Source: an uncultured Pseudomonadales bacterium (GTDB lineage: Bacteria; Pseudomonadota; Gammaproteobacteria; Pseudomonadales; Azotimanducaceae). From it: a stretch of DNA of 46,546 bases. The notes beneath the pieces were generated by a model, which was not told the DNA's origin, searched no databases, and saw only the letters and a list, made by a program, of their open reading frames with translations. Each line of letters begins with the position of its first letter. The first letter of the stretch is position 1. Location of the stretch: positions 1 to 46,546 of the forward strand of contig CALIKQ010000062.1 in assembly GCA_938017975.1 (NCBI GenBank). The letters run 5' to 3'. This document shows, one piece after another, positions 1 to 46,546 of this stretch. The position numbers and the translations under genes were made by a program.

Positions 1-441
1 AGTCCTGCTTTCCAAGAGATGTTGTGCGGTCTGTCGGGGATCTACACCCCAAAAATGGTACATGGTAAAGGCGGCGGTTATCGAAATGTCTCAGCCAAAG
101 GCCAATTGGGTGGCTCGTACGGAGGTAACGACGAGTTTGCAGAATCCGAGGTTGAGCATCCGCTGATCAGAACGCATCCAGAGACCGGTCGCAAAAGTAT
201 TTACTGTAGTCGACCCCACACGCATCGGGTAAAGGGTTGGACCCGAGAAGAGAGCAAAGCAGTCATTGCCTTTCTCACGTCGCATCTGACTCAAGACCAA
301 TTTGTATCGCGTCTTCATTGGGCTCAAGGGACGCTCGCGATGTGGGATAACCGATGCTTGTTTCACAATGCGCTCAACGATTATCACGGTCATCGTCGTC
401 ACATGCATCGCGTTATTATTCGAGGCGAACGCCCCGAATAG
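1..441 (+). CDS. TauD/TfdA-family dioxygenase, C-terminal fragment
   Basis: The reading frame is open from the first base, so the gene starts to the left of the window; only about 146 C-terminal residues are seen. The segment carries the family's usual C-terminal signature: an HPLIRTHPETG stretch, then AMWDNRCLFHNALNDY, in which the His after CLF would be the distal iron ligand, and RRHMHRVIIRGE, whose Arg would bind 2-oxoglutarate. Members are Fe(II)/2-oxoglutarate-dependent oxygenases that hydroxylate small acids such as taurine, 2,4-D or alkyl sulfates. The substrate cannot be told from this fragment. It converges on the PLP decarboxylase. A second family member lies at 38898-39830. Confidence 0.85.
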   Translation, partial: SPAFQEMLCGLSGIYTPKMVHGKGGGYRNVSAKGQLGGSYGGNDEFAESEVEHPLIRTHPETGRKSIYCSRPHTHRVKGWTREESKAVIAFLTSHLTQDQFVSRLHWAQGTLAMWDNRCLFHNALNDYHGHRRHMHRVIIRGERPE

Positions 442-482
442 AGCGTTGGCCTGGCACCGAATTCAAGCGAGGACTGAGTGAC

Positions 483-1844
483 TCACTCAACTTTTGGCGC
501 GAGGGTATTTAAGACCAATGTTATGTCATCCTCGGTTGTCGTCGGGTTGACAATGCAAAATCGAAGGACCGTCTCTCCCTTGTACTTGGTTGGCATTACG
601 AAACCCTCACCGGTCTCCAGGAGCTCTTGACTCCAGCGCGTGTAATCGTCGTCTTCCCATCCCTGACGCTTAAAGACCACGATTGAGAGGTTGGGGGGCA
701 AAATTCGTTCGCACCAAGGACTCGCATCAATCAATGTTGCTGCGGCCTGGGTCAATGCCAGTGTTTTCTCCACTGCATCCGCGTAGGTCTTTGTTCCGTG
801 GGTTGCCAGGCTAAACCAAAACGGCAGACCTCGCGCGCGTCGCGACAAGTGATGGGCGTAGTCCGAGGGATTCCAAATTCCGTCATAGAGAACCTCTAAA
901 TAATCACCATGTTGCCTGTGGGCAGCCCGGGCATGTTCAGGTGCGCGGTAGATCAATGCGCAACAGTCGAGGGGTGCAAAAAGCCATTTGTGGGGGTCGA
1001 CAATAAAGCTATCTGCTTTTTCTATACCCGCAAAGAGAGCTCGAACACTTGGCGCTGCAAGCGCCGCAGCTCCATAAGCGCCATCGACATGCAGCCAGAT
1101 CGAGGATGCTTGGCAAAATTCGGCAATGCTCGATAAATCGTCGATCAAGCCCAAATTAGTGGTTCCGCTGGTGGCGACCACGGCGAAAATGCGGTCGCGA
1201 TCGCTTTCTGATAGTGCGCTGACGGCCTGTGCTAGATCCGTACCGGTCATTACTTCTGGGCAGGGTACCGCTAGAATGTCTGCATCCATGACGTAAGCCG
1301 CTTGCTTTACTGAGGCATGAGCGCCTTCACTTGTGATGATCAAGCCTCGGGTTTGATCCAGCCGAGTTGCCTTGCGCCAAACGCTGCGAGCAGTGATAAG
1401 GGCGCTGAGGTTACCCGCAGTGCCACCGCTCACAAAAACACCACCTGCCTCTTGAGGAAACCCTGCTAAGTCAGCCAGCCATCGCAAAGCGTCATTTTCT
1501 GCCATCACCGCGCCAGCGGCCTCTAACCAAGATGTGCCGCAAATACTCGAGGCGCCTACCACGAGATCAAAGAGCGTTGCTGCTTCTGTTGGCGCGGCGG
1601 GAACAAAAGAGAAAAAACGAGGATGGTCCACTGATATACAGGCAGGCGCCAGGACATCAGTGAAGATTCGTAAGGCTTCGAGCCCCCCAAGGCCGTCGGC
1701 GGTAATGGTGTGACCTGCCATGGCTCTCAGGTCATGCTCTGACTTAGGTCCATCTAACGTGGGTGGGTTCATACGAATGCGCTCGACGGCATAGCGTAAT
1801 ATGGCCTGGGTGAGGACTTCAGTACTTTGGTCTTGTTGGTGCAT
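483..1844 (-). CDS. PLP-dependent group II amino-acid decarboxylase
   Basis: A 453-residue protein of the aromatic-amino-acid/glutamate decarboxylase family (fold type I). Visible motifs are SGGTAGN (139-145, phosphate binding), the stacking His in EGAHASV (about 176), HVDGAYG (252-258, the Asp that pairs with the pyridine nitrogen) and DPHKW, whose Lys286 should form the Schiff base. The length is normal for bacterial members. The enzyme removes the carboxyl group from an amino acid in the cytoplasm; tryptophan/DOPA-type or aspartate-type specificity cannot be decided. The start has an AGGAG about 8 bases upstream. It is transcribed alone, divergent from the SDR at 1985, with about 140 bases between them for both promoters. 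Confidence 0.88.
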   Translation of the reverse strand: MHQQDQSTEVLTQAILRYAVERIRMNPPTLDGPKSEHDLRAMAGHTITADGLGGLEALRIFTDVLAPACISVDHPRFFSFVPAAPTEAATLFDLVVGASSICGTSWLEAAGAVMAENDALRWLADLAGFPQEAGGVFVSGGTAGNLSALITARSVWRKATRLDQTRGLIITSEGAHASVKQAAYVMDADILAVPCPEVMTGTDLAQAVSALSESDRDRIFAVVATSGTTNLGLIDDLSSIAEFCQASSIWLHVDGAYGAAALAAPSVRALFAGIEKADSFIVDPHKWLFAPLDCCALIYRAPEHARAAHRQHGDYLEVLYDGIWNPSDYAHHLSRRARGLPFWFSLATHGTKTYADAVEKTLALTQAAATLIDASPWCERILPPNLSIVVFKRQGWEDDDYTRWSQELLETGEGFVMPTKYKGETVLRFCIVNPTTTEDDITLVLNTLAPKVE

Positions 1845-1984
1845 AGTGAGACTCCTGCGGTGGACGGCGCCGGATAGTTGGATAGGGTAGTATAAGATGA
1901 AAATTAAAGGTCGTCGTAGATGACATTCAAGCGAAACTGCTGTCAGATTCTGGTGCGTCGGGCGGCCTTCATCGGAGTGAAATA

Positions 1985-2761
1985 ATGCAGATCAGTGGAA
2001 AGGTGGTTGTCATAACTGGGGGTAGTGGCGGAATCGGACGCGCTATGGCGGAAAAGTTTTTAGGGAATGATGCTAAGGCAGTTGTTCTAGCCGATTTAGA
2101 TCAATCAGCGGTCGAGCAGGCCGCACAAGCGCTCGGTTGTAGCGGTTTAGCCTGCGATGTGACCAACGAGGCTCAAGTGCAAACGCTGGTGGACTCGGTC
2201 ATCGCGGAGCATGGTCAAATCGATTTATTTTGCTCCAACGCAGGAGCCGGTGGGCAGGGTGTTTTGACTGATGCCGAAAACGAAGTTTGGCAAAAACAGT
2301 GGGAGCTTCATGTGATGAGCCACGTCTATGCGGCCAGAGCCGTGTTGCCCGGTATGCTCGCACGTGGCGAAGGTTATCTTCTCAATACTGCCTCCGCCGC
2401 GGGGCTCCTTGCTGCGCTTGGTTCAGGGCCGTACTCGGTAACAAAAGCAGCCGCCGTTAAGCTTGCAGAGTTTCTAGCGATCACTCACGGCGATGAGGGT
2501 ATTAAAGTCTCGGTGCTATGCCCACAGGGGGTTAATACTGCAATGGCGCCGCGCGGACTCGGCGATGGGCAGACTGATGGCATTATTGAGCCATCAGAGC
2601 TTGCCAGCTGTGTGATGGAGGCCATCGAGGATGAACGGTTCCATGTATTGCCACATCCTGAGGTTGAGGAATATGTCCGAAGAAAAGGCGATAACGTGGA
2701 TCGCTGGTTGCTGGGTATGCGCCGATTACGAAGGCAGTCGATGGAACAAGCCGAGGGCTAA
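1985..2761 (+). CDS. Short-chain dehydrogenase/reductase (SDR 1)
   Basis: A 258-residue classical SDR. The nucleotide-binding TGGSGGIG is at residues 11-18, the SNAGAG variant of the NNAG motif near residue 80, the catalytic Ser in NTASAAG, and YSVTK as the YxxxK pair. The C-terminal HPEVEEYVRRK...DRWLLGMRRL tail is shared by a subgroup of uncharacterised SDRs found in lipid and steroid degraders (family recollection). It should oxidise or reduce an alcohol/ketone with NAD(P)(H). GGAG lies 8-10 bases before the ATG. Its stop codon overlaps the stop of the opposing SDR by four bases. Confidence 0.88.
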   Translation: MQISGKVVVITGGSGGIGRAMAEKFLGNDAKAVVLADLDQSAVEQAAQALGCSGLACDVTNEAQVQTLVDSVIAEHGQIDLFCSNAGAGGQGVLTDAENEVWQKQWELHVMSHVYAARAVLPGMLARGEGYLLNTASAAGLLAALGSGPYSVTKAAAVKLAEFLAITHGDEGIKVSVLCPQGVNTAMAPRGLGDGQTDGIIEPSELASCVMEAIEDERFHVLPHPEVEEYVRRKGDNVDRWLLGMRRLRRQSMEQAEG

Positions 2762-3636
2762 GAGAGTCCTTTTAACGGTTTTTTGTTGCGTAGCAGTGTG
2801 ATCGGAATCATGAAAATCGGTAGTAACTTGAGGTAATGCATTGGCGAGAGTCGTTGTGCAAAATCCATACATTTGGCATCAAAACCGACAAAGATGCGTT
2901 GACGCCGGCGCTTCACGCCATCGAGAATGATGTCTGCAGCGCGGCTTGGATGCATTCCGTTATCACGAAAAAGTGTTGCCATTTCTTCTTGGCTGCCATT
3001 AACGCCAAGAAGTTTTCGGTCGGTAGCAATTTCTTCCTCATTAAAACGCGAGTTTGCGACGATATTGGTGCCGATATGCCCAGGATGTACGCAGTGCACA
3101 GAAAGACCGGTGCCGGCATATTCTCGAGCGAGGCCCTCGGTAAAGCCTCGTACGGCAAATTTCGTGGCGTGGTAGACGGATTGCTTGGCAACGGCAATCA
3201 TGCCAAATATCGATGAGGTGTTGATCAGAGCTGCTTCGGGCTGCATCTTCAGGTAGGGCAGAAATGCTCGAGTTGCATTAACGACTCCATTGAGGTTGAT
3301 GTTCATGACCCAGTCCCAGTCAGCCTCGCTCATATTTTCGAAATCAGCGCCGGCGGTTACACCGGCATTGTTAAATAGCATGTCAACTTTGCCATGCCGA
3401 GCGATGACTTGCTCGGGCAAGGCCTCAATGGCGGCTTTATCAGCCATGTCGAGTTCAAAACTTGAAACTGCAACGTTATGCTGTTGAACGAGCTTTTCTG
3501 TTTCTTTGAGGGTCTCAGGGTTTACATCACAAATCACGACGTCAGCGCCAGCTCGCGCCAGGAGGATAGCAAGGTATCTGCCCATGCCCGAACCAGCGCC
3601 GGTGATCACCGCGACTTTTTGTGCAAACGTTTTCAT
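2758..3636 (-). CDS. Short-chain dehydrogenase/reductase with hydrophobic C-terminus (SDR 2)
   Basis: A classical SDR of 292 residues if translation starts at the ATG at 3636, which has AAGGAG five bases upstream; an in-frame GTG at 3642 is too close to that site. TGAGSGMG, FNNAGVTAG, the catalytic Ser in NTSSIFG and YHATK are all present. The tail after the core contains a hydrophobic stretch (LLPIFMIPITLL) followed by basic residues, which suggests membrane association and a lipophilic substrate; that is an inference. It faces SDR 1 tail to tail, sharing four bases. A 7-bp inverted repeat about 110 bases upstream may serve its promoter. Confidence 0.88.
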   Translation of the reverse strand: MKTFAQKVAVITGAGSGMGRYLAILLARAGADVVICDVNPETLKETEKLVQQHNVAVSSFELDMADKAAIEALPEQVIARHGKVDMLFNNAGVTAGADFENMSEADWDWVMNINLNGVVNATRAFLPYLKMQPEAALINTSSIFGMIAVAKQSVYHATKFAVRGFTEGLAREYAGTGLSVHCVHPGHIGTNIVANSRFNEEEIATDRKLLGVNGSQEEMATLFRDNGMHPSRAADIILDGVKRRRQRIFVGFDAKCMDFAQRLSPMHYLKLLPIFMIPITLLRNKKPLKGLS

Positions 3637-4068
3637 AGCCACTCCTTGTATTCAGTTAGGCAGTAAAGCGCACCTTCCGGGGTTCTGGCAAGTGGCTCAG
3701 CGCAGACTCGGAGCGTAAAGAGACGTACCCTTGAAATTTTGACATCAAAGTCGAGGCGGCCTTTGATCTTTCCGCTTAACAGATGGGCTGGTCATACTAG
3801 AGTAGCGTTGTCACGCAAGCTCAGAAAAAACCGAGGTTTAAAATCGGGCCCAGCAACTGGGCACTGACTACTCAACAGGTCGTATTGATCAGATGGCAAT
3901 AAGGTTGTGATACGTGCGCTATTAAGACCAGCTTTGAGAGCTTAAACTGGCACACGACACATCTGCGAGGAATAGCTTGGATCAGGCTAGGCCAACCGAG
4001 GTAGCTGCAGTGGGCGGCGATGGGGTTACCTTGGTTCAAGATAGATGGCGAACGCAGAGGGGATGCGA
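3637..4068. other. Divergent intergenic region with inverted repeats
   Basis: About 430 bases between SDR 2 and the DUF952 gene with no convincing ORF. Two structures stand out: ATCAAAG-N10-CTTTGAT at 3744-3767, overlapping a perfect TTGACA (3740-3745), and a GC-rich hairpin GCCCAG-caa-CTGGGC at 3848-3862 with no U-tract after it. The first is a plausible operator; the second has no assigned role. Confidence 0.4.
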
Positions 4069-4464
4069 ATGACGATGATCTATCACTTGGCGCTGCGTGC
4101 CGATTGGCTTGCAGCAGTCGAAGCGAATCAAACTTATTATCCTCCCACTTTCGAGCAGGACGGAATGACCCATGCTGCTCCGGACATGGAAACTCTGATC
4201 AAAGTGGCGAACCAGTTTTATCGCAGCGCTGGCGGTCCGTGGTGCTTTTTAGCGATCAGCGTTGAGTACCTAAACCTTGCTGGCATTGAAGTGCGTTTTG
4301 AATCGGCCTCGGCGGTCGGCGATCGAGACGATCACTTTGTTGGTAGCGAGGCGGTCAGGTTTCCCCACATTTATGGGGGTATTCCTGAGCAGACAGTCGT
4401 GTATATTGGCTGGGTGGAGCAGGATCAAGCGGGCAGGTTTTTACCGCTCGTAACACCTGAGTAG
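4069..4464 (+). CDS. DUF952 family protein
   Basis: A small cytoplasmic protein recognisable as DUF952 from its opening IYHLALRADW, the YYPPTFEQDGMTHAAP segment (the family's conserved 'P-x-F-x-x-(D/E)-G-x-x-H' core) and the FPHIYGGIP motif near the C-terminus. Upstream in-frame ATGs exist at 4045 and 4063, but only the ATG at 4069 has a good ribosome-binding site (AGAGGGG, six bases away), giving 131 residues. The family has no established reaction; a link to ADP-ribosyltransferase-like folds has been suggested. It is followed 41 bases later by the methyltransferase and is probably cotranscribed with it. Confidence 0.75.
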   Translation: MTMIYHLALRADWLAAVEANQTYYPPTFEQDGMTHAAPDMETLIKVANQFYRSAGGPWCFLAISVEYLNLAGIEVRFESASAVGDRDDHFVGSEAVRFPHIYGGIPEQTVVYIGWVEQDQAGRFLPLVTPE

Positions 4465-4505
4465 AAATGTGAATGCTTTGCTGATGGGGTCCCAAGGAAG
4501 ATGAA

Positions 4506-5342
4506 ATGAAAACCGTAAATACCGATCAATATGCGTATTGGGATGGCGATGCGGGGCTCGTCTGGGTACGACACCAGATGCGCCTAGACCAACTAATGAC
4601 CCCACTGACCCAGGTGCTCCTAGATGCGGTCGATAATGTTTCCAACCTGACGGTGCTCGATCTCGGTTGTGGCTGCGGTGACACGTCGCTGGCACTGGTC
4701 GAACGAGGCGCTCGTGTGTTGGGTGTGGATTTATCGAGCCCGATGCTGGCTCGGGCTCGAGATCGCACTGGTGATCTGCATAACCCCAGGTTCGTTCAGG
4801 CAGATGGCGCGACCTACAAGGTCGAGGAGCCGGTGGATCTTATTTTTTCTCGATTCGGCTCCATGTTTTTTCAATCTCCGGTCGAGGCCTTTACGCATTT
4901 GCGCGAGCAGCTCAAGCCTGGCGGTCGATTATTGTTAGGCTGCTGGCAGTCGCCTGCTGACAATCCTTGGATGTCTGTTGGAGGGCGCGCGATCGCGCCG
5001 TTTTTACCGTCAGGTGGCGCCGCCAATGATCCGCGTGCCCCCGGACCCTTCGCATTCAGTGACCCCATGTACGTCACGGATATTTTAACGGCCGCAGGGT
5101 TTCACGCGATTGAATTTGAATCAGTCCGCGAAACGCTGTTGGTTGCTGAGGATGTCGATGCGGCCGTCGATTTTCAATGTGAGCTTGGGCCCGCTGCCAG
5201 AGCTTTTAAGCAGTTGCCAAGGGATGTGGTTCAGGCAGCGTTGGGTGCCATGAAAAGTGCGCTGAGGCCTTTTGTAACAAACGTCGGCGTTGAGATGAGC
5301 GGCTCAATTTGGGCCATCAAAGCGGCGAATCCAGAACATTAA
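4506..5342 (+). CDS. Class I SAM-dependent methyltransferase
   Basis: A 278-residue Rossmann-fold methyltransferase. Motif I is VLDLGCGCGDTSLAL, followed by an acidic loop at the end of the second strand (GVDLSSPML), FVQADGATY, and the later FSRFGSMFF and LKPGGRLLLGCW that mark post-motif II and III. These resemble UbiE/menaquinone-type and small-molecule methyltransferases, but the substrate is unknown. AAGGAAG stands five bases before the ATG at 4506. The SDR start at 5390 follows the stop by 47 bases, so DUF952, methyltransferase and SDR 3 probably form one operon. Confidence 0.85.
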   Translation: MKTVNTDQYAYWDGDAGLVWVRHQMRLDQLMTPLTQVLLDAVDNVSNLTVLDLGCGCGDTSLALVERGARVLGVDLSSPMLARARDRTGDLHNPRFVQADGATYKVEEPVDLIFSRFGSMFFQSPVEAFTHLREQLKPGGRLLLGCWQSPADNPWMSVGGRAIAPFLPSGGAANDPRAPGPFAFSDPMYVTDILTAAGFHAIEFESVRETLLVAEDVDAAVDFQCELGPAARAFKQLPRDVVQAALGAMKSALRPFVTNVGVEMSGSIWAIKAANPEH

Positions 5343-5389
5343 ATACAGAGGGGCTCTGCCCACAGATCTTTTACCTTAAGGAGAATTCG

Positions 5390-6154
5390 ATGGACTTGGA
5401 TCAAGCAGTTTGTATTGTGACGGGATCCTCATCAGGGGTAGGCGCCGCTACGGCCAGGATGATGGCCGCCCGAGGGGCCCGAGTGGTGATTAATTATTCC
5501 CGGAGTGATTCGGCTGCATCGGAGGTAGCTGCAAGTATTGAGGCGATGGGTGGTGAGGTCTTGGTTTGCAAGGCTGATGTCAGTCGCGATGAGGATTGTC
5601 AGGCGATGGTGAGCCAGACCCTTGATAAATGGGGCCGTGTGGATGTCCTCGTGAACAACGCAGGAACGACGAAATTTGTAGCCCATGGTGATCTTGATGG
5701 TTTGGATGCTGAGGACTTTCAAAATATTTATGGCGTCAATGTCGTCGGTGCTTTTCAAATGGTGAGGGCCGCTGAAGCGCCATTAAAAGCTTCTGGAAAT
5801 GCCGCGGTGGTGAATGTCGCGTCGATTGCGGGTGTGAAGGGCGTTGGGTCGTGTGTCGCCTATGCAGCTTCGAAAGGCGCGCTGATAACAATGACAATGT
5901 CTTTGGCGCGGGTTCTTGGACCCGAAATCAGGGTCAACGCAGTTTGCCCAGGTTTTATTGAAGGAGACTGGCTCGCTCAAGGTATGGGGCAAGCGGTTTA
6001 TGATCGTTCCATTGCCCATCTGAGGGCCCAAACGCCGCTGCAAACAGTGTGTACCCCGGAGACTGTTGCAGAATCGATACTTTCTTTTGTGGATAGTCAC
6101 TCGGTCGTGACCGGTCAGCATTTAGTGCTCGATGGCGGTCACTTGCTGCTGTAG
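5390..6154 (+). CDS. Short-chain dehydrogenase/reductase, FabG-like (SDR 3)
   Basis: A 254-residue classical SDR: TGSSSGVG near the N-terminus, VNNAGTTKF, the catalytic Ser in NVASIAG, YAASK for YxxxK, and the C-terminal VTGQHLVLDGGHLL that typifies FabG/3-oxoacyl reductase-like members. A longer frame runs upstream to 5309 but overlaps the methyltransferase; the ATG at 5390 has a near-perfect TAAGGAG six bases before it and fits the family. It probably acts with NADP(H) on an acyl or alicyclic ketone. It lies last in the DUF952-methyltransferase operon and converges on rhlE. Confidence 0.88.
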   Translation: MDLDQAVCIVTGSSSGVGAATARMMAARGARVVINYSRSDSAASEVAASIEAMGGEVLVCKADVSRDEDCQAMVSQTLDKWGRVDVLVNNAGTTKFVAHGDLDGLDAEDFQNIYGVNVVGAFQMVRAAEAPLKASGNAAVVNVASIAGVKGVGSCVAYAASKGALITMTMSLARVLGPEIRVNAVCPGFIEGDWLAQGMGQAVYDRSIAHLRAQTPLQTVCTPETVAESILSFVDSHSVVTGQHLVLDGGHLLL

Positions 6155-6374
6155 CGCTGAGTCGCCAGAGCTTTTTGAATATTGCTTAAAAGGCCTTATT
6201 GTTCTGGAGCCCAGTTGAATCCGAAGCTTACCCGATTGTTGATGTTTTGCGCTGCCAACAGCGCTGATGCACGCTATAACTGTGTTCGACCGCAGGTTTT
6301 GTCCCTGATCTTATAAAAGGCTTGCCCGAGGATATGGGTCATAGCGGCAGGATTCGGCTCCCGGCAGATCTTAT

Positions 6375-7673
6375 TTAAGATTGTGCTGAGCGGTTGTTCG
6401 GTCTGCTGCGCCTTGGAGGTCGAGCGCCTTGGGGTGCGCCCTTAGAAGTTCCTCGATGAGGACGCCCTTGTCGGGGTTTCGATTTGCTTTGTGATCGGGG
6501 TCGACTCGGGGTAGCACCTGATGCCGGTAACTGATGTTGGGGCTCAAATCCTTCGACTTCGATACGCTCTATGGGCTTTAGAATCAGTCGCTCAATATCC
6601 CTTAAGCAATCAATTTCATCAGCAGAGACGAGGGATACGGCATGACCGGCGCCTCCGGCTCGGGCTGTTCTACCAATCCGATGGACATAGTCTTCGGGAA
6701 CGTTAGGCAGGTCAAAATTCACAACCCTTGGGAGGGCCGCGATGTCGATTCCCCGAGCTGCAATGTCGGTTGCAACCAATATGTCGATTCGCCCTTCCTT
6801 AAACCCAAGCAGCGCCTTGGTGCGTGCGTTCTGGCTCTTGTTGCCGTGAATGGCTTCTGCCTCAATACCCGCTTTCATCAAGAGTTTGACGAGCTTGTTA
6901 GCACCGTGCTTGGTACGACTAAAGACAAGCGCTTGATGCCACTGCTCAGAGCGAATTAAATGGATGAGTAATCCGGCTTTTGAGGACTTGTCGACTGGAT
7001 GGATTGTTTGTTCGATGTTATCAGCCGTCGTGTTTCTTGGGGCGACGTCAATTTCCTTAGGATGATAGAGCATCGTTTTCGCGAGGGCTCGGATCGGGTC
7101 AGAAAAGGTGGCCGAAAACATCAATGTATGACGTTTTCGAGGCAGTTTGGCTTGTATCCTTTTGACATCAGGAACGAATCCCATATCCAGCATGCGATCC
7201 GCTTCGTCGAGTACGAAGGTCTGAACTTGATCTAGTTGAATAGCGTTTTGTCCTACGAGATCTAGCAAACGGCCCGGTGTGGCGACCAATAAGTCAACGC
7301 CGCTTCGGAGCTGCTTCATTTGAGGGTTGATGTTCACGCCGCCAAAAACGACCGCTGAGCGAACCTTTAAGTATTTGCTATAGTCTAAAATAGAGGCTTG
7401 AATTTGGGCTGCGAGCTCTCGAGTTGGCGTCAGAATGAGGACGTGGCAACGATTGGATGCAGGCTTTAGGTTAGCCTTTGCAAGGCGCTGCAAGATTGGT
7501 AATACAAACGCTGCTGTTTTTCCGGTGCCTGTTTGGGCTGATGCCATCAGATCACTGCCGTCCAGAACGACGGGAATCGCCTTCGCTTGAATAGTTGTTG
7601 CTTGTGTATATTCTTTGTCTTTCAGTGCCTCGCAGAGTTCTGGGATGAGGTTGAGTGTTTGAAATTGGGTCAT
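6375..7673 (-). CDS. rhlE: DEAD-box ATP-dependent RNA helicase, RhlE-like
   Basis: A 432-residue DEAD-box helicase with every canonical motif in order: the Q-motif region (TTIQAKAIP), [13 protein letters not shown] (Walker A), [28 protein letters not shown] (DEAD), FSATF, then ARGIDI and [12 protein letters not shown] of the second RecA domain. After about residue 375 comes a basic, low-complexity tail rich in Arg, Lys, Ser and Pro, as in RhlE proteins, which would bind RNA. It is likely to help ribosome assembly and RNA turnover. AAAGGA lies about six bases before the ATG. It is a monocistronic housekeeping gene with no functional link to its neighbours. Confidence 0.9.
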
Positions 7674-7919
7674 GGTATTCCTTTGGCTAAATTACAGCGC
7701 AGCTTCGATGGCGCTGGGCACCTGCAGAGTTCAACGGATTTCGAAAAGTAATTTGCCCCTGGTGTTGGTCACGATCCGAAGTCATGGGATCTCGGATAGC
7801 GGTAGAGGGGGCTGATCGTTGCGTGCGGGCGCACCTTACGGCGTAGCGCGCTTTGGCGCAACCTTTTATTCGTAATAGAAAGGGCGTTGGCGAGGGAGCT
7901 GCATCCGCAGGCGACTCAA

Positions 7920-8345
7920 TTAAACCGTCTCGTCGATGAGTCTTCCCACCATGTTATTGGTCGCCTTAGCAACCTCGGCGTTGGCGCGAAGGTTGTTTTC
8001 TGCATTGAGTCTCTCGGCCATTAGATCCGCAATGCTAGATCTGGAACGGTCATTGACCTGTCCAGCTGCGTTATAAGTCTCTATCTGAGCCCTCTGCCCG
8101 CCCGAGGTTTCCTGAGAGCGACTCGGCAACTCACCAGAGGATGTTTGCAGGGCGCGCGTTAATTCTTCGGCGGTCAACTCCTGACTGGTCTGGCTCGTGG
8201 TCGAAGTTGGGCTGGCTTTGGGAATAGCATCGGAAACCGACTGCGTGACGCGTTCAGTCGAGCGTTCAGCAATCCTTTGGGCCAAAAGATTAAGGCTTTC
8301 GCTGGCGGATTGAATACCAGCGTATGCAGGGGAGCTAACGTTCAT
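7920..8345 (-). CDS. Small flagellar rod/hook-like protein
   Basis: A 141-residue protein from the ATG at 8345; a longer frame reaching 8426 would begin upstream of the best promoter. The N-terminus (NVSSPAYAGIQSASESLNLLAQRIAE) resembles the conserved amphipathic helix that opens flagellar rod and hook proteins, and the C-terminus (ENNLRANAEVAK... then MVGRLIDE) resembles their closing helix, usually 'L.aN..vi.t.demlgtLldi'. The middle is Ser/Thr/Gln-rich low complexity. No flagellar genes are nearby, so this may be a stand-alone relative of the FlgB/FlgC/FlgE terminal domains. The function is not established; the similarity is by eye and rests on two short regions. Confidence 0.6.
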   Translation of the reverse strand: MNVSSPAYAGIQSASESLNLLAQRIAERSTERVTQSVSDAIPKASPTSTTSQTSQELTAEELTRALQTSSGELPSRSQETSGGQRAQIETYNAAGQVNDRSRSSIADLMAERLNAENNLRANAEVAKATNNMVGRLIDETV

Positions 8346-8352
8346 GAAAACG

Positions 8353-8380
8353 AGTATAGCGCTTAAACTTTCTTTCGCAA
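8353..8380 (-). promoter_or_regulatory. Sigma70-type promoter giving a near-leaderless transcript
   Basis: On the minus strand TTGCGA (8380-8375) is followed after 16 bases by TATACT (8358-8353). The expected start of transcription, about seven bases after the -10 box, falls on or beside the ATG at 8345, and there is no Shine-Dalgarno sequence in the seven bases between. This supports the shorter start for the flagellar-rod-like gene. Confidence 0.5.
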
Positions 8381-8442
8381 CTGAGTAAGATGCGGTTTGA
8401 AAGGCTGATATGCCCGCGCGGCGCAAAGAGAAGGAGCAAGGA

Positions 8443-10185
8443 ATGTCAGGTCAGGGTCTAAGCCAACCTGATCCAGCAACGATGTTCTGCCTCGTGCGCG
8501 ACCCACTTGATCGGCATTGGCTTCAACTCGATCGGCCGTTGACGGTTTTGACCGCTTCAACCTCTGACGAACTCGATACATTGATGGTAGAAATCGAGTC
8601 GGCGGCTGGTGAGGGGAACATAGTAGCGGGGTACATCGCTTATGAGGCCGCCCAAGCGTTTGATCCAGGTCTGAGCGTTCATAAAAGTTCCTCGCCGCTG
8701 GCTATATTTGGCGTTTTTGACCATTGGGAAGTGCTCAAGACGCTGCCGGTCGTGCGCCCCGGTATCGTTGACGTGCGCCCGGATATCTCAGAAGGAGATT
8801 ACCTTGTAAGGATCGATAAGATAAAAAGATGGCTCCAAGGCGGGGAGAGCTATCAGGTGAATTTCACCCATCCCTTATTGGGTACTTATTTTGGTGATCC
8901 CCTCGACGTTTTCGCGCAACTCTACGATGCTCAACCAACGCCCTATGCGACCTATTTGGCCTTTGAGGAACAGGTGGTTGCCTCTGTGTCTCCGGAGCTC
9001 TTTTTTAAGCTTGAGGGTGACGTTATTTCAATGGAGCCAATGAAAGGCACTGCGCCCAGGGGTTTAAGTCCAGAGGCTGATGCTGAAAACGAGCAAATGC
9101 TCCGAACATCGCTTAAAGATCAAGCCGAAAACCTAATGATTGTAGACATGATCCGCAACGATCTTGGCAGAATCGCGCTCCCCGGCTCTATTAAAGTGAC
9201 TGAACTTTTTAAGTTGCAAGCGCTGCCTACAGTGTGGCAACAAACATCCACCATCACAGCCGATACAAAGGCCGGTCTGCAAGAGATTTTGAAAGCACTA
9301 TTCCCCTGCGCTTCGATCACTGGCGCCCCCAAACACCGTACGATGGAAATTATTAATGAGCTAGAATCGAGACCGCGTGGGGTCTATACCGGTGCGATTG
9401 GAGTGCTCCATGGACCTCGCTCGATGCGATTCAGTGTCGGTATTCGAACCCTTACATTATCTGCTGACGGCCGGGCTGAATTTGGTGTTGGAAGTGGGGT
9501 TGTGTGGGAGTCAACTGGACCGGGTGAGTGGCAAGAGAGTTTAGATAAAGCAAAAGTGCTTGAGGCCTTAAAGCCGCCTGAATTAATTGAGACCATGCGT
9601 TTCGACCCGGGTGCCGGTGTTTCGCTCTGGCCGCTTCACCTCGCGCGATTAGCGCGTTCTAGCCAAGTTTTTCAATACCCTTTTGATCCTCTGCAGGCGG
9701 CTAAGATGGTTGGCGCGATTGAATCCTCAGCCGCCCAAAGGCTTCGCCTTAAGCTCTCAAGTGAGGGTGAGTTGACCCTTGAATCTGGTCCTCTGCCGGA
9801 TGTTCAGTCGGTTGTGAGGCTTGCAGTCGCAATGCAACCGGTGCACAGCCAGGGCATGTACCTGCGCCATAAGTCGACTCGTCGAGAAATTTACTCGGCA
9901 AGGATGGGTGCTCGCCCAGACGTTGACGACGTCGTGCTTTTTAACGAACGCGGCGAGATCACTGAAACCTGCATTTACAATGTTTATCTGGTCTTTGGTG
10001 ATCAGTGGTTTACGCCAGCGCTGAAGTCTGGATTATTACCGGGGGTTTATAGACAAGACCTGATTGACCAAGGTCGCGTCACAGCCAGGGTGCTCCGTCT
10101 TGCCGATCTCTACGAAGCGGATCAAATCTTCGTTTCCAACGCAGTCCGTGGACTCATCGCTGCGGAACTGATCCTCCCCGTTTAA
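8443..10185 (+). CDS. pabBC: Aminodeoxychorismate synthase component I fused to aminodeoxychorismate lyase
   Basis: A 580-residue fusion. Residues up to about 375 form a chorismate-binding PabB domain with PMKGTAPRG, whose Lys is the residue that marks aminodeoxychorismate rather than anthranilate synthases, plus IVDMIRNDLGR, FPCASITGAPK and GVGSGVVWES. The remaining ~200 residues are a class IV aminotransferase-fold PabC domain (FNERGEITETCIYNVYLV, TPALKSGLLPGVYR) that would release pyruvate to give 4-aminobenzoate for folate. A glutamine amidotransferase (PabA) is needed and is not in this window. AAGGAG is six bases before the ATG at 8443; an in-frame ATG at 8410 lacks such a site. The start faces the flagellar-rod-like gene divergently. 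Confidence 0.9.
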   Translation: MSGQGLSQPDPATMFCLVRDPLDRHWLQLDRPLTVLTASTSDELDTLMVEIESAAGEGNIVAGYIAYEAAQAFDPGLSVHKSSSPLAIFGVFDHWEVLKTLPVVRPGIVDVRPDISEGDYLVRIDKIKRWLQGGESYQVNFTHPLLGTYFGDPLDVFAQLYDAQPTPYATYLAFEEQVVASVSPELFFKLEGDVISMEPMKGTAPRGLSPEADAENEQMLRTSLKDQAENLMIVDMIRNDLGRIALPGSIKVTELFKLQALPTVWQQTSTITADTKAGLQEILKALFPCASITGAPKHRTMEIINELESRPRGVYTGAIGVLHGPRSMRFSVGIRTLTLSADGRAEFGVGSGVVWESTGPGEWQESLDKAKVLEALKPPELIETMRFDPGAGVSLWPLHLARLARSSQVFQYPFDPLQAAKMVGAIESSAAQRLRLKLSSEGELTLESGPLPDVQSVVRLAVAMQPVHSQGMYLRHKSTRREIYSARMGARPDVDDVVLFNERGEITETCIYNVYLVFGDQWFTPALKSGLLPGVYRQDLIDQGRVTARVLRLADLYEADQIFVSNAVRGLIAAELILPV

Positions 10186-10513
10186 TCGGCCCAATTCAGG
10201 CGCGCACCTTGCTCTGGAGCAGATGCGTCAAAGACCTTTGAATGCAATCCTGGAGCGCTCCACCCCTGTGCCGCTCAAGCGAAGGCTGGCGCTTTGTTTG
10301 GCTAAATTACGCATCAGCGCAGGATGTCTTTAGGACGCTGGGCTCGCTAGAAGCGCGTTGCGCTATTGGTGCGCGGCCGCTCATTTGTTCCCCCGCAGTC
10401 AGGCCTTAGCGTATTCGTTTTTGATCGGGCTTTGAGCTCAAAATGCGCTGCCTAAAGACGTCGTTTCAAAATCCGATATCTTTACGGTTCGTTGTCAGTC
10501 TTCGGTCTAAAAA
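10186..10513. other. Convergent intergenic region, no gene seen
   Basis: About 330 bases between the ends of pabBC and SDR 4. I see no coding frame with family features and no strong hairpin followed by a T-run, so the terminators that should lie here are not recognisable by eye. Confidence 0.4.
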
Positions 10514-11341
10514 TTAAAAGAGATCCTGGCTAAGGTTGACGGCGCTTAAGCTATGATCCCAAAGCTTAGAACGAAGCCCAGCGTCAGCGCTGATCGCTGC
10601 TGCAGGTTTGAGTTTGCATTGGTCGTAGTAAGCGCCACTGGTCGTCTCAAGTTCAGGGTCGGCAGCGAGCATAATGCTTGTTTTTGCGCCTTCCTCCGGA
10701 CTGATAAAAATAAGTCCTAGGAGTTTCCTTACGATCCATGGCATGTCTCGGACAATGTCGGTTGCAACGCCGCCGGGATGTAAAACATTGGATGTGACCG
10801 CCGTCTGTTTGAGTCTTTCTGCCAGCTCAAAAGCGAACAACACATTCGCCAGTTTAGATTGGCCGTAGGCCTTTTGGGCGCTATAGCGACCACCGCTGGC
10901 AAAGCTCTCAAAGTCGATTTGCCCTTTGTGATGGAGCATCGAGGAGACCGTAATGACTCGGCTGGGGCCTGTCTCAATCATCAGCGGCAGAAGCAATTGC
11001 GTCAGAAGGAAATGACTAAGATGATTTACGCCAATCTGCATTTCAAAACCTTGCTTCGTGGCTTGCGCTGTTGCAGGAAAGACTCCGGCATTATTAATGA
11101 GCACATCCAGTCGATCGTGTTGCTCTAGGTAAGCTGTCGCTAAACTACGGACGCTATCAAGGTCAGAGAGGTCAACGCTTAGATGGCTAGCCCCCTCACC
11201 TAACAGACTCAGTGCATCCTGAGATTTTCGTGTGTCTCGACTAGCGACAATGACCTCTGCGCCTTGGGCGATCAACGCTTTTGCTGTTTCAAGCCCGATG
11301 CCGCTGTTACCACCCGTGATGAGAACTTTTTTACCCTGCAT
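10514..11341 (-). CDS. Short-chain dehydrogenase, retinol-dehydrogenase-like (SDR 4)
   Basis: A 275-residue SDR with TGGNSGIGLETAKAL at the N-terminus, NNAGVFP, ITVSSMLHHKG and YGQSKLAN for the catalytic YxxxK. The combination NSGIG plus YGQSKLAN is typical of the retinol dehydrogenase/WW-domain oxidoreductase/protochlorophyllide reductase branch, which acts on lipophilic alcohols or aldehydes with NADP(H). The ATG at 11341 has AAGGA about ten bases upstream. The reading frame stays open for about 40 Lys-rich codons upstream of it without ATG, GTG or TTG; that stretch coincides with degenerate DNA repeats and is unlikely to be translated. Confidence 0.86.
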   Translation of the reverse strand: MQGKKVLITGGNSGIGLETAKALIAQGAEVIVASRDTRKSQDALSLLGEGASHLSVDLSDLDSVRSLATAYLEQHDRLDVLINNAGVFPATAQATKQGFEMQIGVNHLSHFLLTQLLLPLMIETGPSRVITVSSMLHHKGQIDFESFASGGRYSAQKAYGQSKLANVLFAFELAERLKQTAVTSNVLHPGGVATDIVRDMPWIVRKLLGLIFISPEEGAKTSIMLAADPELETTSGAYYDQCKLKPAAAISADAGLRSKLWDHSLSAVNLSQDLF

Positions 11342-11351
11342 GCTCGTTGCG

Positions 11352-11481
11352 TCCTTAGCTTTGACTTTCTTAGTTTTGCTGTCTCTTGTTTCTTCGACTC
11401 TGGCTTTTCGACCCCAGTTTTTCGACCTTAGCTTTTGTGACGATAGTTTCTTCGGCCGTAGTTAATTAGACGATAGTATCC
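11352..11481. repeat. Degenerate short tandem repeats in the thiolase/SDR control region
   Basis: The segment holds about six to eight imperfect units of 14-16 bases close to CGACCNTAGYTTTT, for example cgactctggctttt, cgaccccagttttt, cgaccttagctttt, gacgatagtttctt and gacgatagtatcct. They lie in the roughly 400-base divergent gap between SDR 4 and the thiolase. No ORF with a start codon uses them. They could be decayed slippage repeats or repeated protein-binding sites; the sequence does not decide. Confidence 0.55.
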
Positions 11482-11670
11482 TCCTCGATGGTGCCTCACA
11501 GAAAAGGATGAATGAACCAAATGGCATTCTTAAATCTTTGTTTGATTTGTACTCAACGCAATCGACCGTTGAAGTCTGAGTCTCGGCTGATCGAAGGTGT
11601 TGTCTTTAATTTTGTGCTTTTATCCCCTCTGAATTCGCCACATTCTGCGTCTAGCGTCTAGACCAACAAG

Positions 11671-11699
11671 TTGACTTTAACCTAATGCAGCACTATGTT
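11671..11699 (+). promoter_or_regulatory. Putative sigma70 promoter of the thiolase gene
   Basis: TTGACT (11671-11676) and TATGTT (11694-11699) are separated by 17 bases and lie about 40 bases before the thiolase start. Just upstream a 7-bp direct repeat, GCGTCTAGCGTCTA, may be a regulator site. Confidence 0.45.
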
Positions 11700-11739
11700 T
11701 CAGGCAGTTTAATGATCTTAATTCTTTGAGGAAACGCTT

Positions 11740-12924
11740 ATGAGTCAGCGGGTAAAAGTAGCCGGAGTCGGCATGATTCCATTCACTAAACCAGGTGCCA
11801 GTGACGACTATCCTGTGATGGGTGAGACCGCAGCCCGCTTGGCGCTCGAAGATGCTGGGCTTGATTACGGTTTGGTCCAGCAAGCCTATGTCGGTTATGT
11901 GTATGGCGATTCAACATCCGGACAGGCCGCGCTCTATGGTCTTGGGCTTACTGGTATTCCGATGGTCAACGTAAACAACAACTGCGCGACAGGTTCATCA
12001 GCATTGTTTTTGGCGCGCCAAGCAGTGGCTGCAGGCATTGTTGACTGTGCCTTGGCATTGGGTTTTGAACAAATGAACCCGGGAGCTTTGGGGGCTGCTT
12101 TTTCAGACCGACCGAGCCCATTGAAACGATTTTTTAAGGTACGTAAATCCATGCAGGGCGTGGATAAAAAGGCGCCGGACGCCGCCCAGTATTTTGGCGG
12201 TGCGGGTCAAGAGTATGCCGAGGAGTTTGGCACGCGAAATGAAACTTTCGCGAAAATATCTGAAAAGGCAAGGCAACACGCCGCCAACAATCCCTTTGCG
12301 GTTTTTCGTGAGCGATTGAGTGTCGATGAAATCATGAATTCGCCGCATATTTATGGCCCGCTGACGCGTTACCAGTGCTGTCCTCCGACTTGCGGTGCCG
12401 CGGCAGCTGTTATTTGCAGTGAAGATTTTGCCCGTCGTCATGGGCTCAACAATGCTATCACCATTAAAGCGCAAGCGATGACAACGGACTTTGAAAGTAC
12501 GTTGCACGCTGAGTCACTTCGCAAGCTTGTGGGAGTGGATATGGCGAAAGCCGCCGCTGATCAGGTTTTTGAAGAGGCGGGTGTAGGGCCAGAGGATGTT
12601 CAGGTGGTTGAGCTCCATGACTGTTTTACCGCCAACGAGCTGTTGACCTACGAAGCCTTAAGTTTGACACCGAAAGGCACCGCTGAGCAGTTTATCTGGG
12701 ATGGGGACAATACCTACGGTGGGCGTGTTGTGACAAATCCTTCGGGTGGACTGCTTTCAAAGGGACATCCCCTTGGAGCAACGGGTTTAGCGCAATGCGC
12801 TGAACTTGTCTGGCAGTTGCGAGGTGATGCCGGGGCGAGACAAGTCTCTGGCGCAAAGCATGGGTTGCAGCATAATTTGGGTTTGGGGGGCGCTTGTGTC
12901 GTCACGCTATACAGTGCGGATTAA
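11740..12924 (+). CDS. SCP-x type thiolase / lipid-transfer protein
   Basis: A 394-residue thiolase-fold protein of the SCP2/SCP-x branch. The nucleophile Cys is in NNNCATGSSA (about residue 86); the HDCFTANELL segment and GGLLSKGHPLGATG carry the C-terminal active-site elements of this branch. The usual second cysteine of degradative thiolases sits instead in a GGACVV-like end. Relatives take part in cleaving the side chains of sterols and other branched acyl-CoAs, sometimes as retro-aldolases with a DUF35 partner, which is absent here. TGAGGA stands eight bases before the ATG. Its downstream neighbour is a flavin-binding-fold protein 54 bases away, likely cotranscribed. Confidence 0.88.
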   Translation: MSQRVKVAGVGMIPFTKPGASDDYPVMGETAARLALEDAGLDYGLVQQAYVGYVYGDSTSGQAALYGLGLTGIPMVNVNNNCATGSSALFLARQAVAAGIVDCALALGFEQMNPGALGAAFSDRPSPLKRFFKVRKSMQGVDKKAPDAAQYFGGAGQEYAEEFGTRNETFAKISEKARQHAANNPFAVFRERLSVDEIMNSPHIYGPLTRYQCCPPTCGAAAAVICSEDFARRHGLNNAITIKAQAMTTDFESTLHAESLRKLVGVDMAKAAADQVFEEAGVGPEDVQVVELHDCFTANELLTYEALSLTPKGTAEQFIWDGDNTYGGRVVTNPSGGLLSKGHPLGATGLAQCAELVWQLRGDAGARQVSGAKHGLQHNLGLGGACVVTLYSAD

Positions 12925-12978
12925 GACTTTTGGTTGTTCCCTTGAGGCGCAGCGTTTGATTTTGAAGGCGCCGTCGTA

Positions 12979-13476
12979 ATGCCAAAACTAACGAAGGACG
13001 AAGCAGAGGCTTTTTTAAGCGAACCCGGTATTCTGATGCGAATTGGCGTAGTGGAAGCCTCAGGCGCACCCCTGGTCACTCCGATTTGGTTTCTACACGA
13101 GGCGGGCGAGATCCTCTTTACACCTCGAGCGAAATCGGCTTGGTTTGCGGCTCTGCGGCGCGAGCCAAGAGTGTCGCTTTGTATTGACGAGGACGCGCTG
13201 CCTTATCGTAAGGTGCTTGTCTCGGGCATCGCGAAACTCGTGCATGATGTTGGGCGGGATACGGTTTGGCGAGATCAATACCACGCTATGGCGACAAAGT
13301 ATGTCGGTGAACGCGGCGCCACCAAATATTTAGAAGATACAATCGATCAACCCCGGGGTTTGTACAGCGTGACCTTGAGTGAGGCGAGAGTAACGAGTTG
13401 GCGAATGCCGGTTTCAGGAGAGCCCGGCATGGGGATCTGGGCGAATCGCTACTACACGCCGGGCACCGATTTTTAG
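12979..13476 (+). CDS. Pyridoxamine 5'-phosphate oxidase-fold (flavin-binding) protein
   Basis: A 165-residue split-barrel protein. MRIGVVEASGAPLVTPIWFLHEAGEILFTPRAKSAW (broken here only for reading; residues about 17-53) is the characteristic first part of the fold, where the 'PxW' and following strand bind FMN, F420 or heme; VSLCIDEDALPYRKVLVSG continues it. Members reduce or oxidise small molecules or simply bind flavin; the reaction is unknown here. It follows the thiolase by 54 bases and may be in its operon. Its stop codon overlaps by four bases the stop of the opposing substrate-binding-like gene. Confidence 0.8.
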   Translation: MPKLTKDEAEAFLSEPGILMRIGVVEASGAPLVTPIWFLHEAGEILFTPRAKSAWFAALRREPRVSLCIDEDALPYRKVLVSGIAKLVHDVGRDTVWRDQYHAMATKYVGERGATKYLEDTIDQPRGLYSVTLSEARVTSWRMPVSGEPGMGIWANRYYTPGTDF

Positions 13477-14303
13477 AATTGTTGGGTGGTCTGTTGATTG
13501 ATCAGTGGACTGAGGTATTGTCTCAGATCCGGGGCCTGATCGAGACTTGGATTGCTCAGGAAAATAACTTGCCTTTCTTGAAGGTTCACCTGGGCAATGG
13601 CCGGCCCGTAGAAGGACCGAAACAGTTGTCTTAACCGTCCATTTTCGATGAAGCTCTGTAGTTGGCCTCTGAGTGTTAGCGCCAACGTTTTCTGATCTGG
13701 ATGACAATAAATCTGTAGCGGCATGGGGTAATAGATGACTGACTGCGAGTCAATTTTGAGTGTTGAGGCAGTTGCAGCATACTGTTTAACCAGACTCACA
13801 ACCTCGTTTGCCCCCAAAGCAAGATAGTCGGCGTCACCGCTCTCGACTGCAGAGAAACAAGCTTCAAGGTTTGAGAGTTTCAAGAGCTGGAAGCGATTCG
13901 CTTTGTAAATCGGTACATCTGACCAATCATGGGGCTGCGCGATGGTTGCAATCCGGTATGCTGCTTTGGACGCCTTTAGAAAATCTGCTGCGTTGTCCTT
14001 TCTGTAAACAGCGATTCGCGCTCCTAGGATGCCAAAATCGACGGGTTCGGAGATGATCAGCTTTGCGATGTTTTTAAATTTAGGATTGCCGGCGGTGGTG
14101 ATCAAGACGTCAAAGCCGGCGTTAAAAATATTGGCCTCGTCCGCAATGGTCCTGCGCGGACTGTTGTCGGTCGTTACTCGATATCGATCTGAGAGTGAGG
14201 AACTGTCTATCAGCGCTTTCAGCAGCGCTTCTTCATAACCTTGGCGGATGCCGGATTTATTACCGTTCCAGTGCTTAATCCATTTCAGGGACATTGTTTG
14301 CAT
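13473..14303 (-). CDS. Substrate-binding-protein-like (SBP_bac_3 fold) protein without signal peptide
   Basis: A 276-residue protein whose sequence from about residue 19 follows the pattern of transporter substrate-binding domains: GYEEALLKALID, the two-lobe segments FDVLITT, DFGILGARIAVYRK, and later CFSAVESGDADYLALGANEVV (the lobe-2 signature 'A.e.GRaD...') and a C-terminal helix LRQLFRSFYG. Such proteins normally begin with a signal peptide. Here the frame is closed by a TAA about 10 codons before the ATG and no hydrophobic segment precedes the domain, so either it was truncated or it works in the cytoplasm. No permease or ATPase gene is adjacent. It overlaps the opposing gene by four bases. 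Confidence 0.6.
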   Translation of the reverse strand: MQTMSLKWIKHWNGNKSGIRQGYEEALLKALIDSSSLSDRYRVTTDNSPRRTIADEANIFNAGFDVLITTAGNPKFKNIAKLIISEPVDFGILGARIAVYRKDNAADFLKASKAAYRIATIAQPHDWSDVPIYKANRFQLLKLSNLEACFSAVESGDADYLALGANEVVSLVKQYAATASTLKIDSQSVIYYPMPLQIYCHPDQKTLALTLRGQLQSFIENGRLRQLFRSFYGPAIAQVNLQERQVIFLSNPSLDQAPDLRQYLSPLINQQTTQQF

Positions 14304-14344
14304 TATGATGGCTGTGTCGTTTTTGAATTAAAAGAGGCGTCCGC

Positions 14345-14857
14345 TTAAAAAAAATTGAGCAGCTCTGGGTTCATCCGCCAGAGAGTCAGATTCAGCACTC
14401 CTGCAAAGCCCACCCAAAGCGCGTAAGGCACCCACAGAAGGCTGATGCTTGGGCTAATGATAAAAGTTTCTCGGATGAGTGCGAGAATGAGTATGAAAAG
14501 CAGTGCGATATCAAGCAGTGCCAGGCCGCCCCATTGCCAACTGAAAAATAGGAACGACCAAAGTCCGTTGAACAGCAGGGAAGCGAAATAGATTCGGATG
14601 ACGCGATGAGACAGCTGTTTTATCCTTCGCCAGATTAGCAATGCGGTTAAAGCCATTAAGCTGTACAGGAACGTCCAAACGGGACCGAAGAGCCACGCGG
14701 GTGGCGCCCATTCTGGCTGGCTTAAGGCGGAATAAAAGGAAGGTGCCTGGCTAGATCCCCAACCGCCGATTGCTGCGGTCAATACGGTCGAAACGAGGAT
14801 AAAAATGGGCATCGCTGCGCCAGCTGTTTTCCAAATGTGAGCCTCAGAATCTGGCAT
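14345..14857 (-). CDS. TspO/MBR (tryptophan-rich sensory) family membrane protein
   Basis: Five hydrophobic segments and the family's signature motifs are visible: SALSQPEWAPPAWLFGPVWTFLY in loop 1/TM2, LLFNGLWSFLFFSWQWGGLALLDI, and WVPYALWVGFAGVLNLTLWRMN in TM5. TspO proteins bind porphyrins and sterol-like ligands in the membrane and modulate stress or tetrapyrrole metabolism. The frame stays open to 15052, but the extra N-terminus runs over an SDR pseudogene on the other strand and shows no family similarity. I take the ATG at 14857 (171 residues); 14812 is possible, and neither has a clear ribosome-binding site. Confidence 0.82.
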   Translation of the reverse strand: MPDSEAHIWKTAGAAMPIFILVSTVLTAAIGGWGSSQAPSFYSALSQPEWAPPAWLFGPVWTFLYSLMALTALLIWRRIKQLSHRVIRIYFASLLFNGLWSFLFFSWQWGGLALLDIALLFILILALIRETFIISPSISLLWVPYALWVGFAGVLNLTLWRMNPELLNFF

Positions 14858-15024
14858 AAGGGATGAGCATCGGGGTTGTTGCTTGATAGCGTGAATTGTC
14901 ACCTGAGCGCTGTTGCTTGGCAAGGCGCTGGCTTGTGACTTGACCCCTCGGGAGAACGCGGATGAATTTGTTGACGGGACATGGCGTGAGTGCTTTAGTG
15001 TTTTGGAAATGTCGGAGCATTGCC

Positions 15025-15548
15025 ATGGGCGAGCTTGAAGGTTAGGTCGCAATGGTTACCGGTGCAGGTCGCGGTATCGGCAGGGATGTTGCATAGGTGT
15101 TTGCGCGGGAAGGTGCCAAGGTCGTTGTGGCCAGCCGAACCCCAGCGACGGTCGATGCGGTTGTTGCGGAGATTCGGGGAGAGGGGTTTGAGGCCTTAGG
15201 CATCGCAACCGATGTGTCGAAAGAAGATCAAATTTTTGAGATGGTGGCTCTGACTGCAGAAGTTTATGGAACCGTGGATATTTTGATTAACAAGGCTCAG
15301 GGTTTTGGCACGGCGCAAAGCCCCGGGCGTCAACGATCCCAATGCCTATAGAAGATACCGATGATGAAGAATGGGACTACACCTTCCGAGCAGGTGCCTC
15401 AGCGACCCTTTGGGGCATGCAAGCCCTGTTTCCATCTATGAAAGCAGAGGGTGGGCGGATTGTTAACTTTGCATCCGGCTCAGGCAAGGGCGGTGAGTAC
15501 GTTACAGGTATGACAATTATGCTCAATGGTGGTCGACACATGCCTTAG
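15025..15548 (+). pseudogene. Decayed short-chain dehydrogenase
   Basis: The sequence still reads as an SDR in pieces: MGELEG, stop, VAMVTGAGRGIGRDVA, stop, VFAREGAKVVVASRT and on through ATDVSKEDQ and VDILINKAQ. Two in-frame TAG codons lie at 15043 and 15094. Around 15310-15350 the frame shifts by two, continuing as EEWDYTFRAG, WGMQALFPSMKAEGGRIVNFASGSG. The NNAG motif reads NKAQ. After SGSG the text jumps to GEYVTGMTIMLNGGRHMP, which is the C-terminus, so roughly 80 residues with the YxxxK active site are missing. Four independent lesions mean it is dead. Its tail abuts the glyoxalase-fold gene. Confidence 0.85.
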
Positions 15549-15567
15549 GGCGATGAAGGAGATGATG

Positions 15568-16104
15568 ATGTTGCCTCAGTTCCCCGGTGTTTTTCAGTAC
15601 GCCTATTATGTAGAAGATTTAGAGCAAGCTGCGCTCAGTTTTGCGTCGGTTTTGGGTGCGGGACCTTTCTTTCTAGCTCGGCATCACCGGACGGATCAAT
15701 TCAGTTATCGTGGGCAGTCGGTGGAAGCCGACGTTTCCTACGCCTTTGGTTACGCAGGGGAGGCTCAGATCCAGTTAGTAGAGCAGCATGACGAGACACC
15801 TTCGATTTATCGAGATATGTATCCTGAGGGTTGTTTTGGGCTGCATCATGTTGCGAAGCTGGTCCCAGATTATGAGGCCGCAAAAGCCAGTCTCTATGCC
15901 CAAGGCTTTGAGATGGCCTGCGAGCTTTTTGCCGATGGCGTCTGGGCTGGCTATTTTGATACGCGGAGCCAATTGCACTGCTTCACTGAAATTCATTCGA
16001 CCACTGATCGGATCCTGACGACATTTTCGCGTTGGAAGGTTGCCCATCAAGCTTTTTCACCAGGTATCGACGATGCTATTGTCGAGCACGTTTCAGGTTC
16101 CTGA
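15568..16104 (+). CDS. VOC/glyoxalase-fold protein
   Basis: About 178 residues with the start of a vicinal-oxygen-chelate module (VFQYAYYVEDLEQAALSFASVLGAGPFF) and a second repeat beginning at GCFGLHHVAKLVPDYEAAKASLYAQGFE; the metal-ligand His and Glu candidates are HHV and the late FTEIHS. Members are dioxygenases, isomerases or lyases acting on small carbonyl compounds, and several sit in steroid and aromatic pathways. GAAGGAG is directly followed by three in-frame ATGs; the third (15568) has the best spacing, six bases. The gene lies between an SDR remnant and a flavin monooxygenase, which suggests a common catabolic unit. Confidence 0.75.
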   Translation: MLPQFPGVFQYAYYVEDLEQAALSFASVLGAGPFFLARHHRTDQFSYRGQSVEADVSYAFGYAGEAQIQLVEQHDETPSIYRDMYPEGCFGLHHVAKLVPDYEAAKASLYAQGFEMACELFADGVWAGYFDTRSQLHCFTEIHSTTDRILTTFSRWKVAHQAFSPGIDDAIVEHVSGS

Positions 16105-16163
16105 TCACAAGGGACTAAGCTGCCAAATAGGTTAATTTCTTTAACGCTTTGCGAGTAACTAAA

Positions 16164-18116
16164 ATGACTCAAACGAACTCTGCTTATTTACCCGGCGACG
16201 ATGCGACGCTTTTAGCCGCCTTACAAGATGTGAACACCCCAAACCTATTATTGGTGTTGGCGACGGTTACCGGCGACGACAAATGGCTCAAAGCGCCGTA
16301 TCTGCCAGCCCCCATTGTGGCGCCTGAAGGCAGTTTGTTTCCGGATGACACTGGCGGCTTTAGCGAAGCATTGGTCGCTGAGATTCATGAGGCCGCGATC
16401 CGCATTTTAGGTGAGGTCAGAGATGGTCATCGGCCGTTGGGGATGGCACCGGATGTCGAGCGATTCCAGAGGATGTTGTCGATTTCAACTGCTGAACCCG
16501 TGGATTTGGGTACGGCAAAGATGCTGATGGAGGAGACGCGATTTACTGATCGCGATGTTCATTGGCAGCCGGCGCTGGAGGCGGCGCTCCAAGAAGCATC
16601 GACCCAAGATTTTCATGTCGTGATCGTGGGTGCCGGTATGTCGGGTCTCGGCACTGCAGCCAAGTTAAAACAGGCAGGGGTCCCCTTTACGTTGCTTGAA
16701 AAAAACGATGCCGTTGGAGGGACTTGGTATGAGAATCGTTACCCTGACTGTGGTGTAGATACGCCGAATCATTTTTATTCGTATTCTTTCCATCGAAACC
16801 CTGAATGGTCGGGCTATTTTTCCAAGCGTGATGAGCTCCATGCGTATTTTGAAGATTGTGCCGATGCCTTTGGCGTGCGTGACCATATAAAACTCAGTTG
16901 CTCGGTTCAAAAGATGGTGTTTGATCAAACGTTGGGTAAATGGCGTGTCTTCTATCAAGATGAATCAGGTCAATGCCATGAAATTGAAGCGCAGGCCGTG
17001 GTGAGTGCCGTTGGGCAATTGAATCGTCCCGCCATGCCAGACCTTGAGGGACTGTCCTCATTCGGCGGTAAAATGTGGCACTCTGCGAGATGGCAGGATG
17101 AGGATCTGACGGGCAAACGGGTGGGTGTGATCGGTACGGGATGCAGCAGTGTTCAATTGCTGCCCAAGACGGCCGAGAGAGCAGGCCACACCACTGTGTT
17201 CCAGCGCACGCCGCATTGGGTGGCGCCTGCCAGAGATTATTACAAGCCAGTCGAGCCTGGGTTGATTTGGGCTCTCAAACACATTCCTTTTTACGCAGAG
17301 TTTCATCGAGCGCGAATGATTTTGGTGTTTGGTGATCGCTCTTGGCCAGCGGTTGTGTCGGATCCAGACTGGGTGGATCAATCAGTATCGGTAAATGAAG
17401 CCAATCACGTGATGCGAGAGACGCTCATCGGGTTTATTCGCGAGGGGCTCGGTTCGAAGCAGGCGTATGCAGAAGATTGCATCCCGGATTTTCCGGTCTG
17501 GGGTAAGCGGTTGATTGTCGATAACGGATGGTACGAGACACTGGCGCGTGAGGACGTGACCTTGGTACCAAGAGGGATAGAGCGGGTGACTGCGACTGGT
17601 GTCGTAACCAACGACGGAGTCCATCATGATCTTGATATTCTGATTTTGGCTACAGGGTTTAAGTCTAATGAATTATTGTCACCGATCGAGGTTCTAGGGC
17701 TTGAAGGCCAAAGTTTGACCGAGGTTTGGGGTGATGCTGCAAATGCCTATAAAGGCACCGTTGTTCCAGGGTTTCCGAATTTATTTTGCTTGTATGGACC
17801 CAATACCAATATCGTGCACGGGGGCAGCATCATTTATCAAATCGAATGCCAAATTCACTACATGATGCAGTGCCTGGCTCTGATTGCTTCTGAGGAAGTA
17901 CTGATCAATGTACGAGATTCAGTTAACGCCAAATACAACCGCGAGGTTCAAGCTCTGAGTCGGCAACTTGCGTGGGGGCATCCCAATGTCGAAAGTTGGT
18001 ATAAAAATCAGGCCGGTCAGGTTGTTAACAATTCTCCTTTCAGCTTGCAAAAATTTTGGGAGGAAACTCACGACCTGAATCCTGCAGATTTTGATCTGAT
18101 CGAGGTCTCGCTTTAA
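16164..18116 (+). CDS. Baeyer-Villiger flavin monooxygenase, HAPMO-like with N-terminal extension
   Basis: 650 residues from the ATG at 16164 (a TTG at 16149 is the only upstream alternative). After about 150 helical residues comes VVIVGAGMSGLG (FAD), then VGGTWYENRYPDCGVD, the type I BVMO fingerprint FGGKMWHSARW (FxGxxxHxxxW), and GVIGTGCSSVQ (NADPH), ending with ATGFKSN and FPNLFCLYGPNTN. An N-terminal extension of this size is characteristic of 4-hydroxyacetophenone monooxygenase and relatives, where it helps dimerisation. The enzyme inserts oxygen next to a ketone to give an ester or lactone. The natural ketone is unknown. It ends three bases from the opposing LysE gene. Confidence 0.88.
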   Translation: MTQTNSAYLPGDDATLLAALQDVNTPNLLLVLATVTGDDKWLKAPYLPAPIVAPEGSLFPDDTGGFSEALVAEIHEAAIRILGEVRDGHRPLGMAPDVERFQRMLSISTAEPVDLGTAKMLMEETRFTDRDVHWQPALEAALQEASTQDFHVVIVGAGMSGLGTAAKLKQAGVPFTLLEKNDAVGGTWYENRYPDCGVDTPNHFYSYSFHRNPEWSGYFSKRDELHAYFEDCADAFGVRDHIKLSCSVQKMVFDQTLGKWRVFYQDESGQCHEIEAQAVVSAVGQLNRPAMPDLEGLSSFGGKMWHSARWQDEDLTGKRVGVIGTGCSSVQLLPKTAERAGHTTVFQRTPHWVAPARDYYKPVEPGLIWALKHIPFYAEFHRARMILVFGDRSWPAVVSDPDWVDQSVSVNEANHVMRETLIGFIREGLGSKQAYAEDCIPDFPVWGKRLIVDNGWYETLAREDVTLVPRGIERVTATGVVTNDGVHHDLDILILATGFKSNELLSPIEVLGLEGQSLTEVWGDAANAYKGTVVPGFPNLFCLYGPNTNIVHGGSIIYQIECQIHYMMQCLALIASEEVLINVRDSVNAKYNREVQALSRQLAWGHPNVESWYKNQAGQVVNNSPFSLQKFWEETHDLNPADFDLIEVSL

Positions 18117-18119
18117 TCG

Positions 18120-18722
18120 CTAAAGAAAGTCGAGTAGAACTGGGGCTACACTGACCACCAATAGGGCTGCTGCGCCACGGTTAAAGAGCATCAGCTTGCG
18201 TTCGGTATCAAGTTGACGTGCGATCAAAGCGCCAGAAAAAGCCCAGAGTAGCACCGACCCTAGGGTTACACAGAAAAACAGTGCGACCAAGATTAGAACC
18301 TCAGAGATGATGATTGTGCTGGTGTCTGTGTACGCTGAGATGGCTGAGATGATCACGACGACGCCTTTGGGGTTGATCCATTGAAAAAGAACCGCCTCGA
18401 TAAAGCGCATCGGCCTTGCCAGGGTCCTCCGGTCTAGAGAATGACTTTCGGCGAGGCTGTAGGCGATGAAGAGAATAAAAACGAGCCCCAAGACTCTCAA
18501 GATGACCTGTAGCCCCGGCAGGGCAGTCAGTAGCCATCCTAAACCCAAGGCCGCGATGGTGACCAGCAAGGTAAACCCAGCGATGACGCCCAGCATATGA
18601 GGCAGTGTCTTTCTCCAGCCAAAATTGGCGCTGGAGGCTGCGAGCAACAGATTGTTTGGACCTGGCGTGAACGCGGCAACGGTCGCAAAAGTTGTCAGGG
18701 ATATGAGTTCAGGAAGCTCCAC
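18120..18722 (-). CDS. LysE/RhtB family exporter
   Basis: A 200-residue inner-membrane protein with about six hydrophobic segments. FTPGPNNLLLAASSANFGWR near the N-terminus is the LysE-family signature, followed by LPHMLGVIAGF and the FQWINPKGVVVIISA segment typical of the family. Members export basic or other amino acids and metabolites using the proton gradient; the substrate is unknown. It starts with GTG at 18722, with TAAGGT about nine bases upstream. It lies 54 bases downstream of the large phosphorylase-like gene on the same strand and could be read from the same transcript. Confidence 0.86.
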   Translation of the reverse strand: MELPELISLTTFATVAAFTPGPNNLLLAASSANFGWRKTLPHMLGVIAGFTLLVTIAALGLGWLLTALPGLQVILRVLGLVFILFIAYSLAESHSLDRRTLARPMRFIEAVLFQWINPKGVVVIISAISAYTDTSTIIISEVLILVALFFCVTLGSVLLWAFSGALIARQLDTERKLMLFNRGAAALLVVSVAPVLLDFL

Positions 18723-18776
18723 GGCCCAGACCTTATCTCAAGGGCGATTGAATCGCAAAAAGAAAGGATATTGTGT

Positions 18777-21700
18777 CTAAGCGATCGCCACATCTTTAAG
18801 AAGGCATTTGGCGGGGATCATCACTGTGATCGAACGGAGCGTTGATTGTCTTGCAAACAGGGCCTGACTAAGCTCGTCGGGCAAGGTTTCGCCGGCGATG
18901 GTCAAATCCTGCCCGGACCGATCAGTCATGATGATGCAGGCGTCACCATGGGTGAGCTGATACGTAATGGGTATCTGGCACCAGGTAAAAGCGAGACTTT
19001 GTGGTGCTAGCTCAATGGTTTCCCAGCGTTGATCAATTGAGAAATATCTAAAATTCGCTGCTTCGCTTAAAAATTCATCGGCGCGCAGTAGGCTGGGTTG
19101 AAAAGAGACTCGACCAGAGTCAATGCGCAAGCCTAATTCGCCAAAGCGGGTCAAGATTTCTTCTTTAACCTGACCGGTCATTCCCGGTTGTTGGGCGCCA
19201 GCGTGCAGTGGTGTATGCGAATAGGGATCGGTAGGGAAAGCGCCGAACTCTTCTGGCGTTTTGTTGAAGCCGATTCCTGCTCTGATTCGATAATAATATT
19301 GTGCGAGCCGCGCAAGGACTGCGGGTTCTGCACCGCTGTCAAGCGCGTTGAAGTAGGTTTCTTGGACAGCAAGAAGCAATTTTCCGATCATATGCCAGTA
19401 GACACACCCAAGGCCTTCAAAGCTGAACATGCCGCCGGATCGGCCAGTAAATGCATGATGATTGAAAACGGATTCGTACAACACATGGATGGTTTGAACT
19501 TCTTGGTTGACATCACTGATGTCGTATTCCGGCAGAACTTGGCTGAGAATTTGATCGAGGACATCCCGATTGGTGCAGTCGGCGTGGAACCGCAATCGAT
19601 CTGAACTCTCTGGCGCAATCAATCGATAATCATTGGCGGCAAGCATTTGACTGAACAGTGCAATTGAGTCTGCCTCTGAACGCGGGAAATGGTTTTTATC
19701 AAGAAAGCTTGTCAAGGCTCTATCAGGATAGAGCATGAAGGTCTGCTGATCCTCTCGATACATGTCACTGTCGAACAATGCCGAAAGCAGTTCGATAGAT
19801 TCTTCTGGCGATAGAGATTGAGCGCTGAGCGCGGAAACCTGACCTTCAAGCATCGGGTAAAGCGTATCGACTTGTGCTTGATCGCCCACAGCATTTAGTA
19901 GGTTATAGGTATGATAGAGTCGATCACGCCTTCGATTATTGGTAAGCGTGCCGTCAAAAATTTGAACTGCGTTTTCTAGGAGACTGTCGATTTCAGCGTA
20001 TTGAAACGGCGCTTGCTCCAAATCGGTCGCTTGGTAGATGACTGAGCGGTACTCGCTTGCTGCGTTGCCTAGGGCCGCCATGAAATCATAGCGCTGTTGT
20101 GGGTTTATGGGCCCTTGATTGAGCGAATGCACAATCTCTTTGAGAATGTTGCTGGTGCGTTCGAGCCATTGTCCGACGGGAATCGTTAAATTGAAGGAAT
20201 CTTGGTGATCCGTAATCAATGACCGCAGGAATTGACTGTATCGCCTGAGGTAACTGAGGGTTACCAGTGACAGCCCTGATCCCACCAATGCATTGTTACC
20301 GTCATTCCATTCGGGTCTCTGGGTGTTCAGCCAGATGCCACCGTCGACAACCAGATTAGAGATTTTGGTCAAAAGCGGAACCAAAAGTTTCTCGAGTAAT
20401 GTGGCCTGATAGACTTCGCCGCTATTGGTCAGCCAGAGTTTTCCATCAGCGCCAAGTCTTTCGACCTCGCGATCTATCTGAACTGCCAATTCAGCATCGA
20501 AAATCACCGTATCTTTAGGATCTTTAACAATCTCGTTAAAGGGCTTTATGCGGTAGGGTACATTGGCATAAGCAAAGGTGGACTGCTTGAGCATTGAGGC
20601 GAGCTTGCCCGGGTGAAAAGCATTAGACAGTTCGAGAAACTTAAGCAAATAAATGATCTGATGATCACCCCAGTAGCCGATGTAGCTCCAAGGATCTTCA
20701 ATGTCTTCGATTTCCCAATCGATGCCTTCGTGCGTGACCCTGTAGGGATTGTAGCCATCCAAGGTTGATGCATTTACGAATTTGGCGATCATATGCTCGA
20801 TGAATTCAGGAAAGCTGAAAGATAAGGCTTCCCAGTTTTGGAAAATGTCGCGCCAGTTGCCGGCATAAGCGAGTAGCCGCCTACCATTCTCCTCTTTTAT
20901 CTTGATCTCAAAATGGTTCCAGGGTCGAGAGGGGTCGCCATGACGTCGACCAAAGGAGATCGGTAGATATTCTTGTGCCAAGCGCTGCAATTGCTTGCTG
21001 CCTTTGGTGTCGACAATGGCCATGAGCTCGGCTCGACTGAGAGTTTCTGAACAATCTTGGAGCAGTGTTTCAGCCTCAAGCACCAGCGGCCTGTTAAAAG
21101 TTTTGAGCGAAGTCAGAAAGTCCGACTTATGGATCATGTATTGATCGATCAGAGTGCCGCCACGCATGATGTTGAACAAGGCATTCGCGTAGTGGTGGGT
21201 CGTCACCTTCTCGTCAGTGCTGCGCTGTAAGCCGTCGCTGCCGGCGACTAATTCGGCGAGCGCCTGTTGGCCCTGCTCGATATCTTCTTGGATTGTCTTT
21301 TCGAAGGCGTCGGTCTTGCTTAAGCGAGTTTGAAGTGCTTGAACCTGTTGCTGAGTCAATTGAACGTCGGCAATGGTCGCCCACTCCGCGGGCTCATTGG
21401 GACGGACGGTGATCGATGCCTGTGAGAAGTAGAGCCCCCTGACACCTCGCGTGCTCAGCACTTGCTGGACCGACTCGCCCGCCAAAAATTGATCGACCTG
21501 CTGTTGCGAGATCAGAGGGACAGAGTTGGTTAACCCTACATTAAAGACCGTGTTCGCGCGCAGAGACTCATTGGCTTGCGCTCGATCTGAGATGGCTGAA
21601 TAAAGCGAAAAGGTCGCAAGGCCGGTTGGCAAATCCAACTCGCTCCGCTTGTATGCATCAACCAGATTGCTCGACGTCTCTTGAAGCGTTCGGGGCGTAT

Positions 21701-22253
21701 TGGCAGGCAGAATATTTTGGATCCCGCTAATCAGGTCGAGCGTAACGGGTGTTCGGCCCTGATTGATCAGTGTCGAACTTGCCACAAAACCAAACTGCTC
21801 GCTGGTCGTCCAGGTTAGGCGATAGGTGAGGTTTAGGTCGTGACGCGTTTCCTCGAAGCAAATTCGAGAACCGAGCAGGTTTTTATAAATGTTTCTACTG
21901 CATTGACCTTGCCAAGGACTTCGATGAAAAAAAGGCGCCCAAAGCTGGCTCTGACCGCCGGTGCCAACTTTGAGATAAGTGAGCGCGCCGGTGTGCTGAT
22001 TGCTTTCGTGGATTTTATCTACAGGAAGATATGGAAACAGCGCAAACTCCGGTGCGACCCGGCCGGCGGTGAGGCCGGTTGTTGAAGAAATGAAGAGCCA
22101 GTGGTCGTCTCGCGATGCGAGACTGACGAAAAATGGTGAGAGAGAATCTATGTCTCGGATGAGGTAGTGCCGCTCTCCATCAAGAGAGACAAACTCTTCG
22201 GATTCGTTGAAGGTCTCAGCGTTATGTATCTTCAGTTGTGGCATGAAACGCAT
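18777..22253 (-). CDS. Very large glycoside-phosphorylase-like protein (divergent GH94/GH149/GH161 type)
   Basis: 1158 residues, no signal peptide, so cytoplasmic. By eye the order of elements follows the GH94 group: a beta-rich N-terminal third (to about 330), then an (alpha/alpha)6-like region in which NWRDIFQN (466-473) matches the FRDSNQD element of cellobiose phosphorylase, DPWSYIGYWGDHQ (520-532) matches its DDPLWL region, and RPEWNDGNNAL (646-656) matches RADWNDCLN, whose second Asp is catalytic, here Asp651. Near the end FTGRSGGMFSFEGLG and HAGAQQPGMTG are candidates for phosphate or sugar contacts. I therefore infer phosphorolysis of an oligosaccharide to a sugar 1-phosphate. The family name is a guess; it may be a new one. 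It is divergent from the LacI-glycosidase operon. Confidence 0.6.
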   Translation of the reverse strand: MRFMPQLKIHNAETFNESEEFVSLDGERHYLIRDIDSLSPFFVSLASRDDHWLFISSTTGLTAGRVAPEFALFPYLPVDKIHESNQHTGALTYLKVGTGGQSQLWAPFFHRSPWQGQCSRNIYKNLLGSRICFEETRHDLNLTYRLTWTTSEQFGFVASSTLINQGRTPVTLDLISGIQNILPANTPRTLQETSSNLVDAYKRSELDLPTGLATFSLYSAISDRAQANESLRANTVFNVGLTNSVPLISQQQVDQFLAGESVQQVLSTRGVRGLYFSQASITVRPNEPAEWATIADVQLTQQQVQALQTRLSKTDAFEKTIQEDIEQGQQALAELVAGSDGLQRSTDEKVTTHHYANALFNIMRGGTLIDQYMIHKSDFLTSLKTFNRPLVLEAETLLQDCSETLSRAELMAIVDTKGSKQLQRLAQEYLPISFGRRHGDPSRPWNHFEIKIKEENGRRLLAYAGNWRDIFQNWEALSFSFPEFIEHMIAKFVNASTLDGYNPYRVTHEGIDWEIEDIEDPWSYIGYWGDHQIIYLLKFLELSNAFHPGKLASMLKQSTFAYANVPYRIKPFNEIVKDPKDTVIFDAELAVQIDREVERLGADGKLWLTNSGEVYQATLLEKLLVPLLTKISNLVVDGGIWLNTQRPEWNDGNNALVGSGLSLVTLSYLRRYSQFLRSLITDHQDSFNLTIPVGQWLERTSNILKEIVHSLNQGPINPQQRYDFMAALGNAASEYRSVIYQATDLEQAPFQYAEIDSLLENAVQIFDGTLTNNRRRDRLYHTYNLLNAVGDQAQVDTLYPMLEGQVSALSAQSLSPEESIELLSALFDSDMYREDQQTFMLYPDRALTSFLDKNHFPRSEADSIALFSQMLAANDYRLIAPESSDRLRFHADCTNRDVLDQILSQVLPEYDISDVNQEVQTIHVLYESVFNHHAFTGRSGGMFSFEGLGCVYWHMIGKLLLAVQETYFNALDSGAEPAVLARLAQYYYRIRAGIGFNKTPEEFGAFPTDPYSHTPLHAGAQQPGMTGQVKEEILTRFGELGLRIDSGRVSFQPSLLRADEFLSEAANFRYFSIDQRWETIELAPQSLAFTWCQIPITYQLTHGDACIIMTDRSGQDLTIAGETLPDELSQALFARQSTLRSITVMIPAKCLLKDVAIA

Positions 22254-22673
22254 CCGTCATGGTTCTACACAAATCCGATTTCGGCGGATTAGAACGGCTC
22301 TTGGCTCCCCAGCAAAAATTTGAAAAACAAATCTAAACGTGGGGCGGCGCTTAGGGCAGAGCCCTCTGATCAGGTGTTCTGGTCAGGACCATGGCGATGA
22401 AATCTCAGGCGCGCAGGACTGTCAACGTCAAATGCGCTGAAGTGGGTGACCTGTGAGTGCAACTGGGCGAATGCGTTTTGGCACGCGCGAAAGCAAGCCA
22501 TGACGAGGTTAAGTCGGTCGTTAAGCCCAGATTGTTCATTTCAGTGATGTGGACTTTGAAGGGGCTTTAGAACGCCGTTTGTGGTCAGCCGCCGGTGTCC
22601 TTTCGGGCAAGTTTAGCAACGCTTACCCGCCGCTCGTCGTTCTCAATCGCCGAATTTGGTAGCAGTCCATTCA

Positions 22674-22702
22674 TTGACCCTGTAACAGGAGGATGAAATA
22701 AT
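22674..22702 (+). promoter_or_regulatory. Promoter of the lacI-type/glycosidase operon
   Basis: TTGACC (22674-22679), a 17-base spacer and AATAAT (22697-22702) make a good sigma70 promoter directed at the LacI gene. The operator palindrome begins at the last base of the -10 box, the classic position for repression by blocking RNA polymerase. The leader would be about 240 bases long. Confidence 0.6.
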
Positions 22703-22715
22703 GACAACGTTGTCA
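22702..22715. promoter_or_regulatory. LacI-family operator, perfect palindrome
   Basis: TGACAACGTTGTCA is a perfect 14-bp inverted repeat with the central CG step that LacI/GalR-family proteins kink on binding. It touches the -10 box of the promoter in front of the LacI-type gene, so the regulator probably represses its own operon. I found no second perfect copy in the intergenic region. Confidence 0.7.
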
Positions 22716-22951
22716 AAACTAGGGGCTGGCTGTTCTTCGCGATAGCGGCCCAGCCGCTAGTGAGCGATGGCGCTTTCTCAATAGAAGTCCTCAGCTTGAC
22801 TAGGGTCAGACTGCATGGTGGAAAAAATCACGAAAGCGATAGCCCTCAGAGTGCTTGCAACGAAAGGCGAGATTTTCAGACTAATTTGGTCCAAAGTGTC
22901 TCTCATCAGACTGACGACTCGGTTAGATGCTCGACGAGAAACGAATATGCC

Positions 22952-24022
22952 ATGAATAGCCAAGCGACTCCTCATCCTCAACCCAAGCCAAAAGCGCCCA
23001 CCATATTCGATGTGGCTAAGCTCGCGGGCGTTTCGATTAAAACGGTCTCCCGGGTTATCAATCTGGAAAGCAATGTTCGACCTTCTACCCGGGAGAAGGT
23101 CGAAGCGGCTGTTGAAGCCCTTGATTATCGTCCTAACGCGGCCGCCCGGGTGCTCTCAGGAAAACGCTTTTATGTCATCGGGCTCATCTACGAGAACCCG
23201 AATGAATTTAGCTATATGCAAAAAGTGTTAAATGGCGCCCTGAAGGCTTGTGAGGCAGGGGGGTACACGTTGTTATTGCTGCCGTTAACCCTGCCTAACC
23301 CAGATTTGATTGACGACGTGCAGCGCTTTGTCTCTCAATCTCGGCTAGATGGCGTTGTATTGCCTGCACCCCTTGGTGACTTTTCTGAAATCCAGCGGCT
23401 CCTCAACGAATTGGAGATACCCTTTGCTAGGATAACTCCGAAAACCGGTGCCGAAGATGATCTCAGTGTCCAGTGTCATGATGAGCAAGCAAGCTTTGAT
23501 GTCACACAGTTTTTAATCGAGCAAGGTCATCGCCGGTTGGGCTTTATCAAGGGGGACCCGATTCATGGAGCGACCGAGCATCGATATCGTGGTTATATCC
23601 GCGCGCTTCAGGTTGCAGGTATTGGTTTACGCAGTGAGTTCGTTCGAGACGGGATGTTTAGCTTTGAGTCTGGCAAAACGGCGGCAAGAGCACTCCTCGA
23701 TCTGCGTGAGCCACCAACGGCCATTGTTGCTAGTAACGATGATATGGCTGCCGGCACAATATTTGAAGCTCGGGAGCGTGGACTCAGTATCCCCGGCGAT
23801 TTATCCGTTGTTGGATTTGATGATACACCGATTGCCTCGCATATCTGGCCGCCGCTTACGACAGTCCGTCAACCCATTGTAGAGATGGCAGAGTCGGTTA
23901 CGAGTCTGTTGATTCGTAAACTCAAGGGCGAGCAGGTTGAACCACTTGATCAGCCTTTTGCCTGTCACGTCGTCACGCGCGCTTCAACGGGAGAAAGGGC
24001 GGTACAAGATGATCTGGAATAA
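22952..24022 (+). CDS. LacI/GalR-family transcriptional regulator
   Basis: 356 residues from the ATG at 22952. Residues about 15-70 form the HTH and hinge (TIFDVAKLAGVSIKTVSRVIN, then STREKVEAAVEALDYRPNAAARVLSG), and the rest is the periplasmic-binding-like effector domain ending with VSVVGFDDTPIASHIWPPLTTVRQP, the family signature. (Motif shown in part: positions 16-36.) It should sense a sugar or sugar phosphate and release its operator. An in-frame GTG at 22760 would add an unrelated N-terminus and is rejected. The stop overlaps the next gene by 14 bases, so regulator and glycosidase are translated from one message. Confidence 0.9.
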   Translation: MNSQATPHPQPKPKAPTIFDVAKLAGVSIKTVSRVINLESNVRPSTREKVEAAVEALDYRPNAAARVLSGKRFYVIGLIYENPNEFSYMQKVLNGALKACEAGGYTLLLLPLTLPNPDLIDDVQRFVSQSRLDGVVLPAPLGDFSEIQRLLNELEIPFARITPKTGAEDDLSVQCHDEQASFDVTQFLIEQGHRRLGFIKGDPIHGATEHRYRGYIRALQVAGIGLRSEFVRDGMFSFESGKTAARALLDLREPPTAIVASNDDMAAGTIFEARERGLSIPGDLSVVGFDDTPIASHIWPPLTTVRQPIVEMAESVTSLLIRKLKGEQVEPLDQPFACHVVTRASTGERAVQDDLE

Positions 24023-25385
24023 TGCTTGTTTTCAACAGGGGCATAAATCGCGGGTTTCGAGCCTATTTGCGATCGCTGGTCGATGGTTCCAGCGGGCCAG
24101 GTTTGGGTCGATCTTGTTGGTCGCTCCCTTCGGAATAAGCTTGGTTGGTTGTGATCAGGTAAAAATTGGCCTCGAGGGTCCGAGTCAGGTTCAAATCGTC
24201 GGTCAATCCGGTCGATATCAAATGCTGCGAAACGGTGTGGCTTATCGTCCGGTGGGGGCTGGGTCAGTCCCTGGCGAACTGGAGAGCTTGAAAGCACACG
24301 GTGCAAACTCGATTCGTACCTGGCATGTCGGAGACGGCCGTATTCTGGATGAAGCCCACGCTCTGGGGCTGACCGTTTCTTTATGTCTTGATGTGGGGCG
24401 AGAGCGATTGGGGTTTGATTACGATGATGCCGATGCCGTTTCCCGGCAGTTGGAAGGGTTTCGTCAAACCGTGCGAGGAGTAAAAGATCACCCAGCGCTG
24501 CTAACTTGGATTATTGGCAATGAGCTGAATATTGAATCGACCAATCCAAAGGTGTGGGATGCGGTCAACGATATAGCACTCATGATTAAGGCGGAGGATC
24601 CAAACCACCCCGTGACCACAGCGCTTGCTGGGCTTGGGTTAAAGGAGGTGCGATACCTCAAACAAAGGGCGCCGGCGCTTGATTTTATTAGCGCTCAGGT
24701 TTACGGCGGCATCGGTGGTCTCGCTCAAGCTATGGATCGCGTCGGACTCGATAAGCCACTGATGGTCACTGAGTGGGGCACGAAAGGGCATTGGGAAACA
24801 CCATCGACGCAATGGGGCGCGCCTCTTGAGCTGAGCAGCGCGCTCAAGGCGGAGCATTACATCTCTGGTTATCAGCAAGTTCTGGTTCCAAATGCAGAAC
24901 GCATTATTGGCTCCTACGCGTTCTTGTGGGGACAAAAGCAAGAACGAACGCCGACTTGGTATGGAACCCTGACGCCATCGGGGCATCGGACAGAGGCTGC
25001 GGACGCGCTCTATTTCTTATGGCAAGGCCGTTGGCCCGACAATCGGGCACCTCGCGTGTCAGAGTTAACGGTCAACGGGCGCAGGCCCGAGTCGAGCCTG
25101 CGCGTGCAGGCCGGCCAAAGGCTTGAGGCAAAAGTAAAGGTTTTAGACAGAGAAGCAGACCGACTTACCTTGACCTGGGTCGTTCGTCCTGAGAGTCAAG
25201 CTAAGCAGGTTGGAGGCGATCTCGAGCGCGTACCGCCAGTAATACCGGATCTTTTGAAAACGGTTGAAGGTGCGCGAGCAGTCTTATCAGCGCCGGCTGA
25301 ACCTGGGGCTTATCGATTGTTCGTGCATGTTGAAGATGCAGCCAGCGGCGTTGGACATGCTAATTTCCCGTTTTACGTGCGTTGA
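24009..25385 (+). CDS. Lipoprotein glycoside hydrolase of clan GH-A with C-terminal Ig-like domain
   Basis: 458 residues from the ATG at 24009, inside the end of the LacI gene. A long signal ends in the lipobox LVGC, Cys48; Asp follows the Cys, which in E. coli keeps lipoproteins in the inner membrane. The TIM barrel shows GANSIRTW, WIIGNELN with the acid/base Glu172, and VTEWG with the nucleophile Glu255, the spacing expected of clan GH-A. SYAFLWGQKQE lies near the barrel end. From about 360 a beta-rich Ig-like domain follows. The arrangement recalls GH2-like TIM-barrel proteins and GH158 beta-1,3-glucanases; which family applies is uncertain. It would trim oligosaccharides in the periplasm before uptake. 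Confidence 0.75.
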   Translation: MIWNNACFQQGHKSRVSSLFAIAGRWFQRARFGSILLVAPFGISLVGCDQVKIGLEGPSQVQIVGQSGRYQMLRNGVAYRPVGAGSVPGELESLKAHGANSIRTWHVGDGRILDEAHALGLTVSLCLDVGRERLGFDYDDADAVSRQLEGFRQTVRGVKDHPALLTWIIGNELNIESTNPKVWDAVNDIALMIKAEDPNHPVTTALAGLGLKEVRYLKQRAPALDFISAQVYGGIGGLAQAMDRVGLDKPLMVTEWGTKGHWETPSTQWGAPLELSSALKAEHYISGYQQVLVPNAERIIGSYAFLWGQKQERTPTWYGTLTPSGHRTEAADALYFLWQGRWPDNRAPRVSELTVNGRRPESSLRVQAGQRLEAKVKVLDREADRLTLTWVVRPESQAKQVGGDLERVPPVIPDLLKTVEGARAVLSAPAEPGAYRLFVHVEDAASGVGHANFPFYVR

Positions 25386-25529
25386 GTGGCGAGCATTAGC
25401 CTCGGGGTTTGATTTGATCCATTCGGGCGGGAAGGAGAAGATGGATGCGCGTAAAACAGAAAGGTGGTGCGTGCAGCACCTCGATAAACGATTTTGAAGA
25501 ACGGTAGAACAGCTAGAACGGGCGTTGCG

Positions 25530-26486
25530 ATGAACAAATTAGAACAACTTAAATCGATGACAGATGTTGTCGCTGACACGGGAGACATCGAGGCGATCGC
25601 GCGTTATCAACCGATTGATGCCACCACAAATCCCTCACTGCTGTTGAAGGCCGCGGGAATGAGTCAATACGCGCATTATTTAGATTCGGCCCGCACTGTC
25701 GCACGCCGGGCCTCCGATCAGCAATCGGTTTGCTTGCAGCAGGCTTGCCGCCAGTTTGCCGTGGACATTGGCTGCGAAATTTTGAGCTTGATCCCAGGCC
25801 GTGTTTCATCTGAAGTCGATGCTCGACTTTCATTTGATACCGATCAGACGGTTGCTCAGGCCATGCGGCTGATCGAAGCGTTTGATGATCGCGGCATCTC
25901 GTCGGATCGAATCCTGATAAAGATTGCGAGTACCTGGGAAGGCATCGAAGCTGCGCGCCAACTTGAGCGTAAGGGTATCCAATGCAATCTCACACTGCTC
26001 TTTGGTTTTGCCCAGGCCGCCGCCTGCGCGGATGCTGGGGTTTATTTGATCTCTCCTTTTGTTGGAAGAATACTCGACTGGTACCGCGCCAAGACCGGCG
26101 AGGCCTACTCGAGTGAAACCGATCCCGGAGTTGTCTCGGTACGTCGAATTTATCGTTATTACAAAGCTGAGCGGTACCAGACTGTGGTAATGGGCGCGAG
26201 TTTTAGAAATACAGGAGAGATCGAAGCCTTGGCAGGGTGTGATCGTTTGACGATCAGCCCGGAGCTGCTGAAGGCTTTAGAGGAGGATGGGGGACAGTTA
26301 GCGCGAAAACTTAAACCGGATGGTCACAGTGATGATCGCCGCGCAGTTCAGAGTGAGGGATCATTCCGTTGGGCGCTTAATGAGGACCCGATGGCAACTG
26401 AGAAGCTCGCTGAGGGGATCCGAAATTTTGCGGCGGACCAAGTCAAGCTTGAACAGTTGCTCTTGCAGGGTTCCGAACCCGCTTGA
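25530..26486 (+). CDS. tal: Transaldolase
   Basis: 318 residues from the ATG at 25530, close to the length of E. coli Tal[16 protein letters not shown] (28-42) opens the barrel, VSSEVDAR carries Glu95, and [12 protein letters not shown] holds Lys131, which forms the Schiff base with dihydroxyacetone; [19 protein letters not shown] and [11 protein letters not shown] follow. It transfers a three-carbon unit between sedoheptulose 7-phosphate and glyceraldehyde 3-phosphate in the pentose phosphate pathway. It lies 144 bases after the glycosidase on the same strand and may be part of the LacI-controlled operon, which would connect incoming sugar to central metabolism. The ribosome-binding site is weak. 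Confidence 0.9.
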
Positions 26487-26653
26487 CTCACGGCGGAGCG
26501 CTTCAGAGATGCTGACGCGACCAGATTGCAGCGTTGGCAAATCGTCTGTGTCAGCGCTTTACGGAGAGCTCCAAGCAGATGCTGTCTCCACGCGCCATAA
26601 TGCCATCGACTCAGATAGCTGGGTCACTGAGAATTAGCTTCGCCCTTAAGAGA

Positions 26654-27607
26654 CTAATGCATGAGGTGTTCCTTGAGCGCAATGAGTAATCTGCTGGTCG
26701 AAGTAAAGGCTGATTCAGCGCCCTCTAATCCGAACCAGTCACCGCACGCCCCGAGTTGTAGATCTGGCTCGATCCAGAACGGGATTGCCGCAGGTTGCTC
26801 GACCTTCGCATAACGCCAACGGTGAAGTATCCCTTGGGTGATCTCTAGATCGTCTAGAGATTTGACAGCTTGCTCGATCTGGGATTTGGACTGGTCGAGC
26901 GGTTGCTCTAAATGAGCCTTGGCCCAATCGCGCTGGGTGTGGATAACCACAGGATTGCCAGGTAAACGCCCGAAACGACTGCTCATAAGGATAATTTGGT
27001 CAACAATTGGATCATTGCAGATGGCCATCTGCCATTTCGCGCGATGATGAGTGGTAGTGGCAAGAAGCGTTAAACCGGGCGCGTAGGTCACGCCAAGCTC
27101 AGGCAGAAAAGGCGCAAGAATTCCCTCAGATTGAGGAGCAGGTGCCGTTGATAGAACCCAGTCAAAAGGTCCCTGTAGACTGTTGTTGGTGGTTAAAAAC
27201 CAGTTTCCAGCTGCGCCTGTGATACCGAGAACTTCTGTTTCAGTTAAAAGCAGATTGGGGTTGATGAGATCGTTGAGCCAGGCCTTCATGTTCGGTTGGC
27301 CGATGAGGTGGGGTTCAAACCAGAGTCGCTTATAGGATTTCTGATGACGATGTAGTGTCGAAATTGTGGGCGTCCAATCGACAATCGATCCTGAGGCTCT
27401 CGCGGGTTCTAAAAATTGCTGGAATTCGGGCGTCCGCGCTGTGAAATAGGGCGCACCGTGATCCCATGCCAGGTTATCTTGCCTTCGGGTGGCCAGTCTG
27501 CCACCGGCGCCTCTGGATTTCTCGAGGACTGTCACTGAATGGTCAGATTGTAGGTGGTGGCTTAACACCGCGCCAGATAAACCAGCGCCAATAATAGCGA
27601 TGTTCAA
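26654..27607 (-). CDS. Renalase-like FAD/NAD(P)-dependent oxidoreductase
   Basis: 317 residues. IAIIGAGLSGAVLSHHL and then VTVLEKSRGAGGRLATRR are the FAD-binding start of the amine-oxidase/renalase group, followed by WDHGAPYFTART, which is characteristic of the bacterial renalase-like branch; the C-terminal ACGDWFGLEGAESAFTS closes the FAD site. Bacterial renalases oxidise wrongly reduced forms of NAD(P)H; whether this one does is untested. The gene starts with TTG at 27607, with GGAG about 11 bases upstream. It is 88 bases downstream of the permease on the same strand. Confidence 0.82.
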   Translation of the reverse strand: MNIAIIGAGLSGAVLSHHLQSDHSVTVLEKSRGAGGRLATRRQDNLAWDHGAPYFTARTPEFQQFLEPARASGSIVDWTPTISTLHRHQKSYKRLWFEPHLIGQPNMKAWLNDLINPNLLLTETEVLGITGAAGNWFLTTNNSLQGPFDWVLSTAPAPQSEGILAPFLPELGVTYAPGLTLLATTTHHRAKWQMAICNDPIVDQIILMSSRFGRLPGNPVVIHTQRDWAKAHLEQPLDQSKSQIEQAVKSLDDLEITQGILHRWRYAKVEQPAAIPFWIEPDLQLGACGDWFGLEGAESAFTSTSRLLIALKEHLMH

Positions 27608-27695
27608 GGCGGCGTATTCTCCGAGTCACCATAGCGTCGAATCCTGGGTGCGAGATCTGCGATGGCTAGCGGAACCCCCCGGGCTTTGCATTGGT

Positions 27696-28946
27696 TCATT
27701 GGTTCAAGTCTGCCCTTTTAATTTTTAAAAGGGCGTAACAGGGCATGGCAGCCACCAGCAGAATAAATCCGTAGTACACCGTTTCTGCTCCAGCGCCGAT
27801 GATGACCAATAAGGCGTATAAAAAAGCGAGTGTCGCAGTAACAATTTTTTTCCGAGCCCCTGGCTGATCCCGGGCGAGCAACATCGCAGTCACGGCGGCG
27901 AAGGCCAGTGGAATGAGTGTGGTGAGCGTTGATAAGAGAATCATCATGTTGAACGCCTCGACCAGGCTTTTTGAATAGTTCATGAGGACCAAAAGGCTTG
28001 CAAGGGCGCCGGACACAATCATCGCGCTCGCGGGGGTCCCACCGGCATTGAGGCGGTGCAACTGGCCCGGAAACAACCCGTCTAGGGAAATGGCGCGCAC
28101 CAGTTGCCCTGAAAGTAGAATCTGGGTGTTGAGGGCGCCAAAGGTTGCCATAATGGCGCCTGCAGCGATGATTCCCGCACCCGATCGCCCTAGCACCGCG
28201 ACGGATGCATCGGCGAAGGGCGCGTTGGAATTCGCCAAGACGTCGGCGGGCAATAATAAAATGACACCGAGATAAGCGATTAGATAAATCCCGAGTACTG
28301 TGAGCGTGCCTGTCAACAAAATCTTAGGGATTAAGCGTCCCGGATCCTTCATATCTTCGGCCGGCACTGTTGCCCCCTCGAGCCCAACGAAGGCCCACAT
28401 AACCAACGTTACACTGGTCGCGATAGCTGCGAAATAAGACCCACCCATGGGGTTAATATCAGGTAGGTGGTCTGAGTTACCCCCATAAATTCCAAGTCCC
28501 CCGACCAGCAATAGAGGCAGAATTTTCAACAGGGTTGTCACAAGCTGGACTTGCCCTGACGCTGCAACGGAGCGGCTATTGATGTAGACCAAAAACCAAA
28601 TAATCGCGAGGGTCACTGTGGCGGAACCTGCGGCACTTGTCCCGAGTCGGGGAAAGAAAAAAGACAGGTAGCCAACGCAGGCAACACTGATTGCTGCGGT
28701 TGCCGCCCAAATGGCGATCCAATAACCCCACCCAATCCAGAAACCAATAAAATCACCCATCCCAGCGCGAGCGTAGGCATAGGGTCCCCCGATTACAGGC
28801 AAGGCTCGAGAAAGGTCTGAAAGCATCAACGTTAAGATAAGTGCGCCGCATCCAGCAATGAACCAGCCGGCAAATCCCATGAGACCAAAAGGCGCGAGCA
28901 AAGCAGGCAACATAAAAATGCCCGATCCAATGGTGCCGCCAACCAC
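27696..28946 (-). CDS. APC-family amino-acid permease or antiporter, N-terminal start unclear
   Basis: A polytopic membrane protein with about 12 hydrophobic segments and AdiC/PotE-like features: VGGTIGSGIFMLPALLAP in TM1, GGPYAYARAGMGDFIGFWIGW, VMWAFVGLEGATVPAEDMKDP and LSGQLVRAISLDGLFP. The first usable codon is a GTG at 28946, but that cuts into TM1. Homology-like sequence continues upstream (TPKALGFWRGWAIVV) to a TAA at about 29040 with no ATG, GTG or TTG; an ATC at 29036 is where a start would be expected. Thus the true start may be non-standard, mutated or mis-sequenced. Amino-acid specificity is unknown. Confidence 0.8.
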   Translation of the reverse strand: MVGGTIGSGIFMLPALLAPFGLMGFAGWFIAGCGALILTLMLSDLSRALPVIGGPYAYARAGMGDFIGFWIGWGYWIAIWAATAAISVACVGYLSFFFPRLGTSAAGSATVTLAIIWFLVYINSRSVAASGQVQLVTTLLKILPLLLVGGLGIYGGNSDHLPDINPMGGSYFAAIATSVTLVMWAFVGLEGATVPAEDMKDPGRLIPKILLTGTLTVLGIYLIAYLGVILLLPADVLANSNAPFADASVAVLGRSGAGIIAAGAIMATFGALNTQILLSGQLVRAISLDGLFPGQLHRLNAGGTPASAMIVSGALASLLVLMNYSKSLVEAFNMMILLSTLTTLIPLAFAAVTAMLLARDQPGARKKIVTATLAFLYALLVIIGAGAETVYYGFILLVAAMPCYALLKIKRADLNQ

Positions 28947-29236
28947 AATGGCCCATCCTCGCCAGAAACCTAGCGCTTTGGGGGTAGGGGATGTAGAAAT
29001 TTTGATTGAAGGATCGTTGATGAGACTTGCCTCGATGGGTTAGTGAATACGCTTCGCTCAGTTGCCTTCCTACCTTACAGGAGTGATCTCAAGATGTTCA
29101 CCCCTGGGAGGTTCAAACGCAAATATGACCAGTGATATAGCGCATGAGGATCGTTAATTCGACACAGACCCTGCTTTGCAGCACTATTTGGTCATAGCGT
29201 CTTAATCAAGGGCCTATAAAAGCAGTGGAGAGGAAT

Positions 29237-29587
29237 GTGATTAAACAAATTGTTTTTTTGAAACGGCGGGCTGACTTAGAGTTGTCAGAGTTCAAGGCCT
29301 ATTATGAAAGTCATCATCGGAAAATTGGTGAGCGTGTCTTGAGTGGTTACGTAACAAAATACCTGCGGCGTTATTTGGTACCTTTAGGCGCTGAGAATCC
29401 GGGAGAGTTTGGTTTTGATGTGATGACGGAGATGTGGTTCCCTGATGAGGCGGCGCAAAAAGCGTGTATGCAGCATTTGAGCGATCCCGAGATCCAAGAG
29501 GAGATTGCGATTGATGAGGCTAAGTTATTCGAGCCGGGTACAAAATGGGGATGCACTGTATCCGAAGTCGAGTCATCCATGCCCTAG
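29237..29587 (+). CDS. EthD-domain protein
   Basis: A 116-residue ferredoxin-like (dimeric alpha-beta barrel) protein. MIKQIVFLKRRADLELSEFKAYYESHH is the standard opening of EthD proteins (given here as the first 27 residues in outline: IVFLKRR, then F-x-x-YYE-x-HH), and EMWFPDEAAQKA with the later FEPGTKWGCTV completes the fold. EthD-like proteins accompany ring-degrading oxygenases, though most have no defined reaction. I choose the GTG at 29237, with GGAG six bases upstream, over the GTG at 29225. It stands alone, converging on the DUF6134 gene. Confidence 0.75.
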   Translation: MIKQIVFLKRRADLELSEFKAYYESHHRKIGERVLSGYVTKYLRRYLVPLGAENPGEFGFDVMTEMWFPDEAAQKACMQHLSDPEIQEEIAIDEAKLFEPGTKWGCTVSEVESSMP

Positions 29588-29644
29588 GCCCAATCGTATC
29601 GCAACCCGTCAGTGCCGCCAGACCGAGGCTCATCGAATGCGGCC

Positions 29645-30325
29645 TTAATCGCGTCGTCGATACAATAACTGACGATTCTTGGCCAGCTGAACCTCGAGCC
29701 CGACCCAGCGTCCCTGTCTGTCATACAGCACAATGATCGGAGCTTCGTCGTCAGAATGACGCGCAATTTCTATGCGTTGATAGATCGCTTTGTTGTTCAC
29801 GGGATTGTCCAGCAGTCGAATTGATACAGCGGATAGCTCGCCGGTTTGACCATTTATCAGTGATTTTTGTGCGCTGAGCTCGGGTCGCCAATAGGCGTAG
29901 CTCCAAAGACAAGGCGTGTCTGTACGAGCGTGGACCTGATTGCCTGAGTTTGAAGTGACTACGTAGCGTTCTGGGGATGATTCGACCGTGGTAATGGTCA
30001 GCTCCCGGCCTGTTTCAGTACGCGCCTCATAATCTGATAAACACCCGTCTTCCCAGCGCTCCTTGTGTTGATGCTGGTATCGAAAGACTTCAACGCCAAA
30101 AAATTTCACGCGATAGTCTGCGGCGCCTTCAAGGGTTTGGATATCTTCGCTCAAATGGGTCAGGGTGAAAGAGTGCTCGCCAATCACCTTGTCATTGAGC
30201 AGAACATCAAAATGGTAGCGTGTGCTTCCGTGATCAGGCGATTGAGCAACCGCCTGAAGAGATGGGTAGACGGTGATGAGGAATCCAAAGAAGAAATAGG
30301 CTAAGGCTGCGCTTACAATATGCAT
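29645..30325 (-). CDS. DUF6134-like secreted protein
   Basis: 226 residues from the ATG at 30325. Residues 1-28 form a signal peptide (AALAYFFFGFLITVYPSLQAVA, cut near AVA|QS). The mature part begins YHFDVLLNDKVIGEHSF and continues with VEVFRYQHQHKERWEDGCLSDYEARTE and a CLWSYAYW motif, which I recognise as the DUF6134 pattern of periplasmic or outer-envelope proteins of marine gammaproteobacteria. The function is unknown; related proteins often neighbour lipid-modifying enzymes such as desaturases. A longer frame to 30487 lacks a signal-like N-terminus and is not used. Confidence 0.65.
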   Translation of the reverse strand: MHIVSAALAYFFFGFLITVYPSLQAVAQSPDHGSTRYHFDVLLNDKVIGEHSFTLTHLSEDIQTLEGAADYRVKFFGVEVFRYQHQHKERWEDGCLSDYEARTETGRELTITTVESSPERYVVTSNSGNQVHARTDTPCLWSYAYWRPELSAQKSLINGQTGELSAVSIRLLDNPVNNKAIYQRIEIARHSDDEAPIIVLYDRQGRWVGLEVQLAKNRQLLYRRRD

Positions 30326-30550
30326 GGTGTCTTTACGACCTAATGAAGCGGGCAGACCAATCGAAGCATGCGCTTTTGGTCTCTTGTCACGAGCGCCGTG
30401 CAATTGGCAGGGCACTGCAATGCCCACTGTTTGATTGACCTTGCTCCGACCGAGCTTGGCGGGCGATTTGAAGCAACGCTCTCGCAAAATGATCAGCAGA
30501 ATTCAGGCGTTGTGTGATCTTTTGTTACCGATCCTCAACAACCGATAAGA

Positions 30551-31069
30551 CTAGTCATAGAGATAGCTGATTTCGTCATTCACGAAAGTGTATCTAGGGT
30601 GCTTGTACCAGCCATAGAGCAACGCATGTCTTGGTTCTTTGTGAACCTTGCTGCGAAAGACCCTGAGCGCACCATCAACCGGTTCAAGCCAAAAATCCAT
30701 GTCGTAAACTTTTTCCGGGTGGTCTTTCAGGTGGAAGTCTGTGCAGGCGAAGTAGACAGTTTCACTGATTTGACGAACGGGGTCGTGAATCTGCATAAAT
30801 TTCAAGATAAGGCGCTCGCCTGTTTTATCGTCAACAACCGCCCAATCCCCTTCGCTATTCACAATTTCGGCAATGTGAAGTTGCATCGCGGATTTGATGT
30901 CTTCGGCGTAATACTGAGGCGTCTTTGCGTTTTCAGCACGCAGGGGCATGATGACAATGCAAGACGTCGTCAGAATGATGCACGTGGTCACGGCCGCTGC
31001 AGAAAGCCCATTGAGTCTCGCGCGAATTCGCGCGCGCAAACGCCGGACCTCAAGAGCCTGAAAAACCAT
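30551..31069 (-). CDS. Hypothetical secreted or anchored protein downstream of the EHGG-repeat gene
   Basis: 172 residues from the ATG at 31069. A basic N-terminus (VRRLRARIRARLN) is followed by a hydrophobic segment (AAAVTTCIILTTSCIVIMPL) ending in RAENAK, which could be a signal peptide or a membrane anchor. The remainder (AMQLHIAEIVNSEGDWAVVDDKTGERLILKF, quoted in outline; also VYFACTDFH and VYDMDFWLEP) looks like one small alpha/beta domain that I do not recognise. The open frame continues back to 31318 only because it crosses the repeats of the upstream gene in another frame. It starts 19 bases after that gene's stop, so the two are likely one operon and may work together. Confidence 0.65.
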   Translation of the reverse strand: MVFQALEVRRLRARIRARLNGLSAAAVTTCIILTTSCIVIMPLRAENAKTPQYYAEDIKSAMQLHIAEIVNSEGDWAVVDDKTGERLILKFMQIHDPVRQISETVYFACTDFHLKDHPEKVYDMDFWLEPVDGALRVFRSKVHKEPRHALLYGWYKHPRYTFVNDEISYLYD

Positions 31070-31088
31070 GGGCGCCCGGCTTGGTCTT

Positions 31089-31376
31089 TCAGTGCTTAGG
31101 CTTGCTGGCCGCGGCTGAACCGCCGTGCTCGCTGCTGCCTTTCTTAGGCGCGGCTGAACCGCCGTGCTCGCTACTGCCTTTCTTCGGCGCAGCGCTGCCA
31201 CCATGCTCACTGGTTGCTTTCTCTGGTGCCGCGCTACCGCCGTGCTCGCTGGCTTTTTCCGGCGCAGCTGAGCCGCCGTGCTCTTGTTTTGCCTTTTCTG
31301 GCGCAGCGCTGCCGCCATGTTCTGCTGCGGTTAATAGGCCTGGAATCATAAAGCTTAAGAAGATTAGGATGCGCAT
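31089..31376 (-). CDS. Small secreted EHGGSAAP tandem-repeat protein
   Basis: 95 residues: a signal peptide (ILIFLSFMIPGLLTA), then six tandem copies of EHGGSAAPEKA or EHGGSAAPKKGSS, each 12-14 residues, ending KPKH. Every copy keeps Glu-His-Gly-Gly, so the mature protein carries six regularly spaced Glu-His pairs within a flexible Ala/Pro/Lys linker. Short secreted proteins with EHGG repeats are known from other gammaproteobacteria but have no established role; metal binding is a reasonable guess from the His spacing. AAGAGAA lies before the ATG. Strong amino-acid conservation with varied codons argues for selection on the protein. Confidence 0.75.
   Translation of the reverse strand: MRILIFLSFMIPGLLTAAEHGGSAAPEKAKQEHGGSAAPEKASEHGGSAAPEKATSEHGGSAAPKKGSSEHGGSAAPKKGSSEHGGSAAASKPKH
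31107..31325. repeat. Tandem 36-42-bp repeats inside the EHGG gene
   Basis: Six copies of a coding repeat with the core AACCGCCGTGCTC-like sequence on the plus strand (GGCGGTTCAGCC sense). They keep three frames open in this interval, which explains spurious overlapping ORFs on both strands. Confidence 0.75.
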
Positions 31377-31531
31377 TTTGAGGTTCTCTTATTGTTTTAG
31401 GCGTGAATGTTGTCGAACCCTAAGACGTTAACAGAAAGGTGATGCGCTCAGCGAGCATTATTACCAATTTGCTTTAAACGATGGCGCGGCAGCTGATGCG
31501 CAAAAGACCAGTCTATGACCTCAGTGCGAAT

Positions 31532-32362
31532 TCAACCTTTGGGGGTCCTCAGAGAGCGACTGAGCTGGAGGTTAGACTGTTTCATCGGCTCGCTTAGCCA
31601 ATTGATCAAAGACATTGAGCGTGCTCTGTCGTCAGGCAAGCCGAACTGGCAGGCTAAAATCTCGGCCCCCTTAAGGCGCGCTGCTTCGGTTCGAAACAAC
31701 TTGTCCCAGATGCTAAAGATCGTTGAAAAATTGGCATCGCCGTATTGACGGAGCACTAAGTGATGAGTGGCGTGGAAACGTGGTGTGACGATTATGGGGT
31801 TCAGCCGTGCTTCGATCGCATCTGGGAGATCCCAGTTGCTGTGATGGCCCTGGGCGCACAGACTCACCATGGCTTCAAACAAAAACCAGGCGATCGCCGA
31901 GGGCCCCCAGATTAAAACCCAGCTGGCTTTGGCAAGGGCGGATAATAAGAGTTCTCCCGGATGAAATCGCAAAGCAGTCGTCACATCCATCTCGGTATCG
32001 CTATGATGCGCTTTGTGAAAACGCCACAGAAATGACACACGATGATTGGCTCGGTGCCAGAAGTAATCGAAGGCATCAAGAACAATCATTGATATAACAA
32101 ACTCGAGCCATCCGGTGAGGCCAAGCCAGCGAGCGATACCCCAACCTTGCTGCTCGACATAGACCAGCCAGGCCAGCATTGGAACAAAAGTTAAGACGCG
32201 AACAAGCACAGTATTAATGCCCGCAATGGTCCCGTGGACGCCTAGGCGATAAATTTTTGGCTGGATTTGGGGGTGAGCAGATGCGAAGTGTTCAAGAGCT
32301 AGGAAGAATCCAAAGCCTGCAATGAAAACGATGAGTTTACCTGTATCAAGATCTAAATCCAT
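31532..32362 (-). CDS. Sterol desaturase / fatty-acid hydroxylase family protein
   Basis: A 276-residue membrane-bound di-iron enzyme with the histidine clusters of the family: HRANH, then FHKAHHSD, and later HATHHLVLRQYGDANFSTIFSIWDKLF. Three or four hydrophobic segments precede and separate them. Members hydroxylate or desaturate sterols, fatty acids and carotenoids with O2 at the cytoplasmic face of the membrane. The reaction here is unknown. It is on the same strand as the EHGG unit but separated by about 155 bases. Confidence 0.86.
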   Translation of the reverse strand: MDLDLDTGKLIVFIAGFGFFLALEHFASAHPQIQPKIYRLGVHGTIAGINTVLVRVLTFVPMLAWLVYVEQQGWGIARWLGLTGWLEFVISMIVLDAFDYFWHRANHRVSFLWRFHKAHHSDTEMDVTTALRFHPGELLLSALAKASWVLIWGPSAIAWFLFEAMVSLCAQGHHSNWDLPDAIEARLNPIIVTPRFHATHHLVLRQYGDANFSTIFSIWDKLFRTEAARLKGAEILACQFGLPDDRARSMSLINWLSEPMKQSNLQLSRSLRTPKG

Positions 32363-32826
32363 TTGAGGGCAATCAACGTCTGAATCTCCTTAGGTTTGTA
32401 TCACGTGCTTCAGCGGACCACAAATCCTTGGTTTTTGTCGCTTGCTGGTGAGTCCTGCTCAAGGTGCTGAGAACCTGAGCAATTTCTCATTACAATATTT
32501 TTTAGGTAATGAATTACCATTCTGGCTAGTGCGCTTGCTTGATCAAACAGCAAGACATTCAAAACGATCAGTGCTTTGCCCAAAACAGCAGGATGATGAC
32601 ATTGCATTTAGGGCGCTGCTGTTTCGAAGCGGTTTTGACAGCGGAATGACTTAAAGCTGGGCTACCGAGCGTCTGACGGCAGCGCCCAATGGCATGTAAA
32701 TTTCGGTACTTGAGCCTGGTTGATCGATGGCTTAAATAGTTGGCACTCCAGTCTCGCCGCTTTAATTGCGTGGTTTATGCAATCTTGATAAGGTTCGCGG
32801 CCAACGGAAAAATCAGGAGCGCAGCC
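32363..32826. other. Intergenic region before the 3-hydroxyacyl-CoA dehydrogenase gene
   Basis: About 460 bases between divergent genes. Short frames exist on both strands but none has family features or a good ribosome-binding site. It should contain two promoters; I cannot single out a convincing one. An 8-bp palindrome TTGATCAA near 32537 is unremarkable. Confidence 0.35.
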
Positions 32827-33672
32827 ATGCAAAAAATAGGAGTTTTAGGTGCGGGCACCATGGGTGCTGGGATCGCGCAAGCCTTTGCGAGTGCGGGACT
32901 TGACGTCGTACTTCGGGATGTCTCAGAAGATCTGCTCTCAAGTGGTATGGCAGGCGTGACCTCGAGCCTTAACCGTCAGGTTGCAAAAGGAACGCTCGAG
33001 GCTGTGGAACAAGATGCTGTGCTCAATCGCATTCGAACCACGCTCGATCTGGGTGCGACTGCAGATTGCGACTTAGTCGTGGAGGCGATCATTGAAAATA
33101 TGGCAATAAAAAAGGAAGTCTTTGCGGAACTTGACCGTATTTGCCAGCCATCTTGCATTTTTGTTTCCAACACCTCATCGCTCTCCATCACCGAAATTGC
33201 GAGTGCGACGATGCGCCCTGACAGAGTCATGGGTATGCATTTTTTTAATCCAGCGCCAATCATGAAGTTGGTTGAGTTGATTCGGGGTATCGCGACCTCT
33301 CAGGAAACAGTCGATGCCGTTCAGGCTGTGGCTCAACAGATCGGTAAGCAGCCTGTGGAAGTTGCTGAAGCCCCTGGGTTTGTCGTTAATCGTATTTTAG
33401 TTCCGATGATCAACGAAGCTGTTGGGATTTTGGCTGAAGGTTTGGCGTCTGCACAGGATATTGATGCTGCAATGAAACTCGGTGCGAATCATCCCATGGG
33501 CCCCTTAACTTTGGCGGATATGATTGGTTTAGATGTTTGTCTTGCTGTGATGGATGTCTTCCATCAGGAGTTTGGGGACTCTAAATATCGCACCCATCCG
33601 CTGCTTCGCAAATACGTTCGCGCGGGCTGGCTAGGACGTAAGTCGGGCAAGGGCTTTTACGATTACAGCTAG
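32827..33672 (+). CDS. 3-hydroxybutyryl/3-hydroxyacyl-CoA dehydrogenase
   Basis: 281 residues from the ATG at 32827, which has AGGAG seven bases upstream; the frame is open further but unrelated. [18 protein letters not shown] is the NAD-binding start, [16 protein letters not shown] and [14 protein letters not shown] follow, and [15 protein letters not shown] holds the catalytic His, with its Glu partner nearby. The C-terminal domain shows [10 protein letters not shown] and [16 protein letters not shown]. It oxidises a 3-hydroxyacyl-CoA with NAD in beta-oxidation or reduces acetoacetyl-CoA. Its stop overlaps by four bases the stop of the opposing hydrolase. Confidence 0.92.
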
Positions 33673-34676
33673 CCTTTGACAGGGCGAGCGGTAGGCGCTC
33701 CGGCGCTAGCTGAGGCGCTCTCGTTTAAAAAGCCGTCACAGACTTTAAACAGTTCAAAGCGGTTGCGCTCAAGCAGCATAGAGTGCGTTCCCAATTCCAG
33801 TACTGAATACTGCCGCATCGCAGCTCCCTCCAACCGCTTAAAAACCTGCCATCCTTGTTCTGGCGTGGTCTCGATATCGAGATCACCCATGACGACGAGG
33901 GTTGGGGCTTGAATCGCCTCAGGTGGATACCAATCCTCGCCTGTCGTCGCGCAATGAAGGTAATCGGCCTGCACGCCGCGTGGTGCGCGCAGATGAGGTT
34001 GTAGTTCTGGGTCGAAAGTAGGATCGCATCGGACAACATCCGCACACCATTTTTTTGCTTTGCTGGTGTCAACGAGTTCGTCCACCAGTTCAGGGCCCAG
34101 CGTCTGCACCCAGCGATCAAAAGCCTCATCGGCCGTAACGAGGCGATAGGCACCTAGTGCATGAGCGGTAGCATTGGGATTTGGATTGACCCACAGTGCC
34201 CCGCAGAGCACCAAGCGATCAACAGAAGCCGGCCATAGTCCCGCGTAGCGGCCGCAGATCGCCGAGCCCCAGCTGTAGCCAATTAAAGAAATCTTTTGAA
34301 CGCCACGATCAGCCAAAATGAAGTCCACAGCAATTTTGGTCTCCTCGACTGCCTGATCTGTTGTCATGAGCGGTGCATTGGACTCCGGCGGTTGGCTCAT
34401 CGGCTTGGGTCGATCTGAAATCCCATATCCAGACAGGTCAAGGCACCAAACGTCGTAATTTGCCCTGGCCATAACGTCCATCCAAGATAAGTCGTCCGTA
34501 GGATAGTCGAAGGTCTGGGTTGAGCCATAGGTTGCGCCGTGAACAAACAGAACAGTCTTGTTTGGTTCACGGTGGCGCGCGCACGACTTGTGTCTTAGAT
34601 TCATCGCGCAATCTGGATAGACCCCTGGCAAGCGATAATCGCTGCACTGAATATCCGAAGTGTCTGTTCGATCCAT
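33669..34676 (-). CDS. Alpha/beta-hydrolase
   Basis: A 335-residue alpha/beta-hydrolase. [16 protein letters not shown] contains the oxyanion HG element, [10 protein letters not shown] the nucleophile Ser, [16 protein letters not shown] the acid, and [16 protein letters not shown] the catalytic His. Ester, lactone or C-C bonds of ring-cleavage products are typical substrates, unknown here. Just five bases separate it from the thioesterase gene upstream, so the two are an operon. Given the monooxygenases in this window, hydrolysis of a lactone or ester is an attractive but unproven role. Confidence 0.86.
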
Positions 34677-34681
34677 GGTGT

Positions 34682-35089
34682 TTACGCCAGTTTTGTGGGT
34701 TGTGCTGTGTGAAAAAGGGTCGCAATGAGTCGATCCTCTGGATCGAAGAGTCTTCCCTCCGCAGTCGCACTGCGCTTGCCTAATTTAATGACTTTGACCT
34801 CTATTCTGGCAGCTCCAGGTTGGAGCCCTCGGTGAAACATGACATGCAAATCCGTCGATAAGGGCGCGAACTCGCGCTGATATCCGCTGATCATGGTGAC
34901 CGAGGTTGCGTCATCGAGTGCGGCAGTGATCATACCGCCTTGGACAAGTCCCATAGGATTGACGGATTGCGGAGGGAAAGTCAGGGAGAAGTGCTCAATC
35001 GCTTGATCAGTTTTTAGGTGCTTCAGGGTAAAAAAAGAAAGGGTGGGAGAAAAATCACCTCGGTTGATGTGGTCGAATACGTCGTTCAT
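34682..35089 (-). CDS. PaaI-type hot-dog thioesterase
   Basis: A 135-residue hot-dog protein. VNPMGLVQGGMITAALDDATSV is the core segment with the Gly-Gly helix and the catalytic Asp; STDLHVMFHRGLQPGAARIEVKVIKLGKRSATAEG follows as in YdiI/PaaI relatives (both given only as landmarks, about residues 43-64 and 77-111). It would hydrolyse an acyl- or aryl-CoA thioester. A strong AAGGAGG lies five bases before the ATG. It is the first gene of a two-gene operon with the alpha/beta-hydrolase, divergent from the FAH-family gene. Confidence 0.86.
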   Translation of the reverse strand: MNDVFDHINRGDFSPTLSFFTLKHLKTDQAIEHFSLTFPPQSVNPMGLVQGGMITAALDDATSVTMISGYQREFAPLSTDLHVMFHRGLQPGAARIEVKVIKLGKRSATAEGRLFDPEDRLIATLFHTAQPTKLA

Positions 35090-35479
35090 GGCGCCTCCTT
35101 AAGAGAACGGATGGTAGCAAATCATGCAGGGCACCGGATATTCCAAAAAATGTAGGTTTGTTCACCGCGCCCACATCGTTTCGCCCTTGAAAATGACCTG
35201 ATTGCTGTTTTAGTTGGGTGTCTGAAAGTGCTTCAAGGTTGCCGTGTGCCTCTGATCGAAAAAAGTTTGTGTCGTACTCGAGAATAGGTTTGGTTTGTAC
35301 TGAGTTCGAAGGCGGCTTTGATGCCACGTGGCATAGTCCCACGGAGCTCGTGGCATTTAGAACTGGAGGCCCCAAGAGTCGTGGATTCAGCGTTGCCAAG
35401 TCAAGGGGTTTGGCATATTTGGGTCTTCTATGTTTAGGTTAATGGTGAAAACGATCCTCACACCATCAGGAGTGCCTAA
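35090..35479. other. Divergent intergenic region with an operator-like palindrome
   Basis: About 390 bases between the thioesterase-hydrolase operon and the FAH-family gene, with no gene seen. It holds the perfect palindrome at 35321-35334 and a repeat of its right half at 35349-35356. No regulator gene is adjacent, so the cognate protein is encoded elsewhere. Confidence 0.45.
35321..35334. promoter_or_regulatory. Perfect 14-bp palindrome, probable operator
   Basis: ATGCCACGTGGCAT is a perfect inverted repeat. Its right half CGTGGCAT recurs at 35349-35356, 22 bases on, which is about two helical turns and suits cooperative binding by a dimeric regulator. The site lies 145 bases before the FAH-family gene and 230 before the thioesterase. 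Confidence 0.5.
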
Positions 35480-36355
35480 ATGAAAATTGTTACTTTCACA
35501 GAGTCGGCTTCAACCAGAATTGGTTTGTTGAAAGAGGACCAGATTATTGATTTGAGCCAAGTCGCACCGAGTCTGCCCAAGGATATGCTGGCCTTCTTGC
35601 AGGAAGGTGACGCCGGGATGCGCGAAGCTGCTCAGCATGTCGATACGAAAGCGCATTTCTCGATGGCAGACGTGGTCATTGAGGCGCCGCTGCAAAGGCC
35701 ACCAAAAATATTAGCGATCGGACTCAATTACCGGGCCCATGCAGAAGAAAGCAACATGGAGATCCCGAAATATCCGCTGGTGTTTACGAAGCAAGGCACT
35801 TCAGCCAATGGTCCCTACGCACCAATTCATTCCCCTGCAGAGACTAAAATGCTCGACTACGAGGGAGAGCTGGCTGTGGTGATTGGGAAGCGCTGCCGAC
35901 GTGTCCGCAAAGCAGATGCCAGCAAAGTCATCGCAGGATTTTGTGTGCTCAATGATGTGAGTGTTCGTGAATGGCAGTTCCTAGTGACGCCGCCCCAGTT
36001 CACCATGGGCAAATCCTGGGATACCCATAATCCATTCGGTCCAGCCATTGTGACTCCGGATGAAGTCAATCCTCATAATCTCATGCTTCGAACTTATGTG
36101 AATGGTGACCTTCGTCAAGAAACGAATACCGATGATTTGATTTTTAACTGCTACGACATTATCGAATTTCTCAGCACAGCCTTCACCTTAGAACCCGGTG
36201 ATGTGATTGCCACTGGAACGCCCAGCGGGGTTGGCGCCGCGATGAAGCCGCCGGCTCCTCTGCAGGTTGGCGACAGTGTCCGCGTTGAAATTGAGGGTCT
36301 TGGGGTGATCGAGAACCAGGTGATCTTGGAGCCGGATACTGCCTCGATTTTTTAA
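35480..36355 (+). CDS. Fumarylacetoacetate hydrolase (FAH) family protein
   Basis: 291 residues. After a short N-terminal domain, ILAIGLNYRAHAEESN begins the catalytic fold; LDYEGELAVVIGKR contains the metal-binding Glu residues, VLNDVSVREWQ and MGKSWDTHNPFGPAIV continue it, and GDVIATGTPSGVG ends the active site. These metal-dependent enzymes cleave C-C bonds in diketo acids, decarboxylate or hydrate in aromatic and homogentisate-like pathways. AGGAG is seven bases before the ATG. It stands between the operator-like palindrome and the Rieske operon and could share their pathway. Confidence 0.88.
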   Translation: MKIVTFTESASTRIGLLKEDQIIDLSQVAPSLPKDMLAFLQEGDAGMREAAQHVDTKAHFSMADVVIEAPLQRPPKILAIGLNYRAHAEESNMEIPKYPLVFTKQGTSANGPYAPIHSPAETKMLDYEGELAVVIGKRCRRVRKADASKVIAGFCVLNDVSVREWQFLVTPPQFTMGKSWDTHNPFGPAIVTPDEVNPHNLMLRTYVNGDLRQETNTDDLIFNCYDIIEFLSTAFTLEPGDVIATGTPSGVGAAMKPPAPLQVGDSVRVEIEGLGVIENQVILEPDTASIF

Positions 36356-36802
36356 GCGCGGCAGCGAGACCCGTTATTGATGTTGTTTTTGTGAGCAACG
36401 GTCTGGTTAGAAGCCTTGGCGCAATTCTGCCTACAGCAGCAGGTGAATTTCCCCTGAAAAAGAAAAGTCAGATCCGTTGAAGCCCCCATGGGTTGCCAAT
36501 TCTTAGGGCATTTACCGTGTTGGAGGCGGGTGCGCAAAAGATTCTGGTTTCCGGAGAATCCGCACATTTCACCAGACCGCTTCGGATTCAATCACGCCAG
36601 TAATTACCAGCAGATCGTCTAATCTAGCAACGCTCTTACATGCCTGCTGAAAAACGGCGTTTGCGCAGCTGGGACTGTAGCGCGGAAAGACCGCTTAGGG
36701 TCTGCGCTATGCTAATGAGGCGCTGGCACTTTTTGATTAAATCGGGCATCTTAAGTGGCATTATCATCGTCCGAGAAATGTCCGGCAGCAGGGGAGTACA
36801 AG
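36356..36802. other. Leader region upstream of the Rieske oxygenase with a hairpin
   Basis: About 450 bases without a supported gene. At 36679-36708 the sequence can fold into two stacked stems, AGCGC/GCGCT and AGACC/GGTCT, with a four-base bulge (ggaa) on one side and a 6-base loop, about 95 bases before the oxygenase start. A looser inverted repeat, GATTCT-N9-AGAATC, is near 36540. Confidence 0.4.
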
Positions 36803-38173
36803 GTGTCTAAAATGTTAAAGCCAGGCGAAGCGAGAGCTCCTGGGCATACCTACCAAGAAGCGATTGCCAAGGACGCGTCACAGCCGCCTGAGGCCTTCCT
36901 AGACTATTCTTATGAGTTCCTCGGCGATCAAGACATCCCCTATACCCACTACACTTCCCACGACTTCGCGCAATCGGAGATGGAGCACTTGTGGCCGCGG
37001 GTCTGGCAAATGGCCTGTCGAGAGGAGCATATCCCAGAACCTGGAGATTATCAGGTTTACGACATTGGTCATTTGTCAGCCATCGTCACGCGCACAGAGT
37101 CGATGCAGATCAAAGCGTATGTCAATGCCTGCATGCATCGAGGCACTGCCCTCAAGCCTCCCGGAGACAATGGCTACTGCCAAAATTTCCGATGTCCTTT
37201 TCATGGCTGGGTCTACTCTTTGGATGGTGAACTGCTTGAGTTGCCAGAGGATTGGGATTTTCCGCATGTTGGCGCTGGAACGCATAGCCTGAGAGAAATT
37301 CTAGTCGACACTTGGGCTGGATTCGTTTTTGTGAATTTTGATCGAGAAGCTGAGTCGCTCACCGAGTTTTTGGGCGTGCTGCCGGAGCATTTTAGAGATT
37401 TTGACATCGCAGACCGAACGATAGAAACACATGTTTGCAAACGCCTGCCCGTAAATTGGAAGGCCGCGGAAGAGGCTTTCATGGAGGCCTATCACGTGAA
37501 GGAAACCCATGCGGGGGGACGAGACTTTTCTGAGCCCGTGACCACCTACGATGTCTATCCGAAAAATGTGAACCGCTTCATTCACACGGTCGGTTCGGTA
37601 AACCCGAGAATGGCTGTGCCGCCCAGTGAGCAAGAGTTAATGAGAGCCTTGTGGGGTCGGAGGGGGCCTGCGGAAGGAGATTGTCCGATTGTGCCAGAGG
37701 GTGCGACTGCCAGGGATGTCTATGCTGAGGTGATCAAAAAGTCGTTGGGCGCACAGTATGATATGGATTTCTCACATTACTCCACCGCACAGACCTTGGA
37801 TTCCATTGAGTATTTCTTGTTCCCTAATTTTTTCATCTTTCCAGGATTGTCATTGCCGATGGTCTACAGGTTCAGGCCAGACCCCAAGGATCCTGATTAT
37901 TCTTTCTTTGATCTGTACTTTTTACGACCTACTGACTCGGCGAAACCGCAATCCCCACCTCCAGAGCCGTTGATGCTCGACGTGCAAGACAGCTACACGC
38001 TGGCCGAGGGCCTTGGTTTTCTTGGTGCGGTGTACGATCAAGATACGGATAATATGGCGGCCCAAACTCGAGGGTTCAAAACTTGTGCGAAGGGGGGGCA
38101 AACCTTGGGGAATTATCAGGAGGTCAGGATTCGCCATCTTCATCAACGCATTAAAGAATACTTGGAGAACTGA
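36803..38173 (+). CDS. Rieske non-heme iron ring-hydroxylating oxygenase, large subunit
   Basis: 456 residues from the GTG at 36803, chosen because GGGGAG lies six bases upstream; a GTG at 36755 and an ATG at 36812 are less well placed. The Rieske ligands are ACMHRG (Cys110, His112) and CPFHGW (Cys131, His134). The mononuclear iron site is EEAFMEAYHVKETH, followed by the long catalytic domain. It resembles single-subunit-type oxygenases acting on aromatic or steroid-like substrates; no small (beta) subunit gene is present. Its stop overlaps the ferredoxin start by one base (TGATG), so the two are translationally coupled. A reductase must come from elsewhere. Confidence 0.9.
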   Translation: MSKMLKPGEARAPGHTYQEAIAKDASQPPEAFLDYSYEFLGDQDIPYTHYTSHDFAQSEMEHLWPRVWQMACREEHIPEPGDYQVYDIGHLSAIVTRTESMQIKAYVNACMHRGTALKPPGDNGYCQNFRCPFHGWVYSLDGELLELPEDWDFPHVGAGTHSLREILVDTWAGFVFVNFDREAESLTEFLGVLPEHFRDFDIADRTIETHVCKRLPVNWKAAEEAFMEAYHVKETHAGGRDFSEPVTTYDVYPKNVNRFIHTVGSVNPRMAVPPSEQELMRALWGRRGPAEGDCPIVPEGATARDVYAEVIKKSLGAQYDMDFSHYSTAQTLDSIEYFLFPNFFIFPGLSLPMVYRFRPDPKDPDYSFFDLYFLRPTDSAKPQSPPPEPLMLDVQDSYTLAEGLGFLGAVYDQDTDNMAAQTRGFKTCAKGGQTLGNYQEVRIRHLHQRIKEYLEN

Positions 38174-38508
38174 TGGTGGCTAGCGACTTGGAGATGGATG
38201 CTTTAGCGTCTGACTCGCGCAAGGTGATTCAGCATGAGGGCTTTTGTATTTTGGTCTGCAATACCGGGGGCGTGCATTATGCGATTGAGAATCGCTGTAC
38301 GCATCAGGACACATCCCTGGATGAAGGCAGAATCCGGAACGGGTTTATCGCTTGCCCTCTGCATGGCGTACGCTTTGACTTAAAGACAGGTCAACCGCGG
38401 GGCGATCTCACTCGGATCCCTGTACGGACTTTTGCAGTCAAACAAACAGGGGATCGATTGCTTGTGCAAATGCACAAAGCAGACCCGCACAACGAAGCAA
38501 CAACCTAA
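38173..38508 (+). CDS. Rieske-type [2Fe-2S] ferredoxin
   Basis: 111 residues with the two ligand pairs NRCTHQDTSL (CxH) and CPLHGVRF (CxxH) about 20 residues apart, in a small beta-barrel of the NdoA/BphF kind. It would pass electrons from a reductase to the oxygenase encoded just upstream. The start codon shares a base with the oxygenase stop, indicating coupled translation and matched amounts. Confidence 0.9.
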   Translation: MVASDLEMDALASDSRKVIQHEGFCILVCNTGGVHYAIENRCTHQDTSLDEGRIRNGFIACPLHGVRFDLKTGQPRGDLTRIPVRTFAVKQTGDRLLVQMHKADPHNEATT

Positions 38509-38897
38509 AAATGGCGCCTCCACCATAAACCTTGGCGCAGCGATTCAGACGATGCCTCGATGGCAAAGGCCGTGAATCAGCCAAAAAGCCTTTTCACCTG
38601 CCCTAGGAAGTATCATGATTTTGCGCAGAAGGCCTTCATCTCTGGCTACAGGCCTGCTTCTTGAGTTGACTGCATTTGGAGAACAGCCGGAAAGGGTACG
38701 ATCTTTGGACCTGAAATGGGGTCGGATTGGGCGCCGGGGGATTGCAAGGCGTTGCGTTGGCCGAGGGTTATTCCAAAAGCTGAGGATCGGTCAACGTGTT
38801 TCGCGATGCGCCGCGGCATTGAGCGGGTCACCACGGGTAGACATGAACCACCGACCCCAGCATGATAAAGGCAGATCCAAGATAATAAGTTGATCCA
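38509..38897. other. Intergenic region, nothing recognised
   Basis: About 390 bases between the ferredoxin and the dioxygenase genes. A 92-codon frame on the plus strand and another on the minus strand have basic, low-complexity products without family features. I see no strong terminator or operator. Confidence 0.35.
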
Positions 38898-39830
38898 ATG
38901 GATATTATTCCGCTCAGCGACAATACATTCGGTGCTGAAATCAAGGGCCTTGATCTTAACCATCTTAGCGACAGTGATTTCTCTGCGCTCTATGAAATAT
39001 TTCTGACTTATGGGTTCTTTTTAATCAGGGGTCAGCTTTTGGATGAAAGTCAGCAGATCGATTTTGGGAAAAGATTTGGTGCGCTTGAATTTGGTGCCTT
39101 GCCGTTAGCCAACCAGATCAAAAAACCCGACGGGGCCTATACGGATGTTTTCGCGGAGGATAGCCACCGTATGCTGGTTAATCGCGGTAATGAGGCATGG
39201 CATACCGACTCGACCTACTGGCCTGTGAGTAGTAAATGCGCAATGCTCACCGCGGTCAAGGTGCCGGCTCATGGCGGCGAGACAGAACTGGCTGATAGCC
39301 GAGCAGCCTATGCTTGTTTGCCAGAGTCGCTTCGCGTCCGCGCCGAAGGCCGCTCCGCTTATCACTCAACGCAGTATTCACAGGCCAATGATCTTGGGCA
39401 CTTCCCGGAACAAAAAGTGGATACGCTGTATCATGGCGAGGCTTACTTGCGGCCCCTAATCAAGGTTCATCCTGAGACAGGCGTGCCTTGCTTGATGGTC
39501 GGTAGGCATGCATTTGGAGTGCCCGGGTTGGATCGGGCGGACAGCCGGGACTTGATCGAATCATTGACCGAATTCGTGGTTAGTGATGCCTCGAGGGTCT
39601 ATACCCACCATTGGGAAGTTGGAGATACACTGGTCTGGGACAATCGTGCACTGTTGCACCGGGCGAGACCCTATGATTATCGAGAGCCCCGGGTGCTTAT
39701 CGGGACTCGGATCAAGGGCGATGTTCCCTCTGAGTTAGCTTACTATCCTGATGATCCAATGGCTGAAGCAGGTCGGGCTGCGCTTGCTAACGAATTGGCT
39801 TGTCTCAAAGCTGAGGTGATACCGGCCTAA
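38898..39830 (+). CDS. TauD/TfdA-family 2-oxoglutarate dioxygenase
   Basis: A complete 310-residue family member. The facial triad is AWHTDSTYWP (HxD, about residues 98-100) and the distal His in LLHRARPYDYREPR, whose Arg binds 2-oxoglutarate. LIKVHPETGVPCLMVGRHA and DTLVWDNRALLH match TfdA-type (2,4-D-like) enzymes more than TauD. It hydroxylates a small acid with loss of succinate and CO2; the product of an ether or sulfonate substrate would fall apart. It is followed tail to tail by ychJ with a four-base overlap. The truncated gene at the left edge belongs to the same family. Confidence 0.88.
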   Translation: MDIIPLSDNTFGAEIKGLDLNHLSDSDFSALYEIFLTYGFFLIRGQLLDESQQIDFGKRFGALEFGALPLANQIKKPDGAYTDVFAEDSHRMLVNRGNEAWHTDSTYWPVSSKCAMLTAVKVPAHGGETELADSRAAYACLPESLRVRAEGRSAYHSTQYSQANDLGHFPEQKVDTLYHGEAYLRPLIKVHPETGVPCLMVGRHAFGVPGLDRADSRDLIESLTEFVVSDASRVYTHHWEVGDTLVWDNRALLHRARPYDYREPRVLIGTRIKGDVPSELAYYPDDPMAEAGRAALANELACLKAEVIPA

Positions 39831-40264
39831 AACGCCTTGCTATTGCTGAGTGGGTGTTGGTGAAATCCTTTCGGCTGTCCCGCCGACCCCGTTTTTAACG
39901 CACCATCAAGATAGTACCAAAGGCCATCCTCTCGGACGAATCGGCTGAGCTCATGAAGGCGATGCCCTTTACCGTTGAGCTTGCTGCGTGCAACAAATTC
40001 AACAGTTCCTGCGTGATGCTGCGCAAGCCCTTGACGGGTTTCTATGATTTTAAGCCCAAGCCATTTTATGTCCGGATGAAGCGTGATGGTTTTTGGCCGA
40101 GTAGTGGGGTGCCAGGTCGAGGCAAGGTAGTCGCTGGAGGCCACGACGAATGCTGTGTATCGGGATCGCATCAATGATTCGCAGGTGGTTGCGCGCGACT
40201 CTCTTTTGATCAATGGTAGGCAGCAGGTCTCCAGTTCGGCACCTAAACCGCAGGGGCAGGTCAT
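39827..40264 (-). CDS. ychJ: YchJ-family (UPF0225) protein with SEC-C-like motif
   Basis: 145 residues. The N-terminus CPCGLGAELETCC is a zinc-binding CxCG...CC motif, followed by LMRSRYTAFVV, which is characteristic of YchJ, and by a small alpha/beta domain ending FVREDGLWYYLDGAL. The family is widespread in proteobacteria and thought to be linked to protein quality control through the SEC-C motif; the function is not proven. AGGAG lies eight bases before the ATG. It overlaps the dioxygenase stop by four bases. Confidence 0.85.
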   Translation of the reverse strand: MTCPCGLGAELETCCLPLIKRESRATTCESLMRSRYTAFVVASSDYLASTWHPTTRPKTITLHPDIKWLGLKIIETRQGLAQHHAGTVEFVARSKLNGKGHRLHELSRFVREDGLWYYLDGALKTGSAGQPKGFHQHPLSNSKAF

Positions 40265-40494
40265 TGGCTCAGTCTCCTATTGAATCGCAATTGACTGTCT
40301 GCTGTGTTTCGTCAAAAGCTCAGCCCTTTTGCGAGGCTACCTCGGCGCTATTTTTTTGAGAGGCGCACAACACCTTCGCTTCTATGATGGCAAAGAGGGT
40401 GACTGTGCTGCGATAAAGCGTTTCGGTCTACAATCAGTCAAGCTCGGCTTTTTATTACACGGTCAGTTGTATTGAAGCTTCAAAAGCCGTCACG

Positions 40495-42318
40495 TTATTG
40501 AAGTTCCAGTCCATTGAGACCACCATCCTCACGCCACTCGCGTAGCAACTTCATATAAGCACCTACGCCCTTGCTATAGGTTTCGCGACGCACATTACGG
40601 TATCTCTTGGTGGTCCCTTCCTGATTGTAGTAGCCCGGTGTGCAGGTGTCTGGCGACCCTCCCAGGACAAAGCCTGAACCTTTGGTCTCGAGTTGATCGG
40701 CGATCCAGCGCTCCTCGGCTTCGTTAGAAACATTTGCGGATTTGATTCCTCGGCTCGCCAATTCGCTGATTGTGTAGGCTACGTGTCCGGCTTGTACATC
40801 AATGCCGTGGGCGTAGTTGGCGCCGAGCTGAAAGACAAAACCGCCGCCGCATAAGAATAGGTTGGGAAACCCGCTGACCATTAATCCATGCATGGTGCGC
40901 ATGCCATCTTGCCAATGATCGTATATCGATTGTCCCTCAATACCGAAAACCGGTATGCCAAGTCGCCGCTCGTAACTTGAGGTGATCTCAAACCCGCTGG
41001 CGTAAACGATGCAGTCGACCGGATACTCCTTGCCGTTGGCTACGATAGCGCTCTCCGTGATTGCTTCGACGCCCTGTGTTGCGCTGACATCAACCAGCTC
41101 AACGTTGGTTCGATTGAATGTGTCGAGATAATAGTCGTTGAAAGTTGGGCGTTTACAGAATTGGTTGTAATAAGCCTTTAATTTTTCTGCCACCTCCGGG
41201 TCCTTTACCGCGTCGTCAACCAGTCCTCTGATGTCTTCCATCGTTTTAAAATCAGCCATCTGGACCAAACCGGGTGCTTTACCTTCTACTTGGCTGGCCA
41301 TTGCCTTCAAGTTCCGCGTGAGCCGTGTCCAACCATCGTCCACAAAGGCTGGGTCAATCGGACCACCTAAAAATGCTTCGCCAAATTTCTTCTGTCGCTC
41401 TTTTTGCCAACCGGGCTTGAGGTTTTTTGCCCACTCTGGATCGGTCTCAGCGTTGTTGCGCAGGTCTACTGACGATGGTGTGCGCTGAAAAACATAGAGT
41501 TGCTTTGCGCTCTTGCCCAGTGCGGGTACACACTGGACGGCGGTGGCACCCGTGCCAATAATCGCGACGTTTTTGTCCTTCAGTCCCGTGAGATTGCCTT
41601 CTGGGCCACCACCCGTGTAATCGTAGTCCCAGCGACAGGTATGAAACGAGTGGCCTTTGAAGGATTCAACGCCGGGGATGCCGGGCAGGCGTGGTCGGTT
41701 TGCAGGCCCTGTGCCAAGGCAGACATGACGGGCACGCATTTCATCGCCCCGGTTGGTTGAAACAAGCCACATGGCTTCGTCCTCAAGCCAACGTAATTCT
41801 GTCACCCAGGTTTGAAACACAGCATCCTTGTAGAGGTTGAAATGTTGACCAATCCTTTGGGCATGTTCATAAATTTCAGACGCATAGGAAAACCGTAGCT
41901 TGGGCACGTAGCCAGTCTCTTCCAGCAAGGGTAAGTAGCTATAAGATTCAATATCGCATTGCGCACCAGGATAGCGATTCCAGTACCAGGTTCCACCAAA
42001 ATCACCACCGCTCTCTACAATGCGAACATCGCGAACGCCGGCCTGAATTAATCGCGCCGCGGTGAGCATGCCGACCCACCCGCCCCCGATGACGATCACT
42101 TCTCGCTTATCCTTGAGCGGTGACCGAGTCTCAGGCTCACAGTAGGGATCTTCCTCTAGATATTTGTTGGCAAATGGCGAATCGTGAGAAAGCTGCACGA
42201 ACTGCGCTTCGGCATCTGGGCGGACGCGTTTCTCGCGCTCAAGGGCATAACGTTTAGCAAGAGCATCCGGGTCAAAGCCAAGTTTCTCTCGAGACAGAGG
42301 ATTATCCGTGGCTGCCAT
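40495..42318 (-). CDS. Baeyer-Villiger flavin monooxygenase (cyclohexanone/steroid type)
   Basis: 607 residues. VIVIGGGWVGMLTAARL binds FAD, FGGTWYWNRYPGAQCDIESYSY follows (about residues 107-128), the fingerprint FKGHSFHTCRWDY fits FxGxxxHxxxW, AIIGTGATAVQ binds NADPH and YASGFEITSSYE ends the FAD domain. This layout, without the long N-terminal domain of the other monooxygenase, matches the cyclohexanone, phenylacetone and steroid monooxygenase branch. It would turn a cyclic or steroid ketone into a lactone or ester. The SDR gene 91 bases upstream on the same strand would supply the ketone by oxidising an alcohol. Confidence 0.9.
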   Translation of the reverse strand: MAATDNPLSREKLGFDPDALAKRYALEREKRVRPDAEAQFVQLSHDSPFANKYLEEDPYCEPETRSPLKDKREVIVIGGGWVGMLTAARLIQAGVRDVRIVESGGDFGGTWYWNRYPGAQCDIESYSYLPLLEETGYVPKLRFSYASEIYEHAQRIGQHFNLYKDAVFQTWVTELRWLEDEAMWLVSTNRGDEMRARHVCLGTGPANRPRLPGIPGVESFKGHSFHTCRWDYDYTGGGPEGNLTGLKDKNVAIIGTGATAVQCVPALGKSAKQLYVFQRTPSSVDLRNNAETDPEWAKNLKPGWQKERQKKFGEAFLGGPIDPAFVDDGWTRLTRNLKAMASQVEGKAPGLVQMADFKTMEDIRGLVDDAVKDPEVAEKLKAYYNQFCKRPTFNDYYLDTFNRTNVELVDVSATQGVEAITESAIVANGKEYPVDCIVYASGFEITSSYERRLGIPVFGIEGQSIYDHWQDGMRTMHGLMVSGFPNLFLCGGGFVFQLGANYAHGIDVQAGHVAYTISELASRGIKSANVSNEAEERWIADQLETKGSGFVLGGSPDTCTPGYYNQEGTTKRYRNVRRETYSKGVGAYMKLLREWREDGGLNGLELQ

Positions 42319-42409
42319 ATAGTGTCTCCAAAGCGTTCTGGTGGTTAAGCATACCGCAAGGAAGCATCGATTTGATGCTTGAGTTTTGGGGCATGCATGA
42401 TGGGTTTAA

Positions 42410-43246
42410 TCAAGAGTTATTCGCGTCGATCTTACCGTCGGTGATGTCATCACCGAAAAGCATCCTCGAAAAAGGTTCGACATTGGGCCCACGACGCAGG
42501 TGGTGGCCGCCATCGACACTCAAGACAACGCCAGTAATCCATGAGGATTCCGGTCCGCAGAGAAAACGCACGGCATTGCTGATGTCCTTTGTCACCCCAT
42601 GTCGGCTGATCGGCATGCAATCGAGGTAGTCTTTGAAAACGGCCTCAGTTTGTAATAATCCTGACGCTAAGTCTGTCTCGACCAGTCCAGGACAGACACT
42701 GTTAACGCGGATATTGGCAACACCCAGCTCGTCCGCGGAATTGCGAACCAGCATATCGATGCCGGCTTTACTGACGCAATAAGACCCCATGAAGCGATGT
42801 GTCCGGACGCCAGCGATTGATGAAATGGCGCAAATAGCGCCGCCACCCGATTGGGCCATCCAACGCCCGGCATGCTTAATGGTATAAAAGGTGCCATTGA
42901 GATTGGTCTGCATCACCTCATCCCAATTTGAAGTTTCGGTCACCATAATGGGGGACAATCCACCGGTGCCAGCGTTAGCGATTGCAATGTCTAAGCGGCC
43001 ATTTAAGCTTGCCTTTTCCGCGGCAGCCGCAACGTCGTCTTCGACGGACACGTCTCCGGAGTAGATGCTGATTTTACCGGCGGCCTCGATGCTCGCAAGT
43101 TCAACGGCTGCCGCATTCAGTTTTTCCTCATTGCGGCCCATGATCAATACATTGGCACCATCTGCAGCGAAGGCTGATGCACACGCCAGGCCAATGCCGC
43201 TACCGCCACCGGTTACGAATACGTTCTGTCCCGATAATAGCCCCAT
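42410..43246 (-). CDS. Short-chain dehydrogenase/reductase partner of the monooxygenase (SDR 5)
   Basis: 278 residues: VFVTGGGSGIGLACASAF, IANAGTGG in the NNAG position, AISSIAGVRTHR with the catalytic Ser, and YCVSKAG for YxxxK; WITGVVLSVDGGHHLRRG closes the core, and a 20-residue tail follows. It lies directly upstream of a Baeyer-Villiger monooxygenase, an arrangement seen in alcohol-to-ketone-to-ester pathways such as cyclohexanol oxidation. GGAG stands eight bases before the ATG. The pair forms a likely two-gene operon. Confidence 0.88.
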   Translation of the reverse strand: MGLLSGQNVFVTGGGSGIGLACASAFAADGANVLIMGRNEEKLNAAAVELASIEAAGKISIYSGDVSVEDDVAAAAEKASLNGRLDIAIANAGTGGLSPIMVTETSNWDEVMQTNLNGTFYTIKHAGRWMAQSGGGAICAISSIAGVRTHRFMGSYCVSKAGIDMLVRNSADELGVANIRVNSVCPGLVETDLASGLLQTEAVFKDYLDCMPISRHGVTKDISNAVRFLCGPESSWITGVVLSVDGGHHLRRGPNVEPFSRMLFGDDITDGKIDANNS

Positions 43247-43652
43247 CTAATTTGCTCCGTTCATTGAAATGATCACGCTGATGCTCAAATCTTTCACATT
43301 GATCTCTAAAACGAGTTCTTTTCGACATGGCGTGAGCGCTTCATCCTACGTCACTTTCGATGAATTTAGCAGCGCTTGAAGTCTAGAGGGACCCCTAAAT
43401 GTTTGAAGCGAGAGAAAGACGATGGAGAGTGGTTGGCAGCTCCGCTTCAACAAATTTTAAGGGTTTAAGGCCGGACCGCCTGCCTGTGAATCGCAGAATT
43501 GATCCTCTGGATGGATGTTGAATGAGCGAAGAGGGTATCCAGTCTTGGGAGGGGCGGCGATCACACGATGCTTCCCAGGGCAGTGGCCTGGGAATTGAGA
43601 ATCCATTGGGGAGCTGTTGTAATGATTGCAGATAAAAAATTAAGGAATAATT
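43247..43652. other. Divergent intergenic region, no gene seen
   Basis: About 400 bases between SDR 5 and the GST gene, expected to contain promoters for both. No palindrome or hairpin stood out. Confidence 0.35.
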
Positions 43653-44399
43653 GTGCCAGGATTGATCATTTACGGCGTGCCGTTCTCGCAACCGGTTCGA
43701 GCCGTTTTATGGCTGTTGATGCTAAAAAAAATACCTTTCGAGCTTGTGTTGACCAATCCTGGATCCTCTGGGCCGGGCGGTAGCCGTCATCCTGATTTCT
43801 TGACCAAGAACCCGGGCGGTACCATCCCTTGTCTTGAAGAACCCGAGACAGGTTTTACCCTTGGTGAGGCGCATGCCATTATGACGTACCTCTCCGAAAA
43901 AAATGCCTGGCATGACGTTTATCCTTCGGATTTGCAGGCACGCGCACGGATCGATGGCTTTCTTCATTTCCACCACCGTAACTTCCGGGAGGCGTCTGTG
44001 GGTCTGGTTGCGCCCAAGGTTCGCAAAGATTTAAACATTCCTGAGTCTGTGCAGATGTCAGCGCATCGCAGTCTCAGCGCTGCGCTCAAAATGCTCGAGA
44101 CCTCCGTGTTGTCGCATACTCAGTTTTTGACGAGCGATACCATGACCTTGGCAGACCTTGCCGCCTACGTCGAGATCGGCCAGTTGCAACCCGAATTTAC
44201 AAATGTTTTTGATTTCAGTGGCTATCCCAACGTGCAGCGTTGGATGAATGATATGAAAAGCGTCGACGGGCATGATGATGTTCATGTGGCCTTAACCGAG
44301 CTTGGGGATATCAGTGAGCAAGCACCCGATATGGATCAAATCAAGCAAGCGAATCGTCGAGCACTGGGCGCAATTAAGGCTAGGCTTGAGGGGCTTTGA
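43653..44399 (+). CDS. Glutathione S-transferase
   Basis: 248 residues from a GTG at 43653 with AAGGA six bases upstream. The thioredoxin-like domain starts LIIYGVPFSQPVRAVLW, with the Ser-Gln-Pro in the glutathione-activating position of theta-like enzymes, and KNPGGTIPCLEE plus the later LGEAHAIMTYLSEK bind the gamma-glutamyl part. The helical domain has an unusual FLHFHHRNFREASVGLV, matching theta-class proteins. It could dehalogenate, isomerise or detoxify an electrophile. It lies 276 bases before the acyl-CoA ligase on the same strand. Confidence 0.86.
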   Translation: MPGLIIYGVPFSQPVRAVLWLLMLKKIPFELVLTNPGSSGPGGSRHPDFLTKNPGGTIPCLEEPETGFTLGEAHAIMTYLSEKNAWHDVYPSDLQARARIDGFLHFHHRNFREASVGLVAPKVRKDLNIPESVQMSAHRSLSAALKMLETSVLSHTQFLTSDTMTLADLAAYVEIGQLQPEFTNVFDFSGYPNVQRWMNDMKSVDGHDDVHVALTELGDISEQAPDMDQIKQANRRALGAIKARLEGL

Positions 44400-44675
44400 T
44401 TCAATCCGATGAGGTCAGCAGAAGCGAAACGGCAGAATCCAGAACTTGGAAAGGTTAAATGGGTTGAAAGTTGGCCCAGACCGCACTGACGGCGGATCAA
44501 TTGGGCAAAATGCAGCGGGGCTTGCAGAGAGATCGCCTGTTAGGCATGACAGGGAGTATGTGATTGATGGACAGTGTCTTCTAAGAATCCTGTGATGAAC
44601 GGGTAAAGCATTCAGAAATTCCTGGAACCAAAGGCCTTGCAAAGCCAATAGAGTAGTGATGAGGAGTAAGGAGCG

Positions 44676-46235
44676 TTGGAAGGCTCACTAACAGTAACCG
44701 GACTGATGCGTCAGTCCGCTCGGTATAATTCACAGCGGACGGCCATCATCTGTGAAGGCCAGAAACTGAGCTTCGCAGAAGCGTGGCAGCGCGGCGTGAA
44801 GATGGCGAATCTCTTGCTTGACCTTGGGTTGAGCCCAGGGGATCGCGTTGGTGTCCTTGAGGACAATGCCCTAGAGTCGCAGGATTTCTTTTTAGGCTGC
44901 GCAATTGCGGGGCTAGTTCGGGTACCGCTCTATGCGCGTAATACGCTAGATAGTCATGAGCATATGTTGGGTCATACCGGTTGTCGCGGCATCGTGGTGG
45001 CAGCGCATTACGCGCCCGAAATCCTTCAAGCCGTCGACAAGCTTGCTGATCTACAGGTTGTGATGGTTCGCGACGAAGACTACGAGGATCGGTTATGGGC
45101 GGCGAGCTCGCTCGAGCCCTCGATCACCATTCGCCCCGAGGATTGGTGCATTATTCGGCATACCGGAGGAACAACGGGCAAGCCAAAAGGCGTGGCGTAC
45201 AGTCACCGCAGTTGGCTTGCCGCCGGACGCGATTGGTTTTACAACTTCCCGCCGATGGATGCGGGTGAGGTCTGTTTGCATGTTGGACCCATTTCCCATG
45301 GTAGTGGCTATCTGTACACGCCCACTTGGCTCTCGGGTGGCGTGAATGTGCTCATGGATCATTTTGATCCTGAGAAAACACTCAGAATCATGGCCGAAGA
45401 GGGCGTGGGTTATCTGTTTTTGGTGCCTGCAATGCTCAATGCGTTGGCGCGTCATCCCCTGGCGAGGGCATTAGATTTTCCCTCGCTGAAAGTGATGCAA
45501 ATTGGTGGTGCGCCCATTGCCGATGAGACAGCACTACTTGCGCGGGAGGTCTTCGGAGAGGTTCTCTATCAGGGGTATGGTCAGACCGAGGCCGTTCCTG
45601 TTTGTATGATGGGTCCCAAGGAATGGTTTTCAGAGGTAGCGGGCTCCAATCCTCTCAGATCAGCGGGCCGTGTCTTACCCTATGCCTATCTTGAAATACG
45701 TGATCCAGAAGCGCCGGAGAAGGAGCTCGATATTGGGTCGGAGGGAGAAATCGCGATCCATTGTGAGGGTCAGATGCTTGGCTTCTGGTTGAATGAGGAG
45801 GCCACTCGGGAGCGGATCACTTCGGACGGGTTTGTCTTGACGGGGGATATCGGTCGCCTAGATGAAAACGGCTATCTTTACGTGCTCGACCGCAAGGATG
45901 ACATGATTATTTCTGGCGGTTTTAATATTTGGCCTGCCGAATTGGAGAACATTATTTTGAATCATCCCGCCATTTCAGAGGTTGCCGTCTTTGCCGTTCC
46001 GGATGAGCGCTGGGGCGAAACGCCTGCAGCCATCTGCGTTGTCGAGGACGGCGTCTCCGTAAGTGCCGAAGCAGTCATTGCGCTGTGCAGCGAAGCGTTG
46101 GGTTCGTATAAAAAGCCCAGTCATGTGTATTTTCAAGCTGAGCCTCTGCCGAAAAGTCCGGTGGGTAAGGTTCAGCGCAAACAGCTCAGAGAATCATTCT
46201 GGGCCGGGTTTGATCGTCGTGTCTCGGGTAATTGA
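44676..46235 (+). CDS. AMP-forming acyl-CoA synthetase/ligase
   Basis: 519 residues from a TTG at 44676, preceded by GAGGAGTAAGGAG; the ATG at 44706 would cut conserved sequence. HTGGTTGKPKGVAYSHR is the P-loop-like A3 motif, YGQTEA is A5, TGDIGRLDENGYLYVLDRKDDMII is A7-A8 (residues about 420-443), and SPVGKVQRKQLR holds the A10 catalytic Lys. It activates a carboxylic acid with ATP and CoA in the cytoplasm, feeding acyl-CoA to beta-oxidation-like steps such as the dehydrogenase and thiolase in this window. The acid is unknown. Confidence 0.91.
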   Translation: MEGSLTVTGLMRQSARYNSQRTAIICEGQKLSFAEAWQRGVKMANLLLDLGLSPGDRVGVLEDNALESQDFFLGCAIAGLVRVPLYARNTLDSHEHMLGHTGCRGIVVAAHYAPEILQAVDKLADLQVVMVRDEDYEDRLWAASSLEPSITIRPEDWCIIRHTGGTTGKPKGVAYSHRSWLAAGRDWFYNFPPMDAGEVCLHVGPISHGSGYLYTPTWLSGGVNVLMDHFDPEKTLRIMAEEGVGYLFLVPAMLNALARHPLARALDFPSLKVMQIGGAPIADETALLAREVFGEVLYQGYGQTEAVPVCMMGPKEWFSEVAGSNPLRSAGRVLPYAYLEIRDPEAPEKELDIGSEGEIAIHCEGQMLGFWLNEEATRERITSDGFVLTGDIGRLDENGYLYVLDRKDDMIISGGFNIWPAELENIILNHPAISEVAVFAVPDERWGETPAAICVVEDGVSVSAEAVIALCSEALGSYKKPSHVYFQAEPLPKSPVGKVQRKQLRESFWAGFDRRVSGN

Positions 46236-46546
46236 GGCGATTGCTGGACTGCGTCGAATTTGCAGCACAGGTTGGCAGGTCTGGCGTTTATCGTTAAGGT
46301 TGAGGAAGGTCAGAGCAAAGATGAGAATGAGGTCCTTGAACCGAGGCCACGTTGTTTGAGCGAACCAATGGGGCATTACACTGGCCTACGTTTGAAGTTA
46401 GGGGAGTGTGGGTTTGAAGCCGTTTAAGTGACCAGCGGTTTTAGCAGTCAGCGGTTTTAGCAAACAGCGGTTTCATCAAAGGTTAAGCTTGGCTGATTCA
46501 TTGAAATGCCTTGCAAGGCAGGCGTAGAAGCTGTCTTAAAGAGCAG
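46236..46546. other. Right-end intergenic region
   Basis: The last 311 bases contain no supported gene. A minus-strand frame at 46194-46376 overlaps the ligase end and has no family features. The next gene is probably outside the window. Confidence 0.35.
46433..46480. repeat. Three 16-bp direct repeats
   Basis: Three contiguous copies: cagcggttttagcagt, cagcggttttagcaaa and cagcggtttcatcaaa. The first two differ at two bases, the third is more diverged. They may be the start of a longer array beyond the window. Confidence 0.7.

Follow-up and report, generated by a model that had tools for sequence, protein, structure and literature searches.

The GH149 phosphorylase Pro_7066 (PDB 6hq6, 6hq8) is known in structure, and its active-site residues, including the catalytic Asp653, have been described (PMC6771811). 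Proteobacterial gene clusters with GH149 fall into a type I, in which the enzyme is accompanied by a LacI regulator, and a type II, in which it stands with a TonB-dependent receptor and other GH (PMC5827456); LacI and GH149 also occur together as terms in PMC12102758. In the gammaproteobacteria SAR92, Luminiphilus and SAR86, the GH list of variant-1 laminarin loci includes GH149 and at times an extra GH158 (PMC10108472); that these two families can occur together in such loci of Gammaproteobacteria is already published. GH158 itself is represented by BuGH158 (PDB 6pal), whose activity was abolished by mutation of its catalytic residues (PMC7157763), and by GH158(Pro) (PDB 9oro, 9p26).

Here I describe a locus in a window of 46,546 nucleotides, the whole stretch of DNA analysed, from an uncultured Pseudomonadales bacterium. 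It encodes a GH149 phosphorylase next to a member of the endo-beta-1,3-glucanase family GH158, and because of this pair it is very probably a locus for the use of laminarin-type beta-1,3-glucan, in which GH158 would cut the chain, GH149 would phosphorolyse the products, and a LacI protein would repress both the locus and a receptor operon. Unlike the type I and II clusters, the window has neither an ABC transporter nor a receptor and does carry GH158; the receptor operon lies on another contig and has the same operator. Whereas the SAR92 variant-1 loci are flanked by sigma-factor regulators (PMC10108472), the regulator here is of the LacI family and the genes are dispersed. BuGH158 shares its fold and catalytic pair with the window's GH158, as does GH158(Pro), but its SusC/D locus, as described in PMC7157763, contains GH16 and GH3 and no phosphorylase. 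What appears to be new, judging from sequence, is a conserved predicted LacI-type operator, TGACANCGNTGTCA, that appears to connect GH149 and LacI with an operon for uptake at another place in the same genome.

The locus and its enzymes

The gene anatomy given in a preliminary description of this DNA, a large protein diverging from three co-directional genes, was recovered at the same coordinates (Table 1). Two starts were refined: for LacI the ATG is likelier than the listed GTG, which would add 64 residues, and the likelier ATG of the lipoprotein overlaps the end of the LacI gene and places the lipobox Cys at residue 48.

Table 1. Features of the beta-1,3-glucan locus, in window coordinates.
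Feature	Position	Strand	Evidence
GH149 1,3-beta-glucan phosphorylase, 1158 aa	18777..22253	-	NF058639.1, PDB 6hq6, residue identity 81/81; catalytic Asp651, plus R468, D469, W649, N650, H954
Sigma-70-like promoter TTGACC-N17-AATAAT, directed towards LacI	22674..22702	+	Single promoter-like site in 22240-22960; kept in aligned copies
Predicted LacI operator TGACAACGTTGTCA	22702..22715	.	Sole window match at up to 2 mismatches; kept in 9/9 aligned gaps; genus survey
LacI-family regulator	22952..24022	+	PF00356, PF13377; ATG start (ORF from GTG 22760)
GH158 (endo-beta-1,3-glucanase family) lipoprotein, 458 aa	24009..25385	+	PDB 9oro, 6pal; Asn171, Glu172, Glu255; fold
Transaldolase, next gene on same strand	25494..26486	+	TIGR00874; probably housekeeping

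Judged by its sequence, the 1158-residue protein is an ordinary member of GH149, a known family acting on laminarin-type chains. It scores 1561.3 bits over residues 18-1146 against the NCBIfam model NF058639.1 (GH149 1,3-beta-glucan phosphorylase), 411 bits above the equivalog cut-off of 1150, and aligns with Pro_7066 (6hq6) over residues 19-1146 at 1011.6 bits. It is not closer to GH161 or GH94: the GH161 match reaches 40.4 bits and that to the GH94 laminaribiose phosphorylase an E-value of 0.38. The three motifs singled out in the preliminary description begin at residues 466, 520 and 646, the Asp of the WND motif being residue 651. W649, N650 and D651, R468 and D469, and H954 correspond to W651, N652 and D653, R470 and D471, and H959 of Pro_7066, and none of the six varies among the 81 sequences compared. 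The source organism, regulator and neighbours differ from those of Pro_7066, and the window enzyme carries Gly652 where 77 of the 81 sequences have Ala. Since the AF2 model is weak (pLDDT 64.4; Foldseek top match 6hq6 with E 4.9e-81, 41% identity and TM 0.48), the expected fold, an (alpha/alpha)6 barrel with two extra domains, is predicted from sequence homology. A Pfam search of this protein returned no match up to E 0.01 and by itself would have misled on the family.

The lipoprotein, a GH-A enzyme, is assigned by sequence and predicted fold to GH158, with both catalytic glutamates. It matches 9oro at 295.7 bits and 6pal at 197.1 bits, and its N171, E172 and E255, which stay the same in all 14 rows compared, map on N136, E137 and E220 of BuGH158. 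The predicted fold is a TIM barrel with an Ig-like domain (TM 0.81/0.91 to 9p26). Among genomes of the same genus, GH158 is present in all eight with GH149 and in none of three without it; near GH149 it exceeds 200 bits in 17 of 80 named loci, and in genome G089, which has GH149, GH158 was not found.

Regulator and operator

The regulator matches PF00356 and PF13377 in Pfam, and NCBIfam agrees. Between its gene and that of GH149 the predicted operator overlaps the promoter-like site, for which shuffled sequence would be expected to give 0.4 matches in the same interval; TTGACC is kept in 9 of 9 copies and AATAAT, at a spacing of 17-18 nt, in 8 of 9. The operator fits the rule described for the LacI family (PMC4052901): an even palindrome with a central CG, close to its targets.

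Across 11 genomes of the genus the exact operator was found 34 times, against two hits for the reversed pattern. Of 33 distinct exact sites, 31 precede GH149/LacI, the TonB-dependent-receptor operon, GH81, GH30, GH3 or a sugar transporter, linkage being judged post hoc within about 1.6 kb (in G087 with a NUDIX ORF between) and site inspection covering genomes other than G001, G005 and G008. GH81 is preceded by the operator in five same-genus genomes and GH16 in G006. Two sites are counted as unlinked. One is beside a Tex gene (G022, contig C67); the other, one of the three exact sites in the present genome, is on contig C48, where it stands 723 bp ahead of an SDR gene and seems fortuitous.

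In the present genome the operator is linked solely to the window and to the TonB-dependent-receptor operon. For its GH81 and GH3, its pair of GH16 genes and its pair of GH17-like genes, the scanned stretches contained no site with at most one mismatch, and extending the operator to them is unsupported. Four exact and 17 one-mismatch hits were obtained here, against three in all for the reversed pattern. Two of the 17 represent the tandem copy in front of the receptor operon, which turns up at both contig ends. Among the remaining 15, 13 were inspected (all but C51:55353 and C77:23621), 12 lying inside ORFs and one between ORFs. One-mismatch sites were rejected as regulon members. The preliminary description had proposed LacI control and an uptake system encoded elsewhere, and the conserved operator and the receptor operon that shares it bear out both proposals.

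Among the literature matches listed, judged by title and abstract, I recognised neither a LacI regulon for GH149/GH158 laminarin loci nor a TonB receptor with halogenase, SapC and a LacI regulon, a scope that lies outside most subscription journals and outside RegPrecise.

Proposed pathway and alternatives

In the proposed pathway, GH158, anchored as a lipoprotein, would cut beta-1,3-glucan outside the inner membrane, and the oligosaccharides would then pass into the cytoplasm. There GH149, by a GH94-like mechanism with Asp651 as the catalytic acid, would use phosphate to release glucose 1-phosphate and a chain one unit shorter. The LacI protein, bound at TGACANCGNTGTCA beside the -10 element, would repress the divergent genes and the TonB-dependent-receptor operon elsewhere, and may leave the DNA once a glucan product is present.

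The preliminary description placed the large protein among clan GH-Q phosphorylases, with GH149 among the families named, and put Asp651 in the catalytic position; NF058639.1 and 6hq6 agree with the former, and the match to Asp653 of Pro_7066 with the latter. It also called the protein unclassified and of low overall similarity, leaving room for a new family or substrate. The silence of Pfam speaks for this, but the margin over the GH149 cut-off, the nearly full-length alignment with 6hq6 and the identical active-site residues rule out a new family and, together with a GH158 neighbour, make even a substrate other than beta-1,3-glucan highly improbable. That the glucan is a mixed-linkage beta-1,3/1,4-glucan or a curdlan- or callose-like one rather than laminarin is less far-fetched, yet still rather unlikely: where the glucan comes from cannot be read from GH149 or GH158, the GH81 and GH16 genes mentioned above likewise have the operator in front of them, and GH158(Pro), by the title of its structure, was soaked with a mixed-linkage oligosaccharide, but BuGH158 prefers laminarin roughly a hundredfold to either mixed-linkage glucan or curdlan (PMC7157763). 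The GH149 reaction is reversible (PMC5827456), so synthesis of beta-1,3-glucan from glucose 1-phosphate might be considered; this has very little probability, given that the phosphorylase and a hydrolase have a conserved operator region in common and that an outer-membrane receptor and other hydrolases of the genus are preceded by the same operator.

A feed into the pentose phosphate pathway had been proposed as well. The gene is indeed a transaldolase (TIGR00874, 461 bits against a cut-off of 396.2; Pfam agrees), but a dedicated part in glucan use is unlikely. In its favour, the gene follows GH158 by 108 bp on the same strand and is adjacent to it in seven of eight same-genus genomes with GH149. 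However, unrelated flanking genes are equally collinear in six of those genomes, so conserved neighbourhood within the genus is mostly set aside as functional proof, and information comes only from genome G051, from the named loci and from the operator. In G051 transaldolase and GH149 lie on different contigs, and among the 80 named loci the two are near each other in just two, both close kin. The gene occurs just once in 11 of 12 genomes, including two that lack GH149, and is probably housekeeping.

Significance

The locus thus holds no new phosphorylase family, which removes a false lead. On balance I favour a reading in which the LacI protein is the master regulator by which this gammaproteobacterial genus controls its use of beta-1,3-glucan, acting through TGACANCGNTGTCA and uniting dispersed GH149, GH158, GH81, GH30, GH3, sugar MFS transporter and TonB-receptor operon in a single regulon. 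The predicted operator offers a testable route to laminarin genes that are scattered in a genome rather than clustered. The receptor operon also holds SapC, a cupin and two tryptophan-halogenase-like genes; if the LacI regulon is real, the halogenase-like genes would become part of laminarin uptake, and the predicted operator would give a physiological setting to such genes behind a TonB receptor.

Results

The preliminary description located the genes correctly, and the three motifs it saw in the large protein begin at residues 466, 520 and 646, with Asp651 sitting in WND. Although it left that protein unclassified, NCBIfam NF058639.1 (GH149 1,3-beta-D-glucan phosphorylase) matches residues 18-1146 and, at 1561.3 bits, clears its cut-off of 1150; a Pfam search gave no match up to E 0.01. 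Pro_7066, the solved GH149 enzyme (6hq6), aligns over residues 19-1146 and scores 1011.6 bits, compared with at most 40.4 bits for GH161 chains and E 0.38 for a GH94 laminaribiose phosphorylase. The Pro_7066 active site includes W651-N652-D653, R470-D471 and H959, D653 being the predicted catalytic residue (PMC6771811). With the 6hq6 chain numbering offset by 19, as hand-counted from pairwise alignments, these map onto W649-N650-D651, R468-D469 and H954, identical in 81/81 sequences (MAFFT; the window protein and the best 80 of 569 relatives, whose loci also served for comparison). Because the AF2 model is weak (pLDDT 64.4, from 8 alignment rows), the fold assignment rests on homology; Foldseek with this model ranked 6hq6 first (E 4.9e-81, 41% identity, TM 0.48), then GH161 and GH94. 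By homology, the large protein can be assigned to GH149. Its closest named relative among the matches listed (82%), from a metagenome assembly, is interrupted by an in-frame stop (codon 595 of the match), which reflects either a pseudogene or an assembly error.

The GH-A lipoprotein can be placed in GH158 by similarity to GH158(Pro) 9oro (295.7 bits) and BuGH158 6pal (197.1 bits); its AF2 model (14 alignment rows, pLDDT 80.6) matches 9p26 with TM 0.81/0.91 and rmsd 2.5. N171, E172 and E255, invariant in 14/14 aligned sequences including the window's own, align with BuGH158 N136, E137 and E220, mutation of which abolished activity (PMC7157763). The predicted catalytic residues of both enzymes are thus present. 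Read by eye, a lipobox Cys occurs in seven of nine GH158 copies (eight same-genus genomes and locus L030) and is missing from those of genomes G071 and G051.

Of 150 genomes from the family, 9 contain GH149. Eight of these are among the 11 genomes listed for the same genus, this one included; the ninth, G089, represents a different genus, and there GH149 is accompanied by a GH16-like and a TonB-receptor-like gene (named from sequence). GH158 was found in all eight same-genus genomes with GH149, in none of the three without it, and in none of seven other-genus genomes tested, among them GH149-bearing G089. The locus is collinear in six same-genus genomes, but so are unrelated genes, and conservation there therefore says little. 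G051 has different flanks yet retains GH149, LacI and GH158, with GH3 between the latter two and no transaldolase on the contig carrying GH149. Among 80 named GH149 loci (best 80 of 569), many with flanks cut off by contig ends, GH158 exceeds 200 bits in the available flank of 17, two of which (L031, L037) duplicate the contigs of G071 and G051 above, and matches weakly (<75 bits) in three more; LacI homologues (E 1e-10 or better) lie near GH149 in 31 and transaldolase in 2. Transaldolase is single-copy in 11 of 12 genomes surveyed, including G127 and G148 (both without GH149), and was not detected in G022.

The GH149-LacI gap (698 bp, measured to the LacI ATG at 22952) holds one clearly conserved block, its sole promoter-like site on scanning: TTGACC, 17-18 nt, AATAAT, then TGACA[A/G]CG[T/C]TGTCA. 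TTGACC and the last element are present in 9/9 gap copies (eight same-genus genomes and L030), while AATAAT is absent from that of G051. The usual LacI-family operator is an even palindrome with central CG (PMC4052901), and I consider the last element a predicted LacI-type operator. Across 11 same-genus genomes it has 34 exact matches (33 distinct), versus 2 for a reversed-pattern control; among the 80 named GH149 loci (best 80 of 569) the figures are 11 and 0.

Genes accompanying the 33 distinct operator sites, assigned from maps, coordinates and Pfam; a site counts as before a gene within about 1.6 kb, a limit chosen after the maps were seen
Gene	Sites	Remark
GH149/LacI	10	8 places
Receptor operon	12	7 places; G135 C213 placed by coordinates alone
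GH81	5
GH30	2	G087 GH30 is a fragment
GH3	1
MFS_2 sugar transporter	1
Unlinked	2	C48 of own genome; G022

In G087 a NUDIX ORF intervenes between operator and assigned gene; its broken TonB receptor and GH30 reflect either decay or sequencing error. In G127 and G148, neither of which has GH149, the operator precedes GH81, and G148 has further copies ahead of the receptor and GH3; this predicted regulation would thus be independent of GH149. A G148 contig (L161, C7) bears the receptor operon, LytTR, GH17 (6fcg, 506.8 bits), GH3, the same operator and a LacI that is 62% identical. Outside the genus, G006 has four sites: receptor (2), GH3 and GH16.

The window is the entire contig C62 of a 3.19 Mb, 79-contig assembly, probably of marine origin. 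Besides the window's own copy, this genome has the exact operator on C48, 723 bp upstream of an SDR gene, and where the ends of C21 and C78 overlap, which counts as a single place. Another copy, differing at one position, stands 33 bp from the latter; these tandem LacI-type operators separate the receptor operon starting C21 from the LytTR gene starting C78. However, the stretches scanned for GH81 (C30), GH3 (C41, adjoining an MFS_2 gene) and two genes each of GH16 and GH17-like type in this genome contain no operator, even with one mismatch allowed, which counts against the predicted regulation.

Coordinates of features in the window and compared loci
Feature	Position	Remark
Receptor operon	L129:787-8817	own genome, C21; TonB-dependent receptor (TIGR01782, 603.7 bits), tryptophan-halogenase-like, SapC, cupin_8, second tryptophan-halogenase-like
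LytTR response regulator	L130:201-1130	own genome, C78; divergent from receptor operon
Closest named GH149 relative	L030:3747-7220
G087 TonB receptor	L172:3613-6677	two pieces
G087 GH30	L173:4014-4928	fragment
PabB-like ORF	window 8410-10185	single, 591 aa; second domain matches PRK07546 models
Second flavin monooxygenase	window 16149-18116
TauD-like dioxygenase	window 38898-39830
Baeyer-Villiger-type flavin monooxygenase	window 40495-42318	PtlE-like, 612.8 bits vs cut-off 1100

Discussion

The GH149/GH158 locus is ordinary, since GH149 clusters with LacI or TonB receptors, and laminarin loci with GH149 or GH158, are already described. GH149 has been a recognised family since 2018, and its proteobacterial clusters include some with LacI and some with TonB receptors (PMC5827456); bloom metatranscriptomes yielded gammaproteobacterial laminarin loci, some with GH158 (PMC10108472), and Woeseiaceae laminarin-locus families include both enzymes (PMC12175321). 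I saw no LacI regulon uniting dispersed GH149, GH158 and receptor genes in the open-licence literature searched. In such a scheme, GH158 would trim beta-1,3-glucan outside the inner membrane, and the TonB receptor, as suggested by the shared operator alone, may carry glucan across the outer membrane. Oligosaccharides would then be taken in by some inner-membrane carrier and phosphorolysed by GH149 to glucose 1-phosphate, and LacI would act as a repressor until a glucan product appears.
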